Below are positions 1 to 64,000 of a stretch of 64,000 nucleotides of DNA, one piece after another. The notes beneath the pieces were generated by a model. The model was not told the DNA's origin. It searched no databases and saw only the letters and a program-made list of their open reading frames with translations. Each line of letters begins with the position of its first letter. Within the stretch, counting starts at the first letter, position 1. The stretch is from Cardiobacteriaceae bacterium TAE3-ERU3 (GTDB lineage: Bacteria > Pseudomonadota > Gammaproteobacteria > Cardiobacteriales > Cardiobacteriaceae), in contig JAHUUI010000001.1 in NCBI GenBank assembly GCA_019218315.1, positions 603,722 through 667,721 on the forward strand. Direction: 5' to 3'. The position numbers and the translations under genes are program-made.

Positions 1-702
1 TGGATAAACAGGCATAGCAAAAAACAGCTGATGAGTAAAATAGACTATCAGGCGAACCCACAAGAACGCTGGTTGGTGAATGAAGGTGAGCATCGCTCTA
101 ATAATTTTAGTTTGAAGCTCAATAATATTGAGCCAATAAAGATGAAATGGGTGGATTTAAATTGGTCTATTGGTGCAAGCTATCAGAAAACCACTACTAA
201 TCAGACCGGCAGTGATTATACCCAGCGCACTTGGGGCGATTACGACGTTCAAAAAGTCATCGTCAAGGATGAACTGAAACCGATTGAAGAAACGCCGGCA
301 ACCCGATTCAATCAACCGTGGTTGGCTTATGCACGTTTGGATACGCATTTCCCAAGCATCGGATTAAATTGGTCACAGCGACTGAATTACCAATCCGGTT
401 ATCGCGAGACCTCTCTCTCGGGTATACGTTGCTCGGCAAAAATTGCGGCATGCGGCGGATATAACGGCATAGTTGCCAAATATGAGGAAGTGAAATACCC
501 CAACCACTTTACCGTTGATTGGCTGTTTGAATGGAAGAAAAAGTTTACCAACGAACATGAGTTATCCGTGAACTTGACTGCACTGAATGTATTTAACACA
601 GTCATCAAAGTACAAAAAGAAAGCTACGACTATGGCAATACCTATTACCAAACCTATTTGCCCGGGCGGCAATTCTGGTTAGGCGCCAAATATCGTTGGT
701 AG
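1..702 (+). CDS. TonB-dependent outer-membrane receptor, C-terminal part (5' end outside window)
   Basis: The reading frame is open from base 1 without a stop, so the gene begins before the window; the ATG at 31 is probably internal. About 233 residues are visible. They are rich in alternating polar and aromatic residues and long turn segments, as in the last strands of a TonB-dependent beta-barrel. The chain ends GRQFWLGAKYRW with a terminal aromatic residue, the usual C-terminal signal for BAM-assisted barrel assembly. Two cysteines (CSAKIAACGG) probably close a surface loop. The family imports siderophores, haem, metals or vitamins across the outer membrane using TonB energy. The ligand cannot be read from this fragment because the plug domain is missing. 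A strong hairpin terminator follows directly. Confidence 0.8.
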   Translation, partial: WINRHSKKQLMSKIDYQANPQERWLVNEGEHRSNNFSLKLNNIEPIKMKWVDLNWSIGASYQKTTTNQTGSDYTQRTWGDYDVQKVIVKDELKPIEETPATRFNQPWLAYARLDTHFPSIGLNWSQRLNYQSGYRETSLSGIRCSAKIAACGGYNGIVAKYEEVKYPNHFTVDWLFEWKKKFTNEHELSVNLTALNVFNTVIKVQKESYDYGNTYYQTYLPGRQFWLGAKYRW

Positions 703-723
703 CTTTATGACATACTTTGGGGA

Positions 724-757
724 ATACAGCGCCATTTTTATGGCGCTGTATTTTTTT
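724..757. terminator. Bidirectional rho-independent terminator
   Basis: Perfect 12-bp inverted repeat ATACAGCGCCAT / ATGGCGCTGTAT (724-735 and 740-751) with a TTTT loop, followed by a T run on the plus strand. It ends the TonB receptor gene. The minus-strand pdxR gene reads into it: its TAA stop (740-738) lies in the loop and start of the second arm. Confidence 0.85.
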
Positions 758-2162
758 GATAGTTCCACGCCTGCATTAATAGTAGCACGGCATCGTGTAA
801 TTCCTCGCTGGTGAGATGACCGAAGCCGAGCGAGAACAGCGGCAGGCCGCGGTGGTTTTTGACCGGATAGAGCTTGATTGATGCTTGAGCGGCAAGGGCT
901 TCGAGTTCGTGGGTGCTGCGTGATTCGTTGCGCAGTTCGATGAGCAGGTAAAAGCCCGAGGCTTCGCCGTGGTAGCGCAGGTGCTCGCTGTATGGCTGCA
1001 AAAGCAGGCACAGTTGTTCCATTTTTTTGCGGTAGGCGGCGCGCATACGGTAGATGTGTTTTTCAAATTCGCCGCTGTGCATGAAGTCGGCGATGAGATG
1101 CTGGTCGATGCGCGAGACGTTGCAGTTAAACACGCTGCACACACGTTGGTAGGTGGGCAACAACGCGGGTGGCAAGACCATAAAGGTGATGCGCAGCGAC
1201 GGCATCAGCAGTTTGGAAAACGAGCCGAGGTAGATTACGTGGCCGTGCTGGTCGAGATGTTGCAGGGATGGTACCGGCTTGCCCTGATAGCGGAATTCAC
1301 TGTCGTAGTCGTCCTCGATAATGTAACGTCCGGCTTTGGCGTGCGCCCAGTCGAGCAATTGGTGACGCTCTTTGATTGGCAGCACGGTGGCGTAAGGGTA
1401 TTGGTGCGACGGGGTAACGTAAAGGATGTCAGCGTTGCTTTGCCCGAGCAGAGAAAAGTCGATTTTCTGGTGCGCGTCGAGCAGCGGCAGTTTGACCACG
1501 CTTTTGCCCGAGGCGCTAAGCAAGTGTTCGACGACGGGGTAGCCGTGTTCTTCCATCGCGTAAGTGAGTTGCGCATGTGGATGATGGTGGGCAAAGAGTA
1601 GGATGAGCTGGCTCATGCCGCTTTCGACACCGGCAGTGATGATGATTTGTTCGGCGCTGCAATGAACACCGCGCGAGGTGTGCAGGTATTGGCGGATTTG
1701 CTCGCGCAATACCGCTTCGCCTTGTTTGTCGCCAAGGCAGAGCAGGTCGCGGTGGCGTTGGTTGAGCAGGTTTTTCAGTCCTTTTTTCCATGCACTGAAC
1801 GGAAACAGGCTGGTGTCGATCAGGTTGGGATTGAGGTCGTAGCGGTATGCGGGTTTTGTGTTGGCCGCTGGCTGTGGTGCGGGTATGGGTTGGCTTTGCG
1901 CGAAGACTTGTTCGCCGTCAAAGCAGACGAAAAAGCCGCTGCGCGGTTTGGCTTCAATGTAGCCTTCGGCGAGTAGCTGAGCGTAGGCGGATTCGACCGT
2001 GTTGCGGCTGATGGCGAGGTAATCCGCCATATAGCGCTTGGACGGCAAGCGTTGCCCGACGCGCAATGTACCGGCATAAATTTCCTGCTTTATTTGCTGG
2101 TAAAGCTGCAAATAAAGCGGTGTGGCTTGAGTCTTGTCGAGCTTGAGAATGAGGTGTTTCAC
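738..2162 (-). CDS. pdxR: MocR/PdxR-type regulator (GntR winged helix fused to aminotransferase-like domain)
   Basis: 474 residues, the normal MocR length. Residues 1-80 form a GntR winged helix (PLYLQLYQQIKQEI, then RLPSKRYMADYLAISRNTVE). Residues 110-465 form a class I aminotransferase fold with the PLP-site signatures EDDYDSEFRY (283-292) and GSFSKLL, where K317 is the expected Schiff-base lysine. The gene is divergent from pdxS across about 120 bp, the classic arrangement of PdxR with the operon it controls. By analogy it senses PLP through the aminotransferase domain and adjusts PLP synthesis. Direct repeats in the shared intergenic region are candidate operators. The ATG at 2162 follows the family N-terminus. 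Function as PdxR is inferred from context; membership in MocR is clear. Confidence 0.88.
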   Translation of the reverse strand: MKHLILKLDKTQATPLYLQLYQQIKQEIYAGTLRVGQRLPSKRYMADYLAISRNTVESAYAQLLAEGYIEAKPRSGFFVCFDGEQVFAQSQPIPAPQPAANTKPAYRYDLNPNLIDTSLFPFSAWKKGLKNLLNQRHRDLLCLGDKQGEAVLREQIRQYLHTSRGVHCSAEQIIITAGVESGMSQLILLFAHHHPHAQLTYAMEEHGYPVVEHLLSASGKSVVKLPLLDAHQKIDFSLLGQSNADILYVTPSHQYPYATVLPIKERHQLLDWAHAKAGRYIIEDDYDSEFRYQGKPVPSLQHLDQHGHVIYLGSFSKLLMPSLRITFMVLPPALLPTYQRVCSVFNCNVSRIDQHLIADFMHSGEFEKHIYRMRAAYRKKMEQLCLLLQPYSEHLRYHGEASGFYLLIELRNESRSTHELEALAAQASIKLYPVKNHRGLPLFSLGFGHLTSEELHDAVLLLMQAWNYQKNTAP

Positions 2163-2198
2163 GGTTGGTTAGTGGTGGCGGCAATCTGACCCCATCAA

Positions 2199-2237
2199 GT
2201 TTAGCAAAATTGGTGCTTTTAATGATACCTGTTTAGC
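2199..2237. promoter_or_regulatory. Candidate PdxR operator: two GTTTAGC direct repeats
   Basis: GTTTAGC occurs at 2199-2205 and again in the same orientation at 2231-2237, start to start 32 bp (about three helical turns). Both copies lie in the 120-bp region between divergent pdxR and pdxS. MocR proteins such as GabR and PdxR bind direct repeats with spacing of this kind, so this is a plausible operator. No binding data can be inferred from sequence alone. Confidence 0.4.
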
Positions 2238-2282
2238 GGACAATGCCGCTTCTCAAAACAAACAACCCCAAAGGATATTTAA

Positions 2283-3170
2283 ATGGAAAAGCAAACCGGT
2301 AACGATACGGTCAAGCGCGGTATGGCGCAGATGCAAAAGGGCGGCGTGATTATGGACGTGGTCAATGCCGAGCAGGCGCGGATTGCCGAAGCGGCAGGCG
2401 CCGTGGCAGTAATGGCGCTGGAACGCGTGCCGTCGGACATTCGTGCTGCCGGTGGCGTGGCGCGGATGGCGAACCCGAATATCGTTAAAGAAGTGATGGA
2501 CGCGGTATCGATTCCGGTGATGGCAAAAGCGCGTATCGGCCATATTACCGAGGCACGCGTGCTGGAAGCGATGGGCGTGGACTACATCGACGAAAGCGAA
2601 GTACTGACCCCGGCTGATGAAGAATTTCACCTGCTTAAAAGCGAGTTTACCGTGCCGTTTGTTTGCGGTTGTCGTGATTTGGGCGAGGCGCTGCGCCGCA
2701 TCGGTGAAGGTGCGGCGATGTTGCGTACCAAGGGTGAGCCGGGCACAGGCAACATCGTTGAAGCCGTACGCCACATCCGTAAGGTTAACGCACAAATCCG
2801 CAAAGTGGTCGGGATGCTCGACGACGAACTGATGACCGAAGCCAAGAACCTCGGCGCACCGTTCGAACTGCTGCGTGAAATCAAACGACTGGGCAAGCTG
2901 CCAGTGGTCAATTTTGCCGCCGGCGGTGTTGCAACGCCAGCTGATGCAGCGCTGATGATGGAACTGGGCGCAGATGGCGTGTTTGTCGGTTCGGGCGTGT
3001 TCAAATCCGATACACCGGAAAAATTTGCGCGTGCGATTGTCGAAGCAACCACGCATTATCAGGACTACGACTTGATTGGTCGCCTCTCTGCCGACCTCGG
3101 TGAACCGATGCGCGGTATTGATATTGCCACGTTGCGCACGGAAGAACGTATGCAAGAGCGCGGTTGGTAA
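2283..3170 (+). CDS. pdxS: Pyridoxal 5'-phosphate synthase, lyase/synthase subunit PdxS
   Basis: 295 residues, the standard length. PdxS condenses ribose 5-phosphate, glyceraldehyde 3-phosphate and ammonia from PdxT into PLP. It is a TIM barrel. Visible signatures are [17 protein letters not shown] near the N-terminus, [18 protein letters not shown], the catalytic-lysine region [20 protein letters not shown], and the PROSITE-type motif [18 protein letters not shown] late in the chain with the phosphate-binding glycines. The start ATG follows AAAGGA at a normal distance. PdxT follows with a one-base TAATG overlap. The DXP-independent pathway is the less common one in gammaproteobacteria; Pasteurellaceae and relatives have it. 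Confidence 0.97.
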
Positions 3171-3757
3171 TGTCTGATTACGCACAATACCGCATTGGTG
3201 TTCTTGCGCTGCAAGGTGCGGTTAGCGAGCACATGGCGCAGATCACTGCGCTCGGTGCGCAGGCGGTAGCGGTCAAGCAGGTTGCACAACTCGCCGACCT
3301 TGACGCGCTGGTGCTGCCGGGCGGTGAAAGCACCGCCATCGGCAAGCTGATGGTTGAATACGGCTTTATCGACGCGATTCGCACTTTTGCTGCCAGTGGC
3401 AAAGCGCTATTCGGCACTTGCGCGGGCATGATTTTGCTTGCCTCGGAAATCGAGGGGCAAAGCCAACCGCACCTTGATTTAATCGCTATTCGCGTACGCC
3501 GCAATGCATCGGGTCGGCAAGTGAGTAGCTATCAGGCGGACTTGGCAATCAAGGATATGGATGCACCATTTCCTGCGGTGTTTATTCGTGCGCCGTATGT
3601 CAGTGAGTTGCTCGCTGATGATGTGGAGGTGCTCGCCGAAGTGGAAAAAAACAATCCGGTACTGGTACGCCAAGGCAATATCCTCGCCTGCTCATTTCAC
3701 CCTGAATTGAGCGATGATGGTCGGGTGATGCGCCTGTTTTTGGATATGATTGGCTGA
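3170..3757 (+). CDS. pdxT: Pyridoxal 5'-phosphate synthase, glutaminase subunit PdxT
   Basis: 195 residues from the ATG at 3170, which overlaps the pdxS stop by one base (TAATG), implying translational coupling. It is a class I glutamine amidotransferase that hydrolyses glutamine and channels ammonia to PdxS. The catalytic triad is visible: the cysteine in FGTCAGMILLA and the His/Glu pair in CSFHPELSDD. The family motif LPGGESTAIGKL is intact and followed by the RVRRNASGRQ segment. A TTG six bases upstream in the same frame is a less likely start because it lies inside pdxS with no ribosome site of its own. Confidence 0.96.
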   Translation: MSDYAQYRIGVLALQGAVSEHMAQITALGAQAVAVKQVAQLADLDALVLPGGESTAIGKLMVEYGFIDAIRTFAASGKALFGTCAGMILLASEIEGQSQPHLDLIAIRVRRNASGRQVSSYQADLAIKDMDAPFPAVFIRAPYVSELLADDVEVLAEVEKNNPVLVRQGNILACSFHPELSDDGRVMRLFLDMIG

Positions 3758-3780
3758 TTTAACTACGTTGGATTTAGCCA

Positions 3781-3821
3781 AGAAAAAGCCGCCAGTTTGA
3801 ACAGAGCTGGCGGCTTTTTCT
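3781..3821. terminator. Bidirectional rho-independent terminator
   Basis: Perfect 15-bp inverted repeat AGAAAAAGCCGCCAG (3781-3795) / CTGGCGGCTTTTTCT (3807-3821) with an 11-base loop. It ends pdxST on the plus strand and the small exported-protein gene on the minus strand. Confidence 0.9.
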
Positions 3822-3851
3822 GTCAATGAATTTTTGAGCGATATGGTCGCA

Positions 3852-4100
3852 TCAATTTAACCGCATTAATTTCATGAGTTCTGCGCATTCGGCATTGGCT
3901 TTCTGGTGTTCTTCTGTGCTCATGTTGTTCCATTCTTCTCTGAAACCGTCAATATCAACTTCATCTGCAGCATCTTGGTCACCTGAGGCAGCAGCATATT
4001 CTTTCATTTTTTCCAATAGGGTGAAGCAGTTATTCTCTTCGGCTTGTGCAGTGCTCATCGCTGTAAGGATAAGCATCAGGCTGATGGTGATTTTTTTTAT
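3852..4100 (-). CDS. Small exported protein, unknown function; apparent ATA start codon
   Basis: I propose an 82-residue protein starting at ATA (4100-4098). GGAGAG (4111-4106) lies five bases upstream, and the codons that follow read KKITISLMLILTAMSTAQA, a complete signal peptide with AQA/E cleavage. Every standard start is worse. The GTG at 4229 would overlap the preceding gene and bury the signal sequence. The ATG at 4076 removes both lysines and has no ribosome site. The mature part (about 62 residues) is acidic and helical, with two cysteines that could form one disulfide (NNCFTLLEK and NAECAELMK). I do not recognise the family. It lies 65 bp after the large repeat-containing membrane protein gene on the same strand. 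Confidence 0.6.
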   Translation of the reverse strand: MKKITISLMLILTAMSTAQAEENNCFTLLEKMKEYAAASGDQDAADEVDIDGFREEWNNMSTEEHQKANAECAELMKLMRLN

Positions 4101-4165
4101 GTCGGCTCTCCAAATTATATAAATAGAAATATTAATGAACGATTGTAGCTGAAAAATGATCCGCT

Positions 4166-6070
4166 TTATATCAGCAGCCACAATATCAATGTGCAGAGTA
4201 ATAAATAAGTCGTAAGCAGCGCGATACACGGGATCAGGCGGCTTTGCGGATTGTTGATGATAAATGGTTTGGCATTATCGGCTTGTTGTAGCCATGCGTT
4301 GAGACGGGCGGCGAGTTGTTCGGTGTGGTTGGGGCTGCCGGGTGTGCCTTCGTGGTTGCTTTGTACGCGGGTGATGTTGCCGTTGTGCTGGTGCAAGTAG
4401 AGGTGGGTGGTGATAGTTTCGCTGTCTTGAATGTCGGATGTGCTGTTGATGGTGGTGTGTGTACTCGCTTTGCTTATGTCGCTTAGTTGCCAATGGTCAA
4501 GCGTAGTATTGAAAAGTGCCGTGGTGAGGATGTGCGCGTCAGCGCGTTGTGCTGTATGGCGCTTGAGGATAATTATGCGACGAGTAGTGCAGTTATAAAT
4601 GATAAATGCGACCGTCATCAGAATAAGCGGCACAGCGAGATAGGTACCAAGGCTGTATTTGATTGCGGCGAAGTGGAATTGGCTGAGCGCCGCGAGCAGC
4701 GCACTGCTAATAACCAATGCGGCGACAGCGGGCAGGATGTTGTCGTTGGGCAGGTTGAGGCGTAAGGTGAGATTGCTGCGGTTATCCAATGTGCGTCGTA
4801 AAAGGTTGGCAATACGACGAAATTCCTCATTATTTTCTGCTGGAATATCCTGTTCCTGCGTATGCCCATTTTGCCGGGTAATGGCCAAGCTGTGCTCGCC
4901 GGTATTGCTGGTGAGCGCGGTAATATTATCGATATGAACGGGTGTGCCAAGTGGTTTGCGGTAGAGCCAGGTTTGTAGGGTGAATGTTGCTGTTGGATTG
5001 CGGGCATCAAGGGTAAGTAGTTGATGCGTTTGTGGCTCGATCAGGTAAATACGCACCAGCAGTTGTGTGGCAAATATTAGTGCGATGAGCAAAACGGCTT
5101 TTAGTACAGAAACAACGATGTTGCCAGTTAAAAATTGGAGCAGCGTGGTTGGCTGGTAGATAGCGAGTAGAACGGCACTGAGAGAGGCAACCGCAATAAC
5201 AGCTGAAAGTAGGAATCGTAATAGCGATGGACGATAGATATGTAAGACGCGACGGCCGTGTGGTTCAGCAATGAACTGGCGAATGGTTGCAGCGGTATGC
5301 TGGCTGCTCTCGATAGCGTAAGCGGCATCGGCAAGCGGGTATGGATGACCACTGCCATCATTCAAAATCAGTAAAGAGGTCGGATTGCTTGGCCGTGGCA
5401 AGACGAGGGTTTGCGCGCCAGTAACACCATCTATTTGCCAACGGCGTAGGGGAATAAAGCCGAAGATGACGTCTTGGATGGTGGCGTGCACTTTGCCATT
5501 GGGTTGGCGCTTGAGGGTCAGGCGTGTCCAGCGTGTAGCAATGGAGAGCATGGCAAAGGTAGCGAAGCAGGCCACTGTGGTGGTGAGCACGTGTGCAAGC
5601 TGCTGTTGTGTCTCGTCGAGTGGCGGCAGGCTGATTGCTGTACCCAGTGCGATGGCAGTGACTATTGCAGCAATAAACAGGCGCATAACGGTGTGACCCG
5701 GATTATTGAGCGCTACGGTAACGGGCTGATTACTGCCGAGGGCGCTATTAAGCCGGTTTACCACATGGTGTAAATCTTGTTCAGAAGGTAGGTTATGGTG
5801 GATTTTGTGCGGTTTTTTATTTGTGCGCTGGCAGAGTATTGTGCCGTAAGCGTAGTTGCCGCCAATCTGTGTTGATTGACTGCGAAAACCGCTGACATTA
5901 CGAATACGCTTGGCAAAGGGCAGGCGTATACCGCAAACATGATGGCTAATAACGAGATTTTGCTGCACAACTTGCAAGCGGCGATGGTGCAACGGCGCGA
6001 GGGTACCGCGGTAAAGATAAGCCAGCGCAGCGAGATTAACGCAGAGGAAAACAAGGATTTCGACAATCAT
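4166..6070 (-). CDS. Large membrane protein with about four tandem TM/soluble-domain repeats, unknown function
   Basis: 634 residues of unrecognised family. The chain alternates membrane segments with soluble beta-rich stretches. Membrane spans lie near residues 1-20, 129-148, 160-178, 284-304, 317-339, 446-463, 473-492 and 611-634. Each soluble stretch has an LxxL-type strand pattern and ends in a short amphipathic helix followed by a hydrophobic strand and proline: DLHHVVNRLNSALGSNQP (about 99-116), TAATIRQFIAEPHGRRV, EFRRIANLLRRTLDNRSN and EQLAARLNAWLQQADNA. This looks like one unit duplicated about four times. The order of helices and strands resembles bacterial PH-like membrane domains, but that is only a guess. 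Start ATG 6070 has a weak ribosome site. Confidence 0.7.
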   Translation of the reverse strand: MIVEILVFLCVNLAALAYLYRGTLAPLHHRRLQVVQQNLVISHHVCGIRLPFAKRIRNVSGFRSQSTQIGGNYAYGTILCQRTNKKPHKIHHNLPSEQDLHHVVNRLNSALGSNQPVTVALNNPGHTVMRLFIAAIVTAIALGTAISLPPLDETQQQLAHVLTTTVACFATFAMLSIATRWTRLTLKRQPNGKVHATIQDVIFGFIPLRRWQIDGVTGAQTLVLPRPSNPTSLLILNDGSGHPYPLADAAYAIESSQHTAATIRQFIAEPHGRRVLHIYRPSLLRFLLSAVIAVASLSAVLLAIYQPTTLLQFLTGNIVVSVLKAVLLIALIFATQLLVRIYLIEPQTHQLLTLDARNPTATFTLQTWLYRKPLGTPVHIDNITALTSNTGEHSLAITRQNGHTQEQDIPAENNEEFRRIANLLRRTLDNRSNLTLRLNLPNDNILPAVAALVISSALLAALSQFHFAAIKYSLGTYLAVPLILMTVAFIIYNCTTRRIIILKRHTAQRADAHILTTALFNTTLDHWQLSDISKASTHTTINSTSDIQDSETITTHLYLHQHNGNITRVQSNHEGTPGSPNHTEQLAARLNAWLQQADNAKPFIINNPQSRLIPCIALLTTYLLLCTLILWLLI

Positions 6071-6212
6071 GTGTTTTGTTCAAGTGACAATCTTGCCGCA
6101 TGATAAATGGATTGTGTTGCATGGATATTTCTTTTTTCGCGTGGAAATGACAGTCTCATTCCAAAACGATTACAGGGTAACCAAAAAATAAAAACAACGC
6201 CGTGTTTTTATA

Positions 6213-6246
6213 TGCTGTAACCGTTTTCCGGTCGCCTCTTACAGCA
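6213..6246. repeat. Inverted repeat in the leader of the HAD gene
   Basis: TGCTGTAA (6213-6220) and TTACAGCA (6239-6246) form an 8-bp stem; a smaller CCG/CGG stem (6221-6231) can form inside. It lies 42 bp before the HAD phosphatase start codon. It may be an operator or leader hairpin; nothing identifies the factor. Confidence 0.35.
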
Positions 6247-6287
6247 GTTATGTTTAAATGTGATTGATGTATTTACAGGGACTTGAA

Positions 6288-6968
6288 ATGACAAAGTATC
6301 AGGCAGTATTACTCGATTTCGACGGCACGCTTGCCGATACCAGTGCGCCGTTTGCTTATGCAGTGGCACAGGCTTTTGCCGAGAGTGGCTATGGCGTACC
6401 AAGCGAGCAAACCATGCGTACGGTAATGGGAAAAGGATTGCCACTTGAAGGAACGTTACATGCGTTGATGGCTGCGTTGGGGCTTAAGCCAAATGACGAT
6501 GATATTGCTGAGATGGTTGTGCTGTACCGCAAGATTTATTTCAGTGAGGAGGCGATCAGCCGTACGCAGTTTTACGAAGGGGCGCAGGCTTTGCTTGAGT
6601 ATTGCCGTGATAACGGGGTTTTAGCGTTCATTTTTAGCAATAAAAGTACTGTTGCAATTAGTAAAACATTGGATCATTTCAACTTAACTGCATTGATAGA
6701 GGGTATTGTCGCTGATGATGGTATGACGCCGCGCAAGCCTAACCCAAGCGGTTTTGAGCAATTTTTTAGCACTAATTACCCCGAGATTGCTCGCGAGCAA
6801 GTACTGATGGTTGGCGATACCATGACCGATGTGGCTTTTGCTGAAAACTGCGCGATTGATTGCTGCTGGATGCGCTATGGCTACGGTGATAATGCGGCTT
6901 TGCCAGATGGCGCGGTCAGCTATGTTGCTGACCGCTTGATTGATGTTGTTGAGATTCTGAAGGGTTAA
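6288..6968 (+). CDS. HAD-superfamily hydrolase, phosphoglycolate phosphatase-like (Gph/PGP type)
   Basis: 226 residues from the ATG at 6288, preceded by AGGG seven bases upstream; an in-frame ATG at 6264 lacks this site. All four HAD motifs are present: DFDGTLAD near the N-terminus (nucleophile and general acid aspartates), FSNKS (motif II), KPNPSGF lysine (motif III) and [12 protein letters not shown] (motif IV, Mg2+ aspartates). The helical insert between motifs I and II makes this a C1-cap enzyme. Such proteins remove phosphate from small molecules such as phosphoglycolate; the true substrate is not predictable. It is monocistronic and its stop codon overlaps that of the convergent antiporter gene (TTAA). 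Confidence 0.85.
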
Positions 6969-8323
6969 AGCACCATTGCCGCAATCCATCCAAACGCCAA
7001 CAGCGGAATATTGAAATGCAGGAAGGTGGGCACGACTGAGTCCCAAATATGGTCGTGTTTGCCGTCCATGTTAAGACCGGACGTCGGGCCGAGGGTTGAG
7101 TCTGATGCCGGTGAACCTGCGTCACCAAGTGCTGCGGATACGCCGACGATAGCTGCGGTTGCCAATGGTGAGAAGCCAAAGGTCAGGCACAGTGGTACGT
7201 AAATTGAGGCGATGATTGGTACGGTTGAGAATGATGAGCCGATGCCCATGGTGATGAACAGCCCGATCAACAGCATGAGAAACGCAGCCAGCCCTTTGTT
7301 GTCGGTACCGACGGTGGTGCTGAAGGTTTGCACCAGTTCAGTGACGCCACCAGTAGCGTTAATCACTTTGGCAAAGCCGGAGGCGGCAATCAGTACAAAG
7401 CCGATCATTGCCATCAGGCGCAGGCCTTGCTGGAAAATATCGTTGCTTTCCTTGATGTGGAAAATACCGCCCAAGGCGAAGATAACCAGGCCGACCAATC
7501 CACCGATGATGGTGGATTCGGTGAATAGCTGCACGGCAAAGGCGGCAACAATCGCGATGATACTGATTGCAATGTGGTGCGGTTTGATCGCCGCAACACG
7601 TTCGGCAAGGTCGTTGGTTGTGGGTTCATCACTGGCTGCAACGTAAATGCGTGGCTTGCGGTAGGTAAAAAATACCGCAGTTAGTAAACCAAGGATCATG
7701 CCACTGACAGGAATCAGCATCGCCAGTGAGATTTCAGCGACTGATGTTTGCAGGTTTAATGCGGCACCAGCTTCGTTAATGTTCTTGACCAAAATACTCT
7801 CGATAAAGATTTTCCCGAAGCCAACTGGCAGTAGCATATAGGTAGCGGTGAGACCAAAGGTCAGTGCGCAAGCTGCTGCACGGCGGTCGAGCTGGAGCTG
7901 GTTAAAAATTCCGAGCAGTGGCGGCACGACAATTGGAATAAAGGCGATGTGTACCGGCAGGATGTTCTGCGATGACATGGCAAACAGCAGCAAAATAGCG
8001 AGGAGCAGATACTTAAACCAAAAGACTGCTTTGACGCTTGGCGTCGCACCGAGCCGGCTAATAACTTTGTACGCAAGCAAATCTGTGATGCCGGATTTTG
8101 AAATTGCGACGGCAAATGCACCGAGGATGGCGTAGTTCATCGCTACGGCTGCACCGCCACCGAGGCCGTCAGTAAAGGTGGATATGGTGTTATCAAGGCT
8201 CAATCCACCAACTAAGCCGGCGGTGAGAGCGGCAAAAATCAGTGCGATAACGACGTTGATGCGCAGCAAGCTGAGCGCAAGCAGTACGATGATAGAAATA
8301 ATGACTTCATTCGTCCACAGCAT
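6965..8323 (-). CDS. Na+/H+ antiporter family membrane transporter (YuiF/NhaC-like)
   Basis: 452 residues with about eleven to twelve predicted membrane spans. It resembles the Na+/H+ antiporter-like proteins of the ion-transporter superfamily: an N-terminal hydrophobic hairpin, a glycine-rich [20 protein letters not shown] segment, the [14 protein letters not shown] loop, and the C-terminal core with [19 protein letters not shown] and [19 protein letters not shown]. The paired SSFSTVP and [11 protein letters not shown] re-entrant-type motifs are family hallmarks. Members have been described as sodium/proton antiporters or amino-acid carriers, so the substrate remains open. The 3' end overlaps the convergent HAD gene by four bases, and no terminator separates them. 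Confidence 0.8.
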
Positions 8324-8410
8324 GGCTTTTCCTACAATAAAATTACATATTATTTATGAAAAAATGTACTTTTGTCGAGGCAAATAACTATTTTAAAATA
8401 GTGAATAAAT

Positions 8411-8439
8411 AAAAAAGCCCGCGTGATGCGGGCTTTTTT
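8411..8439. terminator. Rho-independent terminator (after the HdeD-like gene)
   Basis: AAAAAAGCCCGC (8411-8422) / GCGGGCTTTTTT (8428-8439), 12-bp stem with a five-base loop. It lies 21 bp beyond the stop of the minus-strand HdeD-like gene. Confidence 0.88.
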
Positions 8440-8459
8440 ATTTCGCGTTTATAGTCTGA

Positions 8460-8963
8460 TTAGACGTTGTTACGCGACAGCATGATCATGGTAATACCGT
8501 TGGAAATCAGCTCAACAGCAAGCAGAACGCCAAGAATAACGGTTGCTGATTCTGGATAATCAGAGAAGATCATTACTGCAAGGATGACAGAAATCAGCCC
8601 TGAAAGCAGTACTGGCCAGAAAGCAATGGTGTTGCGTAAGCTAAATGACGTAACGATTTTGACGATACCGGTCGCCATAAACAGGATAGCGATAACCATG
8701 GTCAAGGCAAGAACGCCTTTGAGAGGCTGCTGCAACAGCTCAAAGCCAACCAATACGCCGATTACGCCACCAATCGCGCCAAAAATCTTGCCGCCCGTAG
8801 TCGGTGCGCGGAACATGGCAATAAATTGCAGAATACCAACCAGTAAGAACATCCAACCGGCAAGCATCTCAGCGGCAAGCGTCGCTTGAAGTGGATTCCA
8901 CAAGGCGAAAATACCGCCAAGCACACTGATGATACCAACAACTAGCCATAATGTACGATTCAT
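8460..8963 (-). CDS. HdeD/DUF308-family membrane protein
   Basis: 167 residues from the ATG at 8963, which has a perfect GGAGGG ribosome site three bases upstream; a longer frame back to 9002 has no such signal. Six hydrophobic segments alternate with short loops, and two halves resemble each other, as in HdeD proteins (repeats of DUF308). Recognisable stretches are GIISVLGGIFALWNPLQA at the start and GWMFLLVGILQFIAMF. E. coli HdeD belongs to an acid-resistance island, but most homologues have no known role. The gene stands alone with its own terminator. Confidence 0.8.
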   Translation of the reverse strand: MNRTLWLVVGIISVLGGIFALWNPLQATLAAEMLAGWMFLLVGILQFIAMFRAPTTGGKIFGAIGGVIGVLVGFELLQQPLKGVLALTMVIAILFMATGIVKIVTSFSLRNTIAFWPVLLSGLISVILAVMIFSDYPESATVILGVLLAVELISNGITMIMLSRNNV

Positions 8964-9108
8964 ATACCCTCCGTGTTTTATGAAATAAAGAATCTTTCTC
9001 AATTATACGCATCATTCTAATTAAATTGTCACTTTTATTTAAATTTTGAGGTTATGCTGTGCAGCTGTGGGTATATACTGAATTTTCATTATAAATAATG
9101 GAGTTGTC

Positions 9109-10380
9109 ATGAAATTCTCAACCCTTGCTATTCACGCTGGCTATCGCCCGGAAGAGACGACTAAATCAGCAGCAGTGCCGATCTACCAGACTACTTCTTA
9201 TACCTTTGACAATACGCAGCATGGTGCGGATTTGTTCGACCTTAAGGTCGAAGGCAATATTTACACGCGCATCATGAACCCGACCAATGCCGTGCTCGAA
9301 GCACGGGTCAATGCACTTGAAGGTGGCGTTGGAGCGCTGGCAGTTGCTTCCGGTATGGCCGCAATTAGCTATGCGATTCAAGCGATTGCATCGCAGGGCT
9401 GCAATATTGTTTCGACCAGTCAGCTATACGGCGGCACTTATAATCTGTTCGCGCATACCTTTCCCAATCAAGGGATTGAGACGCGCATGGTGGCGCACGA
9501 TGATTACGACAAACTCGAAGCATCCATTGACGACAATACCCGTGCGCTGTATTGCGAGTCGATTGGTAATCCGGCAGGTAATGTGGTTGATATTGCGCGC
9601 TGGGCAGCGATTGCCGACAAATATGGTGTGCCGCTGATTGTCGATAATACCGTCGCGTCGCCGTATTTGTGTCGCCCATTTGAGCACGGTGCACATATCG
9701 TGGTGCATTCACTGACCAAATACATTGGTGGTCATGGTACGACGATTGGCGGCATGATTGTCGATTCGGGCAAGTTTGACTGGAAAAAGCACGCCAAGCG
9801 CTTTCCGATGCTCAATGAGCCTGATCCTTCTTATCACGGTGTGGTTTATACCGAGGCGCTGGGTGAGGCGGCATATATTGGGCGTTGCCGGGTGATTCCG
9901 TTGCGCAATACCGGTGCAGCGTTGTCGCCGTTTAACGCTTTCCAATTGATGCAGGGCTTGGAAACTTTATCACTGCGCATGGAGCGCCATTGCGCAAATG
10001 CGGAAAAGATTGCGGCATGGCTTGAGCAACACGATAAAGTCAGCAAGGTTAATTACGCAACGTTGGCGAGCAGCCCTTACCGTGAAACAGCGCAGAAAAT
10101 TTGTGGCGGTAAAGCGTCGGGCATTTTGAGCTTTGAGCTAAAAGGTGGTCGCGAAGCCGGTGGCCGCTTTATTGACGCACTGCAACTGATTTTCCGCCTC
10201 GTCAATATCGGTGATACTAAAACCCTCGCATGCCATCCAGTCTCAACCACGCACCGTCAGCTTAATGGTGAAGAATTGGCAAGTGCGGGCGTCAGTGAAG
10301 GCTTAGTGCGGATCTCAGTCGGCATTGAAGACGTTGACGACATCATTGCTGATATCGCGCAGGCCTTGGATAAGGTGTGA
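9109..10380 (+). CDS. metY: O-acetylhomoserine sulfhydrylase (MetY type)
   Basis: 423 residues, typical for MetY and longer than MetB/MetC (about 380-400). It is a PLP enzyme of the Cys/Met metabolism family, forming homocysteine from O-acetylhomoserine and sulfide. Visible motifs are the N-terminal FSTLAIHAGYRPEETT, the substrate loop YTRIMNPTNAVLE, ALASGMAAI-type helix (AVASGMAAISYA), VDNTVASPYLCRPFEHGA with the PLP aspartate, and HSLTKYIGGHGTTIGG with the Schiff-base lysine. The start ATG follows TGGAG. It is monocistronic with a strong terminator. It gives direct sulfhydrylation of homoserine esters, bypassing cystathionine. Confidence 0.93.
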   Translation: MKFSTLAIHAGYRPEETTKSAAVPIYQTTSYTFDNTQHGADLFDLKVEGNIYTRIMNPTNAVLEARVNALEGGVGALAVASGMAAISYAIQAIASQGCNIVSTSQLYGGTYNLFAHTFPNQGIETRMVAHDDYDKLEASIDDNTRALYCESIGNPAGNVVDIARWAAIADKYGVPLIVDNTVASPYLCRPFEHGAHIVVHSLTKYIGGHGTTIGGMIVDSGKFDWKKHAKRFPMLNEPDPSYHGVVYTEALGEAAYIGRCRVIPLRNTGAALSPFNAFQLMQGLETLSLRMERHCANAEKIAAWLEQHDKVSKVNYATLASSPYRETAQKICGGKASGILSFELKGGREAGGRFIDALQLIFRLVNIGDTKTLACHPVSTTHRQLNGEELASAGVSEGLVRISVGIEDVDDIIADIAQALDKV

Positions 10381-10408
10381 TTGACCAAAATTAAGCGATA
10401 TGGATGAC

Positions 10409-10439
10409 AAAAAGGCCAACGCAGGACGTTGGCCTTTTT
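10409..10439. terminator. Bidirectional rho-independent terminator
   Basis: AAAAAGGCCAACG (10409-10421) / CGTTGGCCTTTTT (10427-10439), a 13-bp perfect stem with loop CAGGA. It serves metY (plus) and the DUF4198 gene (minus). Confidence 0.9.
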
Positions 10440-10462
10440 TATTACAAATGATAGCTAGGGGC

Positions 10463-11161
10463 TTAGTGTGGCTTAAAGCCCAATGTACCGGTCAATTGCA
10501 AGGTTTGCGCCTGAGTGTTTTCTAGCTGGTACGGCAGCTTAACTGAGGCGCCGATGATTTCATAACCATCTTGAGGAGTGCGCAGGGTGATCTCGGCAAT
10601 GCCATCTTTATCAGTGGTGAGGCCATCAATATCGCCGACCTGATCTTCAAATTCCGCACCGGCGTATGGTTTACCATCAAGTGTAACCAAGACTTTCAGT
10701 TTGTCACCTTCTTTCAGTTTCAGAGGGTTATGCAGTGGAGTGACCTCAATTTTCATACCAACTGGCTTACTGTATGCTTCGTCCCACTGGAAGATGCCTT
10801 TGCCAAGTTTGTAAATATGGCGGGTATCAAAAATAACCCCTTCAACTTCGGTGCGTGGCTTGTGGAAATGCTTGTCAGCAGTAAAAGTGAAGTAGCCAAA
10901 ATCATATTCGGCCGTCATGAGGCCGACACTACCATCTTCAGCAATAACCGTGCCGGAAGTGTAGTCATAACCAACTTTGACGCGCTTATCGACATCATAC
11001 GCAGTGAGACCAATAACATTCTGTGGGTCGGGTTCTTCCCAGTGGTCATCCGCCCAGAAGCGAATCGTATAGCCATTGTCTGTTTGCGCAGGGAAAAGAT
11101 TGTGTGCTGAGGCTGTTGCGGCCATCAGAGAGCACACCAGTAGTCCATATAACTTTTTCAT
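10463..11161 (-). CDS. Exported DUF4198-family protein, probably Fur-regulated
   Basis: 232 residues from the ATG at 11161 (GGAACG upstream). The N-terminus MKKLYGLLVCSLMAATASA is a signal peptide with cleavage before HNLF; the mature protein starting with histidine is typical of DUF4198 proteins, which are periplasmic and often sit near metal uptake genes. Histidines and acidic residues are frequent (DDHWEEPDP, DKHFHKPRTE), and the C-terminal half (from about 150) is an Ig-like or carboxypeptidase-regulatory-like beta sandwich (DGKPYAGAEFEDQ, TTDKDGIAEITLRTP). A near-perfect Fur box lies 56 bp upstream of the start, so expression should rise when iron is scarce. Role in metal handling is inference. 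Confidence 0.8.
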   Translation of the reverse strand: MKKLYGLLVCSLMAATASAHNLFPAQTDNGYTIRFWADDHWEEPDPQNVIGLTAYDVDKRVKVGYDYTSGTVIAEDGSVGLMTAEYDFGYFTFTADKHFHKPRTEVEGVIFDTRHIYKLGKGIFQWDEAYSKPVGMKIEVTPLHNPLKLKEGDKLKVLVTLDGKPYAGAEFEDQVGDIDGLTTDKDGIAEITLRTPQDGYEIIGASVKLPYQLENTQAQTLQLTGTLGFKPH

Positions 11162-11216
11162 AATCGTTCCATTTAAGTGAACAGCACACGCTGCGAGTAG
11201 CATTCTACCTCATAAA

Positions 11217-11231
11217 TGATAATGATTATTA
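11217..11231. promoter_or_regulatory. Fur box
   Basis: TGATAATGATTATTA matches the Fur 7-1-7 consensus TGATAATnATTATCA at 13 of the 14 defined bases. It lies 56 bp upstream of the DUF4198 start codon, where Fur would block the promoter. The next gene further back, katG, is read away from it, so the DUF4198 gene is the likely target. Confidence 0.8.
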
Positions 11232-11254
11232 GTTTATGTAATTTGATGTGGCAG

Positions 11255-11280
11255 AAAAAAGCACGCTGTTGCCAGCGTGC
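11255..11280 (-). terminator. Rho-independent terminator of katG
   Basis: GCACGCTG (11261-11268) / CAGCGTGC (11273-11280) with a four-base loop; on the minus strand the stem is followed by six Ts (11260-11255). A second inverted repeat, ATCCGCTTT / AAAGCGGAT (11315-11339), lies closer to the katG stop but lacks a clean T run. Confidence 0.75.
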
Positions 11281-11347
11281 CAAAACCTCATGATGATTTT
11301 TTTATTTATATCTGATCCGCTTTCAGTACCAAAGCGGATGGCTGATG

Positions 11348-14065
<2,718 letters not shown>

Positions 14066-14995
14066 ATGAGTCAACAACACCGCCCTTTGCTGGGCGCATT
14101 ATGGATGGTCGCCGCCGGCGTCACATTCGCGATCATCAACACCACACTGCAATATCTCGGCATACATTATTCAATCAACTCTGGTTCATCGGTGCTATTT
14201 CAATACGGTATTGCACTGTTGATCTTCTTGCCGCTGATGAAAACCGGCTCGATTCGGCGCGCCGTTCGTTCTGATTTTCGCTTATTACACATTGTGCGCG
14301 TTGGCGTATCAGTAATTGGTATTCAGCTGTGGACGTGGGCACTGGCCTATCCGGTGCCAATTTGGCAGGGCATTGCCTTGCTGATGACTTCTCCACTGTT
14401 TGCGACAGTTGGCTCCGGGCTGATTTTGCGCGAGTCTGTGAGCTTGGCGCGCTGGATTGCGACATTAGTTGGCTTTGCTGGTGCAATGTTGATTTTGCAG
14501 CCGTGGTCAGATGCATTTATGTGGGCGAGCCTATTGCCACTTGGTGCGGCATTTTTCTGGGCAAGTGCTTCACTTTTGACCAAATTCACCGTCAGCAAAG
14601 ACAGCCCGACGACCATTGTGTTTTATCTGCTGGTATTGATGTTGCCATTTGATTTGATGTTTGGCTTGCCAAATCTGGTCATGCCACAGGGTTGGGAGCC
14701 ATGGCTGATGTTGGTAGTGATTGGTGCGTTGACTGCGCTGGCGCAGTGGGCAATTGCCAAAGCCTATGCGACGGCAGATGCGTCATTTGTGCAGCCGTTT
14801 GACCACGTTAAACTGCCGCTCAATGTACTGGCCGGTTATCTCGTCTTTGGCTGGGTGCCGCCTGGCGCACTGTGGGTTGGCTCTGCGATGATTATTGCAT
14901 CAGTGGCATTCGTCACCCATTACGAACACCGCCGCAATCCGGTTGAGGTGATTTGGGAAGAAACGCATCCTGACCGTAAAACAGCGAAGCACTAG
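14066..14995 (+). CDS. EamA/DMT-superfamily transporter
   Basis: 309 residues with about ten membrane spans arranged as two EamA repeats, roughly residues 8-140 and 150-285. It belongs to the drug/metabolite transporter superfamily of inner-membrane exporters or importers for amino acids, nucleotides and other metabolites. Visible features are the N-terminal GALWMVAAGVTFAIINTTLQYLG, the PLFATVGSGLILRESVSLARW segment closing repeat 1 and the PFDHVKLPLNVLAGYLVFGW segment in repeat 2, both standard EamA signatures. The substrate is not predictable. The polar C-terminal tail (HYEHRRNPVEVIWEE) lies in the cytoplasm. It is monocistronic and ended by a bidirectional terminator. Confidence 0.85.
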   Translation: MSQQHRPLLGALWMVAAGVTFAIINTTLQYLGIHYSINSGSSVLFQYGIALLIFLPLMKTGSIRRAVRSDFRLLHIVRVGVSVIGIQLWTWALAYPVPIWQGIALLMTSPLFATVGSGLILRESVSLARWIATLVGFAGAMLILQPWSDAFMWASLLPLGAAFFWASASLLTKFTVSKDSPTTIVFYLLVLMLPFDLMFGLPNLVMPQGWEPWLMLVVIGALTALAQWAIAKAYATADASFVQPFDHVKLPLNVLAGYLVFGWVPPGALWVGSAMIIASVAFVTHYEHRRNPVEVIWEETHPDRKTAKH

Positions 14996-15056
14996 TTATA
15001 GAGTTCCCAGTGTGATCGCGATGGGCTGGGCTATTAGCCACACTTAGCCGTTGCAA

Positions 15057-15084
15057 AAAAATGCCACCGTGAGGTGGCATTTTT
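15057..15084. terminator. Bidirectional rho-independent terminator
   Basis: AAAATGCCACC / GGTGGCATTTT with a GTGA tetraloop; the core 8-bp stem is 15061-15068 with 15073-15080. It separates the convergent EamA and YihY genes. Confidence 0.85.
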
Positions 15085-15115
15085 ATATCAAGCGAGATAG
15101 CGCTCGAACAAAGTA

Positions 15116-16414
15116 CTATTCTTCTGATTCCACTTTGGCTTTTTCTGGCAAGCTTGGCTGCTGCTCACTCCATACATGCAGCGGTATATCAAGCTGTGCT
15201 TCGAGCCTCTCCTCGAGTACTTGGAATTGGCCGACATCAAGCGTAATGGTATCTTTGGGCATTGCTAATGCCTGATAGATTTCAAGCAGGGTATAGTACT
15301 TACGCGCTTTACTTGGCAAGTAGCGCGCTGGTACGTCATCAGCAATGACGATTAACTCAGCCTGATGAAGGCGGTTTAAGATAAAGCCAATTTTGGCAGG
15401 TGAGCTGTGTAGTGCGCTGCTCAGCTCTATGATTGATGGAGCAGTTTCGGCATTGGCAAATGCTTGGTCAATATGGGTCATGACGCCGATGCCTAGCAGC
15501 ATTTGCTCATCCGCATACCACTCGTTTTCATCGTGCGGCGAAAGGCCATACGGCATTTGTAGCAGGCTTGCCACTTTTGCACCCATCAGAAACAGCAACC
15601 ACAAGAAATACAGCCAGAACAGCATGATGATGACACTGGCAAAACTAGAGTAAATGACAGAGTATTTTGCTGATCCGGCAATGAAGCGGCTGAATATCCA
15701 CGATACTGGGTACCACAGTAACAAGAAGAATGCTGCACCACCTAGGGCTGCTTTCCAATGTACTTTACGGTTAGGTATCCATGCATAAGTGCAAGCAATG
15801 AGTAGAAATACGATGCCCAATGGCAGTAGGCTCGTTAGAAGGTTAAATAAAATGCCGATGCCGGGATAGTGTAAAAAGGGTTGTAACCATGCTGCGTCCT
15901 TCATGCCCAGCATCATTGACATAATGGCACCGATAAGCAGCGGGGCAAGGATGATTGCGCTAATGTAGCCGCTGATGCGTGATTTTAATGAGCGTTCGGT
16001 TTCAACTCTCCAAATGCGGTTTAAAGTCAGTTCAATTTTTTGCGCCATATTGATGACGGAGACGAACAGCACGACAACCCCGACAATACCAAGACCACTG
16101 GCATTGGTTTGGCTGACAAACTGCACCAAATAATTGACGACTTCATCACCAGCTTTCCCCATTGGTGCAAAAATATCGTGCAGCCAAGGCTCAATAACGC
16201 CCTGAACACCAAAGCCCCGCAATAAGGAGAAGGCAACGGCTAAAAGAGGAACCAAAGTCAGGATCGTGACATAAACCAGCGCTTGCGCATCTTCGGGCAG
16301 TCGTTCTTTCATATATGCGCGGAAGAGTGCAAATGGATAAAATTTTGCCCACCGCCACGATTGTGGGCCGCGTGCCTTCCACCATTTTTGCCATGTATTG
16401 TCGATACCGGACAT
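15116..16414 (-). CDS. YihY/BrkB-family (UPF0761) inner-membrane protein
   Basis: 432 residues. Residues 1-290 carry six predicted membrane spans in the YihY pattern: FRAYMKERLPEDAQALVYVTILTLVPLLAV at the first span region, VVLFVSVINMAQKIELTLNRIW, and the last span LYFLWLLFLMGAKVASLL. Residues about 300-432 form a soluble tail with a probable winged-helix-like fold, as seen in many long YihY proteins. The family was once called ribonuclease BN by mistake and its function is unresolved; roles in envelope stress are suggested. It is monocistronic. The start ATG at 16414 follows AAAGTGAG, a weak site. Confidence 0.85.
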   Translation of the reverse strand: MSGIDNTWQKWWKARGPQSWRWAKFYPFALFRAYMKERLPEDAQALVYVTILTLVPLLAVAFSLLRGFGVQGVIEPWLHDIFAPMGKAGDEVVNYLVQFVSQTNASGLGIVGVVVLFVSVINMAQKIELTLNRIWRVETERSLKSRISGYISAIILAPLLIGAIMSMMLGMKDAAWLQPFLHYPGIGILFNLLTSLLPLGIVFLLIACTYAWIPNRKVHWKAALGGAAFFLLLWYPVSWIFSRFIAGSAKYSVIYSSFASVIIMLFWLYFLWLLFLMGAKVASLLQMPYGLSPHDENEWYADEQMLLGIGVMTHIDQAFANAETAPSIIELSSALHSSPAKIGFILNRLHQAELIVIADDVPARYLPSKARKYYTLLEIYQALAMPKDTITLDVGQFQVLEERLEAQLDIPLHVWSEQQPSLPEKAKVESEE

Positions 16415-16599
16415 GTGTACTCACTTTATATATTTGTGTTAGAAAAACACTGCAGTACCACCTAATACAGGTAGTAAAAGGTGATTATTCATCTTTTTTA
16501 CGGATTTTGACGATCTACGCAGTGCACAAAACAGGGGGTATAATAAGGGAAAGCTTTTCAGATAGAAAGGCACACGGCCAAGCAAAATGGAGGCGAGTA

Positions 16600-17049
16600 A
16601 TGAGTAAATATCAGCATGTTCTATTGGTTACGGATTTGCGGGAAGATTGTGATCGGGTCGCAGAGCGTGCTAAAGCGGTTATCCGTGCAGCAGATAGCGC
16701 TAAAATCAGTGTTTTGCATATCGTGGAAGAAACCGTATTGACTGCGGGTTATGAAATTGTACCGATTGTGCCGGTCAGTAATGAAGTCGAGATGGTTCGC
16801 GAAGCACGCGAGCAAGTCAAAGCACTACTTGATCGCCATGGTATCGAGTCAGCTGACATCAACATCGAGACGGCATTGTCAACTCGTCGCGGTATTCTTG
16901 ATTATGTAGAAAACAATGCGCCAGATTTGGTCGTGATTGGGCGTCACAAGCGCACCGGGCTTGCATCATTGCTCGGTGCAACCGCAGATGACATCTTGCC
17001 CGGCGTGAATTGCGATGTTTTGGTGGTTTATTTGGGTGATGCTGCTTGA
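16600..17049 (+). CDS. Universal stress protein (UspA family)
   Basis: 149 residues from the ATG at 16600 with GGAGG (16589-16593) six bases upstream; the open frame runs further back but without a start signal. It has a Rossmann-like Usp fold: the first strand KYQHVLLVTDL with the nucleotide-site aspartate, and the C-terminal motif VVIGRHKRTGLASLLGAT followed by ILPGVNCDVLVV. The G-2x-G-9x-G-S/T ATP-binding signature is only partly kept, so ATP binding is uncertain. The last four bases overlap the next gene, which suggests one transcript and coupled translation. Confidence 0.88.
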   Translation: MSKYQHVLLVTDLREDCDRVAERAKAVIRAADSAKISVLHIVEETVLTAGYEIVPIVPVSNEVEMVREAREQVKALLDRHGIESADINIETALSTRRGILDYVENNAPDLVVIGRHKRTGLASLLGATADDILPGVNCDVLVVYLGDAA

Positions 17050-17528
17050 GTGTACAGACAGTCAATGAGATAGAGCGTGCTCGCCTTGCACAATTGCTTG
17101 GCGAGTATGGGCTTAGCGTCAGCTACGTTGCAGAAGGTGAGGCTATTCCGGGCACTTTTTGGGGTGAACCGGAAGCGGGGCTGATCGGTAATACGCTTTA
17201 TCTACGCCCAGATACACCTGTTCACTCAGCATTACATGAAGCGGGGCACTGGATTTGTATGGATGAGCAGCGCCGTGCACGGCTGCATACAGATGCGGGT
17301 GGCACGGTAGAGGAAGAGTGTGCAGTGAACTACTTGCAGATCCTGCTTGCTGATGCACTGCCTGATGTTGGGCGGGAACGTATGCTCGATGATATGACCG
17401 AATGGGGTTACTCTTATCGTGAAGGTAATGTTCGTGCATGGCTCTCAGGCGACGCCATTGACGCTTTGGCGTGGTTGGTTGAGCATGGATTGGCCAATAA
17501 GTATGGCCAGCGCATTAAGCAACCTTAA
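17046..17528 (+). CDS. Small putative zinc metallopeptidase (HExxH)
   Basis: 160 residues, starting at TTG (17046) that overlaps the Usp stop (TTGA). The key feature is HSALHEAGHWIC, with H64-E65-x-x-H68, the zinc-binding motif of zincins. VEEECAVNYLQ (about 88-98) follows 20-odd residues later and could give the third ligand, as the EANxFA motif does in ImmA/IrrE peptidases. There is no signal peptide and no membrane span, so it is cytoplasmic. I know homologues only as hypothetical proteins. Coupling to a universal stress protein suggests a stress role, but the substrate is unknown. Confidence 0.7.
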   Translation: MSVQTVNEIERARLAQLLGEYGLSVSYVAEGEAIPGTFWGEPEAGLIGNTLYLRPDTPVHSALHEAGHWICMDEQRRARLHTDAGGTVEEECAVNYLQILLADALPDVGRERMLDDMTEWGYSYREGNVRAWLSGDAIDALAWLVEHGLANKYGQRIKQP

Positions 17529-17611
17529 AAACCCGTATTTGTATGCTATGGCATACTGCGCCACAGAAGTAACAACATTAACTTTAATAATCGACTTCAC
17601 AAGGAGTATTT

Positions 17612-18358
17612 ATGAAAATGATGACATGTACAGCACTGGCTGCGGCAATGGCCGCCCTGTTTGCTCAGGCAAATGCTGCTGATCTTGGCAGTGATGAGCA
17701 GAAAGTCAGCTATACAATCGGTGTTGATATGGGGCAGTCGATTGCTCAGATCGATCAGAATAAGAGCCTCGACCTTGATGCATTGATTGAAGGCCTCAAG
17801 CAGGCTTATGCTGGTGACGATTTGGAATTGAGCCAGGAAGAGATGGAAGCCGCAATGAAATCATTTGCCGAATCTCGCATGAAAGAAATGCAGGCTGAAA
17901 TGGAAAAAGTGGCTAATGAGAATGCTGAAAAAGGTAAGACTTTCCTCGAAGAGAATAAGAGCAAAGATGGTGTAAAAACCACGGATTCTGGCCTGCAGTA
18001 TCTCGTCTTGGAAGAAGGTGAGGGTACACAGCCACAAGAAGGTGACAGCGTGACCGTCAATTACGAAGGCCGCTTGCTCGATGGTACCGTCTTTGACAGC
18101 TCTTATGATCGCGGTGAGCCAATCACCTTCAAACTCAATGAAGTGATCCCGGGTTGGACAGAAGGTTTACAGCTGATGAAAGAAGGCGGCAAGTCTACTT
18201 TCTTCATCCCTGCTGAGCTGGCTTATGGCGAGCAAGGCGCGGGCCCTGCAATTGGTCCCAACTCAACTTTGGTATTTGATGTAGAGCTACTCGGCGTCAA
18301 TGATGATGGCGCAGAGGCAGCGCCGGCAGATGGTGAAGCTACTGCTGAACAGAAATAA
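17612..18358 (+). CDS. fkpA: FKBP-type peptidyl-prolyl isomerase, periplasmic (FkpA/Mip type)
   Basis: 248 residues. The N-terminus is a signal peptide ending AQANA/ADLG. Residues about 25-125 are the helical dimerisation domain (KVSYTIGVDMGQSI, then a long charged helix rich in E, K and M). Residues about 130-232 are the FKBP domain, with GDSVTVNYEGRLLDGTVFDSS, GWTEGLQLMKEGGKSTFFIP and LAYGEQGAGPAIGPNSTLVFDVELL, so the active site is complete. It folds periplasmic and outer-membrane proteins, and homologues (Mip) aid host cell infection. The start ATG follows AAGGAG. The alanine/glutamate-rich tail after 235 is not conserved. Confidence 0.92.
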   Translation: MKMMTCTALAAAMAALFAQANAADLGSDEQKVSYTIGVDMGQSIAQIDQNKSLDLDALIEGLKQAYAGDDLELSQEEMEAAMKSFAESRMKEMQAEMEKVANENAEKGKTFLEENKSKDGVKTTDSGLQYLVLEEGEGTQPQEGDSVTVNYEGRLLDGTVFDSSYDRGEPITFKLNEVIPGWTEGLQLMKEGGKSTFFIPAELAYGEQGAGPAIGPNSTLVFDVELLGVNDDGAEAAPADGEATAEQK

Positions 18359-18382
18359 TCAATTCAATTTATTCAATTGATG

Positions 18383-18412
18383 AAAAAGCCTGCATTTTGT
18401 GCGGGCTTTTTT
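18383..18412. terminator. Rho-independent terminator
   Basis: AAAAAGCC with TGC (18383-18393) pairs with GCGGGCTTTTT (18401-18411), including one G-T pair. T and A runs on both sides make it usable for fkpA (plus) and the queH operon (minus). Confidence 0.8.
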
Positions 18413-18427
18413 GTATCTGGTTGGGCT

Positions 18428-19084
18428 TTAGTCTTCTCGACCGTAGAATTTAACCCCGATTTTGATGCGCTCGCGCCCGTTGGATAGGCGGTGTTCATTG
18501 GTGTCGCGTAATGAGTAAACGCAGCCGCAGTACTCCTGCATATAGAATTCTTCGCGTTTGCTGATTTCGATCATACGCTGTGAGCCACCTTTTTTACGCC
18601 AGTTATACGTCCAGTATTGGACATCTGGATATGGCGCTGCTGCACGTTCACCGCAGTCATTGATCTGCTTCATGTTCTTCCAGCGAGAAATGCCAAGCGA
18701 GCTGGTAATGATTGGAAAGCCGTTTTCATGAGCGTACAGTGCGGTGCGCTCAAAGCGCATATCAAAGCACATAGTGCAGCGGATACCGCGCTCTGGCTCC
18801 ATTTCCATACCTTTGGCACGGGCGAACCAGTTATCTGTATCGTAGTCGCAATCGACAAAAGGCACGTTGTACTTTTCGGCGAAAGCGATGTTTTCATCTT
18901 TGCGCAGCAGGTATTCCTTGCGCGGATGAATATTGGGATTGTAGAAAAATATGGTGTAGTCGATGCCCGAGGCGAGCATGGCTTCCATGACTTCACCTGA
19001 GCAGGGCGCACAGCAAGAGTGCAAGAGGACTTTTTTCTGCCCATCTGGTGGGACGAGCTTATCGCGTTCTGAGAGTTCAATCAT
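18428..19084 (-). CDS. queH: Epoxyqueuosine reductase QueH
   Basis: 218 residues. QueH converts epoxyqueuosine to queuosine in tRNA anticodons and replaces the unrelated QueG. The cysteine set matches the family (formerly DUF208): C24-C25 and C28 in [11 protein letters not shown]103 and C106 in RCTMCFDMR, and C186/C188 in EYCGCVYS, ligands for an iron-sulfur cluster and an adjacent metal. Other motifs are [13 protein letters not shown] and [11 protein letters not shown]. The ATG overlaps the preceding gene by four bases (ATGA), so it is the last gene of the ldtD-fabA-fabB cluster. The VUT and QueF-like genes near 58.4 kb may supply precursors for the same pathway. Confidence 0.93.
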
Positions 19085-19656
19085 GATGTTGGTTGGCTGT
19101 AATATTCTGGGTTTGCTTCGATAGGCTTACGTGCTTCGAAGATTTCTTCTAGAATGGGGCATGGTTCTTGATCGTTGAACACATAAGTGCTGCCCTTATA
19201 AACAATAGCGCCAGAGCATGGTGAACGTTCTGATTCAGCGGGATTATTTGTGATAACTTGTTCGTAGTAGGGCGCGCGGATTTGCGTACATTGGCGGTAT
19301 TTCACGCGATTTTCTTCATCGACAAATACCGAGCGGTTACCGTCTTGGCATTGATAAATACCGCGCGTGACCAGCCTCATTTCGACGTTGTTAGCATCAC
19401 TTTCTGAGAGCTCCCCGCTTGTGGCGCGTATATCATCGTTTGGATCGTTGAGCAGTGCGGGGGATATGCCCATATCATCACCGGATAGAGTGGCTGCTTC
19501 TGGAGCCGGTGGCATGATCTCAGCTTGTACACCGGCTGAGAGAGCATTTTGTTGATCCACTGATTCAACGTTGCTTATATGTTGCGCCGCAGCACTGCCA
19601 ACTACGCTATATACAAAAAACAGCACAGAAGCAGATGTTGCGGCGTAACGAAGCAC
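19081..19656 (-). CDS. Secreted protein of unknown function in the fabAB-queH operon
   Basis: 191 residues from a GTG at 19656, four bases after the fabB stop; no better start is visible. The N-terminus ([22 protein letters not shown]) is a signal peptide. The middle is acidic and disordered ([20 protein letters not shown]). The C-terminal domain (about 95-185) has four cysteines ([28 protein letters not shown]) that could form two disulfides. The [11 protein letters not shown]...RQC stretch vaguely resembles DUF4124-type domains, not enough to assign. It overlaps queH by four bases. Its job between fatty-acid and queuosine genes is unknown; conserved neighbours would be informative. Confidence 0.65.
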
Positions 19657-19660
19657 CAGC

Positions 19661-20878
19661 TTATACTCGGCTGAAGATCAGCGTTGCATTGGTGCCACCA
19701 AAGCCAAAGCTGTTGGACATAATGGCATTGAGGCGCTTTTTAACGTTCTCGCGCACGATTGGCAGCTCTAGCTCTTGTGCTTTTTCATCAAGATTATCGA
19801 TATTGGCTGAGGCACAGACGAAATCATTTTGCATCATCAGCAATGCGTAAATGGCTTCGTTAGAGCCAGCTGCGCCAAGTGCATGGCCAGAAAGCGATTT
19901 GGTTGAGCTGATCAGTGGCACATCTTTGCCTTCAAAGGTCTTTTTGATTGCTTCGAGCTCACGGGTATCACCAATTGGCGTCGAGGTGCCGTGTGCATTG
20001 ATATAATCAATGTCACCCTGATGGGTTTCCATGGCCATTTGCATGCAGCGAACAGCACCTTCACCAGATGGCTGCACCATATCGTAGCCGTCTGATGTTG
20101 CTCCATAGCCGGTGACTTCAGCAATAATTTCAGCACCACGCGCTTTGGCATGCTCATACTCTTCGAGCACAAGAATACTTCCACCACCTGAAATTACGAA
20201 GCCGTCGCGATCCGCGTCATAAGCGCGAGAAGCTTTTTCTGGGGTGTCGTTGTATTGAGTGGAGAGTGCGCCCATGGCATCAAAGAGCATGGTCATGGTC
20301 CAGTGGACTTCTTCACCGCCACCAGCAAAGACGATATCTTGTTTACCCATTTGAATCAGTTCAGCCGCGTTGCCGATGCAGTGCGCACTGGTCGAGCAGG
20401 CAGAACTCATCGAGTAGTTGACGCCTTTGATGCCAAATGGTGTGGCGAGGCACGCGGATGTGGTGGATGCCATTGTTTTGGTCACGCCATAAGGACCGAT
20501 ACGTCTGACGCCTTTTTCGCGCAGGATATCGGCGGCTTCGACTTGTGCCGATGGTGTAGCACCGCCACTACCAACGACGAGTCCGGTACGGGGATTCGAG
20601 ATGAGTTCTTTGCTGAGTTTTGCCTGTTCGATGGCTTGTTGCATGGCAATATAGCAGTAGGCTGCGGTATTACCCATGAAACGCAAGGCTTTACGGTCAA
20701 TGAGTGGCTTCAAGTCGATGTTGATATCGCCGTGTACGTGCGAGCGTAAGCCAAGTTCTTTGTATTCGGGTGAAAAGCGGATGCCAGATTTGAGGTTTTG
20801 TAGTGCGTGCAATACTTCTTTGGCGTTATTGCCTAGGCTGGACACGATGCCCATCCCGGTAATTACGACTCTTCTCAT
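19661..20878 (-). CDS. fabB: 3-oxoacyl-[ACP] synthase I (FabB)
   Basis: 405 residues from the ATG at 20878 preceded by GAGGAAATC, the same length as E. coli FabB. It elongates acyl-ACPs in type II fatty acid synthesis and is required for unsaturated chains. The catalytic triad is present: cysteine in [13 protein letters not shown], first histidine in [12 protein letters not shown] and second histidine after the lysine in [15 protein letters not shown]. The N-terminus [17 protein letters not shown] is typical. It follows fabA by 18 bases; together they make the cis-double bond and extend it, so membranes of this organism should contain unsaturated fatty acids made by the anaerobic route. Confidence 0.97.
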
Positions 20879-20896
20879 AATGATTTCCTCGTGCAA

Positions 20897-21424
20897 TTAA
20901 AAGTCGCTGGTACTGGTGAACAGGCCGACGCGCAGATCTTTGCCATGGTAAATTTCTTTACCGTCAACGGACATGGTTGCATCGGCAATACCGAGGACAA
21001 GCTTACGCATGATGACCCGTTTAATATGAATGTGGTAGGTGATTTTTTTGTGTGTTGGTAGTACTTGTCCGCTGAACTTGACTTCGCCACAACCTAGTGC
21101 ACGTCCGCGGCCTTTGCCGCCGCTCCAGCCGAGGTAAAAGCCAACCAGCTGCCACATGGCATCAAGGCCGAGACAGCCCGGCATGACGGGGTCGCCTTCA
21201 AAATGGCAATCAAAAAACCACAGGTCAGGATTGATATCAAGCTCGGCAATGATTTCGCCTTTGCCGTTGGCACCGCCGTGATCATTGATTTCGATGATGC
21301 GATCAATCATCAGCATGTTTGGCAGTGGTAATTGCGCATTGCCAGGGCCGAACAAGCGTGCGTGGCCGCACTCTAGTAATTCTTCTTTGGTGTAGGCGTT
21401 TTGTGCTTTGGCGTTCTCAGTCAT
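20897..21424 (-). CDS. fabA: 3-hydroxydecanoyl-[ACP] dehydratase/isomerase (FabA)
   Basis: 175 residues, the usual length. FabA dehydrates 3-hydroxydecanoyl-ACP and isomerises trans-2 to cis-3-decenoyl-ACP, the branch point for unsaturated fatty acids. It is a hot-dog fold. The active-site histidine is in [15 protein letters not shown] and the aspartate in [17 protein letters not shown]. Other FabA signatures are [12 protein letters not shown] and the glycine-rich [18 protein letters not shown]. The start lies nine bases after the ldtD stop, so the transpeptidase, fabA and fabB are almost certainly co-transcribed. Confidence 0.97.
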
Positions 21425-21433
21425 TCTCGTCTC

Positions 21434-23203
21434 TTATGGATTGGTCAAAGCGTTATTGTATTGCCTGAGCAGCTTTTTATCCAAATTATAGATATCTGGT
21501 GCTTGGAGGATATTGCCATCAGGGGTTGCCCACATCGTCCAATAGACGAGATAGATTGGTGTTTCTTGTGGTGGATCTACCCAGCGTTCACGCGATTGAT
21601 GTGTGGCACTGCGGATACTCTCCGGCGTCCATTGTGTTCCTTGGAGCAGAACGTTGGCGAAGTCTAGAGGGTCTTGCAGGCGTACGCAGCCAGAGCTGTA
21701 TGCGCGGTTTGGGCGATTGAACAAATTCTTGCTCGGGGTATCGTGCAGGTAGATCGCGTGCTTGTTCGGGAACAGGAATTTCACTCGGCCGAGTGCGTTG
21801 TGCGCGCCGGGCTTTTGGCGCAGCGTATAGCCATTTCCACCATTGGCCCAGTTTACAGAGCTGGGTGCGACAACTTTGCCACTAGGAGTAATGACTTCAT
21901 AAACGCCATCAAATGCACCGGGGTTACTGCGTAGGCGTGGTAGCTTGTCTTTACGCATAATGGTTGGTGGTACCGTCCAAGTTGGGCTCATGACTATATG
22001 GCGCAGGCGATCGATAAATGCCGGTGTTGGGCGGTCTGGGCGGCCAACAACAGATTTTGTTTCGTAAATTGGGCCATTTTCACCGTACATAATGACGCGG
22101 AAGCTGGGAATATTGACCAAGACATAAGGCATACCCAATGATTGTGGTAGCCAGCGTAGGCGCTCCATATTGATCATGATTTTGTCGAGCTTGTCTTGTT
22201 GTGACTGGTTGAGTAGCTCACGTGTGCTAGGGCCAACCACGCCATCTGCGGCAAGGCCGAAGCTGCTTTGGTAATCGATCACAGCTTGCTTGAGTTCAGC
22301 ATCGTAGAAATGGCTGTCTCCAGCCAGCCCAAGCTTATTGCGCAGCACGGCAACTTCCGAGCTGGTCATGCCCGGCTTAAGGGTAGTGTGTAGCGTTTGG
22401 GCGCTGTTATTGATCCCCGGAGCTGATTGGCGGAGGCGGTTGTAAGTTCTCTTCAATGTTTGATAACGAACATCTTTAGCATTTAAGCGTTGGATGGGCT
22501 GGGTCAGATCGTCATCGAGGACGCCTTGAGCAAAGAGCTCGCTAAGCAGCTGGTCATCAAGTGGTGGTGCATTCCACTCTCGATGAGTGACGGTTGGATC
22601 AACAAGGCCGTTTGCCAAATCACCAAGCAAGGATAGGTAGGCATCACTGGCGAGTAACTCATAAGCAATGATGTCATTGTAATCTGTATTTGGTAGTAGG
22701 CTGATGAGTTGCTGGGCGTGGTAGTGCTGAGGGTTTAGGGCATCTTCTTCGGCACTGGTCACAAGCTGCTGAAGTACTTGCAGGCGCTCATTGAAATGAT
22801 GCTCAAGCGTCCAAATAGTAGGATATTGCTGCTCGCGGTAAAAATGCGCGACCCGCTCAGGGTGGTTTAGTGCGATCTGCCGCCCCCCGATAGTGACGAT
22901 ATTAGGGGTTTCTTGTAGTGCTTGAATCAGCTTGATACGCATACTGTTGAAAGGCTGCATGGTCGAGCTGATGGTACGCCCGGCCTGAGCCATGAGTGCT
23001 GCTTTATCTTGAAGCTCGAATGTGTGGCTGGTGTCTTCAATACTGTCAGCGGTGGCACCAGGAGGGAGGTTATCTTCTAAGGTTGGCGCTGCATCATCAA
23101 AAACAGTATTTTCGAATGGGGTTTGTTGTTCTTGCGCAACAGCCGAGCTGCCAGCCCAAGTGGCTAGTGTTGTAATGGCGCAACGCACCCAAAATTGAAG
23201 CAT
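21434..23203 (-). CDS. ldtD: L,D-transpeptidase, YcbB/LdtD type
   Basis: 589 residues from the ATG at 23203, nine bases after GAGGA. A signal peptide (about 1-25, ending SSAVA/QEQ) exports it to the periplasm. A YcbB scaffold domain follows (about 90-290), then a peptidoglycan-binding helical repeat (LKPGMTSSEVAVLRNKLGL ... YQSSFGLAADGVVGPSTREL) and a YkuD catalytic domain (about 370-560). The catalytic site is HDTPSKNLFNRPNRAYSSGCVRLQDP with the nucleophile cysteine and its histidine. The enzyme makes 3-3 peptide cross-links resistant to most beta-lactams. It heads the operon with fabA and fabB, joining wall and membrane synthesis. Confidence 0.92.
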   Translation of the reverse strand: MLQFWVRCAITTLATWAGSSAVAQEQQTPFENTVFDDAAPTLEDNLPPGATADSIEDTSHTFELQDKAALMAQAGRTISSTMQPFNSMRIKLIQALQETPNIVTIGGRQIALNHPERVAHFYREQQYPTIWTLEHHFNERLQVLQQLVTSAEEDALNPQHYHAQQLISLLPNTDYNDIIAYELLASDAYLSLLGDLANGLVDPTVTHREWNAPPLDDQLLSELFAQGVLDDDLTQPIQRLNAKDVRYQTLKRTYNRLRQSAPGINNSAQTLHTTLKPGMTSSEVAVLRNKLGLAGDSHFYDAELKQAVIDYQSSFGLAADGVVGPSTRELLNQSQQDKLDKIMINMERLRWLPQSLGMPYVLVNIPSFRVIMYGENGPIYETKSVVGRPDRPTPAFIDRLRHIVMSPTWTVPPTIMRKDKLPRLRSNPGAFDGVYEVITPSGKVVAPSSVNWANGGNGYTLRQKPGAHNALGRVKFLFPNKHAIYLHDTPSKNLFNRPNRAYSSGCVRLQDPLDFANVLLQGTQWTPESIRSATHQSRERWVDPPQETPIYLVYWTMWATPDGNILQAPDIYNLDKKLLRQYNNALTNP

Positions 23204-23406
23204 GACCAAAGTCCTCAAAATTAAAGCATATACGGCATTTTACGTCTAAAATACACAAGATACCAGTATCTAACCTCAAACCTTAATGTTGCTTGTTTGC
23301 AACAACTAAACTTTAGCCGTATTAAAAGGGGCACATTGAATTTGTATCATGTTATACAATTCGTCCTCTAGTTTGCCTTTACACAAAAATCAGGTGTCTT
23401 TACGTT

Positions 23407-23865
23407 ATGACTCTTTCCGATTCTTCCACCTCAGCCACACCTCCAGCTATATGGCGCATTCTTTGCGCGATGCTTTACGATGCACTTTTGGTTATTGCGT
23501 GCATTATGGTGTTTGGTTTCATCATGTTTGCTTTTAATCGTGGTGAGGTTATTGAGCGTGGCAGCGCGATGGGCTATGCGTTGCAAATTGGCATGGTGTG
23601 TATCTGGGCAGGGTTCTTCGCTTATTTTTGGTCTCGGCAAAGCCAAACGTTGGGTATGCGCGCATGGCGGCTGGTAGTGACGGACAATAACGGCCATTCG
23701 CCTACCTTTGCTCGTGCACTACTGCGCTGGCTGATGGCGCTATTGACGTTATTGCCCGCTGGAATTGGCTTGTGGTGGCGATGGCTGGACGCTGACCGGC
23801 GTAGCCTATATGATCGCTTATCCGGCACCCGAATGTTCGTGCTTGCCCGTAATCCCTACCGTTAG
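23407..23865 (+). CDS. RDD-family membrane protein
   Basis: 152 residues with three to four membrane spans. The RDD hallmarks are present: the N-terminal arginine and aspartate of IWRILCAMLYDALLVI, the central SQTLGMRAWRLVVTD and the C-terminal DADRRSLYDRLSGTRMF. Function of the family is unsettled; some members take part in ion transport. The aminotransferase gene starts only 13 bases downstream, so they share a transcript. Confidence 0.85.
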   Translation: MTLSDSSTSATPPAIWRILCAMLYDALLVIACIMVFGFIMFAFNRGEVIERGSAMGYALQIGMVCIWAGFFAYFWSRQSQTLGMRAWRLVVTDNNGHSPTFARALLRWLMALLTLLPAGIGLWWRWLDADRRSLYDRLSGTRMFVLARNPYR

Positions 23866-23878
23866 TTGAGGAGTCGCC

Positions 23879-25078
23879 ATGTTTAGCAAAATAGAACCTA
23901 TTGCCAATGATCCAATTCTCAATTTGTCGCGCTTGTATAACGAAGATATCCGCGTAGACAAAATTGATGTCGGGGTTGGTGTTTATCAGAATGCACAAGG
24001 TGAAACGCCAGTCATGCGTGCTGTAAAGGAAGCAGAACAGCGAGTATGGTTGAGCCAAAACAGTAAAAAATATTTTGGTTTGGCGGGTAACGTAGCTTTC
24101 AATGAAGCCATGGGCAAATTGGTACTGGATGGCGCAGTGCCATCTTCGCGTTACCGGGTTAATCAAAGTATTGCCGGCACTGGCGCTTTACGCTTGATTG
24201 CCGAGACATTGGCATCGGTTAAGCCACAAGCGTGCGTATGGGTACCTGACCCAACTTGGGGCAACCATATTCCCATTTTTGAGGCAGCTGGCTTTGAGGT
24301 TAAGACCTATCCTTATTATGACTATGAAGCTGCTGCTTTGCGTCGTAGTGATTTCTTTGAGGCAATGCGGGCGCTGGGCCCGGATGATGTCGTTGTGCTG
24401 CACGGCTGTTGCCATAATCCCTCTGGTGAAGACCTTAATCGCGAAGACTGGCAGACTTTGGCTGATATTGCATTGGAGCGTGGCTTTTTGCCAGTTATTG
24501 ATCTTGCCTACCTCGGCTTTGGTGACGGCATAGAAGAGGATGCGTATGGGTTGCGTCTGTTGGCAAAGCAGGTTGAAACCATGTTTATTGGCGTCTCGTG
24601 CTCGAAAAATTTTGGTCTTTATCGTGATCGTGCCGGCGTCGCGATTACGATTGCGGCGAATGACCGTATCGCTGGCGCATTGCAATCCCATCTTGAAGCA
24701 GCCAGCCGTACAATGGTGTCTATGCCGGCTGACCATGGTGCAGTGGTCGTTGCAGAAATATTGAATGATGCTGAGCTGTATCAGCAATGGCAGGAAGAGC
24801 TCTCGGAAATGGTTGCAAATATTAAGCGCTATCGACGTGAACTTGCAGATGCACTATTTGATGTGACTGGTGACGAATGGTCATTCATTACTCGCCAACG
24901 TGGCATGTTTTCCCTGCTGCCGTTAGGGCATGAACGGGTGGAGCGGTTGCGGGAGCAGTACGGCATTTACGTCGTCGGCGCTGGTCGTATTAATTTGGCC
25001 GGGCTACATCGTGAATCTTCAAGCATGGCCTTTGCTCAAGCAATAGACGCTGTTTTACGTGAGCCAGCAAAAGGATGA
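23879..25078 (+). CDS. Aromatic/aspartate aminotransferase (TyrB/AspC family)
   Basis: 399 residues, class I-alpha aminotransferase. GAGGAG lies upstream of the ATG. Visible active-site elements are the N-terminal DPILNLSRLYNED and KIDVGVGVYQ, the PLP-stacking region around VWVPDPTWGNH (tryptophan), the substrate/PLP asparagine in LHGCCHNPSGEDL, the aspartate/tyrosine pair in VIDLAYLGFGDG and the lysine in VSCSKNFGLYRDRAG. The C-terminal arginine binding the substrate carboxylate is near INLAGLHRES. It moves amino groups between glutamate and aspartate, tyrosine or phenylalanine keto acids. Whether aspartate or aromatic substrates are preferred cannot be read here, so I leave the symbol empty. 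Confidence 0.92.
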   Translation: MFSKIEPIANDPILNLSRLYNEDIRVDKIDVGVGVYQNAQGETPVMRAVKEAEQRVWLSQNSKKYFGLAGNVAFNEAMGKLVLDGAVPSSRYRVNQSIAGTGALRLIAETLASVKPQACVWVPDPTWGNHIPIFEAAGFEVKTYPYYDYEAAALRRSDFFEAMRALGPDDVVVLHGCCHNPSGEDLNREDWQTLADIALERGFLPVIDLAYLGFGDGIEEDAYGLRLLAKQVETMFIGVSCSKNFGLYRDRAGVAITIAANDRIAGALQSHLEAASRTMVSMPADHGAVVVAEILNDAELYQQWQEELSEMVANIKRYRRELADALFDVTGDEWSFITRQRGMFSLLPLGHERVERLREQYGIYVVGAGRINLAGLHRESSSMAFAQAIDAVLREPAKG

Positions 25079-25176
25079 TGCTCAAGCTGACAAAATAGTA
25101 AGCTAAAGATAATGCTGCTTGTTGTTATGGTTTAAGTGTGAGATTCTGGCTAATACACGTTTGAAAGTATTCGTCT

Positions 25177-25204
25177 TTGAATCATTTGGGCTTGAATCGT
25201 TTGG
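25177..25204. repeat. Tandem 13-bp direct repeat upstream of the secreted-protein gene
   Basis: TTGAATCATTTGG (25177-25189) and TTGAATCGTTTGG (25192-25204) differ at one base and start 15 bp apart, 28 bp before the start of the 25232 gene. They could be activator or repressor half-sites. Confidence 0.4.
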
Positions 25205-25231
25205 TTATTCAGCCTAAAACATGGAGGCTAT

Positions 25232-25837
25232 ATGAGAAAACAACTTTTATTAACTTTGGTGTTAGTGATGGGCAGTGCTTATGCAGATAACGAAGCACAA
25301 GAACGTGCGAAAGATCATGTTCAGCCGACACCTAATGCGAGTGTGACAACGCAAGCGGTAACTGAGCAAACAACGGTAGTAGAAAGTGAACAGGGTACCG
25401 AAATCAACTCGACTAGAGCAGTATCGATTGATAACAGTGAAGCTGGTCAGTTGGCCGTGGCTGAAGAGTCTGCTTCCGAGTTGATTTTGCCTGAAGGTCA
25501 GATCATCAATAATCAGATGGACTTACAGCAAACCATCGACAAAATGCAATCGGCCTTCAAAGCGCTACAAGGTGCTTCTTCCACTTCTGCGATGCAGGCT
25601 CAAGCAAATACGCTGACGGAATATGCTGGTCAGGCGCAAGCCTTGCTTGCACAAGATCAAGATCAGATGCAATTGAGTGACCCCGAGCAGATTATGGCTG
25701 ATATTAAGCAATTGCGTGGTCTGTTGGTTGAATTGAATGCAGCGTTAGATACTGGTGATGTTGCTTTGGCCAAGACCAAGGTTGATGTTATTGCTCAGGC
25801 ACAGGATGGCTTTTATCGTCATTTTACGCCTCAGTAA
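25232..25837 (+). CDS. Secreted helical protein of unknown function
   Basis: 201 residues; GGAGG precedes the ATG. MRKQLLLTLVLVMGSAYA/DNEAQ is a clear signal peptide. Residues about 20-90 are low in structure and rich in T, S, V and E. Residues 95-200 are predicted helices with heptad-like leucine and glutamine spacing (LQQTIDKMQSAFKALQGA, QAQALLAQDQDQMQL, IMADIKQLRGLLVELNAALDTGD, VDVIAQAQDGFYRHF), suggesting a small periplasmic coiled-coil or helical bundle. There are no cysteines. I do not recognise a family. It has its own upstream region with direct repeats and its own terminator. Confidence 0.75.
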   Translation: MRKQLLLTLVLVMGSAYADNEAQERAKDHVQPTPNASVTTQAVTEQTTVVESEQGTEINSTRAVSIDNSEAGQLAVAEESASELILPEGQIINNQMDLQQTIDKMQSAFKALQGASSTSAMQAQANTLTEYAGQAQALLAQDQDQMQLSDPEQIMADIKQLRGLLVELNAALDTGDVALAKTKVDVIAQAQDGFYRHFTPQ

Positions 25838-25871
25838 ATAACGGATGAATGATAGGTAAAAAGAACTAAAT

Positions 25872-25896
25872 AAAAAGCCGGAATCTCCGGCTTTTT
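25872..25896. terminator. Bidirectional rho-independent terminator
   Basis: AAAAAGCCGGA (25872-25882) / TCCGGCTTTTT (25886-25896), an 11-bp perfect stem with a three-base loop, between the convergent secreted-protein gene and corC. Confidence 0.9.
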
Positions 25897-25927
25897 ATTT
25901 TTATAGTTTGAGTGTATTCAATGATCA

Positions 25928-26791
25928 CTATTCGTAGGATTCTTCTTCTGGAGGGCTGACCGTACGAACGCTTAAGGTTAAGATACGACGCTGATTTGCT
26001 TTGGAAACCGTGATCTGCAGGTTATCTACATGAATGGCATCGCCACTTACCGGCATACGCCCGAGTGCGGCCAAAACGTAGCCACCAATGGTATCTGCGT
26101 CTTCTTCATTGAGTGCTGAACCAAATGCTTCGTTGAAATCTTCGATTGGCGTCAGAGCTTTGACCAGGAAGCTACCATCCTGAAGGGTGATGATGTCTGC
26201 ATCTTCAATTTCATCGTGCTCATCGTCGATCTCGCCAACAATCTCTTCAATGACATCTTCAATGGTCACAAGGCCGGATAGATTGCCGTATTCATCCATG
26301 ACAAGTGCCATATGTGTGCGCTGGGTGCGGAAATCGTGCAGCATGGTATCGAGAGGCTTACTTTCTGGCACTACAGTTGCTTCGCGCAAGAGGTGCATAA
26401 AGCCTTCTTGGGTATCGGCTGATGTCAGTAGTGGCAGTAGGTCTTTGCTTAGCAGTAGACCAAGCAGTTTCTCATGCTCTTCATCCACGACAGGATAGCG
26501 TGAATGGCCTGAATCAAGAATCACAGAAAGAACTTTGTCCATAGACCAGTTTTCTTGCAGGACAACCATCTGCCCCCGTGGAATCATGATGTCACGAACT
26601 TGGGTTTCATGGATGGTTAGGAGAGATTCCATCATATTGGCAGTATCTGCGCTGATGGTTTGTGCTTCTTGAGCAGATTGAACGGCGATACGGACGGCAT
26701 CGCGGCTATCGGAGGATTCGCTGGATTCGCCCCATAAAGAGCTTAGGCGATCCAGCCAACTCGACTTCGATTCTGGAGGGTCTTCGTTCAT
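25928..26791 (-). CDS. corC: CorC/YbeX-type CBS-domain protein
   Basis: 287 residues from the ATG at 26791, which fits the length and N-terminus of YbeX/CorC. No clear ribosome site is visible there. Two CBS domains span about 70-195 ([14 protein letters not shown] and the second copy around [15 protein letters not shown] ... [23 protein letters not shown]), followed by the transporter-associated CorC_HlyC domain (about 210-285). There is no membrane part, unlike longer relatives. The family is tied to Mg2+/Co2+ export and, in E. coli, to ribosome assembly through ybeZ-ybeY-ybeX. Here it lies alone, away from ybeZ/ybeY and lnt. Confidence 0.9.
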
Positions 26792-26903
26792 GAAATAAAT
26801 TGTATTGTGGAAACAGAGATATTGTAGCGATTTTCTACCGTGGCGCAATAAAGTTAATACAATAAATAAGCTACGTCACTGTCGGCTAAGTGCTACCAGC
26901 AGC

Positions 26904-27902
26904 TTAATCTCCCAGTTCTTTTTGCCGCATGGCTAAATAACGTTGCTCAAACATATCGCTTTTATCTTGATCGACGGTACGTCGTACGGATGTGTAGCCT
27001 GTGATTTTACCTTTCTCGAATTCAGGCTCGACGGTGGCGTAAACCCAATAAAACTTGCCGTCCTTACGTAGATTCTTAACGAAACCATGCCATTCTTTGC
27101 CTTTGGTGATTGTTTGCCACATATCGCGATATACGCGTGCGGGCATGTCTGGATGGCGCATGATACAGTGCGGCATACCGACAAGCTCATCCTCACTGTA
27201 GCCACTAATATCAATGAATGAATGGTTAGCGTAGGTAATGACGCCTTCCAGATCGGTTTGGCTCACCAAAATAACGCCACTGCGGATGTTGTAGCGTTCT
27301 CCGGTAATATAGACCGTGCGTTTTTGCTTGTGGTAATAGTGCAATTCTTTACAGACGGCCTGCGGGTCTGTCGATGGCATATCGGCAATGATTTTATGAT
27401 CGTCGGGTAGGCTCTTGCCAGCGGCTTGGCGGCGCAGGCCAGCATAGGCTTTTTCGCAGCGATTGATTGCATCAGTATCCATGGTTCTTCGTACTGATGT
27501 ATAGCCGATGATTTTGCTGTCACGGATGATTGGAACTACTGTGGCATAGACCCAATAGTGATCGCCATTTTTGCGTAAATTTTTTACATAGCCATGCCAT
27601 TCTTCACCAGCTTGAATAGTCTGCCACATATCTTTGAAAATAGAGCTGGGCAAATCCGGGTGGCGAACAATATGGTGCGGCGCACCAACCAACTCTTCCT
27701 TACTGTAGCCACTAACTTCGATGAAGGCGCGATTGGCGTGAGTAATCACGCCTTTGGCGTCTGTCCGTGAGACGAGAATGACTCCAGGTCGGAAGTTGTG
27801 CAATTTTTGGGTTGGATAGACGGTTTTTTGTGCGCCGTCAAAATAGCGCATATCTACAGCAGAGACTCCCTGTCCGCCATATATGCCTAGAACGTCATCC
27901 AT
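26904..27902 (-). CDS. Twin Aer-type PAS-domain protein without an output domain
   Basis: 332 residues with GGAG before the ATG. The protein is two tandem PAS domains and little else: PAS1 about 40-142 and PAS2 about 209-311. They are very alike; for example GVITHANRAFIEVSGYSKEEL and GVITYANHSFIDISGYSEDEL, both followed by HPD(L/M)P, DMWQTI and KNLRK(N/D)G..YWVYAT. The sequence closely resembles the FAD-binding PAS of the aerotaxis receptor Aer as I remember it, including the asparagine and tryptophan around the flavin. There is no membrane span, HAMP, kinase, GGDEF or methyl-accepting domain, so it may act as a redox or oxygen-sensing partner protein. Confidence 0.85.
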   Translation of the reverse strand: MDDVLGIYGGQGVSAVDMRYFDGAQKTVYPTQKLHNFRPGVILVSRTDAKGVITHANRAFIEVSGYSKEELVGAPHHIVRHPDLPSSIFKDMWQTIQAGEEWHGYVKNLRKNGDHYWVYATVVPIIRDSKIIGYTSVRRTMDTDAINRCEKAYAGLRRQAAGKSLPDDHKIIADMPSTDPQAVCKELHYYHKQKRTVYITGERYNIRSGVILVSQTDLEGVITYANHSFIDISGYSEDELVGMPHCIMRHPDMPARVYRDMWQTITKGKEWHGFVKNLRKDGKFYWVYATVEPEFEKGKITGYTSVRRTVDQDKSDMFEQRYLAMRQKELGD

Positions 27903-27926
27903 AACGTCTCCTTACAATATATGTAA

Positions 27927-31546
<3,620 letters not shown>

Positions 31547-31561
31547 ATGGATACCGCGTAC

Positions 31562-31753
31562 TTATGACTGTTTTTCTTGTTCGCTATTTCTGCGTTGGCG
31601 CTCGCGTTCGGCGTCGCTGTCATCAAGCAAGGGAATCATGCTGGGTGCGTCGAGGTCGTCGAATTGTCGGTTTTTGATCGCCCAGCGGAAGGCAATGATG
31701 GCGATGACGACCATCATGATCGATAGGGGAATGAGCAGGTAGAGGATGGTCAT
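31562..31753 (-). CDS. ccoS: cbb3-type oxidase assembly protein CcoS
   Basis: 63 residues from the ATG at 31753, two bases after the ccoI stop. One membrane span (MTILYLLIPLSIMMVVIAIIAFRWA) is followed by the family motif KNRQFDDLDAP and a charged tail. CcoS is needed for cofactor insertion (haem b and copper) into CcoN. The open frame extends further upstream inside ccoI, which is not a real extension. Confidence 0.93.
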   Translation of the reverse strand: MTILYLLIPLSIMMVVIAIIAFRWAIKNRQFDDLDAPSMIPLLDDSDAERERQRRNSEQEKQS

Positions 31754-31755
31754 GT

Positions 31756-34176
31756 TTAGCTGTCCGTTGGGTTGTGTGCGGTGGGTGGTGGCGGGGTGCG
31801 GTGCACGCGCAGGGCGTTGAGGACGACGAGCAGCGAGCTGGCAGACATGCCGAGCGCGGCAATCCACGGGGTGAGCAGGCCGAAGATGGCGAGTGGCAGT
31901 ACGGTGAGGTTATAGACGGCTGACCACACGAGGTTTTGCTTGATCAGGCGTTTGCTGTTCGCCGCGAGGTCGAACAGAAAGGGCAATGCTTCGGGGCCGT
32001 GGTGTAAAAATACGATGTCGGCGTGGGTTTGCGATAGCGGGTTGGCTTTGCCAACCGCGACGGATACGTCGGCGGCAGCGAGGACGGGCGCATCGTTGAT
32101 GCCGTCACCAATCATTAGCGTCGAGCCTTGCAGGCTGTTGAGGTAGTCGAGTTTGGCGGCGGGGGTGAGGTCGCCATGTGCATCGTTGATGTGTAGGGCA
32201 TTGGCAATACTGCGTACGTTGTCGCTGCGGTCGCCGCTGGCGATGTGCAGTTGGTAGCGGCGCAGTTGTGCGAGGGTGCGTGCGAGGTCGGGGCGTAGCG
32301 GGTCGGCAAAGGTGAAGTGTGCCTGTATGCCGTCGGCATTGGCGAGATATACATCTATGCACGGTTGGTCGTGCGTCGGGTCAGAGAGCGGTTGGTGACC
32401 GTGCTGCTGCATGAGTGTGGCGCTGCCGATGTACCACGTTTCGCCGTCGATGTTGCCGCTGATGCCCATGCTTTCGTGTTGTTCGATGTTGGTTGCGTTA
32501 GCTGCTTCGATGGGCTGACGGATAAAGTACCACGCGATGGGGTGGCTGCTGTTTTGTTCGAGGGCTTTGGCGATTTGCCAGATGCGGGCTGGGTTGGGGT
32601 GGCTAATGTGTTCGTGGGTGAGGGTGAGTTGCCCACCGGTGAGGGTGCCGGTTTTGTCGAACAGGATGTTGTTTATGTCGCCGAGGCGGTCGATGGTGTT
32701 GCTGTCTTTGATCAGGATGCCGAGGCGGTTGGCGTGGTTGAGTGCGCTGGTCAGTGCGGTGGGGGTGGCGAGCGACAGGGCACAAGGGCAGGTGGCGACG
32801 AGGACGGCGAGGGCGATGTCGAAGGCGCGTTCGGGGGCGATGAATTGCCACACGAGGTAGCCCGCAGCGGCAAGAACGAGGACGAGGGCGATGGTGTGGC
32901 GTGCGATGCGTTCGTTGCGGTCGATGATGGGCGAGCGGTGTTGCGCGGCGCGGTCGATAAGGCGGCGGATGGCGGCGAGGGTGGTTTGTTGGCCGGTTTG
33001 TTCGACGTGGATGTCGATCGGGCTTTGCAGGTTGGTGCTGCCGGCGAGGACGGGATCGCCGATGCTGCGCGTGAGCGGGGTGCTTTCACCGCTGAGCATG
33101 GCTTCGTCAATACGCGTGCTGCCGCTGGCGATGGTGCCATCAACGGGGATGGTGTGTCCGGCGTGGACGGTGATGGTGTCGCCGTGCTGGACGGTGGTGA
33201 GTGGAATGAGGGTGTGGCTGCCGTCGGCTTCGCGGCGGCTGACGGCATCGGGTAGCAATTTGGCAAAGCGGATGTCGTTGAGGCGGGCGCGGCGGCGGGC
33301 GAGAAATTCGAGGAAGCGGCTGATCGAGAGGAAAAAGATGAACATAGTGACGGAGTCAAAATAGACTTCGCCGCTGCCGATAAGGGTGTGGTAAACGCTG
33401 GCGAGGTATGCGCCGAGGGTAGCGATGGCGATGGGTAGATCCATGTTGATGCGGCGTACGCGCAGCCCTTGCCATGCACCAGCGAGGAATGGCCAGCCGC
33501 TGTAGAACATGACGGGCGTGGTGAGTGCCATGCTGACCCAGCGCAGCAGTTCGCTGTATTCGCGTTCGATACCGAGGAAGTCGCCGCTGTAGAGGCCGGT
33601 GGCGAACATCATGACTTGCATCATGCCGAGGCCGGCGACGATGAGGCGCAATAGGCTTTGGTTGCGGATGCGGTGCTGGTGCGATTCGTCTTGTGATGGG
33701 GTAAAGAGATTGGGGGTGTAGCCAAGGCGGGCGATGGTGATGAGGATATCGCTGAGTTGGCTGTCGTGCCAGCGGATTTCGGCGCGGCCGTTGGTGGTGT
33801 TGACGCGTACGTCGTCGACCAGTTCGGCGCGCTCAAGGGCGCTGCGGATTAGCCAGCTACAGGCGGCACAGTGGATGCCGTCGATATAGAGGTGTAGCTC
33901 GTGGCTGCCGCTTTCATCGGTATAGACGTATTGTTCGGCGACGGCGGGTAGGCCGTAGGCGCGCCAGTGCTGCTCGTCAGTGATGTTGTCGGGACGTGGG
34001 GCGGCGTTGTCGCGTGCTTGGTAATATGCGCCAAGGTCTTGCTGATGAATGAGGCTGGCAACACCGAGGCAGGCGTGGCAGCAGAAGTGGCGTTCTGCGC
34101 CGTTGAGGTCTGCGTGGACGTCGATGCCGGTAGGGATAGGCAAGCGGCAGTGGTAGCAGGTGGTGGCGTCACTCAT
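31756..34176 (-). CDS. ccoI: Copper-exporting P-type ATPase CcoI (FixI) for cbb3 assembly
   Basis: 806 residues. The N-terminus has a FixI-type cysteine motif (CYHCRLPIP ... FCCHACLG), then a heavy-metal domain with GIHCAACSWLI. Eight membrane spans follow. P-type ATPase motifs are complete: ATCPCALSLATPTAL (copper-binding CPC), FDKTGTLTGGQ (phosphorylated aspartate), HPIAW (HP motif) and MIGDGINDAPVLAAADVSVAVG. The pump supplies copper for the CcoN haem-copper centre, moving Cu+ toward the periplasm. The ATG overlaps ccoH by eight bases. GC content and codon bias are slightly higher here than in the flanks, but not enough to suggest transfer. Confidence 0.95.
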   Translation of the reverse strand: MSDATTCYHCRLPIPTGIDVHADLNGAERHFCCHACLGVASLIHQQDLGAYYQARDNAAPRPDNITDEQHWRAYGLPAVAEQYVYTDESGSHELHLYIDGIHCAACSWLIRSALERAELVDDVRVNTTNGRAEIRWHDSQLSDILITIARLGYTPNLFTPSQDESHQHRIRNQSLLRLIVAGLGMMQVMMFATGLYSGDFLGIEREYSELLRWVSMALTTPVMFYSGWPFLAGAWQGLRVRRINMDLPIAIATLGAYLASVYHTLIGSGEVYFDSVTMFIFFLSISRFLEFLARRRARLNDIRFAKLLPDAVSRREADGSHTLIPLTTVQHGDTITVHAGHTIPVDGTIASGSTRIDEAMLSGESTPLTRSIGDPVLAGSTNLQSPIDIHVEQTGQQTTLAAIRRLIDRAAQHRSPIIDRNERIARHTIALVLVLAAAGYLVWQFIAPERAFDIALAVLVATCPCALSLATPTALTSALNHANRLGILIKDSNTIDRLGDINNILFDKTGTLTGGQLTLTHEHISHPNPARIWQIAKALEQNSSHPIAWYFIRQPIEAANATNIEQHESMGISGNIDGETWYIGSATLMQQHGHQPLSDPTHDQPCIDVYLANADGIQAHFTFADPLRPDLARTLAQLRRYQLHIASGDRSDNVRSIANALHINDAHGDLTPAAKLDYLNSLQGSTLMIGDGINDAPVLAAADVSVAVGKANPLSQTHADIVFLHHGPEALPFLFDLAANSKRLIKQNLVWSAVYNLTVLPLAIFGLLTPWIAALGMSASSLLVVLNALRVHRTPPPPTAHNPTDS

Positions 34177-34675
34177 GCAGGGTTAGCGGTATGGCCTTGG
34201 CGTTCTTTTGGTGGCGGACATCACTGATGCCCTGTAGTTCCCAAGTTGGATTTTCGGCTGGCCGTAGGCGCACGTACCATTTTTGCCCAACCAAGGTATT
34301 GATAAGGGTATCAGTCAGAGGGTAGGTATTGGGCGCAAAAGCTTTGAGGGTATGGCTTTGGTCGGCATCAGCACGCGTGGCGTGCTCAAGTACGAAGGTT
34401 AGCGGCTCGCTGATCGGCGGGTCGGTGTCGAGCACAATCGCGACTTGTGCCGGATCGAGCGTGGCGCTGATAGCGATATCGTTGGCATAGATGCTGTGTT
34501 TACCCGGCGCCAAGCCTTGCTTTTGATAGCTTTCCATTACTGCTGATTCCTTGCTCGATAAGGCGAGGTAAATCGTCACTGCACTGCCACATACAGTGAG
34601 AAATGGCACGACGATAATCAGGATAAGAATATAGTTTTTATACCACGGGATGTGTGGCGTTGATTCGTTACTCAA
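34169..34675 (-). CDS. ccoH: CcoH/FixH-family assembly protein
   Basis: 168 residues with one N-terminal membrane span (YILILIIVVPFLTVCGSAVTIYLAL) and a periplasmic beta-rich FixH domain. It stabilises the oxidase and works with CcoN/CcoP during assembly. The downstream KWYVRLRP stretch (about residues 130-138) is the conserved part. Start and stop overlap its neighbours (ATGA with ccoG, eight bases with ccoI), so the whole ccoGHIS set is one translationally coupled unit. Confidence 0.88.
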   Translation of the reverse strand: MSNESTPHIPWYKNYILILIIVVPFLTVCGSAVTIYLALSSKESAVMESYQKQGLAPGKHSIYANDIAISATLDPAQVAIVLDTDPPISEPLTFVLEHATRADADQSHTLKAFAPNTYPLTDTLINTLVGQKWYVRLRPAENPTWELQGISDVRHQKNAKAIPLTLHE

Positions 34676-36042
34676 TGCAATGGCCTTAAAAATTTACTTT
34701 CGGTTTCAGCGCTGTCACTCTGGTCATCGCTTGGCGTGACGATGAAACGAATGGGTTGGCTTGGCACGGTCAAGTCATGCGATGGTACGTTGACGCGAAC
34801 TGTCTCATCATACACCTGTGCGGGGGCAATCGTGAAGGTGGTTTTGCCGTCAATCTCTGCGCCAGTTATACCATCAATACTTAAGGTGTAATCGCGGACA
34901 CGCTCAGTTTTGTTCATGATTTGGACGGTATAAATATTCTGAATGCGATCGCCGGAAATGGCACGCGAGAGGACGTTACGGTCACGCAAGACGCTGATGT
35001 CGACGTTACTTTTGTTAATCAGTGCAACCACAAACAGGACGAAGGCAATCGATAATACAAATCCATAAGCGAAAGTTTTTGGGCGCAGGAAGCGGGTCGG
35101 CTTGCCGGCCAGTGCCTTGGTCGAAGTGTAGCGGATCAGGCCGCGTGGAGCGTTGATTTGATCCATCATGTTGTCGCAAGCATCGATACAGGCGGCACAA
35201 GCGATACACTCAAGTTGCAGACCATCACGGATGTCGATACCGGTCGGGCACACTTGTACGCACATGGTGCAATCGACGCAGAAGCCGAGATTTTCAGGGT
35301 TATCGCGGTCTTTTCTTTTCAGGCGGCGACGTGGTTCACCGCGGTTTTCGTCGTAGGCGATGATCAGGGTGTCCTGATCAAACATTGCACCCTGAAAGCG
35401 CGCATACGGGCACATGAATTTACAGAATTTCTCACGCACGATACCCGCTTGAAGGTAGCAGAAGCCACCGTAAAACAGTACCCAGAAATAAGTGATGATG
35501 CCGAGGTTTGCGGTGAAAAAGTCCGGGATCAGTTGGCGGATAGGGTAGAAATAGCCAACGAAGCCAATGCCGGTGAAGATGCACACCAGCATCCAGGCGC
35601 TGTATTTACCGAAGCGCTTGCTGATTTTTTTAGCATTCCATGGTGAGCGGGTCAGCTTGAGCTGCTCGGAGCGGTTACCTTCGATCTTTTGCTCAATCCA
35701 CAGGAAAACTTCGGTATAGACAGTTTGCGGGCAGGCATAGCCACACCAGACGCGCCCGAGCAAAGAGGTGAAGAAGAACAGGACAAGCGCAAGGCCGAGC
35801 AGAATGAAGGTAAGCAGGATGAAGTCTTGTGGCCAGATGTTGAGGCTGAAGATGTAGAAGCGGCGGTGTGCGAGGTCAAACCAGATTGCTTGACGGCCAT
35901 CCCACTGGATGAAAGGCAAAATATGAAAGATACCGAGTAGGGCGAGAACTGCTATTTTGCGCAGATTTTGAAAGCGGCCTTTAACTGGTCGCGGACGGAT
36001 TTTGACGTGTTTGTCGTAAGCCGGTGCGGAAACGTTTGCCAT
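34672..36042 (-). CDS. ccoG: CcoG/RdxA polyferredoxin for cbb3 assembly
   Basis: 456 residues. CcoG reduces copper for delivery to the oxidase. The N-terminal half holds about five membrane spans, including LLGRVWCGYACPQTVYTEV with the conserved CxxxCP motif and KFCKFMCPYARFQGAMFDQ. Two 4Fe-4S motifs follow: CVDCTMCVQVCPTGIDIRDG and CIACAACIDACDNMM. A periplasmic Ig-like domain makes up the C-terminal 110 residues. The gene lies downstream of ccoNOQP, separated by 115 bp and a hairpin, so it may have a promoter of its own. Confidence 0.95.
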   Translation of the reverse strand: MANVSAPAYDKHVKIRPRPVKGRFQNLRKIAVLALLGIFHILPFIQWDGRQAIWFDLAHRRFYIFSLNIWPQDFILLTFILLGLALVLFFFTSLLGRVWCGYACPQTVYTEVFLWIEQKIEGNRSEQLKLTRSPWNAKKISKRFGKYSAWMLVCIFTGIGFVGYFYPIRQLIPDFFTANLGIITYFWVLFYGGFCYLQAGIVREKFCKFMCPYARFQGAMFDQDTLIIAYDENRGEPRRRLKRKDRDNPENLGFCVDCTMCVQVCPTGIDIRDGLQLECIACAACIDACDNMMDQINAPRGLIRYTSTKALAGKPTRFLRPKTFAYGFVLSIAFVLFVVALINKSNVDISVLRDRNVLSRAISGDRIQNIYTVQIMNKTERVRDYTLSIDGITGAEIDGKTTFTIAPAQVYDETVRVNVPSHDLTVPSQPIRFIVTPSDDQSDSAETESKFLRPLH

Positions 36043-36129
36043 GGTATTTAAGTTTCATGATGAAAATGGATGAGTGGCACTGATATAGTCATTATGTATA
36101 AAGCGGCCGTGCCAGCCGTAAAAGAAACT

Positions 36130-36150
36130 GGCGCGGCTTAATGCCGCGCC
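36130..36150 (-). terminator. Hairpin after ccoP, probable terminator or attenuator
   Basis: GGCGCGGC (36130-36137) / GCCGCGCC (36143-36150), an 8-bp GC-only stem with a five-base loop. On the minus strand it is followed by CAGTTTCTTTTA, an imperfect T run. It would end or reduce ccoNOQP transcription before ccoG. Confidence 0.7.
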
Positions 36151-36157
36151 GGTTGGT

Positions 36158-37078
36158 TTAGTTGTTAGATGCGCTTGCCGGGTCGTGGCTGAGTGAGTAG
36201 ATATAAGCCGCAACAACCTTGATTTTTTGTGGGCCAAGGTTTTCACTCCATGCAGGCATGACGTGGTTTTTCGGATGTACTATCTGGCTGATGATGTCGT
36301 CGATAGTGCCGTCTTGACTATAGAGCCAAATATCATCGGTCAGATTCGGTGCGCCGAGGAGCTGGTTACCGGTGCCGTCTGCGCCGTGGCAGGCGATACA
36401 GCTTTGGTTATAAAGTGCTTTGCCTTTCTCAGCGAGTGCTTTGTCGTAGTCACGTCCGCCAAGCTCATGCACATAGTTAGCCACCGCAAGCAGGTTTTCT
36501 TCTGAAGGATCTGCAAGTGCCCCGTTTGCCGGCATGTTGCCAATACGGCCGTTGGTGATGGTTTGGACGATCTTGTCCGCTTCACCGCCCCACAGCCAAT
36601 CGTTGTCAGTCAGGTTCGGGTAGCTGCCCGGGGTGCCTGCTGCATCAGAGCCGTGACAAACAGCGCAGTTCTGCAAGAAAATACGGCGACCAGAAGCAAC
36701 GGCTTGCGGGTTTTCAGCCAGTTCTTCGACGCCTTTGGTGTCGTAGAAAGCAAAGTATTCAGCTTCCTGCATGTCAGCTTTTAGGCTTTGCTCTTCGTAT
36801 TGGCCGACCTGTGTCCAGCCGAGTACGCCACGCCAAACGCCCGGGAACAGGATCAAATACACCACAGCCACGCCGATCATGCCGTAAAAGAGAACCAGTA
36901 TCCAACGTGGTGAAGGGTTATTGATTTCTCGCAGATCACCATCCCAAGTGTGGTTGATGATTTCACCCGGGGGTGTGTTGTCGTCGGGGCGGATGTTGGT
37001 TGTCCATAGGACGAATACCGCGTAGGCAATCAGGTGTCCGACCGTGATGATGCCGATAATCCATGCAATCGTCGTCAT
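36158..37078 (-). CDS. ccoP: cbb3 oxidase subunit III, dihaem cytochrome c CcoP
   Basis: 306 residues. Two membrane spans (about 1-25 and 55-80) lead to two cytochrome c domains in the periplasm, each with a CxxCH haem site: CAVCHGSDAAG and CIACHGADGTG. The sixth-ligand methionines are in GNMPANGALA and HVMPAWSENL. It passes electrons from c-type cytochromes toward CcoO and CcoN. The start ATG at 37078 follows GAGGTAAACA. It lies ten bases after ccoQ. Confidence 0.95.
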   Translation of the reverse strand: MTTIAWIIGIITVGHLIAYAVFVLWTTNIRPDDNTPPGEIINHTWDGDLREINNPSPRWILVLFYGMIGVAVVYLILFPGVWRGVLGWTQVGQYEEQSLKADMQEAEYFAFYDTKGVEELAENPQAVASGRRIFLQNCAVCHGSDAAGTPGSYPNLTDNDWLWGGEADKIVQTITNGRIGNMPANGALADPSEENLLAVANYVHELGGRDYDKALAEKGKALYNQSCIACHGADGTGNQLLGAPNLTDDIWLYSQDGTIDDIISQIVHPKNHVMPAWSENLGPQKIKVVAAYIYSLSHDPASASNN

Positions 37079-37088
37079 TGTTTACCTC

Positions 37089-37256
37089 TCATGATTTTTT
37101 GTCTTGCCGTGGCGTGATGATTTCATCATCATCTTTTAGCGCCAGTTTTTCGGCATCTTTATAGGGTTTGTCACCACGGCGTGGCCAGTACAGCAATATA
37201 CCCATCAGGATAAATGCTGTGAACAGGACCGCCGTAGTGATGCTTTGCCAGTTCAT
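37089..37256 (-). CDS. ccoQ: cbb3 oxidase subunit IV, CcoQ
   Basis: A 55-residue frame between ccoO and ccoP, three bases after the ccoO stop. I translated it by hand: MNWQSITTAVLFTAFILMG starts a single membrane span, followed by LYWPRRGDKPYKDAEKLALK, the PRRxxxxxDAA-type motif of FixQ/CcoQ, and an acidic DDDE tail. It stabilises the association of CcoP with the core complex. The position in the ccoNOQP order is exactly as expected. Confidence 0.92.
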   Translation of the reverse strand: MNWQSITTAVLFTAFILMGILLYWPRRGDKPYKDAEKLALKDDDEIITPRQDKKS

Positions 37257-37259
37257 GGC

Positions 37260-37874
37260 TTAGCGGTTCTGCTGGAAGGCAACGCCAAGGCCTTGCAGGT
37301 AAGCAATTAATGCTTCCATCTCGGTCTTACCTTCAATGGCTGCAGGAGCTGCTGCGATGTCTTCTTCCGTGTAAGGTTCGCCAAGCGCCATTTTGGTACG
37401 CATGCTCTTAACGGTGCGTTCGACGTCAATTTCGCGCTCAGCAAGCCATGGATAAGCTGGCATATTTGATTGCGGTACAACGTTGCGCGGGTTCAGTAGG
37501 TGCAGGTAGTGCCAGTCATCTGAGTACTTGCCGCCAACGCGTGCGAGGTCAGGACCGGTACGCTTTGAGCCCCACTGGAACGGACGGTCATAGATTGACT
37601 CTTCCGCGACTGAGTAGTGGCCGTAGCGCTCTGTTTCCCAGCGGAATGGGCGGATCATCTGCGAGTGGCAGCCGTAGCAGCCCTCGCTGATGAAGACGTT
37701 AAACCCGGCAAGACGCAATGGATCATAAGGTTTGACGTATTCGGACGTCGTGAGTGATTTGTCGAACGGCAACGGCAGGATCTGCACCATGCCGCCCCAA
37801 ATGACGGCAAGGAAAGTGAGGATACCGAGCAGGACGACGCTTTTTTCAACGTATGCGTGACTGAGTAATTTCAT
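37260..37874 (-). CDS. ccoO: cbb3 oxidase subunit II, monohaem cytochrome c CcoO
   Basis: 204 residues. One N-terminal membrane span ([21 protein letters not shown]) and a periplasmic haem c domain with [14 protein letters not shown], the CxxCH site. The axial methionine is in [11 protein letters not shown]. The [25 protein letters not shown] lead-in is typical. CcoO accepts electrons from CcoP and gives them to haem b of CcoN. The gap to ccoN is 21 bases. Confidence 0.96.
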
Positions 37875-37895
37875 GATGATGTTCCTCTACAGTGA

Positions 37896-39371
37896 TCAAG
37901 CAGTTTGAGCAGTTTGTCCGGCAACAGGCGCAGTCTCTTTAGACCGGCTGCTGAGGACGGTACGCAGGCAGTTATATGCCATTAGAACCATGCCACTGAG
38001 GAAGAATGCACCGCCAAGGAAGCGCACGAAGTAGAAGATGTACTTACGCTCGAGGATCTGCACGAAGGTGTAAACCAAAGTGCCGTCTTCGAAGGTTTCA
38101 CGCCACATCAAGCCTTCCATGATACCGGCAACCCACATTGAGGTAACGTAGAGAATGATACCGATGGTTGCGAGCCAGAAGTGTACGAAGATCAGGTTGC
38201 GGCTGTACATTTCGGTTTTGCCGTAGAGGCGTGGCAGCATGTGGTAGATTGAGCCCATGGTGATCATAGCTACCCAGCCGAGCGCACCAGAGTGTACGTG
38301 GCCAACAGTCCATTCAGTGTAGTGCGACAGGGCGTTGACGTCTTTGATTGCCATCATTGGGCCTTCAAAGGTCGACATACCGTAGAACGACAGCGCGACG
38401 AACATGAAGCGGATGATTGGGTCAGTGATCAGCTTATGCCATGCACCGGAGAGTGTCATCATACCGTTAACCATACCACCCCATGATGGAACCCAAAGGA
38501 CAACCGAGAATGCCATACCAAGAGACTGAGTCCAGTTTGGCAGTGCAGTGTAGTGCAAGTGGTGCGGGCCAGCCCACATGTAGATTGAGATCAGTGCCCA
38601 GAAGTGCATGATCGACAGGCGATAAGAGTAGATTGGGCGCTCAGCCTGCTTAGGTACGAAGTAGTACATCATGCCGAGGAAGGCCGCAGTGAGGAAGAAG
38701 CCTACCGCGTTGTGACCGTACCACCACTGGGTCATCGCACCAGTTGCACCAGAGACGACCGGGTAAGAGTGCAGCCAGTCGATTGAGGCAAAGAATGCGC
38801 CGGTACTTTCCGCCTGATAGTTGGCGACCGGGATTTCCAGGTTGTTGAAGATGTGCAGCAGGGCAACGGCGATGATGTATGCGCCAAAGAACCACAGGCC
38901 AACGTAAATATGCTTTTCTTTACGCTTGCCGATGGTGAAAAAGAAGACGATCGCGTAAGCCACCCAAACCACGGTCAGGAGTAAATCCAAAGGCCAAATC
39001 AGCTCAGCGTATTCTTTGCCTTGAGTGAAGCCAAACGGGTAGGTGAGTACTGCACCGAGGATAACGGCGTTGTAGCCGTAGAAGGTGAAGGCTGCGAGTT
39101 TGTCTGAAATCAGGCGTACCCCACAGCAACGCTGTACGACGTAATAAGAAGTCGCAAACAACGCATTACCGCCAAAGGCGAAGATTACCGCACTGGTGTG
39201 CAGTGGGCGTATGCGACCGTATGCAAGCCATGGAATGCCTTCTGTCATATCCGGCCAATAAAGCTGCGCGGCGATGATTACGCCGACCAGCATGCCGATG
39301 ACGCCAAAGATGATCGCCGCCCAGGTAAACTGTTTGACGATGCGGTAATTATACGTCGTATCCGCTGTCAT
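37896..39371 (-). CDS. ccoN: cbb3 oxidase catalytic subunit I, CcoN
   Basis: 491 residues, about twelve membrane spans. This is the haem-copper oxidase catalytic subunit that reduces oxygen with very high affinity. Conserved histidines for the haems and CuB appear in [18 protein letters not shown], the [13 protein letters not shown] loop (CuB histidine), [15 protein letters not shown] (two CuB histidines) and the [16 protein letters not shown] segment (high- and low-spin haem histidines). It heads ccoNOQP. A 237-bp upstream region carries an FNR-type site, consistent with induction when oxygen is low. Confidence 0.97.
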
Positions 39372-39584
39372 AATTAATGCCTCTTACTTATGATGATTTA
39401 GTGCTGTGACCGCACCTTGGGGCATTAATATTAACATCCAGATAAGGAGTTCTCAAAGTATTTTTCTAAATCAGTTTTTTGGATTTTTCCTGTAAGCACA
39501 GAATGTTATGAGAACCAATTTTGTTCTATATAAGCAAGGCTGAATGGGTTATTTTGAAAAATTTATAAAAAAATAATGCTAAAT

Positions 39585-39598
39585 TTGATTTTTTTCAA
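39585..39598 (-). promoter_or_regulatory. Probable FNR/anaerobox upstream of ccoN
   Basis: The minus strand reads TTGAAAAAAATCAA here, matching the FNR consensus TTGATnnnnATCAA at nine of ten positions. A TATAAAT element (minus strand, 39567-39561) lies about 28 bp downstream of the site centre, close to a class II FNR promoter. The ccoN start is about 220 bp away, leaving a leader of roughly 180 bases. FNR-type control of cbb3 oxidase is well known in other bacteria. Confidence 0.6.
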
Positions 39599-39608
39599 AG
39601 GGATAGTT

Positions 39609-40658
39609 CTATCCTTTGAGCACGATCAGTGCCGGAATGGCAAAAATGATGATTGGTAACAATGCGCCAAGGAAGGGAGGCCAACCGAGAATAAGTGCGA
39701 AGTTTGTCAGGATGCCCTGACATATATAAAAAGCAACACCGAGCAAAATACCGATGACCAGTCTTGTGCCTTGATGTGCACTGCGTCCACGACTAAATGC
39801 AAGAGGCAGTGCGAGCAGAACCATGGTGAGGATGGTCAGTGGTAAAAAGAGTTTTTGCCAAAAGGCGAGGCTGTGCTCTTGATAATTGAGGCCGTTGTTC
39901 TTGAGAAATTGAATTTGTCGATAGCGCTCAATGAGCCCGGGGTGGCTATTTTGCTGGAATAGATAGGAGATATCTTGCGGCGCGATATTATTCGACCATT
40001 CTGTGGCACCTGGCTTAGGCGATGCATTGTCCTTATCTATAGTTAAAGAGCGACTGTCTGTTAAAAGCCAACGCCCATTTTCATAAGTGGCTTTGTTTGC
40101 TTGCTGAATGGTGGTCTGATTTTTTTCTGGGGTGATGCGTAGTAAGTCGCTGATGCTGCCGTCAGGGTTGACGTTGCCGATGCGTGTCATCGTGCCATGG
40201 TCATTGAGCCACATGCCTTCTTGGGCTGTTAAGGTTGCTGATTGCCCAAGTGCCTGACTGCGCAGTAATTCCCCTTTTGCCGCGAGGCGTGGCGCAGTGG
40301 ACTCACCAAGTAGTAACAGGCAAAGGCCAATAATGGTTGCCAATATTAGGCCGCCACGGACTAGGCGCAAGCGGGAAACGCCGCTAGCGAGTACGATGGC
40401 TATTTCATTTTGGCTGGCAAGTTGGCCGAGCCCCATAATCGCGCCGATTAGCGTGGCTGCGGGTGCAAAAAGCAGCAGTTTTTCTGGTAACTGATAAATT
40501 TGGCTCACTACCATGATTGCTACGGTGTAGTTGTTTTGTCCTATGTCACTCGCTTGATCAGCACTTTGCAGGAGAAAATCAATGATCAACAAGAAAGTCA
40601 CGGAGATCAGGGTCGTCATGAATAATGTGCGTATCAAGTAGCGGTCAAAACGGGTCAT
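39609..40658 (-). CDS. lptG: LPS export permease LptG
   Basis: 349 residues from the ATG at 40658, which overlaps lptF by four bases (ATGA). The open frame extends further back into lptF but without a start signal. Six membrane spans and a periplasmic beta-jellyroll domain (about 135-265) fit the YjgP/YjgQ family. LptG pairs with LptF and the ATPase LptB to extract lipopolysaccharide from the inner membrane and pass it to LptC and LptA. The N-terminal FDRYLIRTLFMTTLISVTFLLIID is characteristic. Confidence 0.93.
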   Translation of the reverse strand: MTRFDRYLIRTLFMTTLISVTFLLIIDFLLQSADQASDIGQNNYTVAIMVVSQIYQLPEKLLLFAPAATLIGAIMGLGQLASQNEIAIVLASGVSRLRLVRGGLILATIIGLCLLLLGESTAPRLAAKGELLRSQALGQSATLTAQEGMWLNDHGTMTRIGNVNPDGSISDLLRITPEKNQTTIQQANKATYENGRWLLTDSRSLTIDKDNASPKPGATEWSNNIAPQDISYLFQQNSHPGLIERYRQIQFLKNNGLNYQEHSLAFWQKLFLPLTILTMVLLALPLAFSRGRSAHQGTRLVIGILLGVAFYICQGILTNFALILGWPPFLGALLPIIIFAIPALIVLKG

Positions 40659-41707
40659 GCTTTGCGCCTCCATGATTGCGGCCGCCAAATGATCAGTAAT
40701 AGCAGGATAATTGGAATATGAACCCATAGGCTGCCTGGCCATGGCGCAAGAGATTCGTTTCTGATCGCTGTGGTGGTCATGCCTAAAACGTTCAAGTAGA
40801 TGGCGAACAGGACGAAAATCGGAATCAATTTTTGGTAGCGACTGCTACGTGGCCGGGTGCGCGCTAAAAAGGGCAATAGTGCGGAAAACAGAACCAGAGC
40901 TAAAGCCGGATTTATGCGATTTTGCAGTTCGGCGTTACCCTCGGCATTGTTCGGCAGAAGGCTTAAGGGTAAATTACGTAACCGATCACTGGCTGTGGCC
41001 CGATTGTCCGGTAGGCGCAAAACGCCGTGGGCGAAGTAGCTGAGCTGACTGTGCTGTGGTTGAAAAGATGAGCGCCAACTGGTGCGCATACCATCATCAA
41101 GCTCGAGGTATTTTCCTTGATCATTGCTGCTGAAATGGCCTTGAGGTGCAACGATAATACTTTGTTCATCATTTTGGCTGCGATAGACAAAAAACTGCGA
41201 TAGTTGGTCGCCACTTGCATCGCCGGTAAAAACGACTGTTCCATCATCTAGTCGGCGAAATTCATTGGCCCGAAACAGAATCATGGCTGCTTCCTGCTCA
41301 GCCTGGCTGCGCAATGTATCCTGGCGCTCATATACTTCAGGAAGAAGAAATAGATTGCTGGCAGCGATAATCGCAGCAACCGGAATACTGAGTAGAAGGT
41401 TTGCTTTACAGATTTGCTGCTGACTGATGCCGCATGCAAGTGCTGCGGGCATTTCTTGTTCGCTGTAGAGACGCCCCATGCTCATGGCAAAGGCAAGAAT
41501 CAGCGAGACCGGCATTAGAACGATCAAAAAACGCACTGATTGCAAGCCGATTAACTGCCATACCGCAGACAGGGATAGATCGCCCGTTGCCGCGCTGCCC
41601 AATAGATTGGTCAGGCGGAAGCTGATGATGATGGCAAGCAGAATCAGGCATGTTGCTGAGAAAATGCCCAGCGTTTCACGCGTGATATAGCGGTAGAAAA
41701 TTGGCAT
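40655..41707 (-). CDS. lptF: LPS export permease LptF
   Basis: 350 residues with the same architecture as LptG. The start YRYITRETLGIFSATCLILLAIIISFRL, the coupling-helix region LYSEQEMPAALACGISQQQ, and the periplasmic jellyroll (about 135-250) match LptF. It is the first gene of the lptFG pair, divergent from pepA over 209 bp, the same arrangement as in E. coli and many gammaproteobacteria. Confidence 0.95.
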   Translation of the reverse strand: MPIFYRYITRETLGIFSATCLILLAIIISFRLTNLLGSAATGDLSLSAVWQLIGLQSVRFLIVLMPVSLILAFAMSMGRLYSEQEMPAALACGISQQQICKANLLLSIPVAAIIAASNLFLLPEVYERQDTLRSQAEQEAAMILFRANEFRRLDDGTVVFTGDASGDQLSQFFVYRSQNDEQSIIVAPQGHFSSNDQGKYLELDDGMRTSWRSSFQPQHSQLSYFAHGVLRLPDNRATASDRLRNLPLSLLPNNAEGNAELQNRINPALALVLFSALLPFLARTRPRSSRYQKLIPIFVLFAIYLNVLGMTTTAIRNESLAPWPGSLWVHIPIILLLLIIWRPQSWRRKA

Positions 41708-41916
41708 AGCTGCGGTGAGTATAGGGTTTGCCCATAAAAATTTATGCGGATCAGTATAAACTGGCTTTGCCTAATTCCCAACGTCCATAAGCGATTACAG
41801 AGCACCCTGCGTGGTGATTATCACAGCGACTATATGGTATTCTAATATTTTGATTTGATTTTGAAGTGACAGCATCCTGATTATGGTATTGGATGGTGTC
41901 GAACCAGGAGAAATAA

Positions 41917-43362
41917 ATGACTTTTAAAGTAAAATCTGCGGCTTTGCAAAATATTGAAGCCGATTTGCTGGTTTGTGCGATCAATGAACAAGGCGAGTTG
42001 CTTGCCAGCCTTGGTGAAGAAGCTGATGCTTATATTGCCAAACAGTCAGAGCAGGGCAACTTGCCGTCTAATAATGGCGATTACACGGTTTTTTATGAAG
42101 TATCTGCAGTTAAAGCTGCCCGCTTGATGGTGATTCGCGTCGGTGGTCACAAAGGTTTGGAAAAAGCGGCAGAAAAAGCAGCTGAATATGCGGTCTCTCG
42201 AGAGTGGCAAAATGTTGTTGTTGCTTTGACTCAAGATTTGGCCGAGCAAACCATCGTTGCACGTAAGCTAGCCTGTTCATCGTATCGCTTTGATCAATTC
42301 AAATCAGATAAGAAAAAAGCCGTAAAGGCAGTAACATGGCTGTTTAGCGTAGAACGAAAAGATATTAAAGATCTGGAACGCGATTTGGTTTTGGTTGATG
42401 CATGGGCCGCAGGTACGGCGCTGACTCGTGATCTTGGCAATATGCCACCGAATGTGTGTAACCCTCGCTATCTTGGCAAGCAGGCTGAAAAACTTGGCAA
42501 AGAATACGACTCACTGAAAGTTGAAGTGCTGAAAAAGAAAGCCATCATTGATTTGGGTATGGGTGCTTTGATGGGCGTTGCACAAGGGGCGGTTGCGCAT
42601 CCGCGTTTCATCATTATGGAATACAAGCCGAAAAATGTCGTGAACAGCAAGCCAGTCGTACTGGTCGGTAAGGGTGTTACCTTCGATAGTGGCGGTATCT
42701 CACTCAAGCCGGGTGCTGATATGGACTTGATGAAATACGATATGGGCGGTGCTGCTGCTGTGTTTGGTGCAATCAAAGCACTGTGTGAATGTGAATTACC
42801 GGTGCATGTTGTTGCATTGATTCCTTCCGTGGAGAACATGCCTGATGGTGGCGCAACACGTCCGGGTGATATTCTCACCAGTATGTCTGGCAAGACCATT
42901 GAAGTACTTAATACCGATGCGGAAGGTCGCCTGATTTTGTGTGACGCACTGACTTATGCCGAGCGCTATAAGCCACAAGCAGTTATTGATATGGCAACTT
43001 TGACAGGTGCTTGTGTGGTTGCGCTTGGTTCGCACCGTGCAGGATTGTTGGGTAATGACGATAATCTTACTCAGGCGCTGTTCGATGCTGGTGAGCGTGC
43101 GCATGATCCTGTCTGGCGTTTGCCTATTGATCAGGAATACAAAGATCAACTCAAGAGCCCATTTGCAGATTTGCAAAATATTGGTGGGCGTGAAGCTGGC
43201 ACAATTACTGCTGCTGCATTTTTGAGTGCCTTTGCCGAGAAGTATTCTTGGGCGCACCTTGATATTGCTGGTGTTGCTTGGCACTCAGGAAAGAATAAAG
43301 GTGGTACTGGGCGTCCTGTTGGTTTGCTGCTGGAATACTTCCGCAAACTGGCTGAGAAATGA
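41917..43362 (+). CDS. pepA: Leucyl aminopeptidase PepA (M17)
   Basis: 481 residues, slightly shorter than E. coli PepA (503). It is a dimetal cytosolic aminopeptidase that trims N-terminal residues. The metal and catalytic residues are in VGKGVTFDSGGISLKPGADM (lysine, aspartates), the KYDMGGAAAV stretch and NTDAEGRLILCDALTYAE (aspartate, glutamate, arginine). The N-terminal domain (about 1-160) is the oligomerisation/DNA-binding part in E. coli PepA, where it also aids Xer recombination. The 3' end overlaps rsmG by four bases. Confidence 0.96.
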   Translation: MTFKVKSAALQNIEADLLVCAINEQGELLASLGEEADAYIAKQSEQGNLPSNNGDYTVFYEVSAVKAARLMVIRVGGHKGLEKAAEKAAEYAVSREWQNVVVALTQDLAEQTIVARKLACSSYRFDQFKSDKKKAVKAVTWLFSVERKDIKDLERDLVLVDAWAAGTALTRDLGNMPPNVCNPRYLGKQAEKLGKEYDSLKVEVLKKKAIIDLGMGALMGVAQGAVAHPRFIIMEYKPKNVVNSKPVVLVGKGVTFDSGGISLKPGADMDLMKYDMGGAAAVFGAIKALCECELPVHVVALIPSVENMPDGGATRPGDILTSMSGKTIEVLNTDAEGRLILCDALTYAERYKPQAVIDMATLTGACVVALGSHRAGLLGNDDNLTQALFDAGERAHDPVWRLPIDQEYKDQLKSPFADLQNIGGREAGTITAAAFLSAFAEKYSWAHLDIAGVAWHSGKNKGGTGRPVGLLLEYFRKLAEK

Positions 43363-44000
43363 TGTTACCTTCTGCCGCTGAGCAGGCTTTAGGGCAAGGT
43401 ATTGCAGCCTTGCCCTTTGCCATTACTGATGAGCAAATTGAGCAATTCCGCGCCTATTTGCAATTGCTCAATCGTTGGAACACCGTACATAATTTGACTT
43501 CTGTGCGTGATCCTCGTGAGCAAGTTATTGTGCACTTGCTGGACTGTTTAGCGGTATTACCGCATTTGCCTGACGTGAAAACACTGGCCGATATTGGCAG
43601 CGGCGCAGGATTGCCGGCATTGATTATTGCGATTATGCGCCCTGAAATGATTGTTTATGCTGTTGAGTCGAACAATAAAAAATCAGCATTTATTCGTCAG
43701 GTGGCTACGGCGTTGCACCTGTCTAATGTGAAGGTTGTTAGTGAGAGAGTGGAATCATGGTTGCCTGAACAAGCCATTAACTGCGTTATCAGTCGTGCAA
43801 TGGCTGCACCACAAATGCTGCTTGATTTGACTGCTCATTTAGGCGACGCACAAACGCAGTGGTTAATGATGTGTGGTCATATGCCACAAGACGCGGAAAC
43901 CAAACGATTTGTGGTTAAGAAAAAAATATCAGTCAAGGTGCCGATGCTTGATGCCACACGCTCATTGTTGGTGATGGTCAAGGAGGATGATGATGACTAA
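43359..44000 (+). CDS. rsmG: 16S rRNA (guanine-527-N7)-methyltransferase RsmG
   Basis: 213 residues with ATG overlapping the pepA stop (ATGA). RsmG (GidB) methylates G527 of 16S rRNA; loss gives low-level streptomycin resistance. The N-terminal helix YLQLLNRWNTVHNLTSVRD is the family signature, ADIGSGAGLPALIIAIMRP is the SAM-binding loop, and VISRAMAAPQMLLDL follows. It lies in the conserved rsmG-parA-parB order, although mnmG, usually just upstream, is replaced here by pepA. The last bases contain the parA ribosome site. Confidence 0.95.
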   Translation: MMLPSAAEQALGQGIAALPFAITDEQIEQFRAYLQLLNRWNTVHNLTSVRDPREQVIVHLLDCLAVLPHLPDVKTLADIGSGAGLPALIIAIMRPEMIVYAVESNNKKSAFIRQVATALHLSNVKVVSERVESWLPEQAINCVISRAMAAPQMLLDLTAHLGDAQTQWLMMCGHMPQDAETKRFVVKKKISVKVPMLDATRSLLVMVKEDDDD

Positions 44001-44769
44001 GCTGATTGCGGTCACTAACCAAAAAGGTGGTGTAGGCAAAACAACCTCTGCGGTCAGTATTGCAGCTGCACTTGCTGAGAATAACGCCAGTGTATTGCTG
44101 ATTGATCTTGATCCCCAAGGGAATGCAAGTGTTGCTTGTGGGCAGCGTAAAAATGAAATGTCGCATACGGTGATGGACGTCATCCTTGGCGATGCTGCGG
44201 CCGAAGACGTTTGCTTGCCAGTAGCGGATAATGCCTTTTGGCTGTTGCCAGCTAATGATGAGTTGAGTGCATTGGAGAGTAGCTTGCATGATCATCCTCA
44301 GCGCCATTCATTGCTGAAACAGCATACAGCTGGCTGGATTGAGCGCTTTGACTACGTGATCATTGATTGCCCGCCAACGCTTAACTTATTGACGGTTAAT
44401 GCGATGGTTGCTTCGCAATATATTTTGGTACCAATTCAGTGTGAGTATTTTGCTCTTGAAGGGGTAAGCAGCTTACTTGATACTGTCGGGCAAATTCGGC
44501 AGAGCGTTAATCCGGATCTGCGCATTGCCGGTTTTTTACGCACCATGTATGATTCTCGGTCACGGCTGACCCGAGAAGTTTCGGCGAGCTTATTCAAACA
44601 TTTAAAAGATTTGGTCTTCCCAAGCGTTATTTCACGCAATGTGCGCCTTGCCGAAGCACCAGGCTATGGTATGCCAATTACTATTTACGATCGCCACTCG
44701 AAAGGTGCAAAAGAATATCGTAAAGCGGCCAAAGAGCTGCGTAAACGTATTGATGGAGGGAATGCTTAA
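43993..44769 (+). CDS. parA: Chromosome-partition ATPase ParA (Soj)
   Basis: 258 residues. Three ATGs in a row (43987, 43990, 43993) follow AGGAGG at 43981-43986. The last has the best spacing and is chosen. The N-terminal deviant Walker A is QKGGVGKTT (K11-T18), Walker B is in DYVIIDCPPT. It is short, with no N-terminal helix-turn-helix, so it is a chromosomal Soj-type ParA and not a plasmid one. It overlaps rsmG by eight bases. It moves ParB-parS complexes along nucleoid DNA. No clear parS site (TGTTTCACGTGAAACA) was seen in the window. Confidence 0.95.
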   Translation: MTKLIAVTNQKGGVGKTTSAVSIAAALAENNASVLLIDLDPQGNASVACGQRKNEMSHTVMDVILGDAAAEDVCLPVADNAFWLLPANDELSALESSLHDHPQRHSLLKQHTAGWIERFDYVIIDCPPTLNLLTVNAMVASQYILVPIQCEYFALEGVSSLLDTVGQIRQSVNPDLRIAGFLRTMYDSRSRLTREVSASLFKHLKDLVFPSVISRNVRLAEAPGYGMPITIYDRHSKGAKEYRKAAKELRKRIDGGNA

Positions 44770-45648
44770 GTGTCAGTTCAGAAAAAACGAGGATTGGGTC
44801 GAAGTCTGGATGCATTGATTGGCGATATTGGCCAATCAGTACTGGAGCAGCCTGAATTCGAGGCACTCAAGCAAATAGATGTATCTCGTATTGAGCCTGG
44901 GCGCTATCAACCGCGCAAGCGCTTTGATGAAGAGGCCTTACATGAGCTCGCCCACTCGATCGCTGAGCATGGGGTATTACAGCCACTTGTAGTGCGTCCA
45001 ATTGGTGGTGAGCGCTATGAGATTATCGCCGGTGAGCGCCGTTTTCGTGCCGGGCAACAGGCTGGGCTGAGTCGTGTGCCTTGCGTGGTAAAAAACTACG
45101 ATGACCGTCAGGCACTTGCAGTAGCACTGATTGAAAACCTTCAGCGCAGCGACCTGAATGTGCTCGAAGTCGCAGAGGGCTTACAACAATTGGTAGAAGA
45201 CTTTACCTTGACGCACGACAGGGTTGCGCAGTTGGTTGGTCGGTCTCGCTCTTCAGTTACTAATACACTACGTCTACTAGATCTAGGTAGTACTGCCAAA
45301 AAAGCACTTGGTGAAGGTTCTATAGAAATGGGGCATGCCCGGGCTATGCTTGCTTTGAGCGAGGGTGAGCAGAATGCCTTGGTCAATGAAATTATCCGCA
45401 AGCATTTAACTGTCCGTCAGACTGAGCAGCGCGTTAAGCAGATCATGTCTGGTGCCGAGCCTGAAGCAACGACAGACCTCAGTGCAGGTAAAGAAGATAT
45501 CTCAGCACTTGAATCTCAATTGACGGAATTTTTAGGTGCAAAGATCGCTATCACACATAAGAAAAAAGGTCACGGGAAACTAGTTCTTAAGTACGATAAT
45601 GTCGATGAGCTAGAGCGCATTCTCAGCTTATGGGGATTTCGTCAATAA
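44770..45648 (+). CDS. parB: Chromosome-partition CTPase ParB (Spo0J)
   Basis: 292 residues; GTG start directly after the parA stop. The CTP-binding box GERRFRAGQQ (88-97) is intact, with the helix-turn-helix region (VAQLVGRSRSSVTNTLRLLDL, about 155-175) for parS. The C-terminal dimerisation part ends with a lysine-rich segment. ParB loads at parS as a sliding clamp and partners ParA. It is followed by 64 bp and the atp promoter. Confidence 0.95.
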   Translation: MSVQKKRGLGRSLDALIGDIGQSVLEQPEFEALKQIDVSRIEPGRYQPRKRFDEEALHELAHSIAEHGVLQPLVVRPIGGERYEIIAGERRFRAGQQAGLSRVPCVVKNYDDRQALAVALIENLQRSDLNVLEVAEGLQQLVEDFTLTHDRVAQLVGRSRSSVTNTLRLLDLGSTAKKALGEGSIEMGHARAMLALSEGEQNALVNEIIRKHLTVRQTEQRVKQIMSGAEPEATTDLSAGKEDISALESQLTEFLGAKIAITHKKKGHGKLVLKYDNVDELERILSLWGFRQ

Positions 45649-45664
45649 AAATAGCGTTTTTCAT

Positions 45665-45693
45665 TTGACCTATTAGTAACGAACTTCTATAAT
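45665..45693 (+). promoter_or_regulatory. Sigma-70 promoter of the atp operon
   Basis: TTGACC (45665-45670) and TATAAT (45688-45693) are separated by 17 bp, close to the ideal sigma-70 promoter. Transcription should begin near 45700, only 12-13 bases before the atpI ATG at 45713, leaving almost no leader. This implies weak translation of atpI or leaderless-like initiation. Confidence 0.75.
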
Positions 45694-45712
45694 CGCTGAG
45701 AATTTTGCATAT

Positions 45713-46863
<1,151 letters not shown>

Positions 46864-46891
46864 TTTCCATTCCATTTGTTATTAATTTTAG

Positions 46892-47185
<294 letters not shown>

Positions 47186-47219
47186 TTACTTCGCTTGCCC
47201 AGAAGGAGGCGCCTAAACG

Positions 47220-47690
47220 ATGGACATTAATCTCACGCTAATAGGCCAAATGGGCACGTTTTTGGTGTTTTGGTGGTTTGTCTACACATATGTGTGGCCA
47301 GTTTTCGCCAAAATGGCCGAAGAGCGTCGGCAGAAGATTGCTGATGGACTCAGCATGGCTGATCAAGCCAAGCATTCCATGCAGGCTGCAGAAGAAGAAT
47401 CCAAGGCAATGATTGCTCAGGCGAAAAGCCAAGCGACAGAAATTGTCAGCCGTGCACATAAACAGGCTGATCAAGTTGTCGCTGATGCACGCAATGAAGC
47501 ACAGGAAACCGGACGCCGTGAGCTCGATCACGCACGTGAAGAAATTGAGCAGGAAAAGCGCCGGGTTCGTGAGCAGTTGCGCGCGCAATTAGCTGATTTG
47601 GTCATTGAGGGCGCAGAGCAGGTTATTGGCCGTGAAGTCAAAGCCGACGATCACGCCCGTCTTTTGCAAGAACTGAGCGAGAAACTCTAA
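47220..47690 (+). CDS. atpF: ATP synthase Fo subunit b
   Basis: 156 residues. One N-terminal membrane span (GTFLVFWWFVYTYVWPVFAKM) and a long charged coiled coil with heptad and hendecad pattern, ending near the delta-binding site. It is the peripheral stalk. AAGGAGG precedes the start. Confidence 0.96.
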   Translation: MDINLTLIGQMGTFLVFWWFVYTYVWPVFAKMAEERRQKIADGLSMADQAKHSMQAAEEESKAMIAQAKSQATEIVSRAHKQADQVVADARNEAQETGRRELDHAREEIEQEKRRVREQLRAQLADLVIEGAEQVIGREVKADDHARLLQELSEKL

Positions 47691-47693
47691 ACC

Positions 47694-48239
47694 ATGGCAC
47701 AACCACAAACCATCGCCCGGCCTTATGCCAAAGCCGTCTTCGACTTGGCTGAGAATGACGCTGAACAGCAGCGTTGGCAGCAGTTTTTGTCGGCAGCAGC
47801 AGAATTGGCCAATGAACCTGAAGTCATGCAGCACATGCATACACCGGGATTCAGTACGCTAATAGAGCAGTGGCTCAATGAATGGCTGGAAAAATCCCGT
47901 GAACAAGGTGTAACCGAACAGGAGCATAACTTTTTGCTCCTGCTTGAAACCCACGGCCGCTTCGCTGTTTTACCCGAAATTGCGGAAACTTTCGTAGAGC
48001 TTTGCTCCGCCAGCCACAACAGCTGTATCGCACACGTAAAGAGTGCGCAGGCACTTGACGATAAAGCGCAACAAGCTTTGATCGGAATGCTTGAGCAGAA
48101 ACTTGGCAAGACAGTTACGCTGGAAGTTGAAGAAGTACCGGAATTGATGGCCGGGGTTGTGATTGAATACGATGGGCAGGTGATTAACCAGTCCCTGCAA
48201 GGCCGCTTGCAGCAATTTGCCCGAAAACTCGACGATTAG
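47694..48239 (+). CDS. atpH: ATP synthase F1 subunit delta
   Basis: 181 residues. [11 protein letters not shown] at the N-terminus is the family start. The C-terminal [31 protein letters not shown] matches the OSCP/delta signature. It ties the b stalk to the alpha subunits. It starts three bases after atpF. Confidence 0.96.
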
Positions 48240-48249
48240 AGGAACGAAC

Positions 48250-49791
48250 ATGCAATTAAATCCTGCTGAAATCAGCGGCTTTATTAAAGATAAAATCGCT
48301 GATTACGAAAATAAAGTAGAAACCAAAGCAGAAGGTACGATCATCAGCTTGTTTGATGGTATTGCCCAAGTTGAGGGTCTGCGCCAAGTCATGCTTGGGG
48401 AAATGATTGAGTTTCCGGGCGGCGTATATGGTCTGGCGCTCAACCTTGAGCGCGACAGCGTCGGTGTGGTTATTCTTGGTAGCTATGAGCACCTCAATGA
48501 AGGTGACAAAGTATCTTGTACTGGCAAAATCCTTGAAGTGCCAATCGGCCGTGGTTTGCTTGGTCGCGTCGTTAATGCACTTGGTGAGCCAATTGATGGT
48601 AAAGGTGCTATTGAAAGTGAAGGCACTGCTCCAATTGAAAAAATCGCACCAGGTGTTATTGAGCGTCAGTCAGTTGACGAGCCTCTGCAAACTGGTCTTA
48701 AGTCAATTGATGCGATGGTGCCAATTGGTCGTGGTCAGCGTGAGCTGATTATCGGTGACCGCCAAACTGGTAAAACAGCGATTGCTATTGATGCGATCAT
48801 TAACCAGAAAGATACTGGTGTTAAGTGTATTTACGTTGCAATTGGTCAAAAAGCCTCCTCTATTGCTTCCGTTGTGCGTAAACTTGAAGAGCACGATGCA
48901 CTCAAGCACACTATCATCGTAGCTGCAGCGGCTTCTGAATCTGCTGCTATGCAGTACATTGCACCTTATGCTGGCTGCTCAATGGGGGAATATTTCCGTG
49001 ACCGTGGTGAAGATGCACTGATTATCTATGATGACTTGACTAAGCAGGCATGGGCCTACCGTCAAGTATCGCTGTTGCTCAAGCGCCCACCAGGCCGTGA
49101 AGCATACCCGGGTGACGTTTTCTACCTCCACTCTCGTTTGCTTGAGCGTGCTTCACGTATTAATGCTGATGAAGTTGAGCGTTTAACCAATGGTGAAGTC
49201 AAGGGTAAGACTGGCTCACTGACAGCGTTGCCAATCATTGAAACGCAAGCTGGTGACGTATCAGCGTTCGTTCCTACCAACGTTATTTCAATCACTGATG
49301 GCCAGATCTTCCTTGAAACAGATCTGTTTAACTCAGGCATTCGCCCTGCGATTAACGCCGGTCTTTCAGTATCACGTGTTGGTGGTGCAGCTCAGACCAA
49401 GATCGTTAAGAAACTCGGTGGTGGTGTACGTTTGGCACTTGCGCAGTATCGTGAGTTGGCTGCATTTGCCCAGTTCGCTTCTGATTTGGATGAAGCTACT
49501 CGTAAGCAGCTCGAGCGCGGTCAGCGCGTTATGGAGCTGATGAAGCAGCGTCAGTTCAGCCCAATGAGTATTGCTGAGATGTCTGTATCGCTGTTTGCAG
49601 CAGAGAATGGTTATCTTGATGAAGTCGAAGTAGACAAAATCATGGATTACGAGCAGGCACTAATGGGCTTCATGCACAGTGATCATCAAGATTTGCTCGA
49701 TAAGATCAATGAAAAAGGCGACTTTAGTGATGAGATCAAAGATGGCCTGAATAAGGCTCTCAGCTCATTTAACGAGAAAGGCGCCTGGTAA
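48250..49791 (+). CDS. atpA: ATP synthase F1 subunit alpha
   Basis: 513 residues from the ATG at 48250, like E. coli. [20 protein letters not shown] opens the protein; the nucleotide-binding P-loop is [13 protein letters not shown], and the catalytic arginine lies in the [11 protein letters not shown]-type region ([13 protein letters not shown]). GAGGAACG precedes the start. It carries the non-catalytic nucleotide sites. Confidence 0.98.
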
Positions 49792-49804
49792 GTAAGGAGC
49801 AATC

Positions 49805-52076
<2,272 letters not shown>

Positions 52077-52100
52077 CCAGCTCAACGGCAGGAGATGAAT

Positions 52101-52517
52101 ATGGCCAAGACATTTAAAGCCACTGTAGTCAGTGCTGACCGATCCCTTTTTGAGGGCTCGGTGAGCATGATTGCGGCCAGTTCCATCGCTGGTGAGTTGG
52201 GCATCCTTGCTGGTCATACGCCTTTACTCGCAGCCTTGAAACCAGGTCAGGTACGCCTGACTAAGGAAAACGGCGAGGAAGAAGTACTGTATGTGTCAGG
52301 TGGTGTTGTTGAGGTACAGCCGGGCATGACCATGATCCTCGCTGACGAAGCTGAGCGTGCTGAAGAGCTTAATCCTGAACGGGTAGAGGCAGCGCGTAAA
52401 AAGGCTGAAGAAAGAATGAGAGAGGCCAGCGAAGGCAAGGTAGATTACGCAAAAGCCCAAGCTCAGTTGGAGCAGGCGACTGCACAGCTCGCTGCTATTC
52501 GCCGTAGTAAGAAATAA
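52101..52517 (+). CDS. atpC: ATP synthase F1 subunit epsilon
   Basis: 138 residues from the ATG at 52101, six bases after AGGAG; an in-frame ATG at 52095 abuts that site and is too close. Beta-sandwich with GELGILAGHTPLLAALKPGQVRL, followed by a C-terminal two-helix hairpin that can inhibit hydrolysis. It ends the atp operon, with a hairpin before glmU. Confidence 0.96.
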   Translation: MAKTFKATVVSADRSLFEGSVSMIAASSIAGELGILAGHTPLLAALKPGQVRLTKENGEEEVLYVSGGVVEVQPGMTMILADEAERAEELNPERVEAARKKAEERMREASEGKVDYAKAQAQLEQATAQLAAIRRSKK

Positions 52518-52554
52518 AATACGGCAAATTTCTGCGTGTAGCTGTAAAACACTT

Positions 52555-52581
52555 AAGCCGGCATTACTTGTCGGCTTTTTT
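52555..52581 (+). terminator. Weak terminator between atpC and glmU
   Basis: AAGCCG (52555-52560) / CGGCTT (52572-52577) with an 11-base loop, followed by TTTT. The 6-bp stem is weak, so partial read-through into glmU, which starts at 52596, is likely. Confidence 0.6.
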
Positions 52582-52595
52582 ATTGGAGAACCATA

Positions 52596-53966
52596 ATGAA
52601 TACTTCTATTCTCGCACTCATACTTGCAGCCGGTGAAGGCAAACGTATGAAATCTCGCCAATCAAAAGTGATGCAACCAGTAGGTGGCAAGCCAATGCTG
52701 GTGCGTATTCTAGAAACTCTTGGTGGCATTAGTGGCGTAGAACCAGCAGTGATCTATGGGCATATGGGCGACTCCTTAAAAGCCGCGATCACGCCTGATT
52801 ATCCGCAAATTAAGTGGGTTGAGCAGCGTGAACAGCTTGGCACCGGCCATGCAGTGCAGCAGGCGCAGGCACTTATATCAGAAGTTGGGACTGTGTTGGT
52901 CTTACTTGGTGATGTGCCTTTGATTCGCCGAGGGACAATTGAGCAGCTGTGCGCTCAGGCGCAGCAAAGTGGCTTTGCTGTCCTTAGTGCCAAGGTAGAG
53001 AATCCATTTGGTTATGGGCGTATTGTGCGTGATGATCAGGGGCGGGTACTTGGTATCGTCGAGGAAAAAGATGCAACAGATGAGCAGCGCCAAATTCAGG
53101 AAATTAATAGCGGTATTATGGCCTTTTCGGCGGAAGTATTGCAGCGTTACCTTCCTAAGCTCAATAACAATAATGCTCAAGGGGAATACTATTTGACTGA
53201 TCTGGTCGCATTGTGTGCGCAAGATGGTCAAGAAGTTGTAGCCAAAATCGTTGATGAAGCAGATGAAGTGATGGGGGTCAATAATCGGCGCCAATTGGCT
53301 GAAGCTGAAAACGTCCTGCGCCGTCGCGCTGTGGATGCGTTATTTGAAGCAGGGGTCACCTTGATTGATCCTTCACGCATTGATGTGCACGGCAGTGTTC
53401 AAGCTGGAAAAGACGTCATTATTGAAGCCAATGTGCTATTGAAAGGGGAAGTGGTTCTAGGCGATGGTGTTGTCGTTGAGGCTGGATGCGTGCTTGAGGA
53501 TTGCGTGATTGGGGACGAAACATTGGTTCGCAGCCACAGCTGTATTGAAAAGAGCACCATCGGTAAACATGCTTCAATTGGTCCATTTGCAAGAATACGA
53601 CCTAATACAGCGTTATCTGATCGTGCTCGAATTGGGAATTTCGTTGAGACCAAGAATGCGGTGATTGGTGAAGGAAGTAAAGTTAATCATCTGAGCTATA
53701 TTGGCGATGCAGAAGTAGGGGCTGGTGTAAATATTGGCGCCGGTACGATTACGTGCAATTATGACGGCGTCAATAAGTTTAAGACCAAAATTGCTGATGG
53801 CGTGTTTATTGGCTCAAATAGTGCATTGGTTGCACCAATTGAGATCGGAGAGGGTGCCACAGTTGGTGCTGGATCGACGCTGAGCAAAAACGTGTCTGCT
53901 CAATCTTTAGCTTTAACCCGTGCACCTGTTAGAGAAATTAGCGGTTGGCAGAAGCCTAAAAAATAG
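52596..53966 (+). CDS. glmU: Bifunctional GlmU: GlcNAc-1-P uridyltransferase / glucosamine-1-P acetyltransferase
   Basis: 456 residues, like E. coli. The N-terminal pyrophosphorylase domain starts ILALILAAGEGKRMKS with the nucleotide loop, and LGTGHAVQQA follows. The C-terminal domain is a left-handed beta helix of hexapeptide repeats (for example IGDETLVRSHSCIEKSTIG) with the acetyl-CoA-site residues in KTKIADGVFIGSNSALVAP. It makes UDP-GlcNAc for peptidoglycan and LPS. GGAG precedes the start. glmS, next in E. coli, is absent here. Confidence 0.97.
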   Translation: MNTSILALILAAGEGKRMKSRQSKVMQPVGGKPMLVRILETLGGISGVEPAVIYGHMGDSLKAAITPDYPQIKWVEQREQLGTGHAVQQAQALISEVGTVLVLLGDVPLIRRGTIEQLCAQAQQSGFAVLSAKVENPFGYGRIVRDDQGRVLGIVEEKDATDEQRQIQEINSGIMAFSAEVLQRYLPKLNNNNAQGEYYLTDLVALCAQDGQEVVAKIVDEADEVMGVNNRRQLAEAENVLRRRAVDALFEAGVTLIDPSRIDVHGSVQAGKDVIIEANVLLKGEVVLGDGVVVEAGCVLEDCVIGDETLVRSHSCIEKSTIGKHASIGPFARIRPNTALSDRARIGNFVETKNAVIGEGSKVNHLSYIGDAEVGAGVNIGAGTITCNYDGVNKFKTKIADGVFIGSNSALVAPIEIGEGATVGAGSTLSKNVSAQSLALTRAPVREISGWQKPKK

Positions 53967-54067
53967 CATATGTTCCTCATTTATTTGATATTGTGAAATG
54001 TGTCGACGAGTTTATTTTTTCTGAATAAAATTTCTAGGATCATATTATATTTACTGCTCGTAAACAT

Positions 54068-54110
54068 TAAAGGAACTGAATCATTAAGCTTGATTCAGTT
54101 CCTTTATTTT
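54068..54110. terminator. Strong bidirectional terminator
   Basis: Perfect 16-bp inverted repeat TAAAGGAACTGAATCA (54068-54083) / TGATTCAGTTCCTTTA (54091-54106), loop TTAAGCT, followed by TTTT. It separates glmU from the convergent sugar-binding-like lipoprotein gene. Confidence 0.85.
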
Positions 54111-54131
54111 ATGAGCACTACGCAATCAAAG

Positions 54132-55172
54132 TTAGAAGGTTGGTACTTCAGACTTAACTTGGTTGATATTGGTATTTGGTACTTCCCGATATGGAACTGC
54201 AATTTCTTGATAAGAAAGGTGATAATCAGTATTTTTGTTAGCTGGCAAGCCATTAATTAAATTAATGGCTGCTTGGATGCTAACTTCTGCTTGAGTGACG
54301 GCATCATTAAGAACCGTTCCGGCCAACTCACCTTCAGCCATCAGTTTTTCGGCTTCTGGTGTAGCATCTATTCCGAATGTTGGGATGAAAAAATTGTACT
54401 TTCGTTGCGCATCAATAGAGCCGATAGCCATACTGTCGTTATTGGCAAGAATAACTTCAATATTGCGGCTATCAGGATGGTTTAGCCAGCGCTCGGTAAC
54501 TTTATTAGCCTCATCTGAGCTATACATTGCCGTCTCATTGAAAATCTCTTCTACAGGGGTGCCTAATTCGGGATAGCTGGTTAAAGTACTAATGGACCAC
54601 TTGGTTCTTGCAATTGTATTTGCAACGCCAGGAATACCTTGTAACACGGCGTATTGAATTACCCCATCACTGTTGCGATCCCATTCAGGATGGGTATTCC
54701 ATGCACTTAATACTGATAATCCTTGTACGACACCAGCCTGAGTGTTATCACCACCTATAAAAACGGCATTTTTATAACCAAAGAGCTCCGTATCAGAGGG
54801 TTTTCGATCCCAAAATACAACGGGTATATTGGCGTTTCTTGCCATTTGGAGAATTGTGCTAGCTTCACTGGTGTCTACCATATTGACAATTAATGCTTGT
54901 GCACCTTGCTCGACCATTTTCTGTAAGGCCTGAACTTGTGCTTGACTGTCTTCCTCCGCATCGTTAAGTAGAATTTTACTTTCGGGGTGTGTATCGGCAA
55001 AATTTTGATAAACATCATAGCCAGTTTGGAAATAAGGGTTACCTATGGCATTACTGACGGAAACCCCCAGTGTATAGTGCACTTCATCTGTAGTAGTGTC
55101 TGAGGAGGCTATAAAATCATCACAACCCATGAGTGTAAAAAGAGAAATGATAATGATTGACTTGGGGGACAT
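54132..55172 (-). CDS. Galactose-binding-protein-like lipoprotein without a partner transporter
   Basis: 346 residues. The N-terminus MSPKSIIIISLFTLMGC is a lipoprotein signal (lipobox LMGC, C17). Aspartate follows at +2 (CDD), the Lol-avoidance signal that keeps lipoproteins in the inner membrane in E. coli. The rest is a type I periplasmic binding protein close to MglB: TLGVSVSNAIGNPYF, the calcium loop DRNSDGVIQYAVLQG, ILANNDSMAIGSIDAQ and GTVLNDAVTQAE. Compared with MglB as I recall it, residues at two sugar-contact positions differ (GVANT in place of GHPDA), so the ligand may not be galactose. No permease or ATPase genes are adjacent. It is divergent from a membrane CheA-like kinase. Confidence 0.85.
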   Translation of the reverse strand: MSPKSIIIISLFTLMGCDDFIASSDTTTDEVHYTLGVSVSNAIGNPYFQTGYDVYQNFADTHPESKILLNDAEEDSQAQVQALQKMVEQGAQALIVNMVDTSEASTILQMARNANIPVVFWDRKPSDTELFGYKNAVFIGGDNTQAGVVQGLSVLSAWNTHPEWDRNSDGVIQYAVLQGIPGVANTIARTKWSISTLTSYPELGTPVEEIFNETAMYSSDEANKVTERWLNHPDSRNIEVILANNDSMAIGSIDAQRKYNFFIPTFGIDATPEAEKLMAEGELAGTVLNDAVTQAEVSIQAAINLINGLPANKNTDYHLSYQEIAVPYREVPNTNINQVKSEVPTF

Positions 55173-55265
55173 AAAACGCTCTATACTAATGAATCAATAT
55201 TTTCATTGTATTGTATGTTTGAGAGAAGATAAACTAGGGCGGCATATTTGATATTGGGGAAGTTA

Positions 55266-57452
55266 ATGAAAGGTAATGAAGTTGTCTCTACGTATTCCAG
55301 TGATGTAATAGCAAATACATCGCCTTGGAAAAAATACCGCACGATTATCATTTCTGTTGCATTGTTTTTATTTTTTGACCTACTAATTTTGGGGTTGAAC
55401 TTTTATTATTCATTTCTTGTAGAGCGATCAGCCCAGGAAGTCAGTATTGCTGCTAGACAAGGTGTACTGATCCAGCAGATATCTAAAAACCTCAGCGATA
55501 TTAATCTCCTTTCTGTTGTTGAATATGAGAAAAATAGCAGTATGGATATTAGAGAGCTTAAATCACAGGCATTTCGCCAGTTTGATGAGCTCAAGTATGC
55601 AAATAACCTCTTCCAGCAATCTTTGTCAGCACTAAAAAATGGTGGCGAAACCATTGGTGTAGAAGGTCAATTAGTGTCTATTAGTCCCATTGATTTGCCC
55701 CAAGCACACAACCGTTTAACTCAGGCAAATGACATTTGGGAACCCTTTTATGGTCTAAATAATGCCTTCATCAAAGATTATGAAAACAACAACTTTTCCC
55801 TTAGTTCAATTTCATATGCCGCTGAATATGCAAGAATTTATAATATTCGATTACAAGAGGATATGAATGATATCGTACGCATTCTTGAGGATCGGAGTGC
55901 TGGACAGGCAATGGTACTCAGGGTGATACAGGTTGTTGGTATCGTGATTGCACTATTGTTGTTTTTGTTTATTGTATTTCGCGCACTTGGTCAGTTATTT
56001 AAGGCTGATCATGCATTGTCTGATGCACGTCGGGAAACTACAGAAATTTTTGATACAGTGAGTGAGGGTTTATTCCTAATAGATGAAAATCTGCAAATTG
56101 GTTCTCAGCACTCACGAGCACTGCGTCATTTGCTTGGTATTGAGCACATAGCTGGTCGTTCTCTTGAAGATGTTTTGGCTGAAATTGTCTCCCGTCAGGA
56201 TTTGGAAGTCGCGACCGAGTTTATTCAGCAGTTATTTAATCCACGCGTCAAAGCTAAGTTGATTCATGACTTAAATCCGCTTGATCGTGTGCGTGCTGGG
56301 GTCACAGACGAGAGTGGTTTGATTGATGTTCGTTATTTTAAATTCAGCTTTTCACGCGTTTATGAGGGCAAGCAGATTGTTCGCGTGCTTGTTAGCGTTG
56401 CCGATATTTCTAAGACGGTTTTGCTGGAGGAACGCTTGGAACGTGAACGCACGAAAAATGACGAGCAAGTGGAAATGCTGACAGCGATTCTGAAGATTGA
56501 TAATCGCATGATGAGTGACTTTCTACGTAGTACCCAAACGACAACAAAAAATATCAACAATATTTTGCGTGAACAGACGCGCTCTGATGTAGGACTGAAA
56601 GAAAAGGCACGACTTATCTTCCGTGAGACCCATAGCTTGAAAGGGGAAGCTTCTGCAATAGGATTACGCAGCTTTGTGAATATTTTGGAAGATATGGAAT
56701 CTGAGATCAAGCTGTTAAATGATAAGTCAAAATTGGTTGGTGATGACTTTCTTCCATTAGTTGTATCACTAGAAAAATTGATTGCAGTATTGGATCGTGT
56801 AGCTAGCCTAGTTAATAGAATAGGTAGTATGGCTAGTGCAAATACTCAACCAACACAAAGAGCCTCGGCCTCTAATCAGAAGATTATTCCATCACACTTT
56901 GGACACTATTTTAGTCAATTTGCTGAGCAGGTTGCTGAGCGCAATGGCAAACTGGTTAAAGTTGATATTCAAGGATTCGATCAAATTGAAATAAGTGAAC
57001 ACCAAGCTGGTTTAATCAAGGATATTACAGTTCAGCTGATTCGTAATGCGATAGTTCATGGTATCGAGACGCCCAAAGAGCGGATGAGCAAAAATAAGTC
57101 TGAAATTGGTCATATGGGAATTGAATTGAAATCGATGCAAGGTAATGGACAGCTTCAATTAACGGTTGAAGATGATGGGCTGGGTATCGACTTTGCGCTT
57201 ATTCGTGAAAAATTACGTATTGAAAAGCAGCTTTCTGCTCAGGATGCAGAGGCTTTGACCAAGAAAGAGTTATTGATGGCCATATTTCGCTCTGGGTTTT
57301 CGACTTTGCAACACAGTAGTGAGGATGCAGGTCGTGGTGTAGGTATGGATGTAGTTAGAGCACGAATTCTAGAATTGGATGGAAGAATAAATATACAAAG
57401 TGAGCGGGATCTGTATACTCGTTTTGTAATACGCTTTGCCACTGCAAGCTAG
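55266..57452 (+). CDS. Membrane-bound CheA-like histidine kinase (PilJ-like sensor, PAS, HPt, CheA-type ATPase)
   Basis: 728 residues from the ATG at 55266 after GGGGA; the TTG at 55248 is less likely. Membrane spans lie near 25-48 and 218-240. The segment between (about 50-215) faces the periplasm, is helical and starts like PilJ/NarX-type sensors (SIAARQGVLIQQISKNLSD). A PAS-like domain (about 257-390) and a coiled coil (385-405) follow. An HPt domain (about 405-520) has H456 in IFRETHSLKGEASAIGL. A CheA-type ATPase (about 545-728) shows the N box QLIRNAIVHGIETP, G1 EDDGLGID and G2 AGRGVGMDVV. There is no CheW-like P5 domain and almost no P3 dimerisation domain. Kinase and receptor thus seem joined in one chain. 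Confidence 0.88.
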   Translation: MKGNEVVSTYSSDVIANTSPWKKYRTIIISVALFLFFDLLILGLNFYYSFLVERSAQEVSIAARQGVLIQQISKNLSDINLLSVVEYEKNSSMDIRELKSQAFRQFDELKYANNLFQQSLSALKNGGETIGVEGQLVSISPIDLPQAHNRLTQANDIWEPFYGLNNAFIKDYENNNFSLSSISYAAEYARIYNIRLQEDMNDIVRILEDRSAGQAMVLRVIQVVGIVIALLLFLFIVFRALGQLFKADHALSDARRETTEIFDTVSEGLFLIDENLQIGSQHSRALRHLLGIEHIAGRSLEDVLAEIVSRQDLEVATEFIQQLFNPRVKAKLIHDLNPLDRVRAGVTDESGLIDVRYFKFSFSRVYEGKQIVRVLVSVADISKTVLLEERLERERTKNDEQVEMLTAILKIDNRMMSDFLRSTQTTTKNINNILREQTRSDVGLKEKARLIFRETHSLKGEASAIGLRSFVNILEDMESEIKLLNDKSKLVGDDFLPLVVSLEKLIAVLDRVASLVNRIGSMASANTQPTQRASASNQKIIPSHFGHYFSQFAEQVAERNGKLVKVDIQGFDQIEISEHQAGLIKDITVQLIRNAIVHGIETPKERMSKNKSEIGHMGIELKSMQGNGQLQLTVEDDGLGIDFALIREKLRIEKQLSAQDAEALTKKELLMAIFRSGFSTLQHSSEDAGRGVGMDVVRARILELDGRINIQSERDLYTRFVIRFATAS

Positions 57453-57461
57453 GGATAAGTG

Positions 57462-57821
57462 ATGTATAAATTGATGGTCGTTGATGACTCTAATATCATT
57501 CGCAATCAAATTGCTAGGATGCAAAAAGATAAGCAGTTTGAGATTGTCGCAAAAGCACGTAATGGGCTTGAAGCAATTAAATTTGCAAAAGTGCATCGGC
57601 CTGACGTTGTGACGATGGATTTAACTATGCCAGAGATGGGCGGATTAGAATGTATCAAGGCTCTGGTTGCAGATAATCCGAAGATCTTAATTCTGGTCAT
57701 TTCTGCATTGTCAGATAAAACAACAGGTATTCGTGCGCTTAGTTTGGGTGCGAGTGGGTTTTTATGTAAGCCATTTACAGAAGAAGAACTTCTTGATGCA
57801 CTACAAGAGTTGGTAAATTAG
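57462..57821 (+). CDS. Single-domain CheY-like response regulator
   Basis: 119 residues from the ATG at 57462, six bases after AGGGA; a GTG three bases before is too close. Receiver domain only: acidic pair D8-D9 (MVVDDSN), phospho-acceptor D53 (VTMDLTMPEMGG), switch serine S81 (ISAL) and lysine K103 (CKPF). It lies nine bases after the CheA-like kinase and two bases before CheX. It has no DNA-binding or enzymatic output, so it should act by protein contact, for example on a motility or pilus machine. Confidence 0.92.
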   Translation: MYKLMVVDDSNIIRNQIARMQKDKQFEIVAKARNGLEAIKFAKVHRPDVVTMDLTMPEMGGLECIKALVADNPKILILVISALSDKTTGIRALSLGASGFLCKPFTEEELLDALQELVN

Positions 57822-57823
57822 TT

Positions 57824-58282
57824 ATGTTAGAAGAAAAGCGCTTTCAAGTATTTATTAATAGTGTAAATCGCTATTTTTATGAAGTGAACAAAGTCAATGT
57901 CAAGGTTGGTACACCATATTTGGTGAAAAATAACACACCTGCGTTACAAGCTTATACAGGTATTATTGGAATTTCAGGGCCATACCGTGGTTCTGTTTAT
58001 TTCACTGCTCCGCGGATCTTGCTCAGACACTTGCTACTTTCACTTCAAGAGCCTGATGAATCAGAAGAGAATATCTTAGATTTAATTGGGGAAATAGCAA
58101 ATACAATCTCAGGTAATGCACGTACTGAATACGGTGCTGACTTTATGATATCTGTTCCAGTAGTTGTGAAAGGTACTCCTGATCAGATTTACTTACCAAA
58201 GACAGCGCGTAGCTTTGTGATACCAATCACCTGGAAGGAATACACGGCAGCGATTGTAGTCAGCCTTGAGAGAGGTAGTTAA
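57824..58282 (+). CDS. cheX: CheX-family CheY-P phosphatase
   Basis: 152 residues. The CheC/CheX/FliY active-site signature E-x2-N is present in LDLIGEIANTISGNARTEYG (E90, N93), followed by P112 in SVPVVV at about the expected spacing. The fold order (SGPYRGSVYFTAP strand pair, helix, long active helix, terminal strands WKEYTAAIVVSL) matches CheX. It would dephosphorylate the adjacent CheY-like protein and so reset the signal. This gives the operon a kinase, a regulator and a phosphatase in order. Confidence 0.85.
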   Translation: MLEEKRFQVFINSVNRYFYEVNKVNVKVGTPYLVKNNTPALQAYTGIIGISGPYRGSVYFTAPRILLRHLLLSLQEPDESEENILDLIGEIANTISGNARTEYGADFMISVPVVVKGTPDQIYLPKTARSFVIPITWKEYTAAIVVSLERGS

Positions 58283-58340
58283 AAGGTATTGTTTGTGGAC
58301 TTTACCGCGAACAACGGCTAGTATCTAACACGATTTACGA

Positions 58341-58413
58341 ATGGCATTGGGGCGCGGACTATTTTCTGCCAACCCCATTAACAAATAAACCTGCGGCCTG
58401 TTTCGTCGCAAGG
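58341..58413 (+). promoter_or_regulatory. Structured leader of the VUT transporter operon
   Basis: The region before the VUT gene can form two hairpins: TGGGG (58348-58352) with CCCCA (58373-58377), enclosing GGC/GCC pairs; and CCTGCG (58390-58395) with CGCA-AGG (58407-58413), ending just before the ribosome site. AATGG (58340-58344) can compete for CCATT (58375-58379). In a queuosine-precursor operon a preQ1-type riboswitch is possible, but it does not match the preQ1-I core I remember. Confidence 0.3.
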
Positions 58414-58424
58414 TGAGGAACACA

Positions 58425-58973
58425 ATGAACAAAACTCTCTCCCCATCGGGGTGGCAGCTGCCATGCCTGATTGCCTTATATGTTGGTGCGATTTTACTCG
58501 CTAACCTTACGCTTGATGATTTTATACCATTGCCGGGCTATGGGCTTCTGAGTATCGGTACTATCTTTTTTGCGGCCATTTTCACCTTGCGTGACCGTAT
58601 TCATAGGGTAGGTGGTGTATGCAGCGTCTTCATTGCCATTACGTTGGCTGTGATCATCAATACCGTCACAGCCGGTGTTCTTGATACGCCAATTCGCTTT
58701 ATTTGTGCGTCGTTTATCGCTATTTTGTTTGGTGAGCTGGCTGATACGGCGGTATATCATCGTCTACTGCACCGTAGCTGGGCGTTACGCGTTGTGGCTA
58801 GTAATGCCGTCAGCGTGCCACTCGATAGCGTGTTATTCACTTTGCTGGCATTTTATGGTGATTTGTCCGGCGCTGAAATTGCACAGATTATTTTTGCTGA
58901 TATCGCCGTTAAATACTCGATTTCTTTGTTGTTTATGTTGCGTTTGCGTTCATCTCGAGTGGTGAACATATAA
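58425..58973 (+). CDS. VUT-family (YhhQ-like) queuosine-precursor transporter
   Basis: 182 residues from the ATG at 58425, four bases after GAGGAA. Six predicted membrane spans. The family (VUT, DUF165) is typified by E. coli YhhQ, which takes up preQ0 and preQ1. Signatures are LYVGAILLANLTLDDFI near the start, LGELADT-type motif (ILFGELADTAVYHRLL) with its conserved acid, and SNAVSVPLDSVLFTLLAF. It is short compared with YhhQ (221). The next gene starts with a one-base overlap (TAATG) and is a QueF-family T-fold protein, which supports a queuosine role. Confidence 0.8.
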   Translation: MNKTLSPSGWQLPCLIALYVGAILLANLTLDDFIPLPGYGLLSIGTIFFAAIFTLRDRIHRVGGVCSVFIAITLAVIINTVTAGVLDTPIRFICASFIAILFGELADTAVYHRLLHRSWALRVVASNAVSVPLDSVLFTLLAFYGDLSGAEIAQIIFADIAVKYSISLLFMLRLRSSRVVNI

Positions 58974-59335
58974 TGGAGGCGCCTACTATTCCCCGACTCA
59001 AAACAATTGAGAATACAAAGCCACAGATGCGCATGAGTATCGAGCACGTTCTTCTGCTGCCTGAATTGTGTCCAGCATCCAAAAACCCCAAGCAAGGCAG
59101 TACGCTGACTTTGCAATACGATGCAGGTGCGCAGCTTTTAGAGTTATTCAGCCTCGATAAATATATCAATGCCTATATTGGTCATCCAATTGTGCGTGAT
59201 ATGGAGTTTTTCACCCAAACTGTGGCGCAGGACGCCGCAGATGCGTTGGGTTGTGAGGTCTCAGCGACTGCTGAGCTGGCGTATAACATGATCGCTCAAC
59301 GCCAGCGTATCGTGGTCATCGCACAAGCGAGCTAA
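58973..59335 (+). CDS. QueF-family T-fold protein with degenerate reductase motif
   Basis: 120 residues. I align it with QueF (preQ0 reductase): LPELCPASKNPKQGSTLTLQY matches the catalytic-cysteine strand (LCPxTxQPDFxT in QueF), and LLELFSLDKYINAY matches the NADPH motif ESKSLKLYL. The cysteine is kept, as is a glutamate near the HED position (RDMEFF). But the ESK(S/A)xK(L/Y) motif reads ELFSLDKY, and the conserved aspartate after the cysteine is missing. It may thus bind a 7-deazaguanine without reducing it, or catalyse something else, as QueF-like amidinotransferases do in archaea. Coupled to the VUT transporter. Confidence 0.65.
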   Translation: MEAPTIPRLKTIENTKPQMRMSIEHVLLLPELCPASKNPKQGSTLTLQYDAGAQLLELFSLDKYINAYIGHPIVRDMEFFTQTVAQDAADALGCEVSATAELAYNMIAQRQRIVVIAQAS

Positions 59336-60180
59336 GATCCGATCAGTGCCACGCACTGTGGGTGCAGTGGTTTTGGCAGCTTAGGCTTGCTTGGCTTGGG
59401 TGGCTTTGGATGCAGAATTGCATCGCTTTGATCTGCGATCCAGTTATCGAGGTCGGCATTACATCCATCTCCCGGAGGAGGCGGTGCTTGTGGTTCACAT
59501 TCCGGGCTACCTTCAGGACAGCGCATACGCACATGGAAATGCGCGTCGTGCCCCCACCATGGGCGGATCTTGCGCAATCGCTCGGTTGCATCAATTGTGT
59601 AATGCTGCTCGCACAGGTGCTTTTTGATTACTGGGTTGACGAAGATTCGCGTGGTGTCTGGGTGTTCCGCAGCAGCCATGACGGCTGCCGTATAAGCCTC
59701 CTGCCAACGACCGGGGACTAACGTATCACGTGCTTTATCAACCATTGTTGGCGGCTCAATATCAGCAGGTGGCATAGTGCCTTCGGATACGGTATAGAAC
59801 CAAAAGTCTACGTCCAATCCATTCTGGTGGCTGGTGTGACCAAAAGGCATCTTACCCCCCACAGGCTGGCTCATATCGCCGATGAGAATCTGCGCATTGT
59901 AAATACTGCCCATGTAGTTGGCGATATGATTAATTGCACCAAGAGTAATCGGCTGGGTGTAGTAACGGTTGCGATGGCGGCGGATACTGACGTAGCCATA
60001 TCCGCGCTCTGGCAATACTTGTGCCCCAAGCTGACAACCATTTGCGTAGCCACCAATAGCTTGCGGTGTATTGCCAATTGGTGAAAGGATCTTACTCCAT
60101 GCATTGCTTTTTTGTGGATCAGCCGCAAGTGCAGTACCTGCGGCCAAAAGCATAGAAAGGCAAAGTGCTCGAGTTGCCAT
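59332..60180 (-). CDS. mepA: Penicillin-insensitive murein endopeptidase MepA
   Basis: 282 residues from the ATG at 60180, which gives the signal peptide MATRALCLSMLLAAGTALA/ADPQ. MepA cuts D-Ala-meso-DAP cross-links (4-3 and 3-3) in the periplasm. The zinc ligands are in GHTSHQNGLDVDFWF (histidine and aspartate) and GHDAHFHVRMRC (histidines). Six cysteines match the family disulfides. The tail is proline- and lysine-rich (HPKPPKPSKPKLPKPLHP). The stop overlaps that of the convergent QueF-like gene (CTAA). Cleavage of 3-3 links would act against LdtD, also in this window. Confidence 0.93.
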   Translation of the reverse strand: MATRALCLSMLLAAGTALAADPQKSNAWSKILSPIGNTPQAIGGYANGCQLGAQVLPERGYGYVSIRRHRNRYYTQPITLGAINHIANYMGSIYNAQILIGDMSQPVGGKMPFGHTSHQNGLDVDFWFYTVSEGTMPPADIEPPTMVDKARDTLVPGRWQEAYTAAVMAAAEHPDTTRIFVNPVIKKHLCEQHYTIDATERLRKIRPWWGHDAHFHVRMRCPEGSPECEPQAPPPPGDGCNADLDNWIADQSDAILHPKPPKPSKPKLPKPLHPQCVALIGS

Positions 60181-60220
60181 GACGTTATAAGCTGATGTGC
60201 TTTGAGCAGTTGAGCACTGT

Positions 60221-61165
60221 TTATTCCTTATCCAACTTGGGATTGAATACGTCGCGTAGCCAGTCTCCAAGCAGGTTGACGACCAGCGTCAGAATAACCA
60301 GTACCAAACCTGGGAACAGGGTGATCCACCATGATCCGGAGCTGAGGTATTCAAAGCCGTTGGAAATCAGTGAACCGAGTGAGGGCTTGTCTGGTGGCAT
60401 ACCAAGGCCGAGGAATGACAGCGCAGCTTCACTCATGATTGCGTTGGCAATCTGTACGGTCGAGATGACGAGAATTGGCGACAAGCAGTTCGGCAAGATA
60501 TGACGGAACATGATGCGCAGAGGATTAAAGCCCATCACCCGCGCAGCTTCGACGTATTCCTTGGACTTTTCTGACAAGGCACTTGAACGGATGGTGCGTG
60601 CGTACTGCGGCCACTCTGCAACGCCGATGATGATGACCAGGATCAGCACCGCATGGGCGGCAAAAAATTCGGCACCAAAGGCGGTTTTGAAAATGGCTGA
60701 GATGATGATTGCGACCATCAGGGTTGAAAAAGACAGCTGAACATCGGCGATACGCATCAGGAAGTTATCCAGCCAACCACCGTAATATGCTGCATACAAG
60801 CCAACAATAACCCCGATGATCATCTGCAAGCCTACAGCAAAAATACCAATCGCAAGTGAGGTACGCAGGCCGTAGAGGATGGTCGAGAGAATACCGCGAC
60901 CTTGCTCATCTGTACCGAGTAAGAAACGCTCTTCACCACCACTCATCCACACTGGAGGCAGCTCGCTGTCCATGAGGTCTATAGATGAGAGATCATAAGG
61001 GTTGTTGGGGGCTAGCCATCCTGCGAAGACAGCAGCCATAATAAAGATACATAGGGTTAAAAATGAGAGCACAACAACTTTGTCGCGCTTAAAGTAATAC
61101 CAGAAGTCCGAGCTGCGAAAGCGCTGGAAACGGCTGGGGTTGCCCATTTCTACTGGGGTACTCAT
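60221..61165 (-). CDS. Peptide/nickel-type ABC transporter permease (DppC/OppC family)
   Basis: 314 residues, six membrane spans. The EAA coupling motif is in YVEAARVMGFNPLRIMFRHILPNCLSP. The N-terminal FWYYFKRDKVVVLSFLTLC and the LLGTDEQGRGILSTILYGLRTSL stretch are OppC signatures. It overlaps the preceding permease by four bases (ATGA). The substrate (dipeptides, oligopeptides, nickel or other) is not readable. Confidence 0.92.
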   Translation of the reverse strand: MSTPVEMGNPSRFQRFRSSDFWYYFKRDKVVVLSFLTLCIFIMAAVFAGWLAPNNPYDLSSIDLMDSELPPVWMSGGEERFLLGTDEQGRGILSTILYGLRTSLAIGIFAVGLQMIIGVIVGLYAAYYGGWLDNFLMRIADVQLSFSTLMVAIIISAIFKTAFGAEFFAAHAVLILVIIIGVAEWPQYARTIRSSALSEKSKEYVEAARVMGFNPLRIMFRHILPNCLSPILVISTVQIANAIMSEAALSFLGLGMPPDKPSLGSLISNGFEYLSSGSWWITLFPGLVLVILTLVVNLLGDWLRDVFNPKLDKE

Positions 61166-62142
61166 GATTTTTTGCCTCCAGAGAGGTTGACGCGTGGGTC
61201 AATCAGACCATAAATCAGATCGACAATAGTATTGGTGACGACGAAGATAAATCCGACGAAGACGATATAAGTGGTCAGGAGCGGAATATCTGCGCGGTTG
61301 ACTGCTTCGAGGAACATGAGTCCCATGCCAGGCCACTGGAATACAGTTTCGGTGAGGATGGTATAGGCAAGCATCATACCGACCTGCACACCGCCGACGG
61401 TAATCACCGGCAACATGGTATTACGCAGAGCGTGCTTGTAGCGGATTTCGCGCTTGCTCAGCCCTTTAGCACGTGCAAAGCGGATGTATTCCTGCCCGAG
61501 TGATTCCATCATTTCTGCGCGGATCAGGCGGATAAACAGTGGCAGCATGATTGAAGACAATGCTACAGCGGGCAAGATAAGGTGCAGGAAGCCGTCCCAC
61601 GTTAGCAGGCCAGTACTCCAGTATTTAAACGTGACGATTTCACCACGCCCATAAGAGGGGAGCCAATGCAGGGTTTGTGAAAAGACGTAAAGCAGTAGGA
61701 TAGCCGTGAGGAATACGGGTATGGATATACCGATGGTGCTCACGCCCATAATAATTTTAGTCAGCCAGTTGCGTGGGTGAATGGCGGTGTAAATACCGAG
61801 TGGTATTGATAAACCAAAGACGATCAGCGCAGAGGCGATTACCAGCTCAACGGTTGCTGGCAGCTTTTCCAGAATAATGTCGATGGTTGGGCGCTTGAAA
61901 AAGTAGCTGGTGCCGAAATCGCCATGTAAGGCATTATTCAGGTAGTGCCCGTATTGGACGAGAAACGGCTCATTAAGCCCAAGATGTTCACGCAGGGCGG
62001 CCTTTTCCGCAGCTGAGGCACTCATTGCGGTCATTTGTGCGACTGGGTCACCGAGTTTACTTTGCACCGCAAAGGCGATGAAAGAGATAACCAGCATCAC
62101 GATGATGAGTTGAAAAATACGTTTGATCAGAAATGTCAGCAT
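61162..62142 (-). CDS. Peptide/nickel-type ABC transporter permease (DppB/OppB family)
   Basis: 326 residues from the ATG at 62142, which gives the usual N-terminus LTFLIKRIFQLIIVMLVISFIAFAVQSKLGDP; a start 12 codons earlier is less likely. The EAA-type motif is in YIRFARAKGLSKREIRYKHALRNTMLPV. The family motif AYTILTETVFQWPGMG comes near the end. It pairs with the OppC-like permease to form the membrane channel. Confidence 0.92.
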   Translation of the reverse strand: MLTFLIKRIFQLIIVMLVISFIAFAVQSKLGDPVAQMTAMSASAAEKAALREHLGLNEPFLVQYGHYLNNALHGDFGTSYFFKRPTIDIILEKLPATVELVIASALIVFGLSIPLGIYTAIHPRNWLTKIIMGVSTIGISIPVFLTAILLLYVFSQTLHWLPSYGRGEIVTFKYWSTGLLTWDGFLHLILPAVALSSIMLPLFIRLIRAEMMESLGQEYIRFARAKGLSKREIRYKHALRNTMLPVITVGGVQVGMMLAYTILTETVFQWPGMGLMFLEAVNRADIPLLTTYIVFVGFIFVVTNTIVDLIYGLIDPRVNLSGGKKS

Positions 62143-62168
62143 GGTATTTGTGGTTTGAGGCGTTAAGG

Positions 62169-62188
62169 CGCCCGGCAATTGCCGGGCG
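62169..62188. repeat. 20-bp GC-rich palindrome between the binding-protein and permease genes
   Basis: CGCCCGGCAATTGCCGGGCG is a perfect 20-bp palindrome between the substrate-binding protein and the first permease. As RNA it is a stable hairpin that could protect the upstream mRNA end and make the binding protein more abundant than the permeases. Confidence 0.75.
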
Positions 62189-62282
62189 GGCTTTTGCAGC
62201 TTTTAGAGCCGTAGCAGCAAAAGTGCCACGGGCTGCAATGGCAGTACTGCGTTATACACCAGTACTGCTTACATATGTTGTG

Positions 62283-63830
62283 TTATTTTTCCTCAACAAC
62301 AATATTCTGGAAGAGCGGGAAGTTCTTCAAGTTGACAGATTCCGGGAAGTTGGTGATTTTGTCACTGTAGCCCCAGTTGAGGTTCTGCCAGTGCAGTGGC
62401 ACGAAGATCGCTTCATCATATTCGATCTTGCTGGCTTCTTGCAGCAGTTTGTTGCGCTCTTCACCATCTGGCAATGCATTGGCTTGGTTAATCAGCTCAT
62501 CGAGCTTCGGCTGCGTGTTGCCGTTACAGTTGTACTGACCAACGCCGGTGTCTGCATTGCGGGTCATGGTCAGGTATTCGCTAAAGTTGGCGCTGTCGCC
62601 AGTATCAGAACTCCAGCCGATCATCGGCATGCCCGCCGCACACTTGTCGAACTCATCCCAGTATTGCGCTTTTGGCATAGTAGTCAGGTTGACGGTGATG
62701 TTGATCTTTTTGAGCATCGCGGCAACGGCTTGTGCGATTTTTTCATCGTTCACGTAGCGGTTGTTTGGTGCGATCATGGTGATGGTGAAGCCGTCTTCAT
62801 AGCCTGCTTCTTTCATCAGCTCTTTAGCTTTTTCAAGGTCATAGCGTGGCTCAAGATCGGCATTGTGGCCGCTGTAGCCTTCTGGTGAGTTTTGACCAGC
62901 AGTGGTCGCAAAGCCGCGCAGAATTTTCTGAACGATACCGTCGTTATTGATCGCGTAAACAACTGCTTGACGCACGCGCTTGTCTTTAAATGGCTCAACA
63001 ACATTTTGGTTCATCTGGAACGTGATGATGCGGTCACTTGGGATGCTGTAAAGCTCATAGCCTTTAGCGTCCTTGATGCGCTCAAGGTCAGTTGGTGGTA
63101 CAGGGTAGATCCAGTCAACATCGCCAGAAAGCAGCGCTGATACGCGGGTAGCATTTTCTTTGATTGGAACAAGCGTGAACTTATCGACGTTACCGGTTTC
63201 ACCCCAGTAATCAGCAAATTTCTTATAGACGCTCTTCACGCCTTGCTGACGGCTTTCAACCATGAATGGGCCAGTACCTGATGCATTTGCAGAAGCAAAT
63301 GTGCCAGTGCTCTTTTCGATTTTGGCTTTGTCGTTGCCTTTGTCGTCAGTGCCGGTGTAGAAGTCTTCGTCCATAACGAACAGGTACGACATATTTGGTA
63401 CAACCAGTGGGTATGGTTCTTTGGTGGTGAACTCAACAGTGTAGTCGTCAACCTTGGTGATGCCTTCGTAGGCGGTAAACAAGCCTTTGAAGTCGCCAGA
63501 AGAGAGCATGCGGTTGAAGGTGAAGACAACGTCGTCAGCAGTCATTTCGTTGCCGCTGTGGAACTTGACGCCTTTGCGCAGGTGGAAGCGGGTCACAGTT
63601 GGAGAAACTTCTTCCCAGCTTTCGGCGAGAACAGGCTGGATTTCCAGATTGTTGTCAAAGCGTACCAGTGGGTCAAATACCCAGTTTGCCATTTGCAGTG
63701 TGCCGCTTGAAAGTTGCTCTTGCGGGTCAAGTGAGACAGGGTCTGCATCAAATGCTGCGGTGATTTCTGCAGCATTGGCGGTTGCCATTGCAGCAGCAAT
63801 GGAAAGGGTTAGCAGGGTCTTTTTCAACAT
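62283..63830 (-). CDS. Peptide/nickel-type ABC transporter substrate-binding protein (SBP_bac_5)
   Basis: 515 residues with signal peptide MLKKTLLTLSIAAAMATANA/AEIT. The family 5 signature is present around VSPTVTRFHLRKGVKFHSGNEMTADDVVFTFNRM. The core fits DppA/OppA/SapA-type proteins. GGAG lies before the ATG. It is cotranscribed with an upstream ATPase gene and the two downstream permeases. The gene order ATPase-SBP-permease-permease is unusual, since the binding protein normally comes first. Confidence 0.92.
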   Translation of the reverse strand: MLKKTLLTLSIAAAMATANAAEITAAFDADPVSLDPQEQLSSGTLQMANWVFDPLVRFDNNLEIQPVLAESWEEVSPTVTRFHLRKGVKFHSGNEMTADDVVFTFNRMLSSGDFKGLFTAYEGITKVDDYTVEFTTKEPYPLVVPNMSYLFVMDEDFYTGTDDKGNDKAKIEKSTGTFASANASGTGPFMVESRQQGVKSVYKKFADYWGETGNVDKFTLVPIKENATRVSALLSGDVDWIYPVPPTDLERIKDAKGYELYSIPSDRIITFQMNQNVVEPFKDKRVRQAVVYAINNDGIVQKILRGFATTAGQNSPEGYSGHNADLEPRYDLEKAKELMKEAGYEDGFTITMIAPNNRYVNDEKIAQAVAAMLKKINITVNLTTMPKAQYWDEFDKCAAGMPMIGWSSDTGDSANFSEYLTMTRNADTGVGQYNCNGNTQPKLDELINQANALPDGEERNKLLQEASKIEYDEAIFVPLHWQNLNWGYSDKITNFPESVNLKNFPLFQNIVVEEK

Positions 63831-63865
63831 AGTGTTGGCTCCTTGGGTTAAAAATTAGGTTTGTA

Positions 63866-64000
63866 TCAGCTTAGTGCCTGACGTTGGATGCCACGGTCAA
63901 AACGCGGCATCAGATCAATCAGTTCGCGGGTATAAGCATTGTCCGCGTGTTCAAACAGCTTGTCTGTATCGTTGACCTCGACCAGCTTGCCGAGCTTCAT
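63866..64000 (-). CDS. ABC transporter ATP-binding protein, C-terminal end (cut by window)
   Basis: 44 residues and a stop on the minus strand, open to the window end. KLGKLVEVNDTDKLFEHADNA followed by YTRELIDLMPRF matches the tail of DppD/DppF/OppD/OppF ATPases (G-K-x-V-E ... YT-x-x-L). An ATG lies at the very edge but is probably internal. It belongs to the same operon, 35 bp before the substrate-binding protein. Confidence 0.8.
   Translation of the reverse strand: MKLGKLVEVNDTDKLFEHADNAYTRELIDLMPRFDRGIQRQALS

Follow-up and report, generated by a model that had tools for sequence, protein, structure and literature searches.

XylFII-LytS, which goes back to Li et al. in 2017, is reportedly a sensor kinase activated by a binding protein, and both it and the sbp-linked kinases of Pseudomonas aeruginosa are ordinary sensor kinases. 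The P. aeruginosa kinases are encoded beside their sbp genes (PMC11113362). CheA kinases are usually described through their coupling to arrays by way of a CheW domain, and in one survey this domain occurs in 100% of the CheA sequences surveyed (PMC10782961). For the Pil-Chp system (PilJ, ChpA, PilG/PilH), activation of PilJ through a solute-binding protein has already been considered (PMC12632253), and a PilJ-type domain, that of the MCP McpN, binds nitrate directly, with the N-box as its nitrate-binding motif pattern (PMC6381276).

The four-gene unit described here resembles XylFII-LytS and the P. aeruginosa kinases in that a binding-protein gene adjoins the gene of a transmembrane kinase with a four-helix periplasmic bundle, but its engine is CheA-type and is accompanied by a single-domain CheY and a CheX. 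With Pil-Chp it shares a CheA-type engine and probably a PilJ-like periplasmic fold; unlike Pil-Chp, it has receptor and kinase in one chain, lacks an MCP signaling domain and CheW, includes CheX, and is found also in genomes where MCP and CheW were not found. The unit is probably an array-free chemosensory-like pathway that runs from ligand to lipoprotein to kinase to CheY~P and is reset by CheX. We found no description of it in the open-licence literature, outside of which most subscription papers lie.

The window, by which we mean the entire 64,000-nucleotide stretch analyzed from Cardiobacteriaceae bacterium TAE3-ERU3, holds the four genes between 54132 and 58282, where the sequence-only reading had placed them from its open reading frames, as follows.

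54068..54106, terminator-like hairpin of 16 pairs, with a T tail, in the gap separating glmU from the lipoprotein gene
54132..55172, minus strand, 346-aa lipoprotein resembling periplasmic binding proteins, with lipobox LMGC17
55173..55265, shared divergent intergenic region between the lipoprotein and kinase genes, putative promoter
55266..57452, plus strand, receptor-fused CheA-type kinase, 728 aa
55341..55397, plus strand, TM1, about residues 26-44, from hydropathy
55398..55940, plus strand, PilJ-like periplasmic four-helix bundle with a beta-hairpin, residues 45-225, from the model, its end extending into TM2
55440..55475, plus strand, place of the nitrate N-box, degenerate (VSIAARQGVLIQ), residues 59-70
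55923..55979, plus strand, TM2, about residues 220-238, from hydropathy
55998..56441, plus strand, PAS-like region, about residues 245-392, from the secondary structure of the model
56508..56717, plus strand, Hpt domain, residues 415-484, from Pfam
56631-56633, plus strand, predicted phospho-accepting H456, from its motif
56883..57446, plus strand, CheA P4-type ATPase, residues 540-727, from structural alignment, with no P5/CheW domain after it
57462..57821, plus strand, single-domain CheY-like response regulator, D53, with an alternative start at GTG 57459
57824..58282, plus strand, CheX, putative phosphatase, E90/N93, from Pfam and motif

The hairpin parts the unit from glmU, although terminator-like sites between 53900 and 58600 are barely above expectation (5 against a shuffle mean of 3.0, sd 2.0). 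Promoter-like matches in the same interval show no excess over shuffles (13 against 13.4 expected), and no tRNAs were found in the window. The kinase is read from ATG 55266, shortly 3' of a GGGGA, in a frame that is open from TTG 55248.

The earlier proposal that kinase and receptor are fused is supported: the PilJ-like bundle, the Hpt domain and the CheA-type P4 lie in one chain with two transmembrane helices. Like CheA, the protein has a predicted Hpt phospho-acceptor (Pfam Hpt, E = 1.6e-5, only slightly above the family's cut-off), a CheA-type P4 (HATPase_c, E = 3.5e-11), a CheY partner and a putative CheX phosphatase; it differs in its two transmembrane helices, in having its own sensor and in the absence of Pfam matches to P2 and P5/CheW. 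Structural alignment bears out the CheA assignment of the ATPase: P4 superposes on CheA P4 8oyq with a Z score of 23.3 (2.2 Å, 174 residues aligned) and on CheA chains generally with Z scores of 20.4-23.3, and the best non-CheA kinase reaches 16.1. Numbered from ATG 55266, the Hpt histidine is H456, as had been read from the sequence; it does not vary among 10 aligned sequences, the window protein included, or across a larger alignment of 49 kinases (52 less L160, L166 and L168), all 49 of which match Hpt in Pfam. Two of those set aside, L166 and L168, have no H-box pattern and are divergent second copies, in the class sample, that come without CheY and CheX. Strict N, G1 and G2 patterns occur in 86, 91 and 92 of 97 ORFs, counting in fragments and divergent members, and the intact motifs speak against an inactive kinase domain, a possibility raised by the sequence-only reading.

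An ordinary CheA is ruled out, since the P5/CheW domain (PF01584) is absent by Pfam from 49/49 kinases, the window protein among them. The window kinase ends 34 residues past M694 of its G2 box, and in the 92 ORFs where this box was found the tail after it measures 19-53 residues. Nor does any of the 49 match the MCP signaling domain (PF00015). No Pfam P3 model is among the 18 families matched, and alignments to P3-P4 chains start at P4; the profile match to 4xiv, however, extends into the P3 part of that protein. The PAS domain claimed earlier can be kept only as PAS-like: the full model has an alpha/beta region at residues 268-380, but Pfam PAS_4 matches a single kinase of the 49, and not that of the window.

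The periplasmic region may be PilJ-like: PF13675 misses the window protein but matches 16/49 kinases. The AlphaFold model of this domain (pLDDT 95.7, built with 37 of 52 sequences) aligns with solved PilJ structures, namely 7zjr (Z score of 15.1, 2.7 Å, 138 residues aligned, 20% identity) and 8wdf (Z score of 14.3, 2.0 Å, 130 residues aligned). Its match to the LytS chain in the XylFII-LytS structure (5xsj, Z score of 13.1) is not distinctive, because another chemoreceptor domain, Vc1313, is the top structural match at 15.5, designed bundles score as high as 13.9, and the structural tool itself cautions on values below about 13 for helical bundles. Foldseek alone returned no PDB match for the domain at an E value of 0.001 or better, and we regard the predicted fold as moderate evidence of likeness to PilJ.

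Both small proteins carry the residues expected of them. CheY (Response_reg, E = 8.8e-28) keeps D8, D9, D53, S81 and K103, numbered from 57462, and CheX (E = 1.4e-24) keeps E90 and N93, which are invariant in 7 sequences and align with the E and N of 3iic; we take this ExxN to be the CheX motif. The genes are also co-conserved, contrary to one way in which the first reading might have failed: in the named scan, which confirmed 431 loci, the best 80, a good many from Psychrobacter, have CheY in 80/80 and CheX in 66/80, some of the 14 loci lacking CheX being short contigs. In an independent sample of the class, tblastn placed kinase, CheY and CheX together in 12/14 loci, and an ORF caller found CheY beside 11 of 15 kinases and CheX beside 11 of 15. 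The kinase occurs in at least 12/370 genomes of the class, a lower bound because three candidates were scored per genome. No plasmid-borne relatives were found at E = 1e-40.

The fourth gene is more variable. The lipoprotein (Peripla_BP_4, E = 9.1e-46) is a divergent MglB paralogue that resembles MglB in family match, in the five Ca-loop residues and in R158, N211, D236 and N256, but differs in being a lipoprotein without adjoining transporter genes (the neighbors read are glmU and the kinase gene) and in 7/11 sugar-contact residues. These 11 positions, which we take to be the glucose/galactose contacts of MglB, are kept at 4/11 in the window lipoprotein and at 11/11 in the separate MglB of the host, to which it is 34.5% identical; an operon reading as mglBAC lies on another contig of the host genome. 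A binding-protein gene stands upstream of 54 of the 81 kinases named from the best 80 of 431 loci, and these partners are either sugar-type (Peripla_BP_4, 14, as in the window) or amino-acid-type (SBP_bac_3, 40), the Pfam type having been checked on 9 of the 54. Genes of either family are found at this one position, the distance to the kinase gene being mostly no more than about 120 nt, and in the loci read partnered kinases are confined to Moraxellaceae, Neisseriaceae and Cardiobacteriaceae. The lipobox, by our own pattern, is missing from 5/18 sugar-type partners, namely the split ones and those of L040, L041 and L124, which look soluble. In the Rappaport relative the binding-protein gene falls into two ORFs. 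Input through a binding protein is optional, in that 5/9 other Cardiobacteriaceae kinase copies read (L037, L038, L039, L043 and L044) and all 15 kinases of the class sample have neither type of partner upstream. Co-conservation of the unit proposed at the outset is supported, but the four genes are a single variant of a larger module, whose binding protein may be sugar-type, amino-acid-type or absent.

Where the binding protein is present, it appears to change along with the sensor. The Moraxella kinase L050_7001 is 43/61% identical over its periplasmic/TM2 portions to L059, which has an MglB-type partner, versus 15/23% to its tandem sister; over PAS/Hpt/P4, identity is 70/85/78% to the tandem sister versus 39/44/35% to L059. 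The breakpoint falls between about residues 220 and 250, and the L050 binding protein shares 55-62% identity with its counterparts at four such MglB-type Moraxella loci. Judged by these identities, L050_7001 is a natural chimera, with sensor and binding protein of one lineage and the engine of another. Among kinases with core identity below 50%, pairs with the same type of partner exceed mixed pairs by 9.6 points in periplasmic identity, a difference that 0/2000 label shuffles matched, the shuffle ignoring kinship, so that few independent events underlie this contrast. Sequence comparison thus supports a tie between the lipoprotein and the sensor domain of the kinase.

In the pathway that we favor, the ligand-loaded lipoprotein would dock on the periplasmic bundle of the kinase, in the manner of XylFII on LytS, and the signal would pass TM2 and then the PAS-like region. 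P4 would phosphorylate H456, the phosphate would be handed to D53 of CheY, and CheX would take it off again. The binding protein would be an exchangeable input, replaced in other members by an amino-acid-type protein or by direct sensing of nitrate-like ligands. As output, CheY~P would most likely bind a non-flagellar machine.

What this machine might be is the point on which the strongest competing explanation turns. The pathway may work as described while the target of CheY~P is metabolism, a second messenger or a protein kinase instead of type IV pili, to which we assign nearly an even chance. In two distant relatives, a receiver-Ser/Thr kinase gene lies directly 3' of CheX (L156) or the locus adjoins a PP2C-Ser/Thr kinase gene (L157), and one Cardiobacteriaceae copy (L042) sits among genes that read from their sequence like nucleoside salvage; such neighbors, however, were not seen in the other loci read. 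FliM is found in 0/36 and PilT in 36/36 kinase hosts other than Cellvibrio, which argues weakly against a nonpilus output, pili being the best-known machine for movement that these hosts retain. Co-occurrence with PilT was rejected as a separate line of support, being not discriminating: PilT is present in 12/12 class-sample genomes with the kinase and in 317/370 of the whole class (Fisher P = 0.23), and its model passes the cut-off in 5/14 control genomes as well, Escherichia coli included. Type IV pili remain a plausible, and the leading, candidate for the output of CheY~P.

That the kinase senses alone, with the lipoprotein a mere neighbor or a relic of transport, we hold to be improbable. 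Binding-protein genes are indeed missing upstream of 27/81 named kinases from the best 80 of 431 loci (at least two of them, L095 and L106, at the ends of contigs), and direct sensing has a precedent in the nitrate-binding domain of McpN. The N-box is intact in 13/39 unpartnered kinases but in 0/30 partnered ones and, unlike in McpN, is degenerate in the window protein, a contrast that rests on few independent events because N-box and partner type each cluster on the kinase tree (70 rows after removal of 4 duplicate genomes and near-copies, with kinases under 600 aa, the pieces L106 and L169, outside the alignment) and the label shuffle disregards kinship. The absence of an intact N-box from every partnered kinase speaks against sensing by the kinase alone, as do the shared position of two binding-protein families and the joint replacement of sensor and binding protein in L050.

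Equally improbable is a scheme in which CheY and CheX serve a Pil-Chp array that receives accessory input from the kinase. The sequence-only reading was right that no MCP or CheW gene lies near the locus, but one MCP and three CheW-domain matches, presumably the Pil-Chp system, form a single cluster about 550 kb away; this one MCP of the window's genome, and the one MCP in 13 and two in one of 14 Moraxella/Psychrobacter hosts, would suit the scheme. Against it, CheX is present in 8/8 Cardiobacteriaceae genomes with the kinase, four of which show no MCP, and in 0/4 kinase-free genomes of the family, all with an MCP, so that this pattern across 12 genomes disfavors CheY and CheX as Pil-Chp parts. 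Moreover, neither MCP nor CheW was found in 18 kinase hosts, mostly draft assemblies (14 Neisseriaceae, at least four of them named isolates, and 4 Cardiobacteriaceae, where of the hosts without MCP G008 is 72% and G010 78% complete and G007, a congener of G010, has an MCP), and the idea that an MCP/CheW set elsewhere is the true partner does not hold in general.

The array-free pathway may further represent a distinct class, in which one engine has had its sensor swapped alongside a sugar- or amino-acid-type binding protein or has turned to direct nitrate-like sensing, and which, as the only chemosensory pathway of some Cardiobacteriaceae and of many nonflagellated Neisseriaceae, would steer their type IV pili; we advance this only tentatively, as somewhat less probable than its being untrue. 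The natural chimera marks where sensors can be exchanged and is of use in sensor building. If the reading is true, a receptor-carrying CheA-type engine shows how little chemosensory signaling needs and how binding proteins can replace direct sensing, and it would offer a candidate nutrient response, perhaps via pili, for bacteria in which neither MCP nor CheW is detected.

All four genes proposed in the sequence-only reading were found at positions 54132 to 58282 of the window, in a genome of 2.41 Mb, as follows.

Lipoprotein gene, minus strand, divergent from the kinase, CheY, and CheX genes; lipobox LMGC17, Pfam Peripla_BP_4.
55266-57452, divergent from the lipoprotein gene: kinase.
57462-57821, same direction as the kinase: CheY, key residues intact.
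57824-58282, same direction as the kinase: CheX, key residues intact.

The kinase spans the membrane with two helices and has a periplasmic domain; a PAS-like region, Hpt carrying H456, and a CheA-type P4 domain follow, and there the chain ends, no P5/CheW domain being recognized by Pfam. In the published description, CheA has a CheW domain (PMC10782961); the kinase of the unit does not, and because that domain is missing, we reject its classification as CheA in the published sense. Domains and co-occurrence largely bear out the main idea of the earlier reading, in that the unit appears to be organized for chemosensory-like signaling, with its receptor and kinase fused into one chain. The open-licence literature, outside of which most subscription papers fall, yielded no description of the unit. 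The gene pair 3' of CheX (58413-59335) matches a vitamin/queuosine-precursor transporter family, with a QueF match far below the cut-off.

Full-length relatives of the kinase (36 to 42% identity) are present in 7 of the 11 other Cardiobacteriaceae genomes compared and absent from 4. A scan of named genomes, limited to the best 80 of 431 loci, recovered Psychrobacter, Moraxella, Neisseria, Alysiella, Cellvibrio, Dichelobacter, and others, and among these 80 loci, CheY occurs in all and CheX in 66. Across an even sample of 370 gammaproteobacterial genomes, at least 12 carry the kinase, and 12 of the 14 loci read combine kinase, CheY, and CheX. When Pfam was applied to 49 diverse kinase members (three divergent or partial members left out), Hpt and HATPase_c were found in all 49, a PilJ N-terminal domain in 16, and a CheW domain in none. 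Two divergent second kinase copies in other genomes (L166:4535-6538 and L168:4794-6776), with no H-box pattern and no CheY or CheX nearby, are possibly inactive or altered in role. Two CheX genes lie downstream of 39 of the 81 named kinases (best 80 of 431 loci), mainly in Psychrobacter (L054 to L123), whose paired copies are about 48 to 51% and 41 to 45% identical to the window CheX. In the Rappaport relative, a second unit copy with a much shortened kinase gene (L045:7488-9775) and a binding-protein gene broken into two ORFs (L036:5485-6500) reflect either decay or assembly errors.

About 550 kb from the unit, the window's genome carries a cluster, no more than about 10 kb across, of one MCP and three CheW-domain matches, which we take to be Pil-Chp; apart from itself, the kinase query matched only the long ChpA-like frame of this cluster, and the genome has a single CheX copy. 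Within the family, CheX is present in all 8 genomes with the kinase and in none of the 4 without it (Fisher p 0.002), and these 4 do have an MCP, which argues that CheX belongs to the kinase unit. CheX occurs somewhere in 27 of 28 kinase-bearing genomes (the exception is a 1.1-Mb assembly), suggesting that hosts of a kinase copy without a nearby CheX usually encode one elsewhere. A search of 49 genomes found no MCP in 18 (14 from Neisseriaceae and 4 from Cardiobacteriaceae, mostly drafts of unstated completeness); these 18 also gave no CheW match, whereas two MCP-bearing hosts in that CheW search gave two each. An array thus appears dispensable for the unit in some hosts.

FliM was not found in any of the 36 non-Cellvibrio hosts examined, so the flagellar motor is apparently not a general target of the unit; all 3 Cellvibrio hosts have FliM. 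Type IV pili are our leading guess for the output; PilT is present in those same 36 hosts, a presence that does not discriminate, since 317 of the 370 class genomes also have it. In two distant relatives, a receiver-Ser/Thr kinase gene immediately 3' of CheX (L156:8113-9357) and a PP2C-Ser/Thr kinase gene adjoining the unit (L157:1500-3212) are possible outputs.

The periplasmic domain of the window kinase is modeled as a four-helix bundle with a hairpin (pLDDT 95.7), which aligns with PilJ (Z of 15.1 for 7zjr and 14.3 for 8wdf) and with the domain of LytS solved in its complex with XylFII (Z of 13.1 for 5xsj). Because another chemoreceptor domain reaches 15.5 and designed bundles up to 13.9 in the same comparison, we read the alignment with PilJ as suggestive, and that with LytS does not stand out. 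The nitrate-binding N-box of PilJ domains, as given in a paper on McpN (PMC6381276), is intact as an exact pattern in 13 of 39 non-redundant kinases without an upstream binding-protein gene versus 0 of 30 partnered ones (Fisher p 3e-4, with few independent events, because N-box and partnership both cluster on the kinase tree); the window kinase retains the remnant VSIAARQGVLIQ. We infer that in partnered families the direct pocket was lost and input was taken over by binding proteins.

The closest solved protein to the window lipoprotein is the glucose/galactose-binding protein, and another contig of the same genome (L133) carries an mglBAC-like operon (permease assigned by Pfam, MglB by PDB matches, and ATPase by reading). 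All 11 checked sugar-contact residues are conserved in that MglB, versus 4 in the window lipoprotein (R158, N211, D236, and N256), which also retains five Ca-loop residues and is therefore a second, transporter-free MglB paralogue. Its ligand is probably related to that of MglB but different. A Cardiobacteriaceae unit copy with two MglB-like proteins adjoins nucleoside-salvage-like genes (L042:123-11363), and another follows a deoB-like gene (L038:5324-9415), all named from reading sequences; from these neighbors, the ligand could be nucleoside-related.

One Moraxella genome (L050) has two tandem kinases that are sisters in the core tree, with PAS, Hpt, and P4 70 to 85% identical and periplasmic domains 15% identical. 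The sensor region of the partnered copy resembles that of L059 (43% identity in the periplasmic domain and 61% in TM2), a type that recurs in other Moraxella kinases paired with MglB-type proteins. The binding protein of this copy shares 55 to 62% identity with theirs; the switch point lies between about residues 220 and 250. Since sensor and binding protein both resemble these loci, they would most simply have been exchanged as one block. Among the 30 partnered kinases, periplasmic similarity is higher in same-type than in mixed pairs within comparable core-identity bins, by a label shuffle that ignores kinship.

Of the 81 named kinases (best 80 of 431 loci), 14 have a Peripla_BP_4 protein encoded upstream and 40 an amino-acid-type SBP_bac_3 protein; the remaining 27, a few of which lie at contig ends, have neither. 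The lipobox pattern is present in 39 of 40 amino-acid-type and 13 of 18 sugar-type partners. Of the five without it, two come from a single genome, counted twice, in which the ORF is split, and three are soluble-looking proteins. In some Cardiobacteriaceae (L040 to L042), two to four sugar-type copies stand in tandem or almost so, including three (L040:5854-9366) and four (L041:2986-8480) MglB-like proteins upstream of one kinase, those nearest the kinase being soluble-looking and without a lipobox. Neither type adjoins any of 15 class-sample kinases, so that among the loci read (the named part being the best 80 of 431), partnered kinases come only from Moraxellaceae, Neisseriaceae, and Cardiobacteriaceae. 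On these comparisons, the binding protein appears to be an exchangeable input of the kinase.
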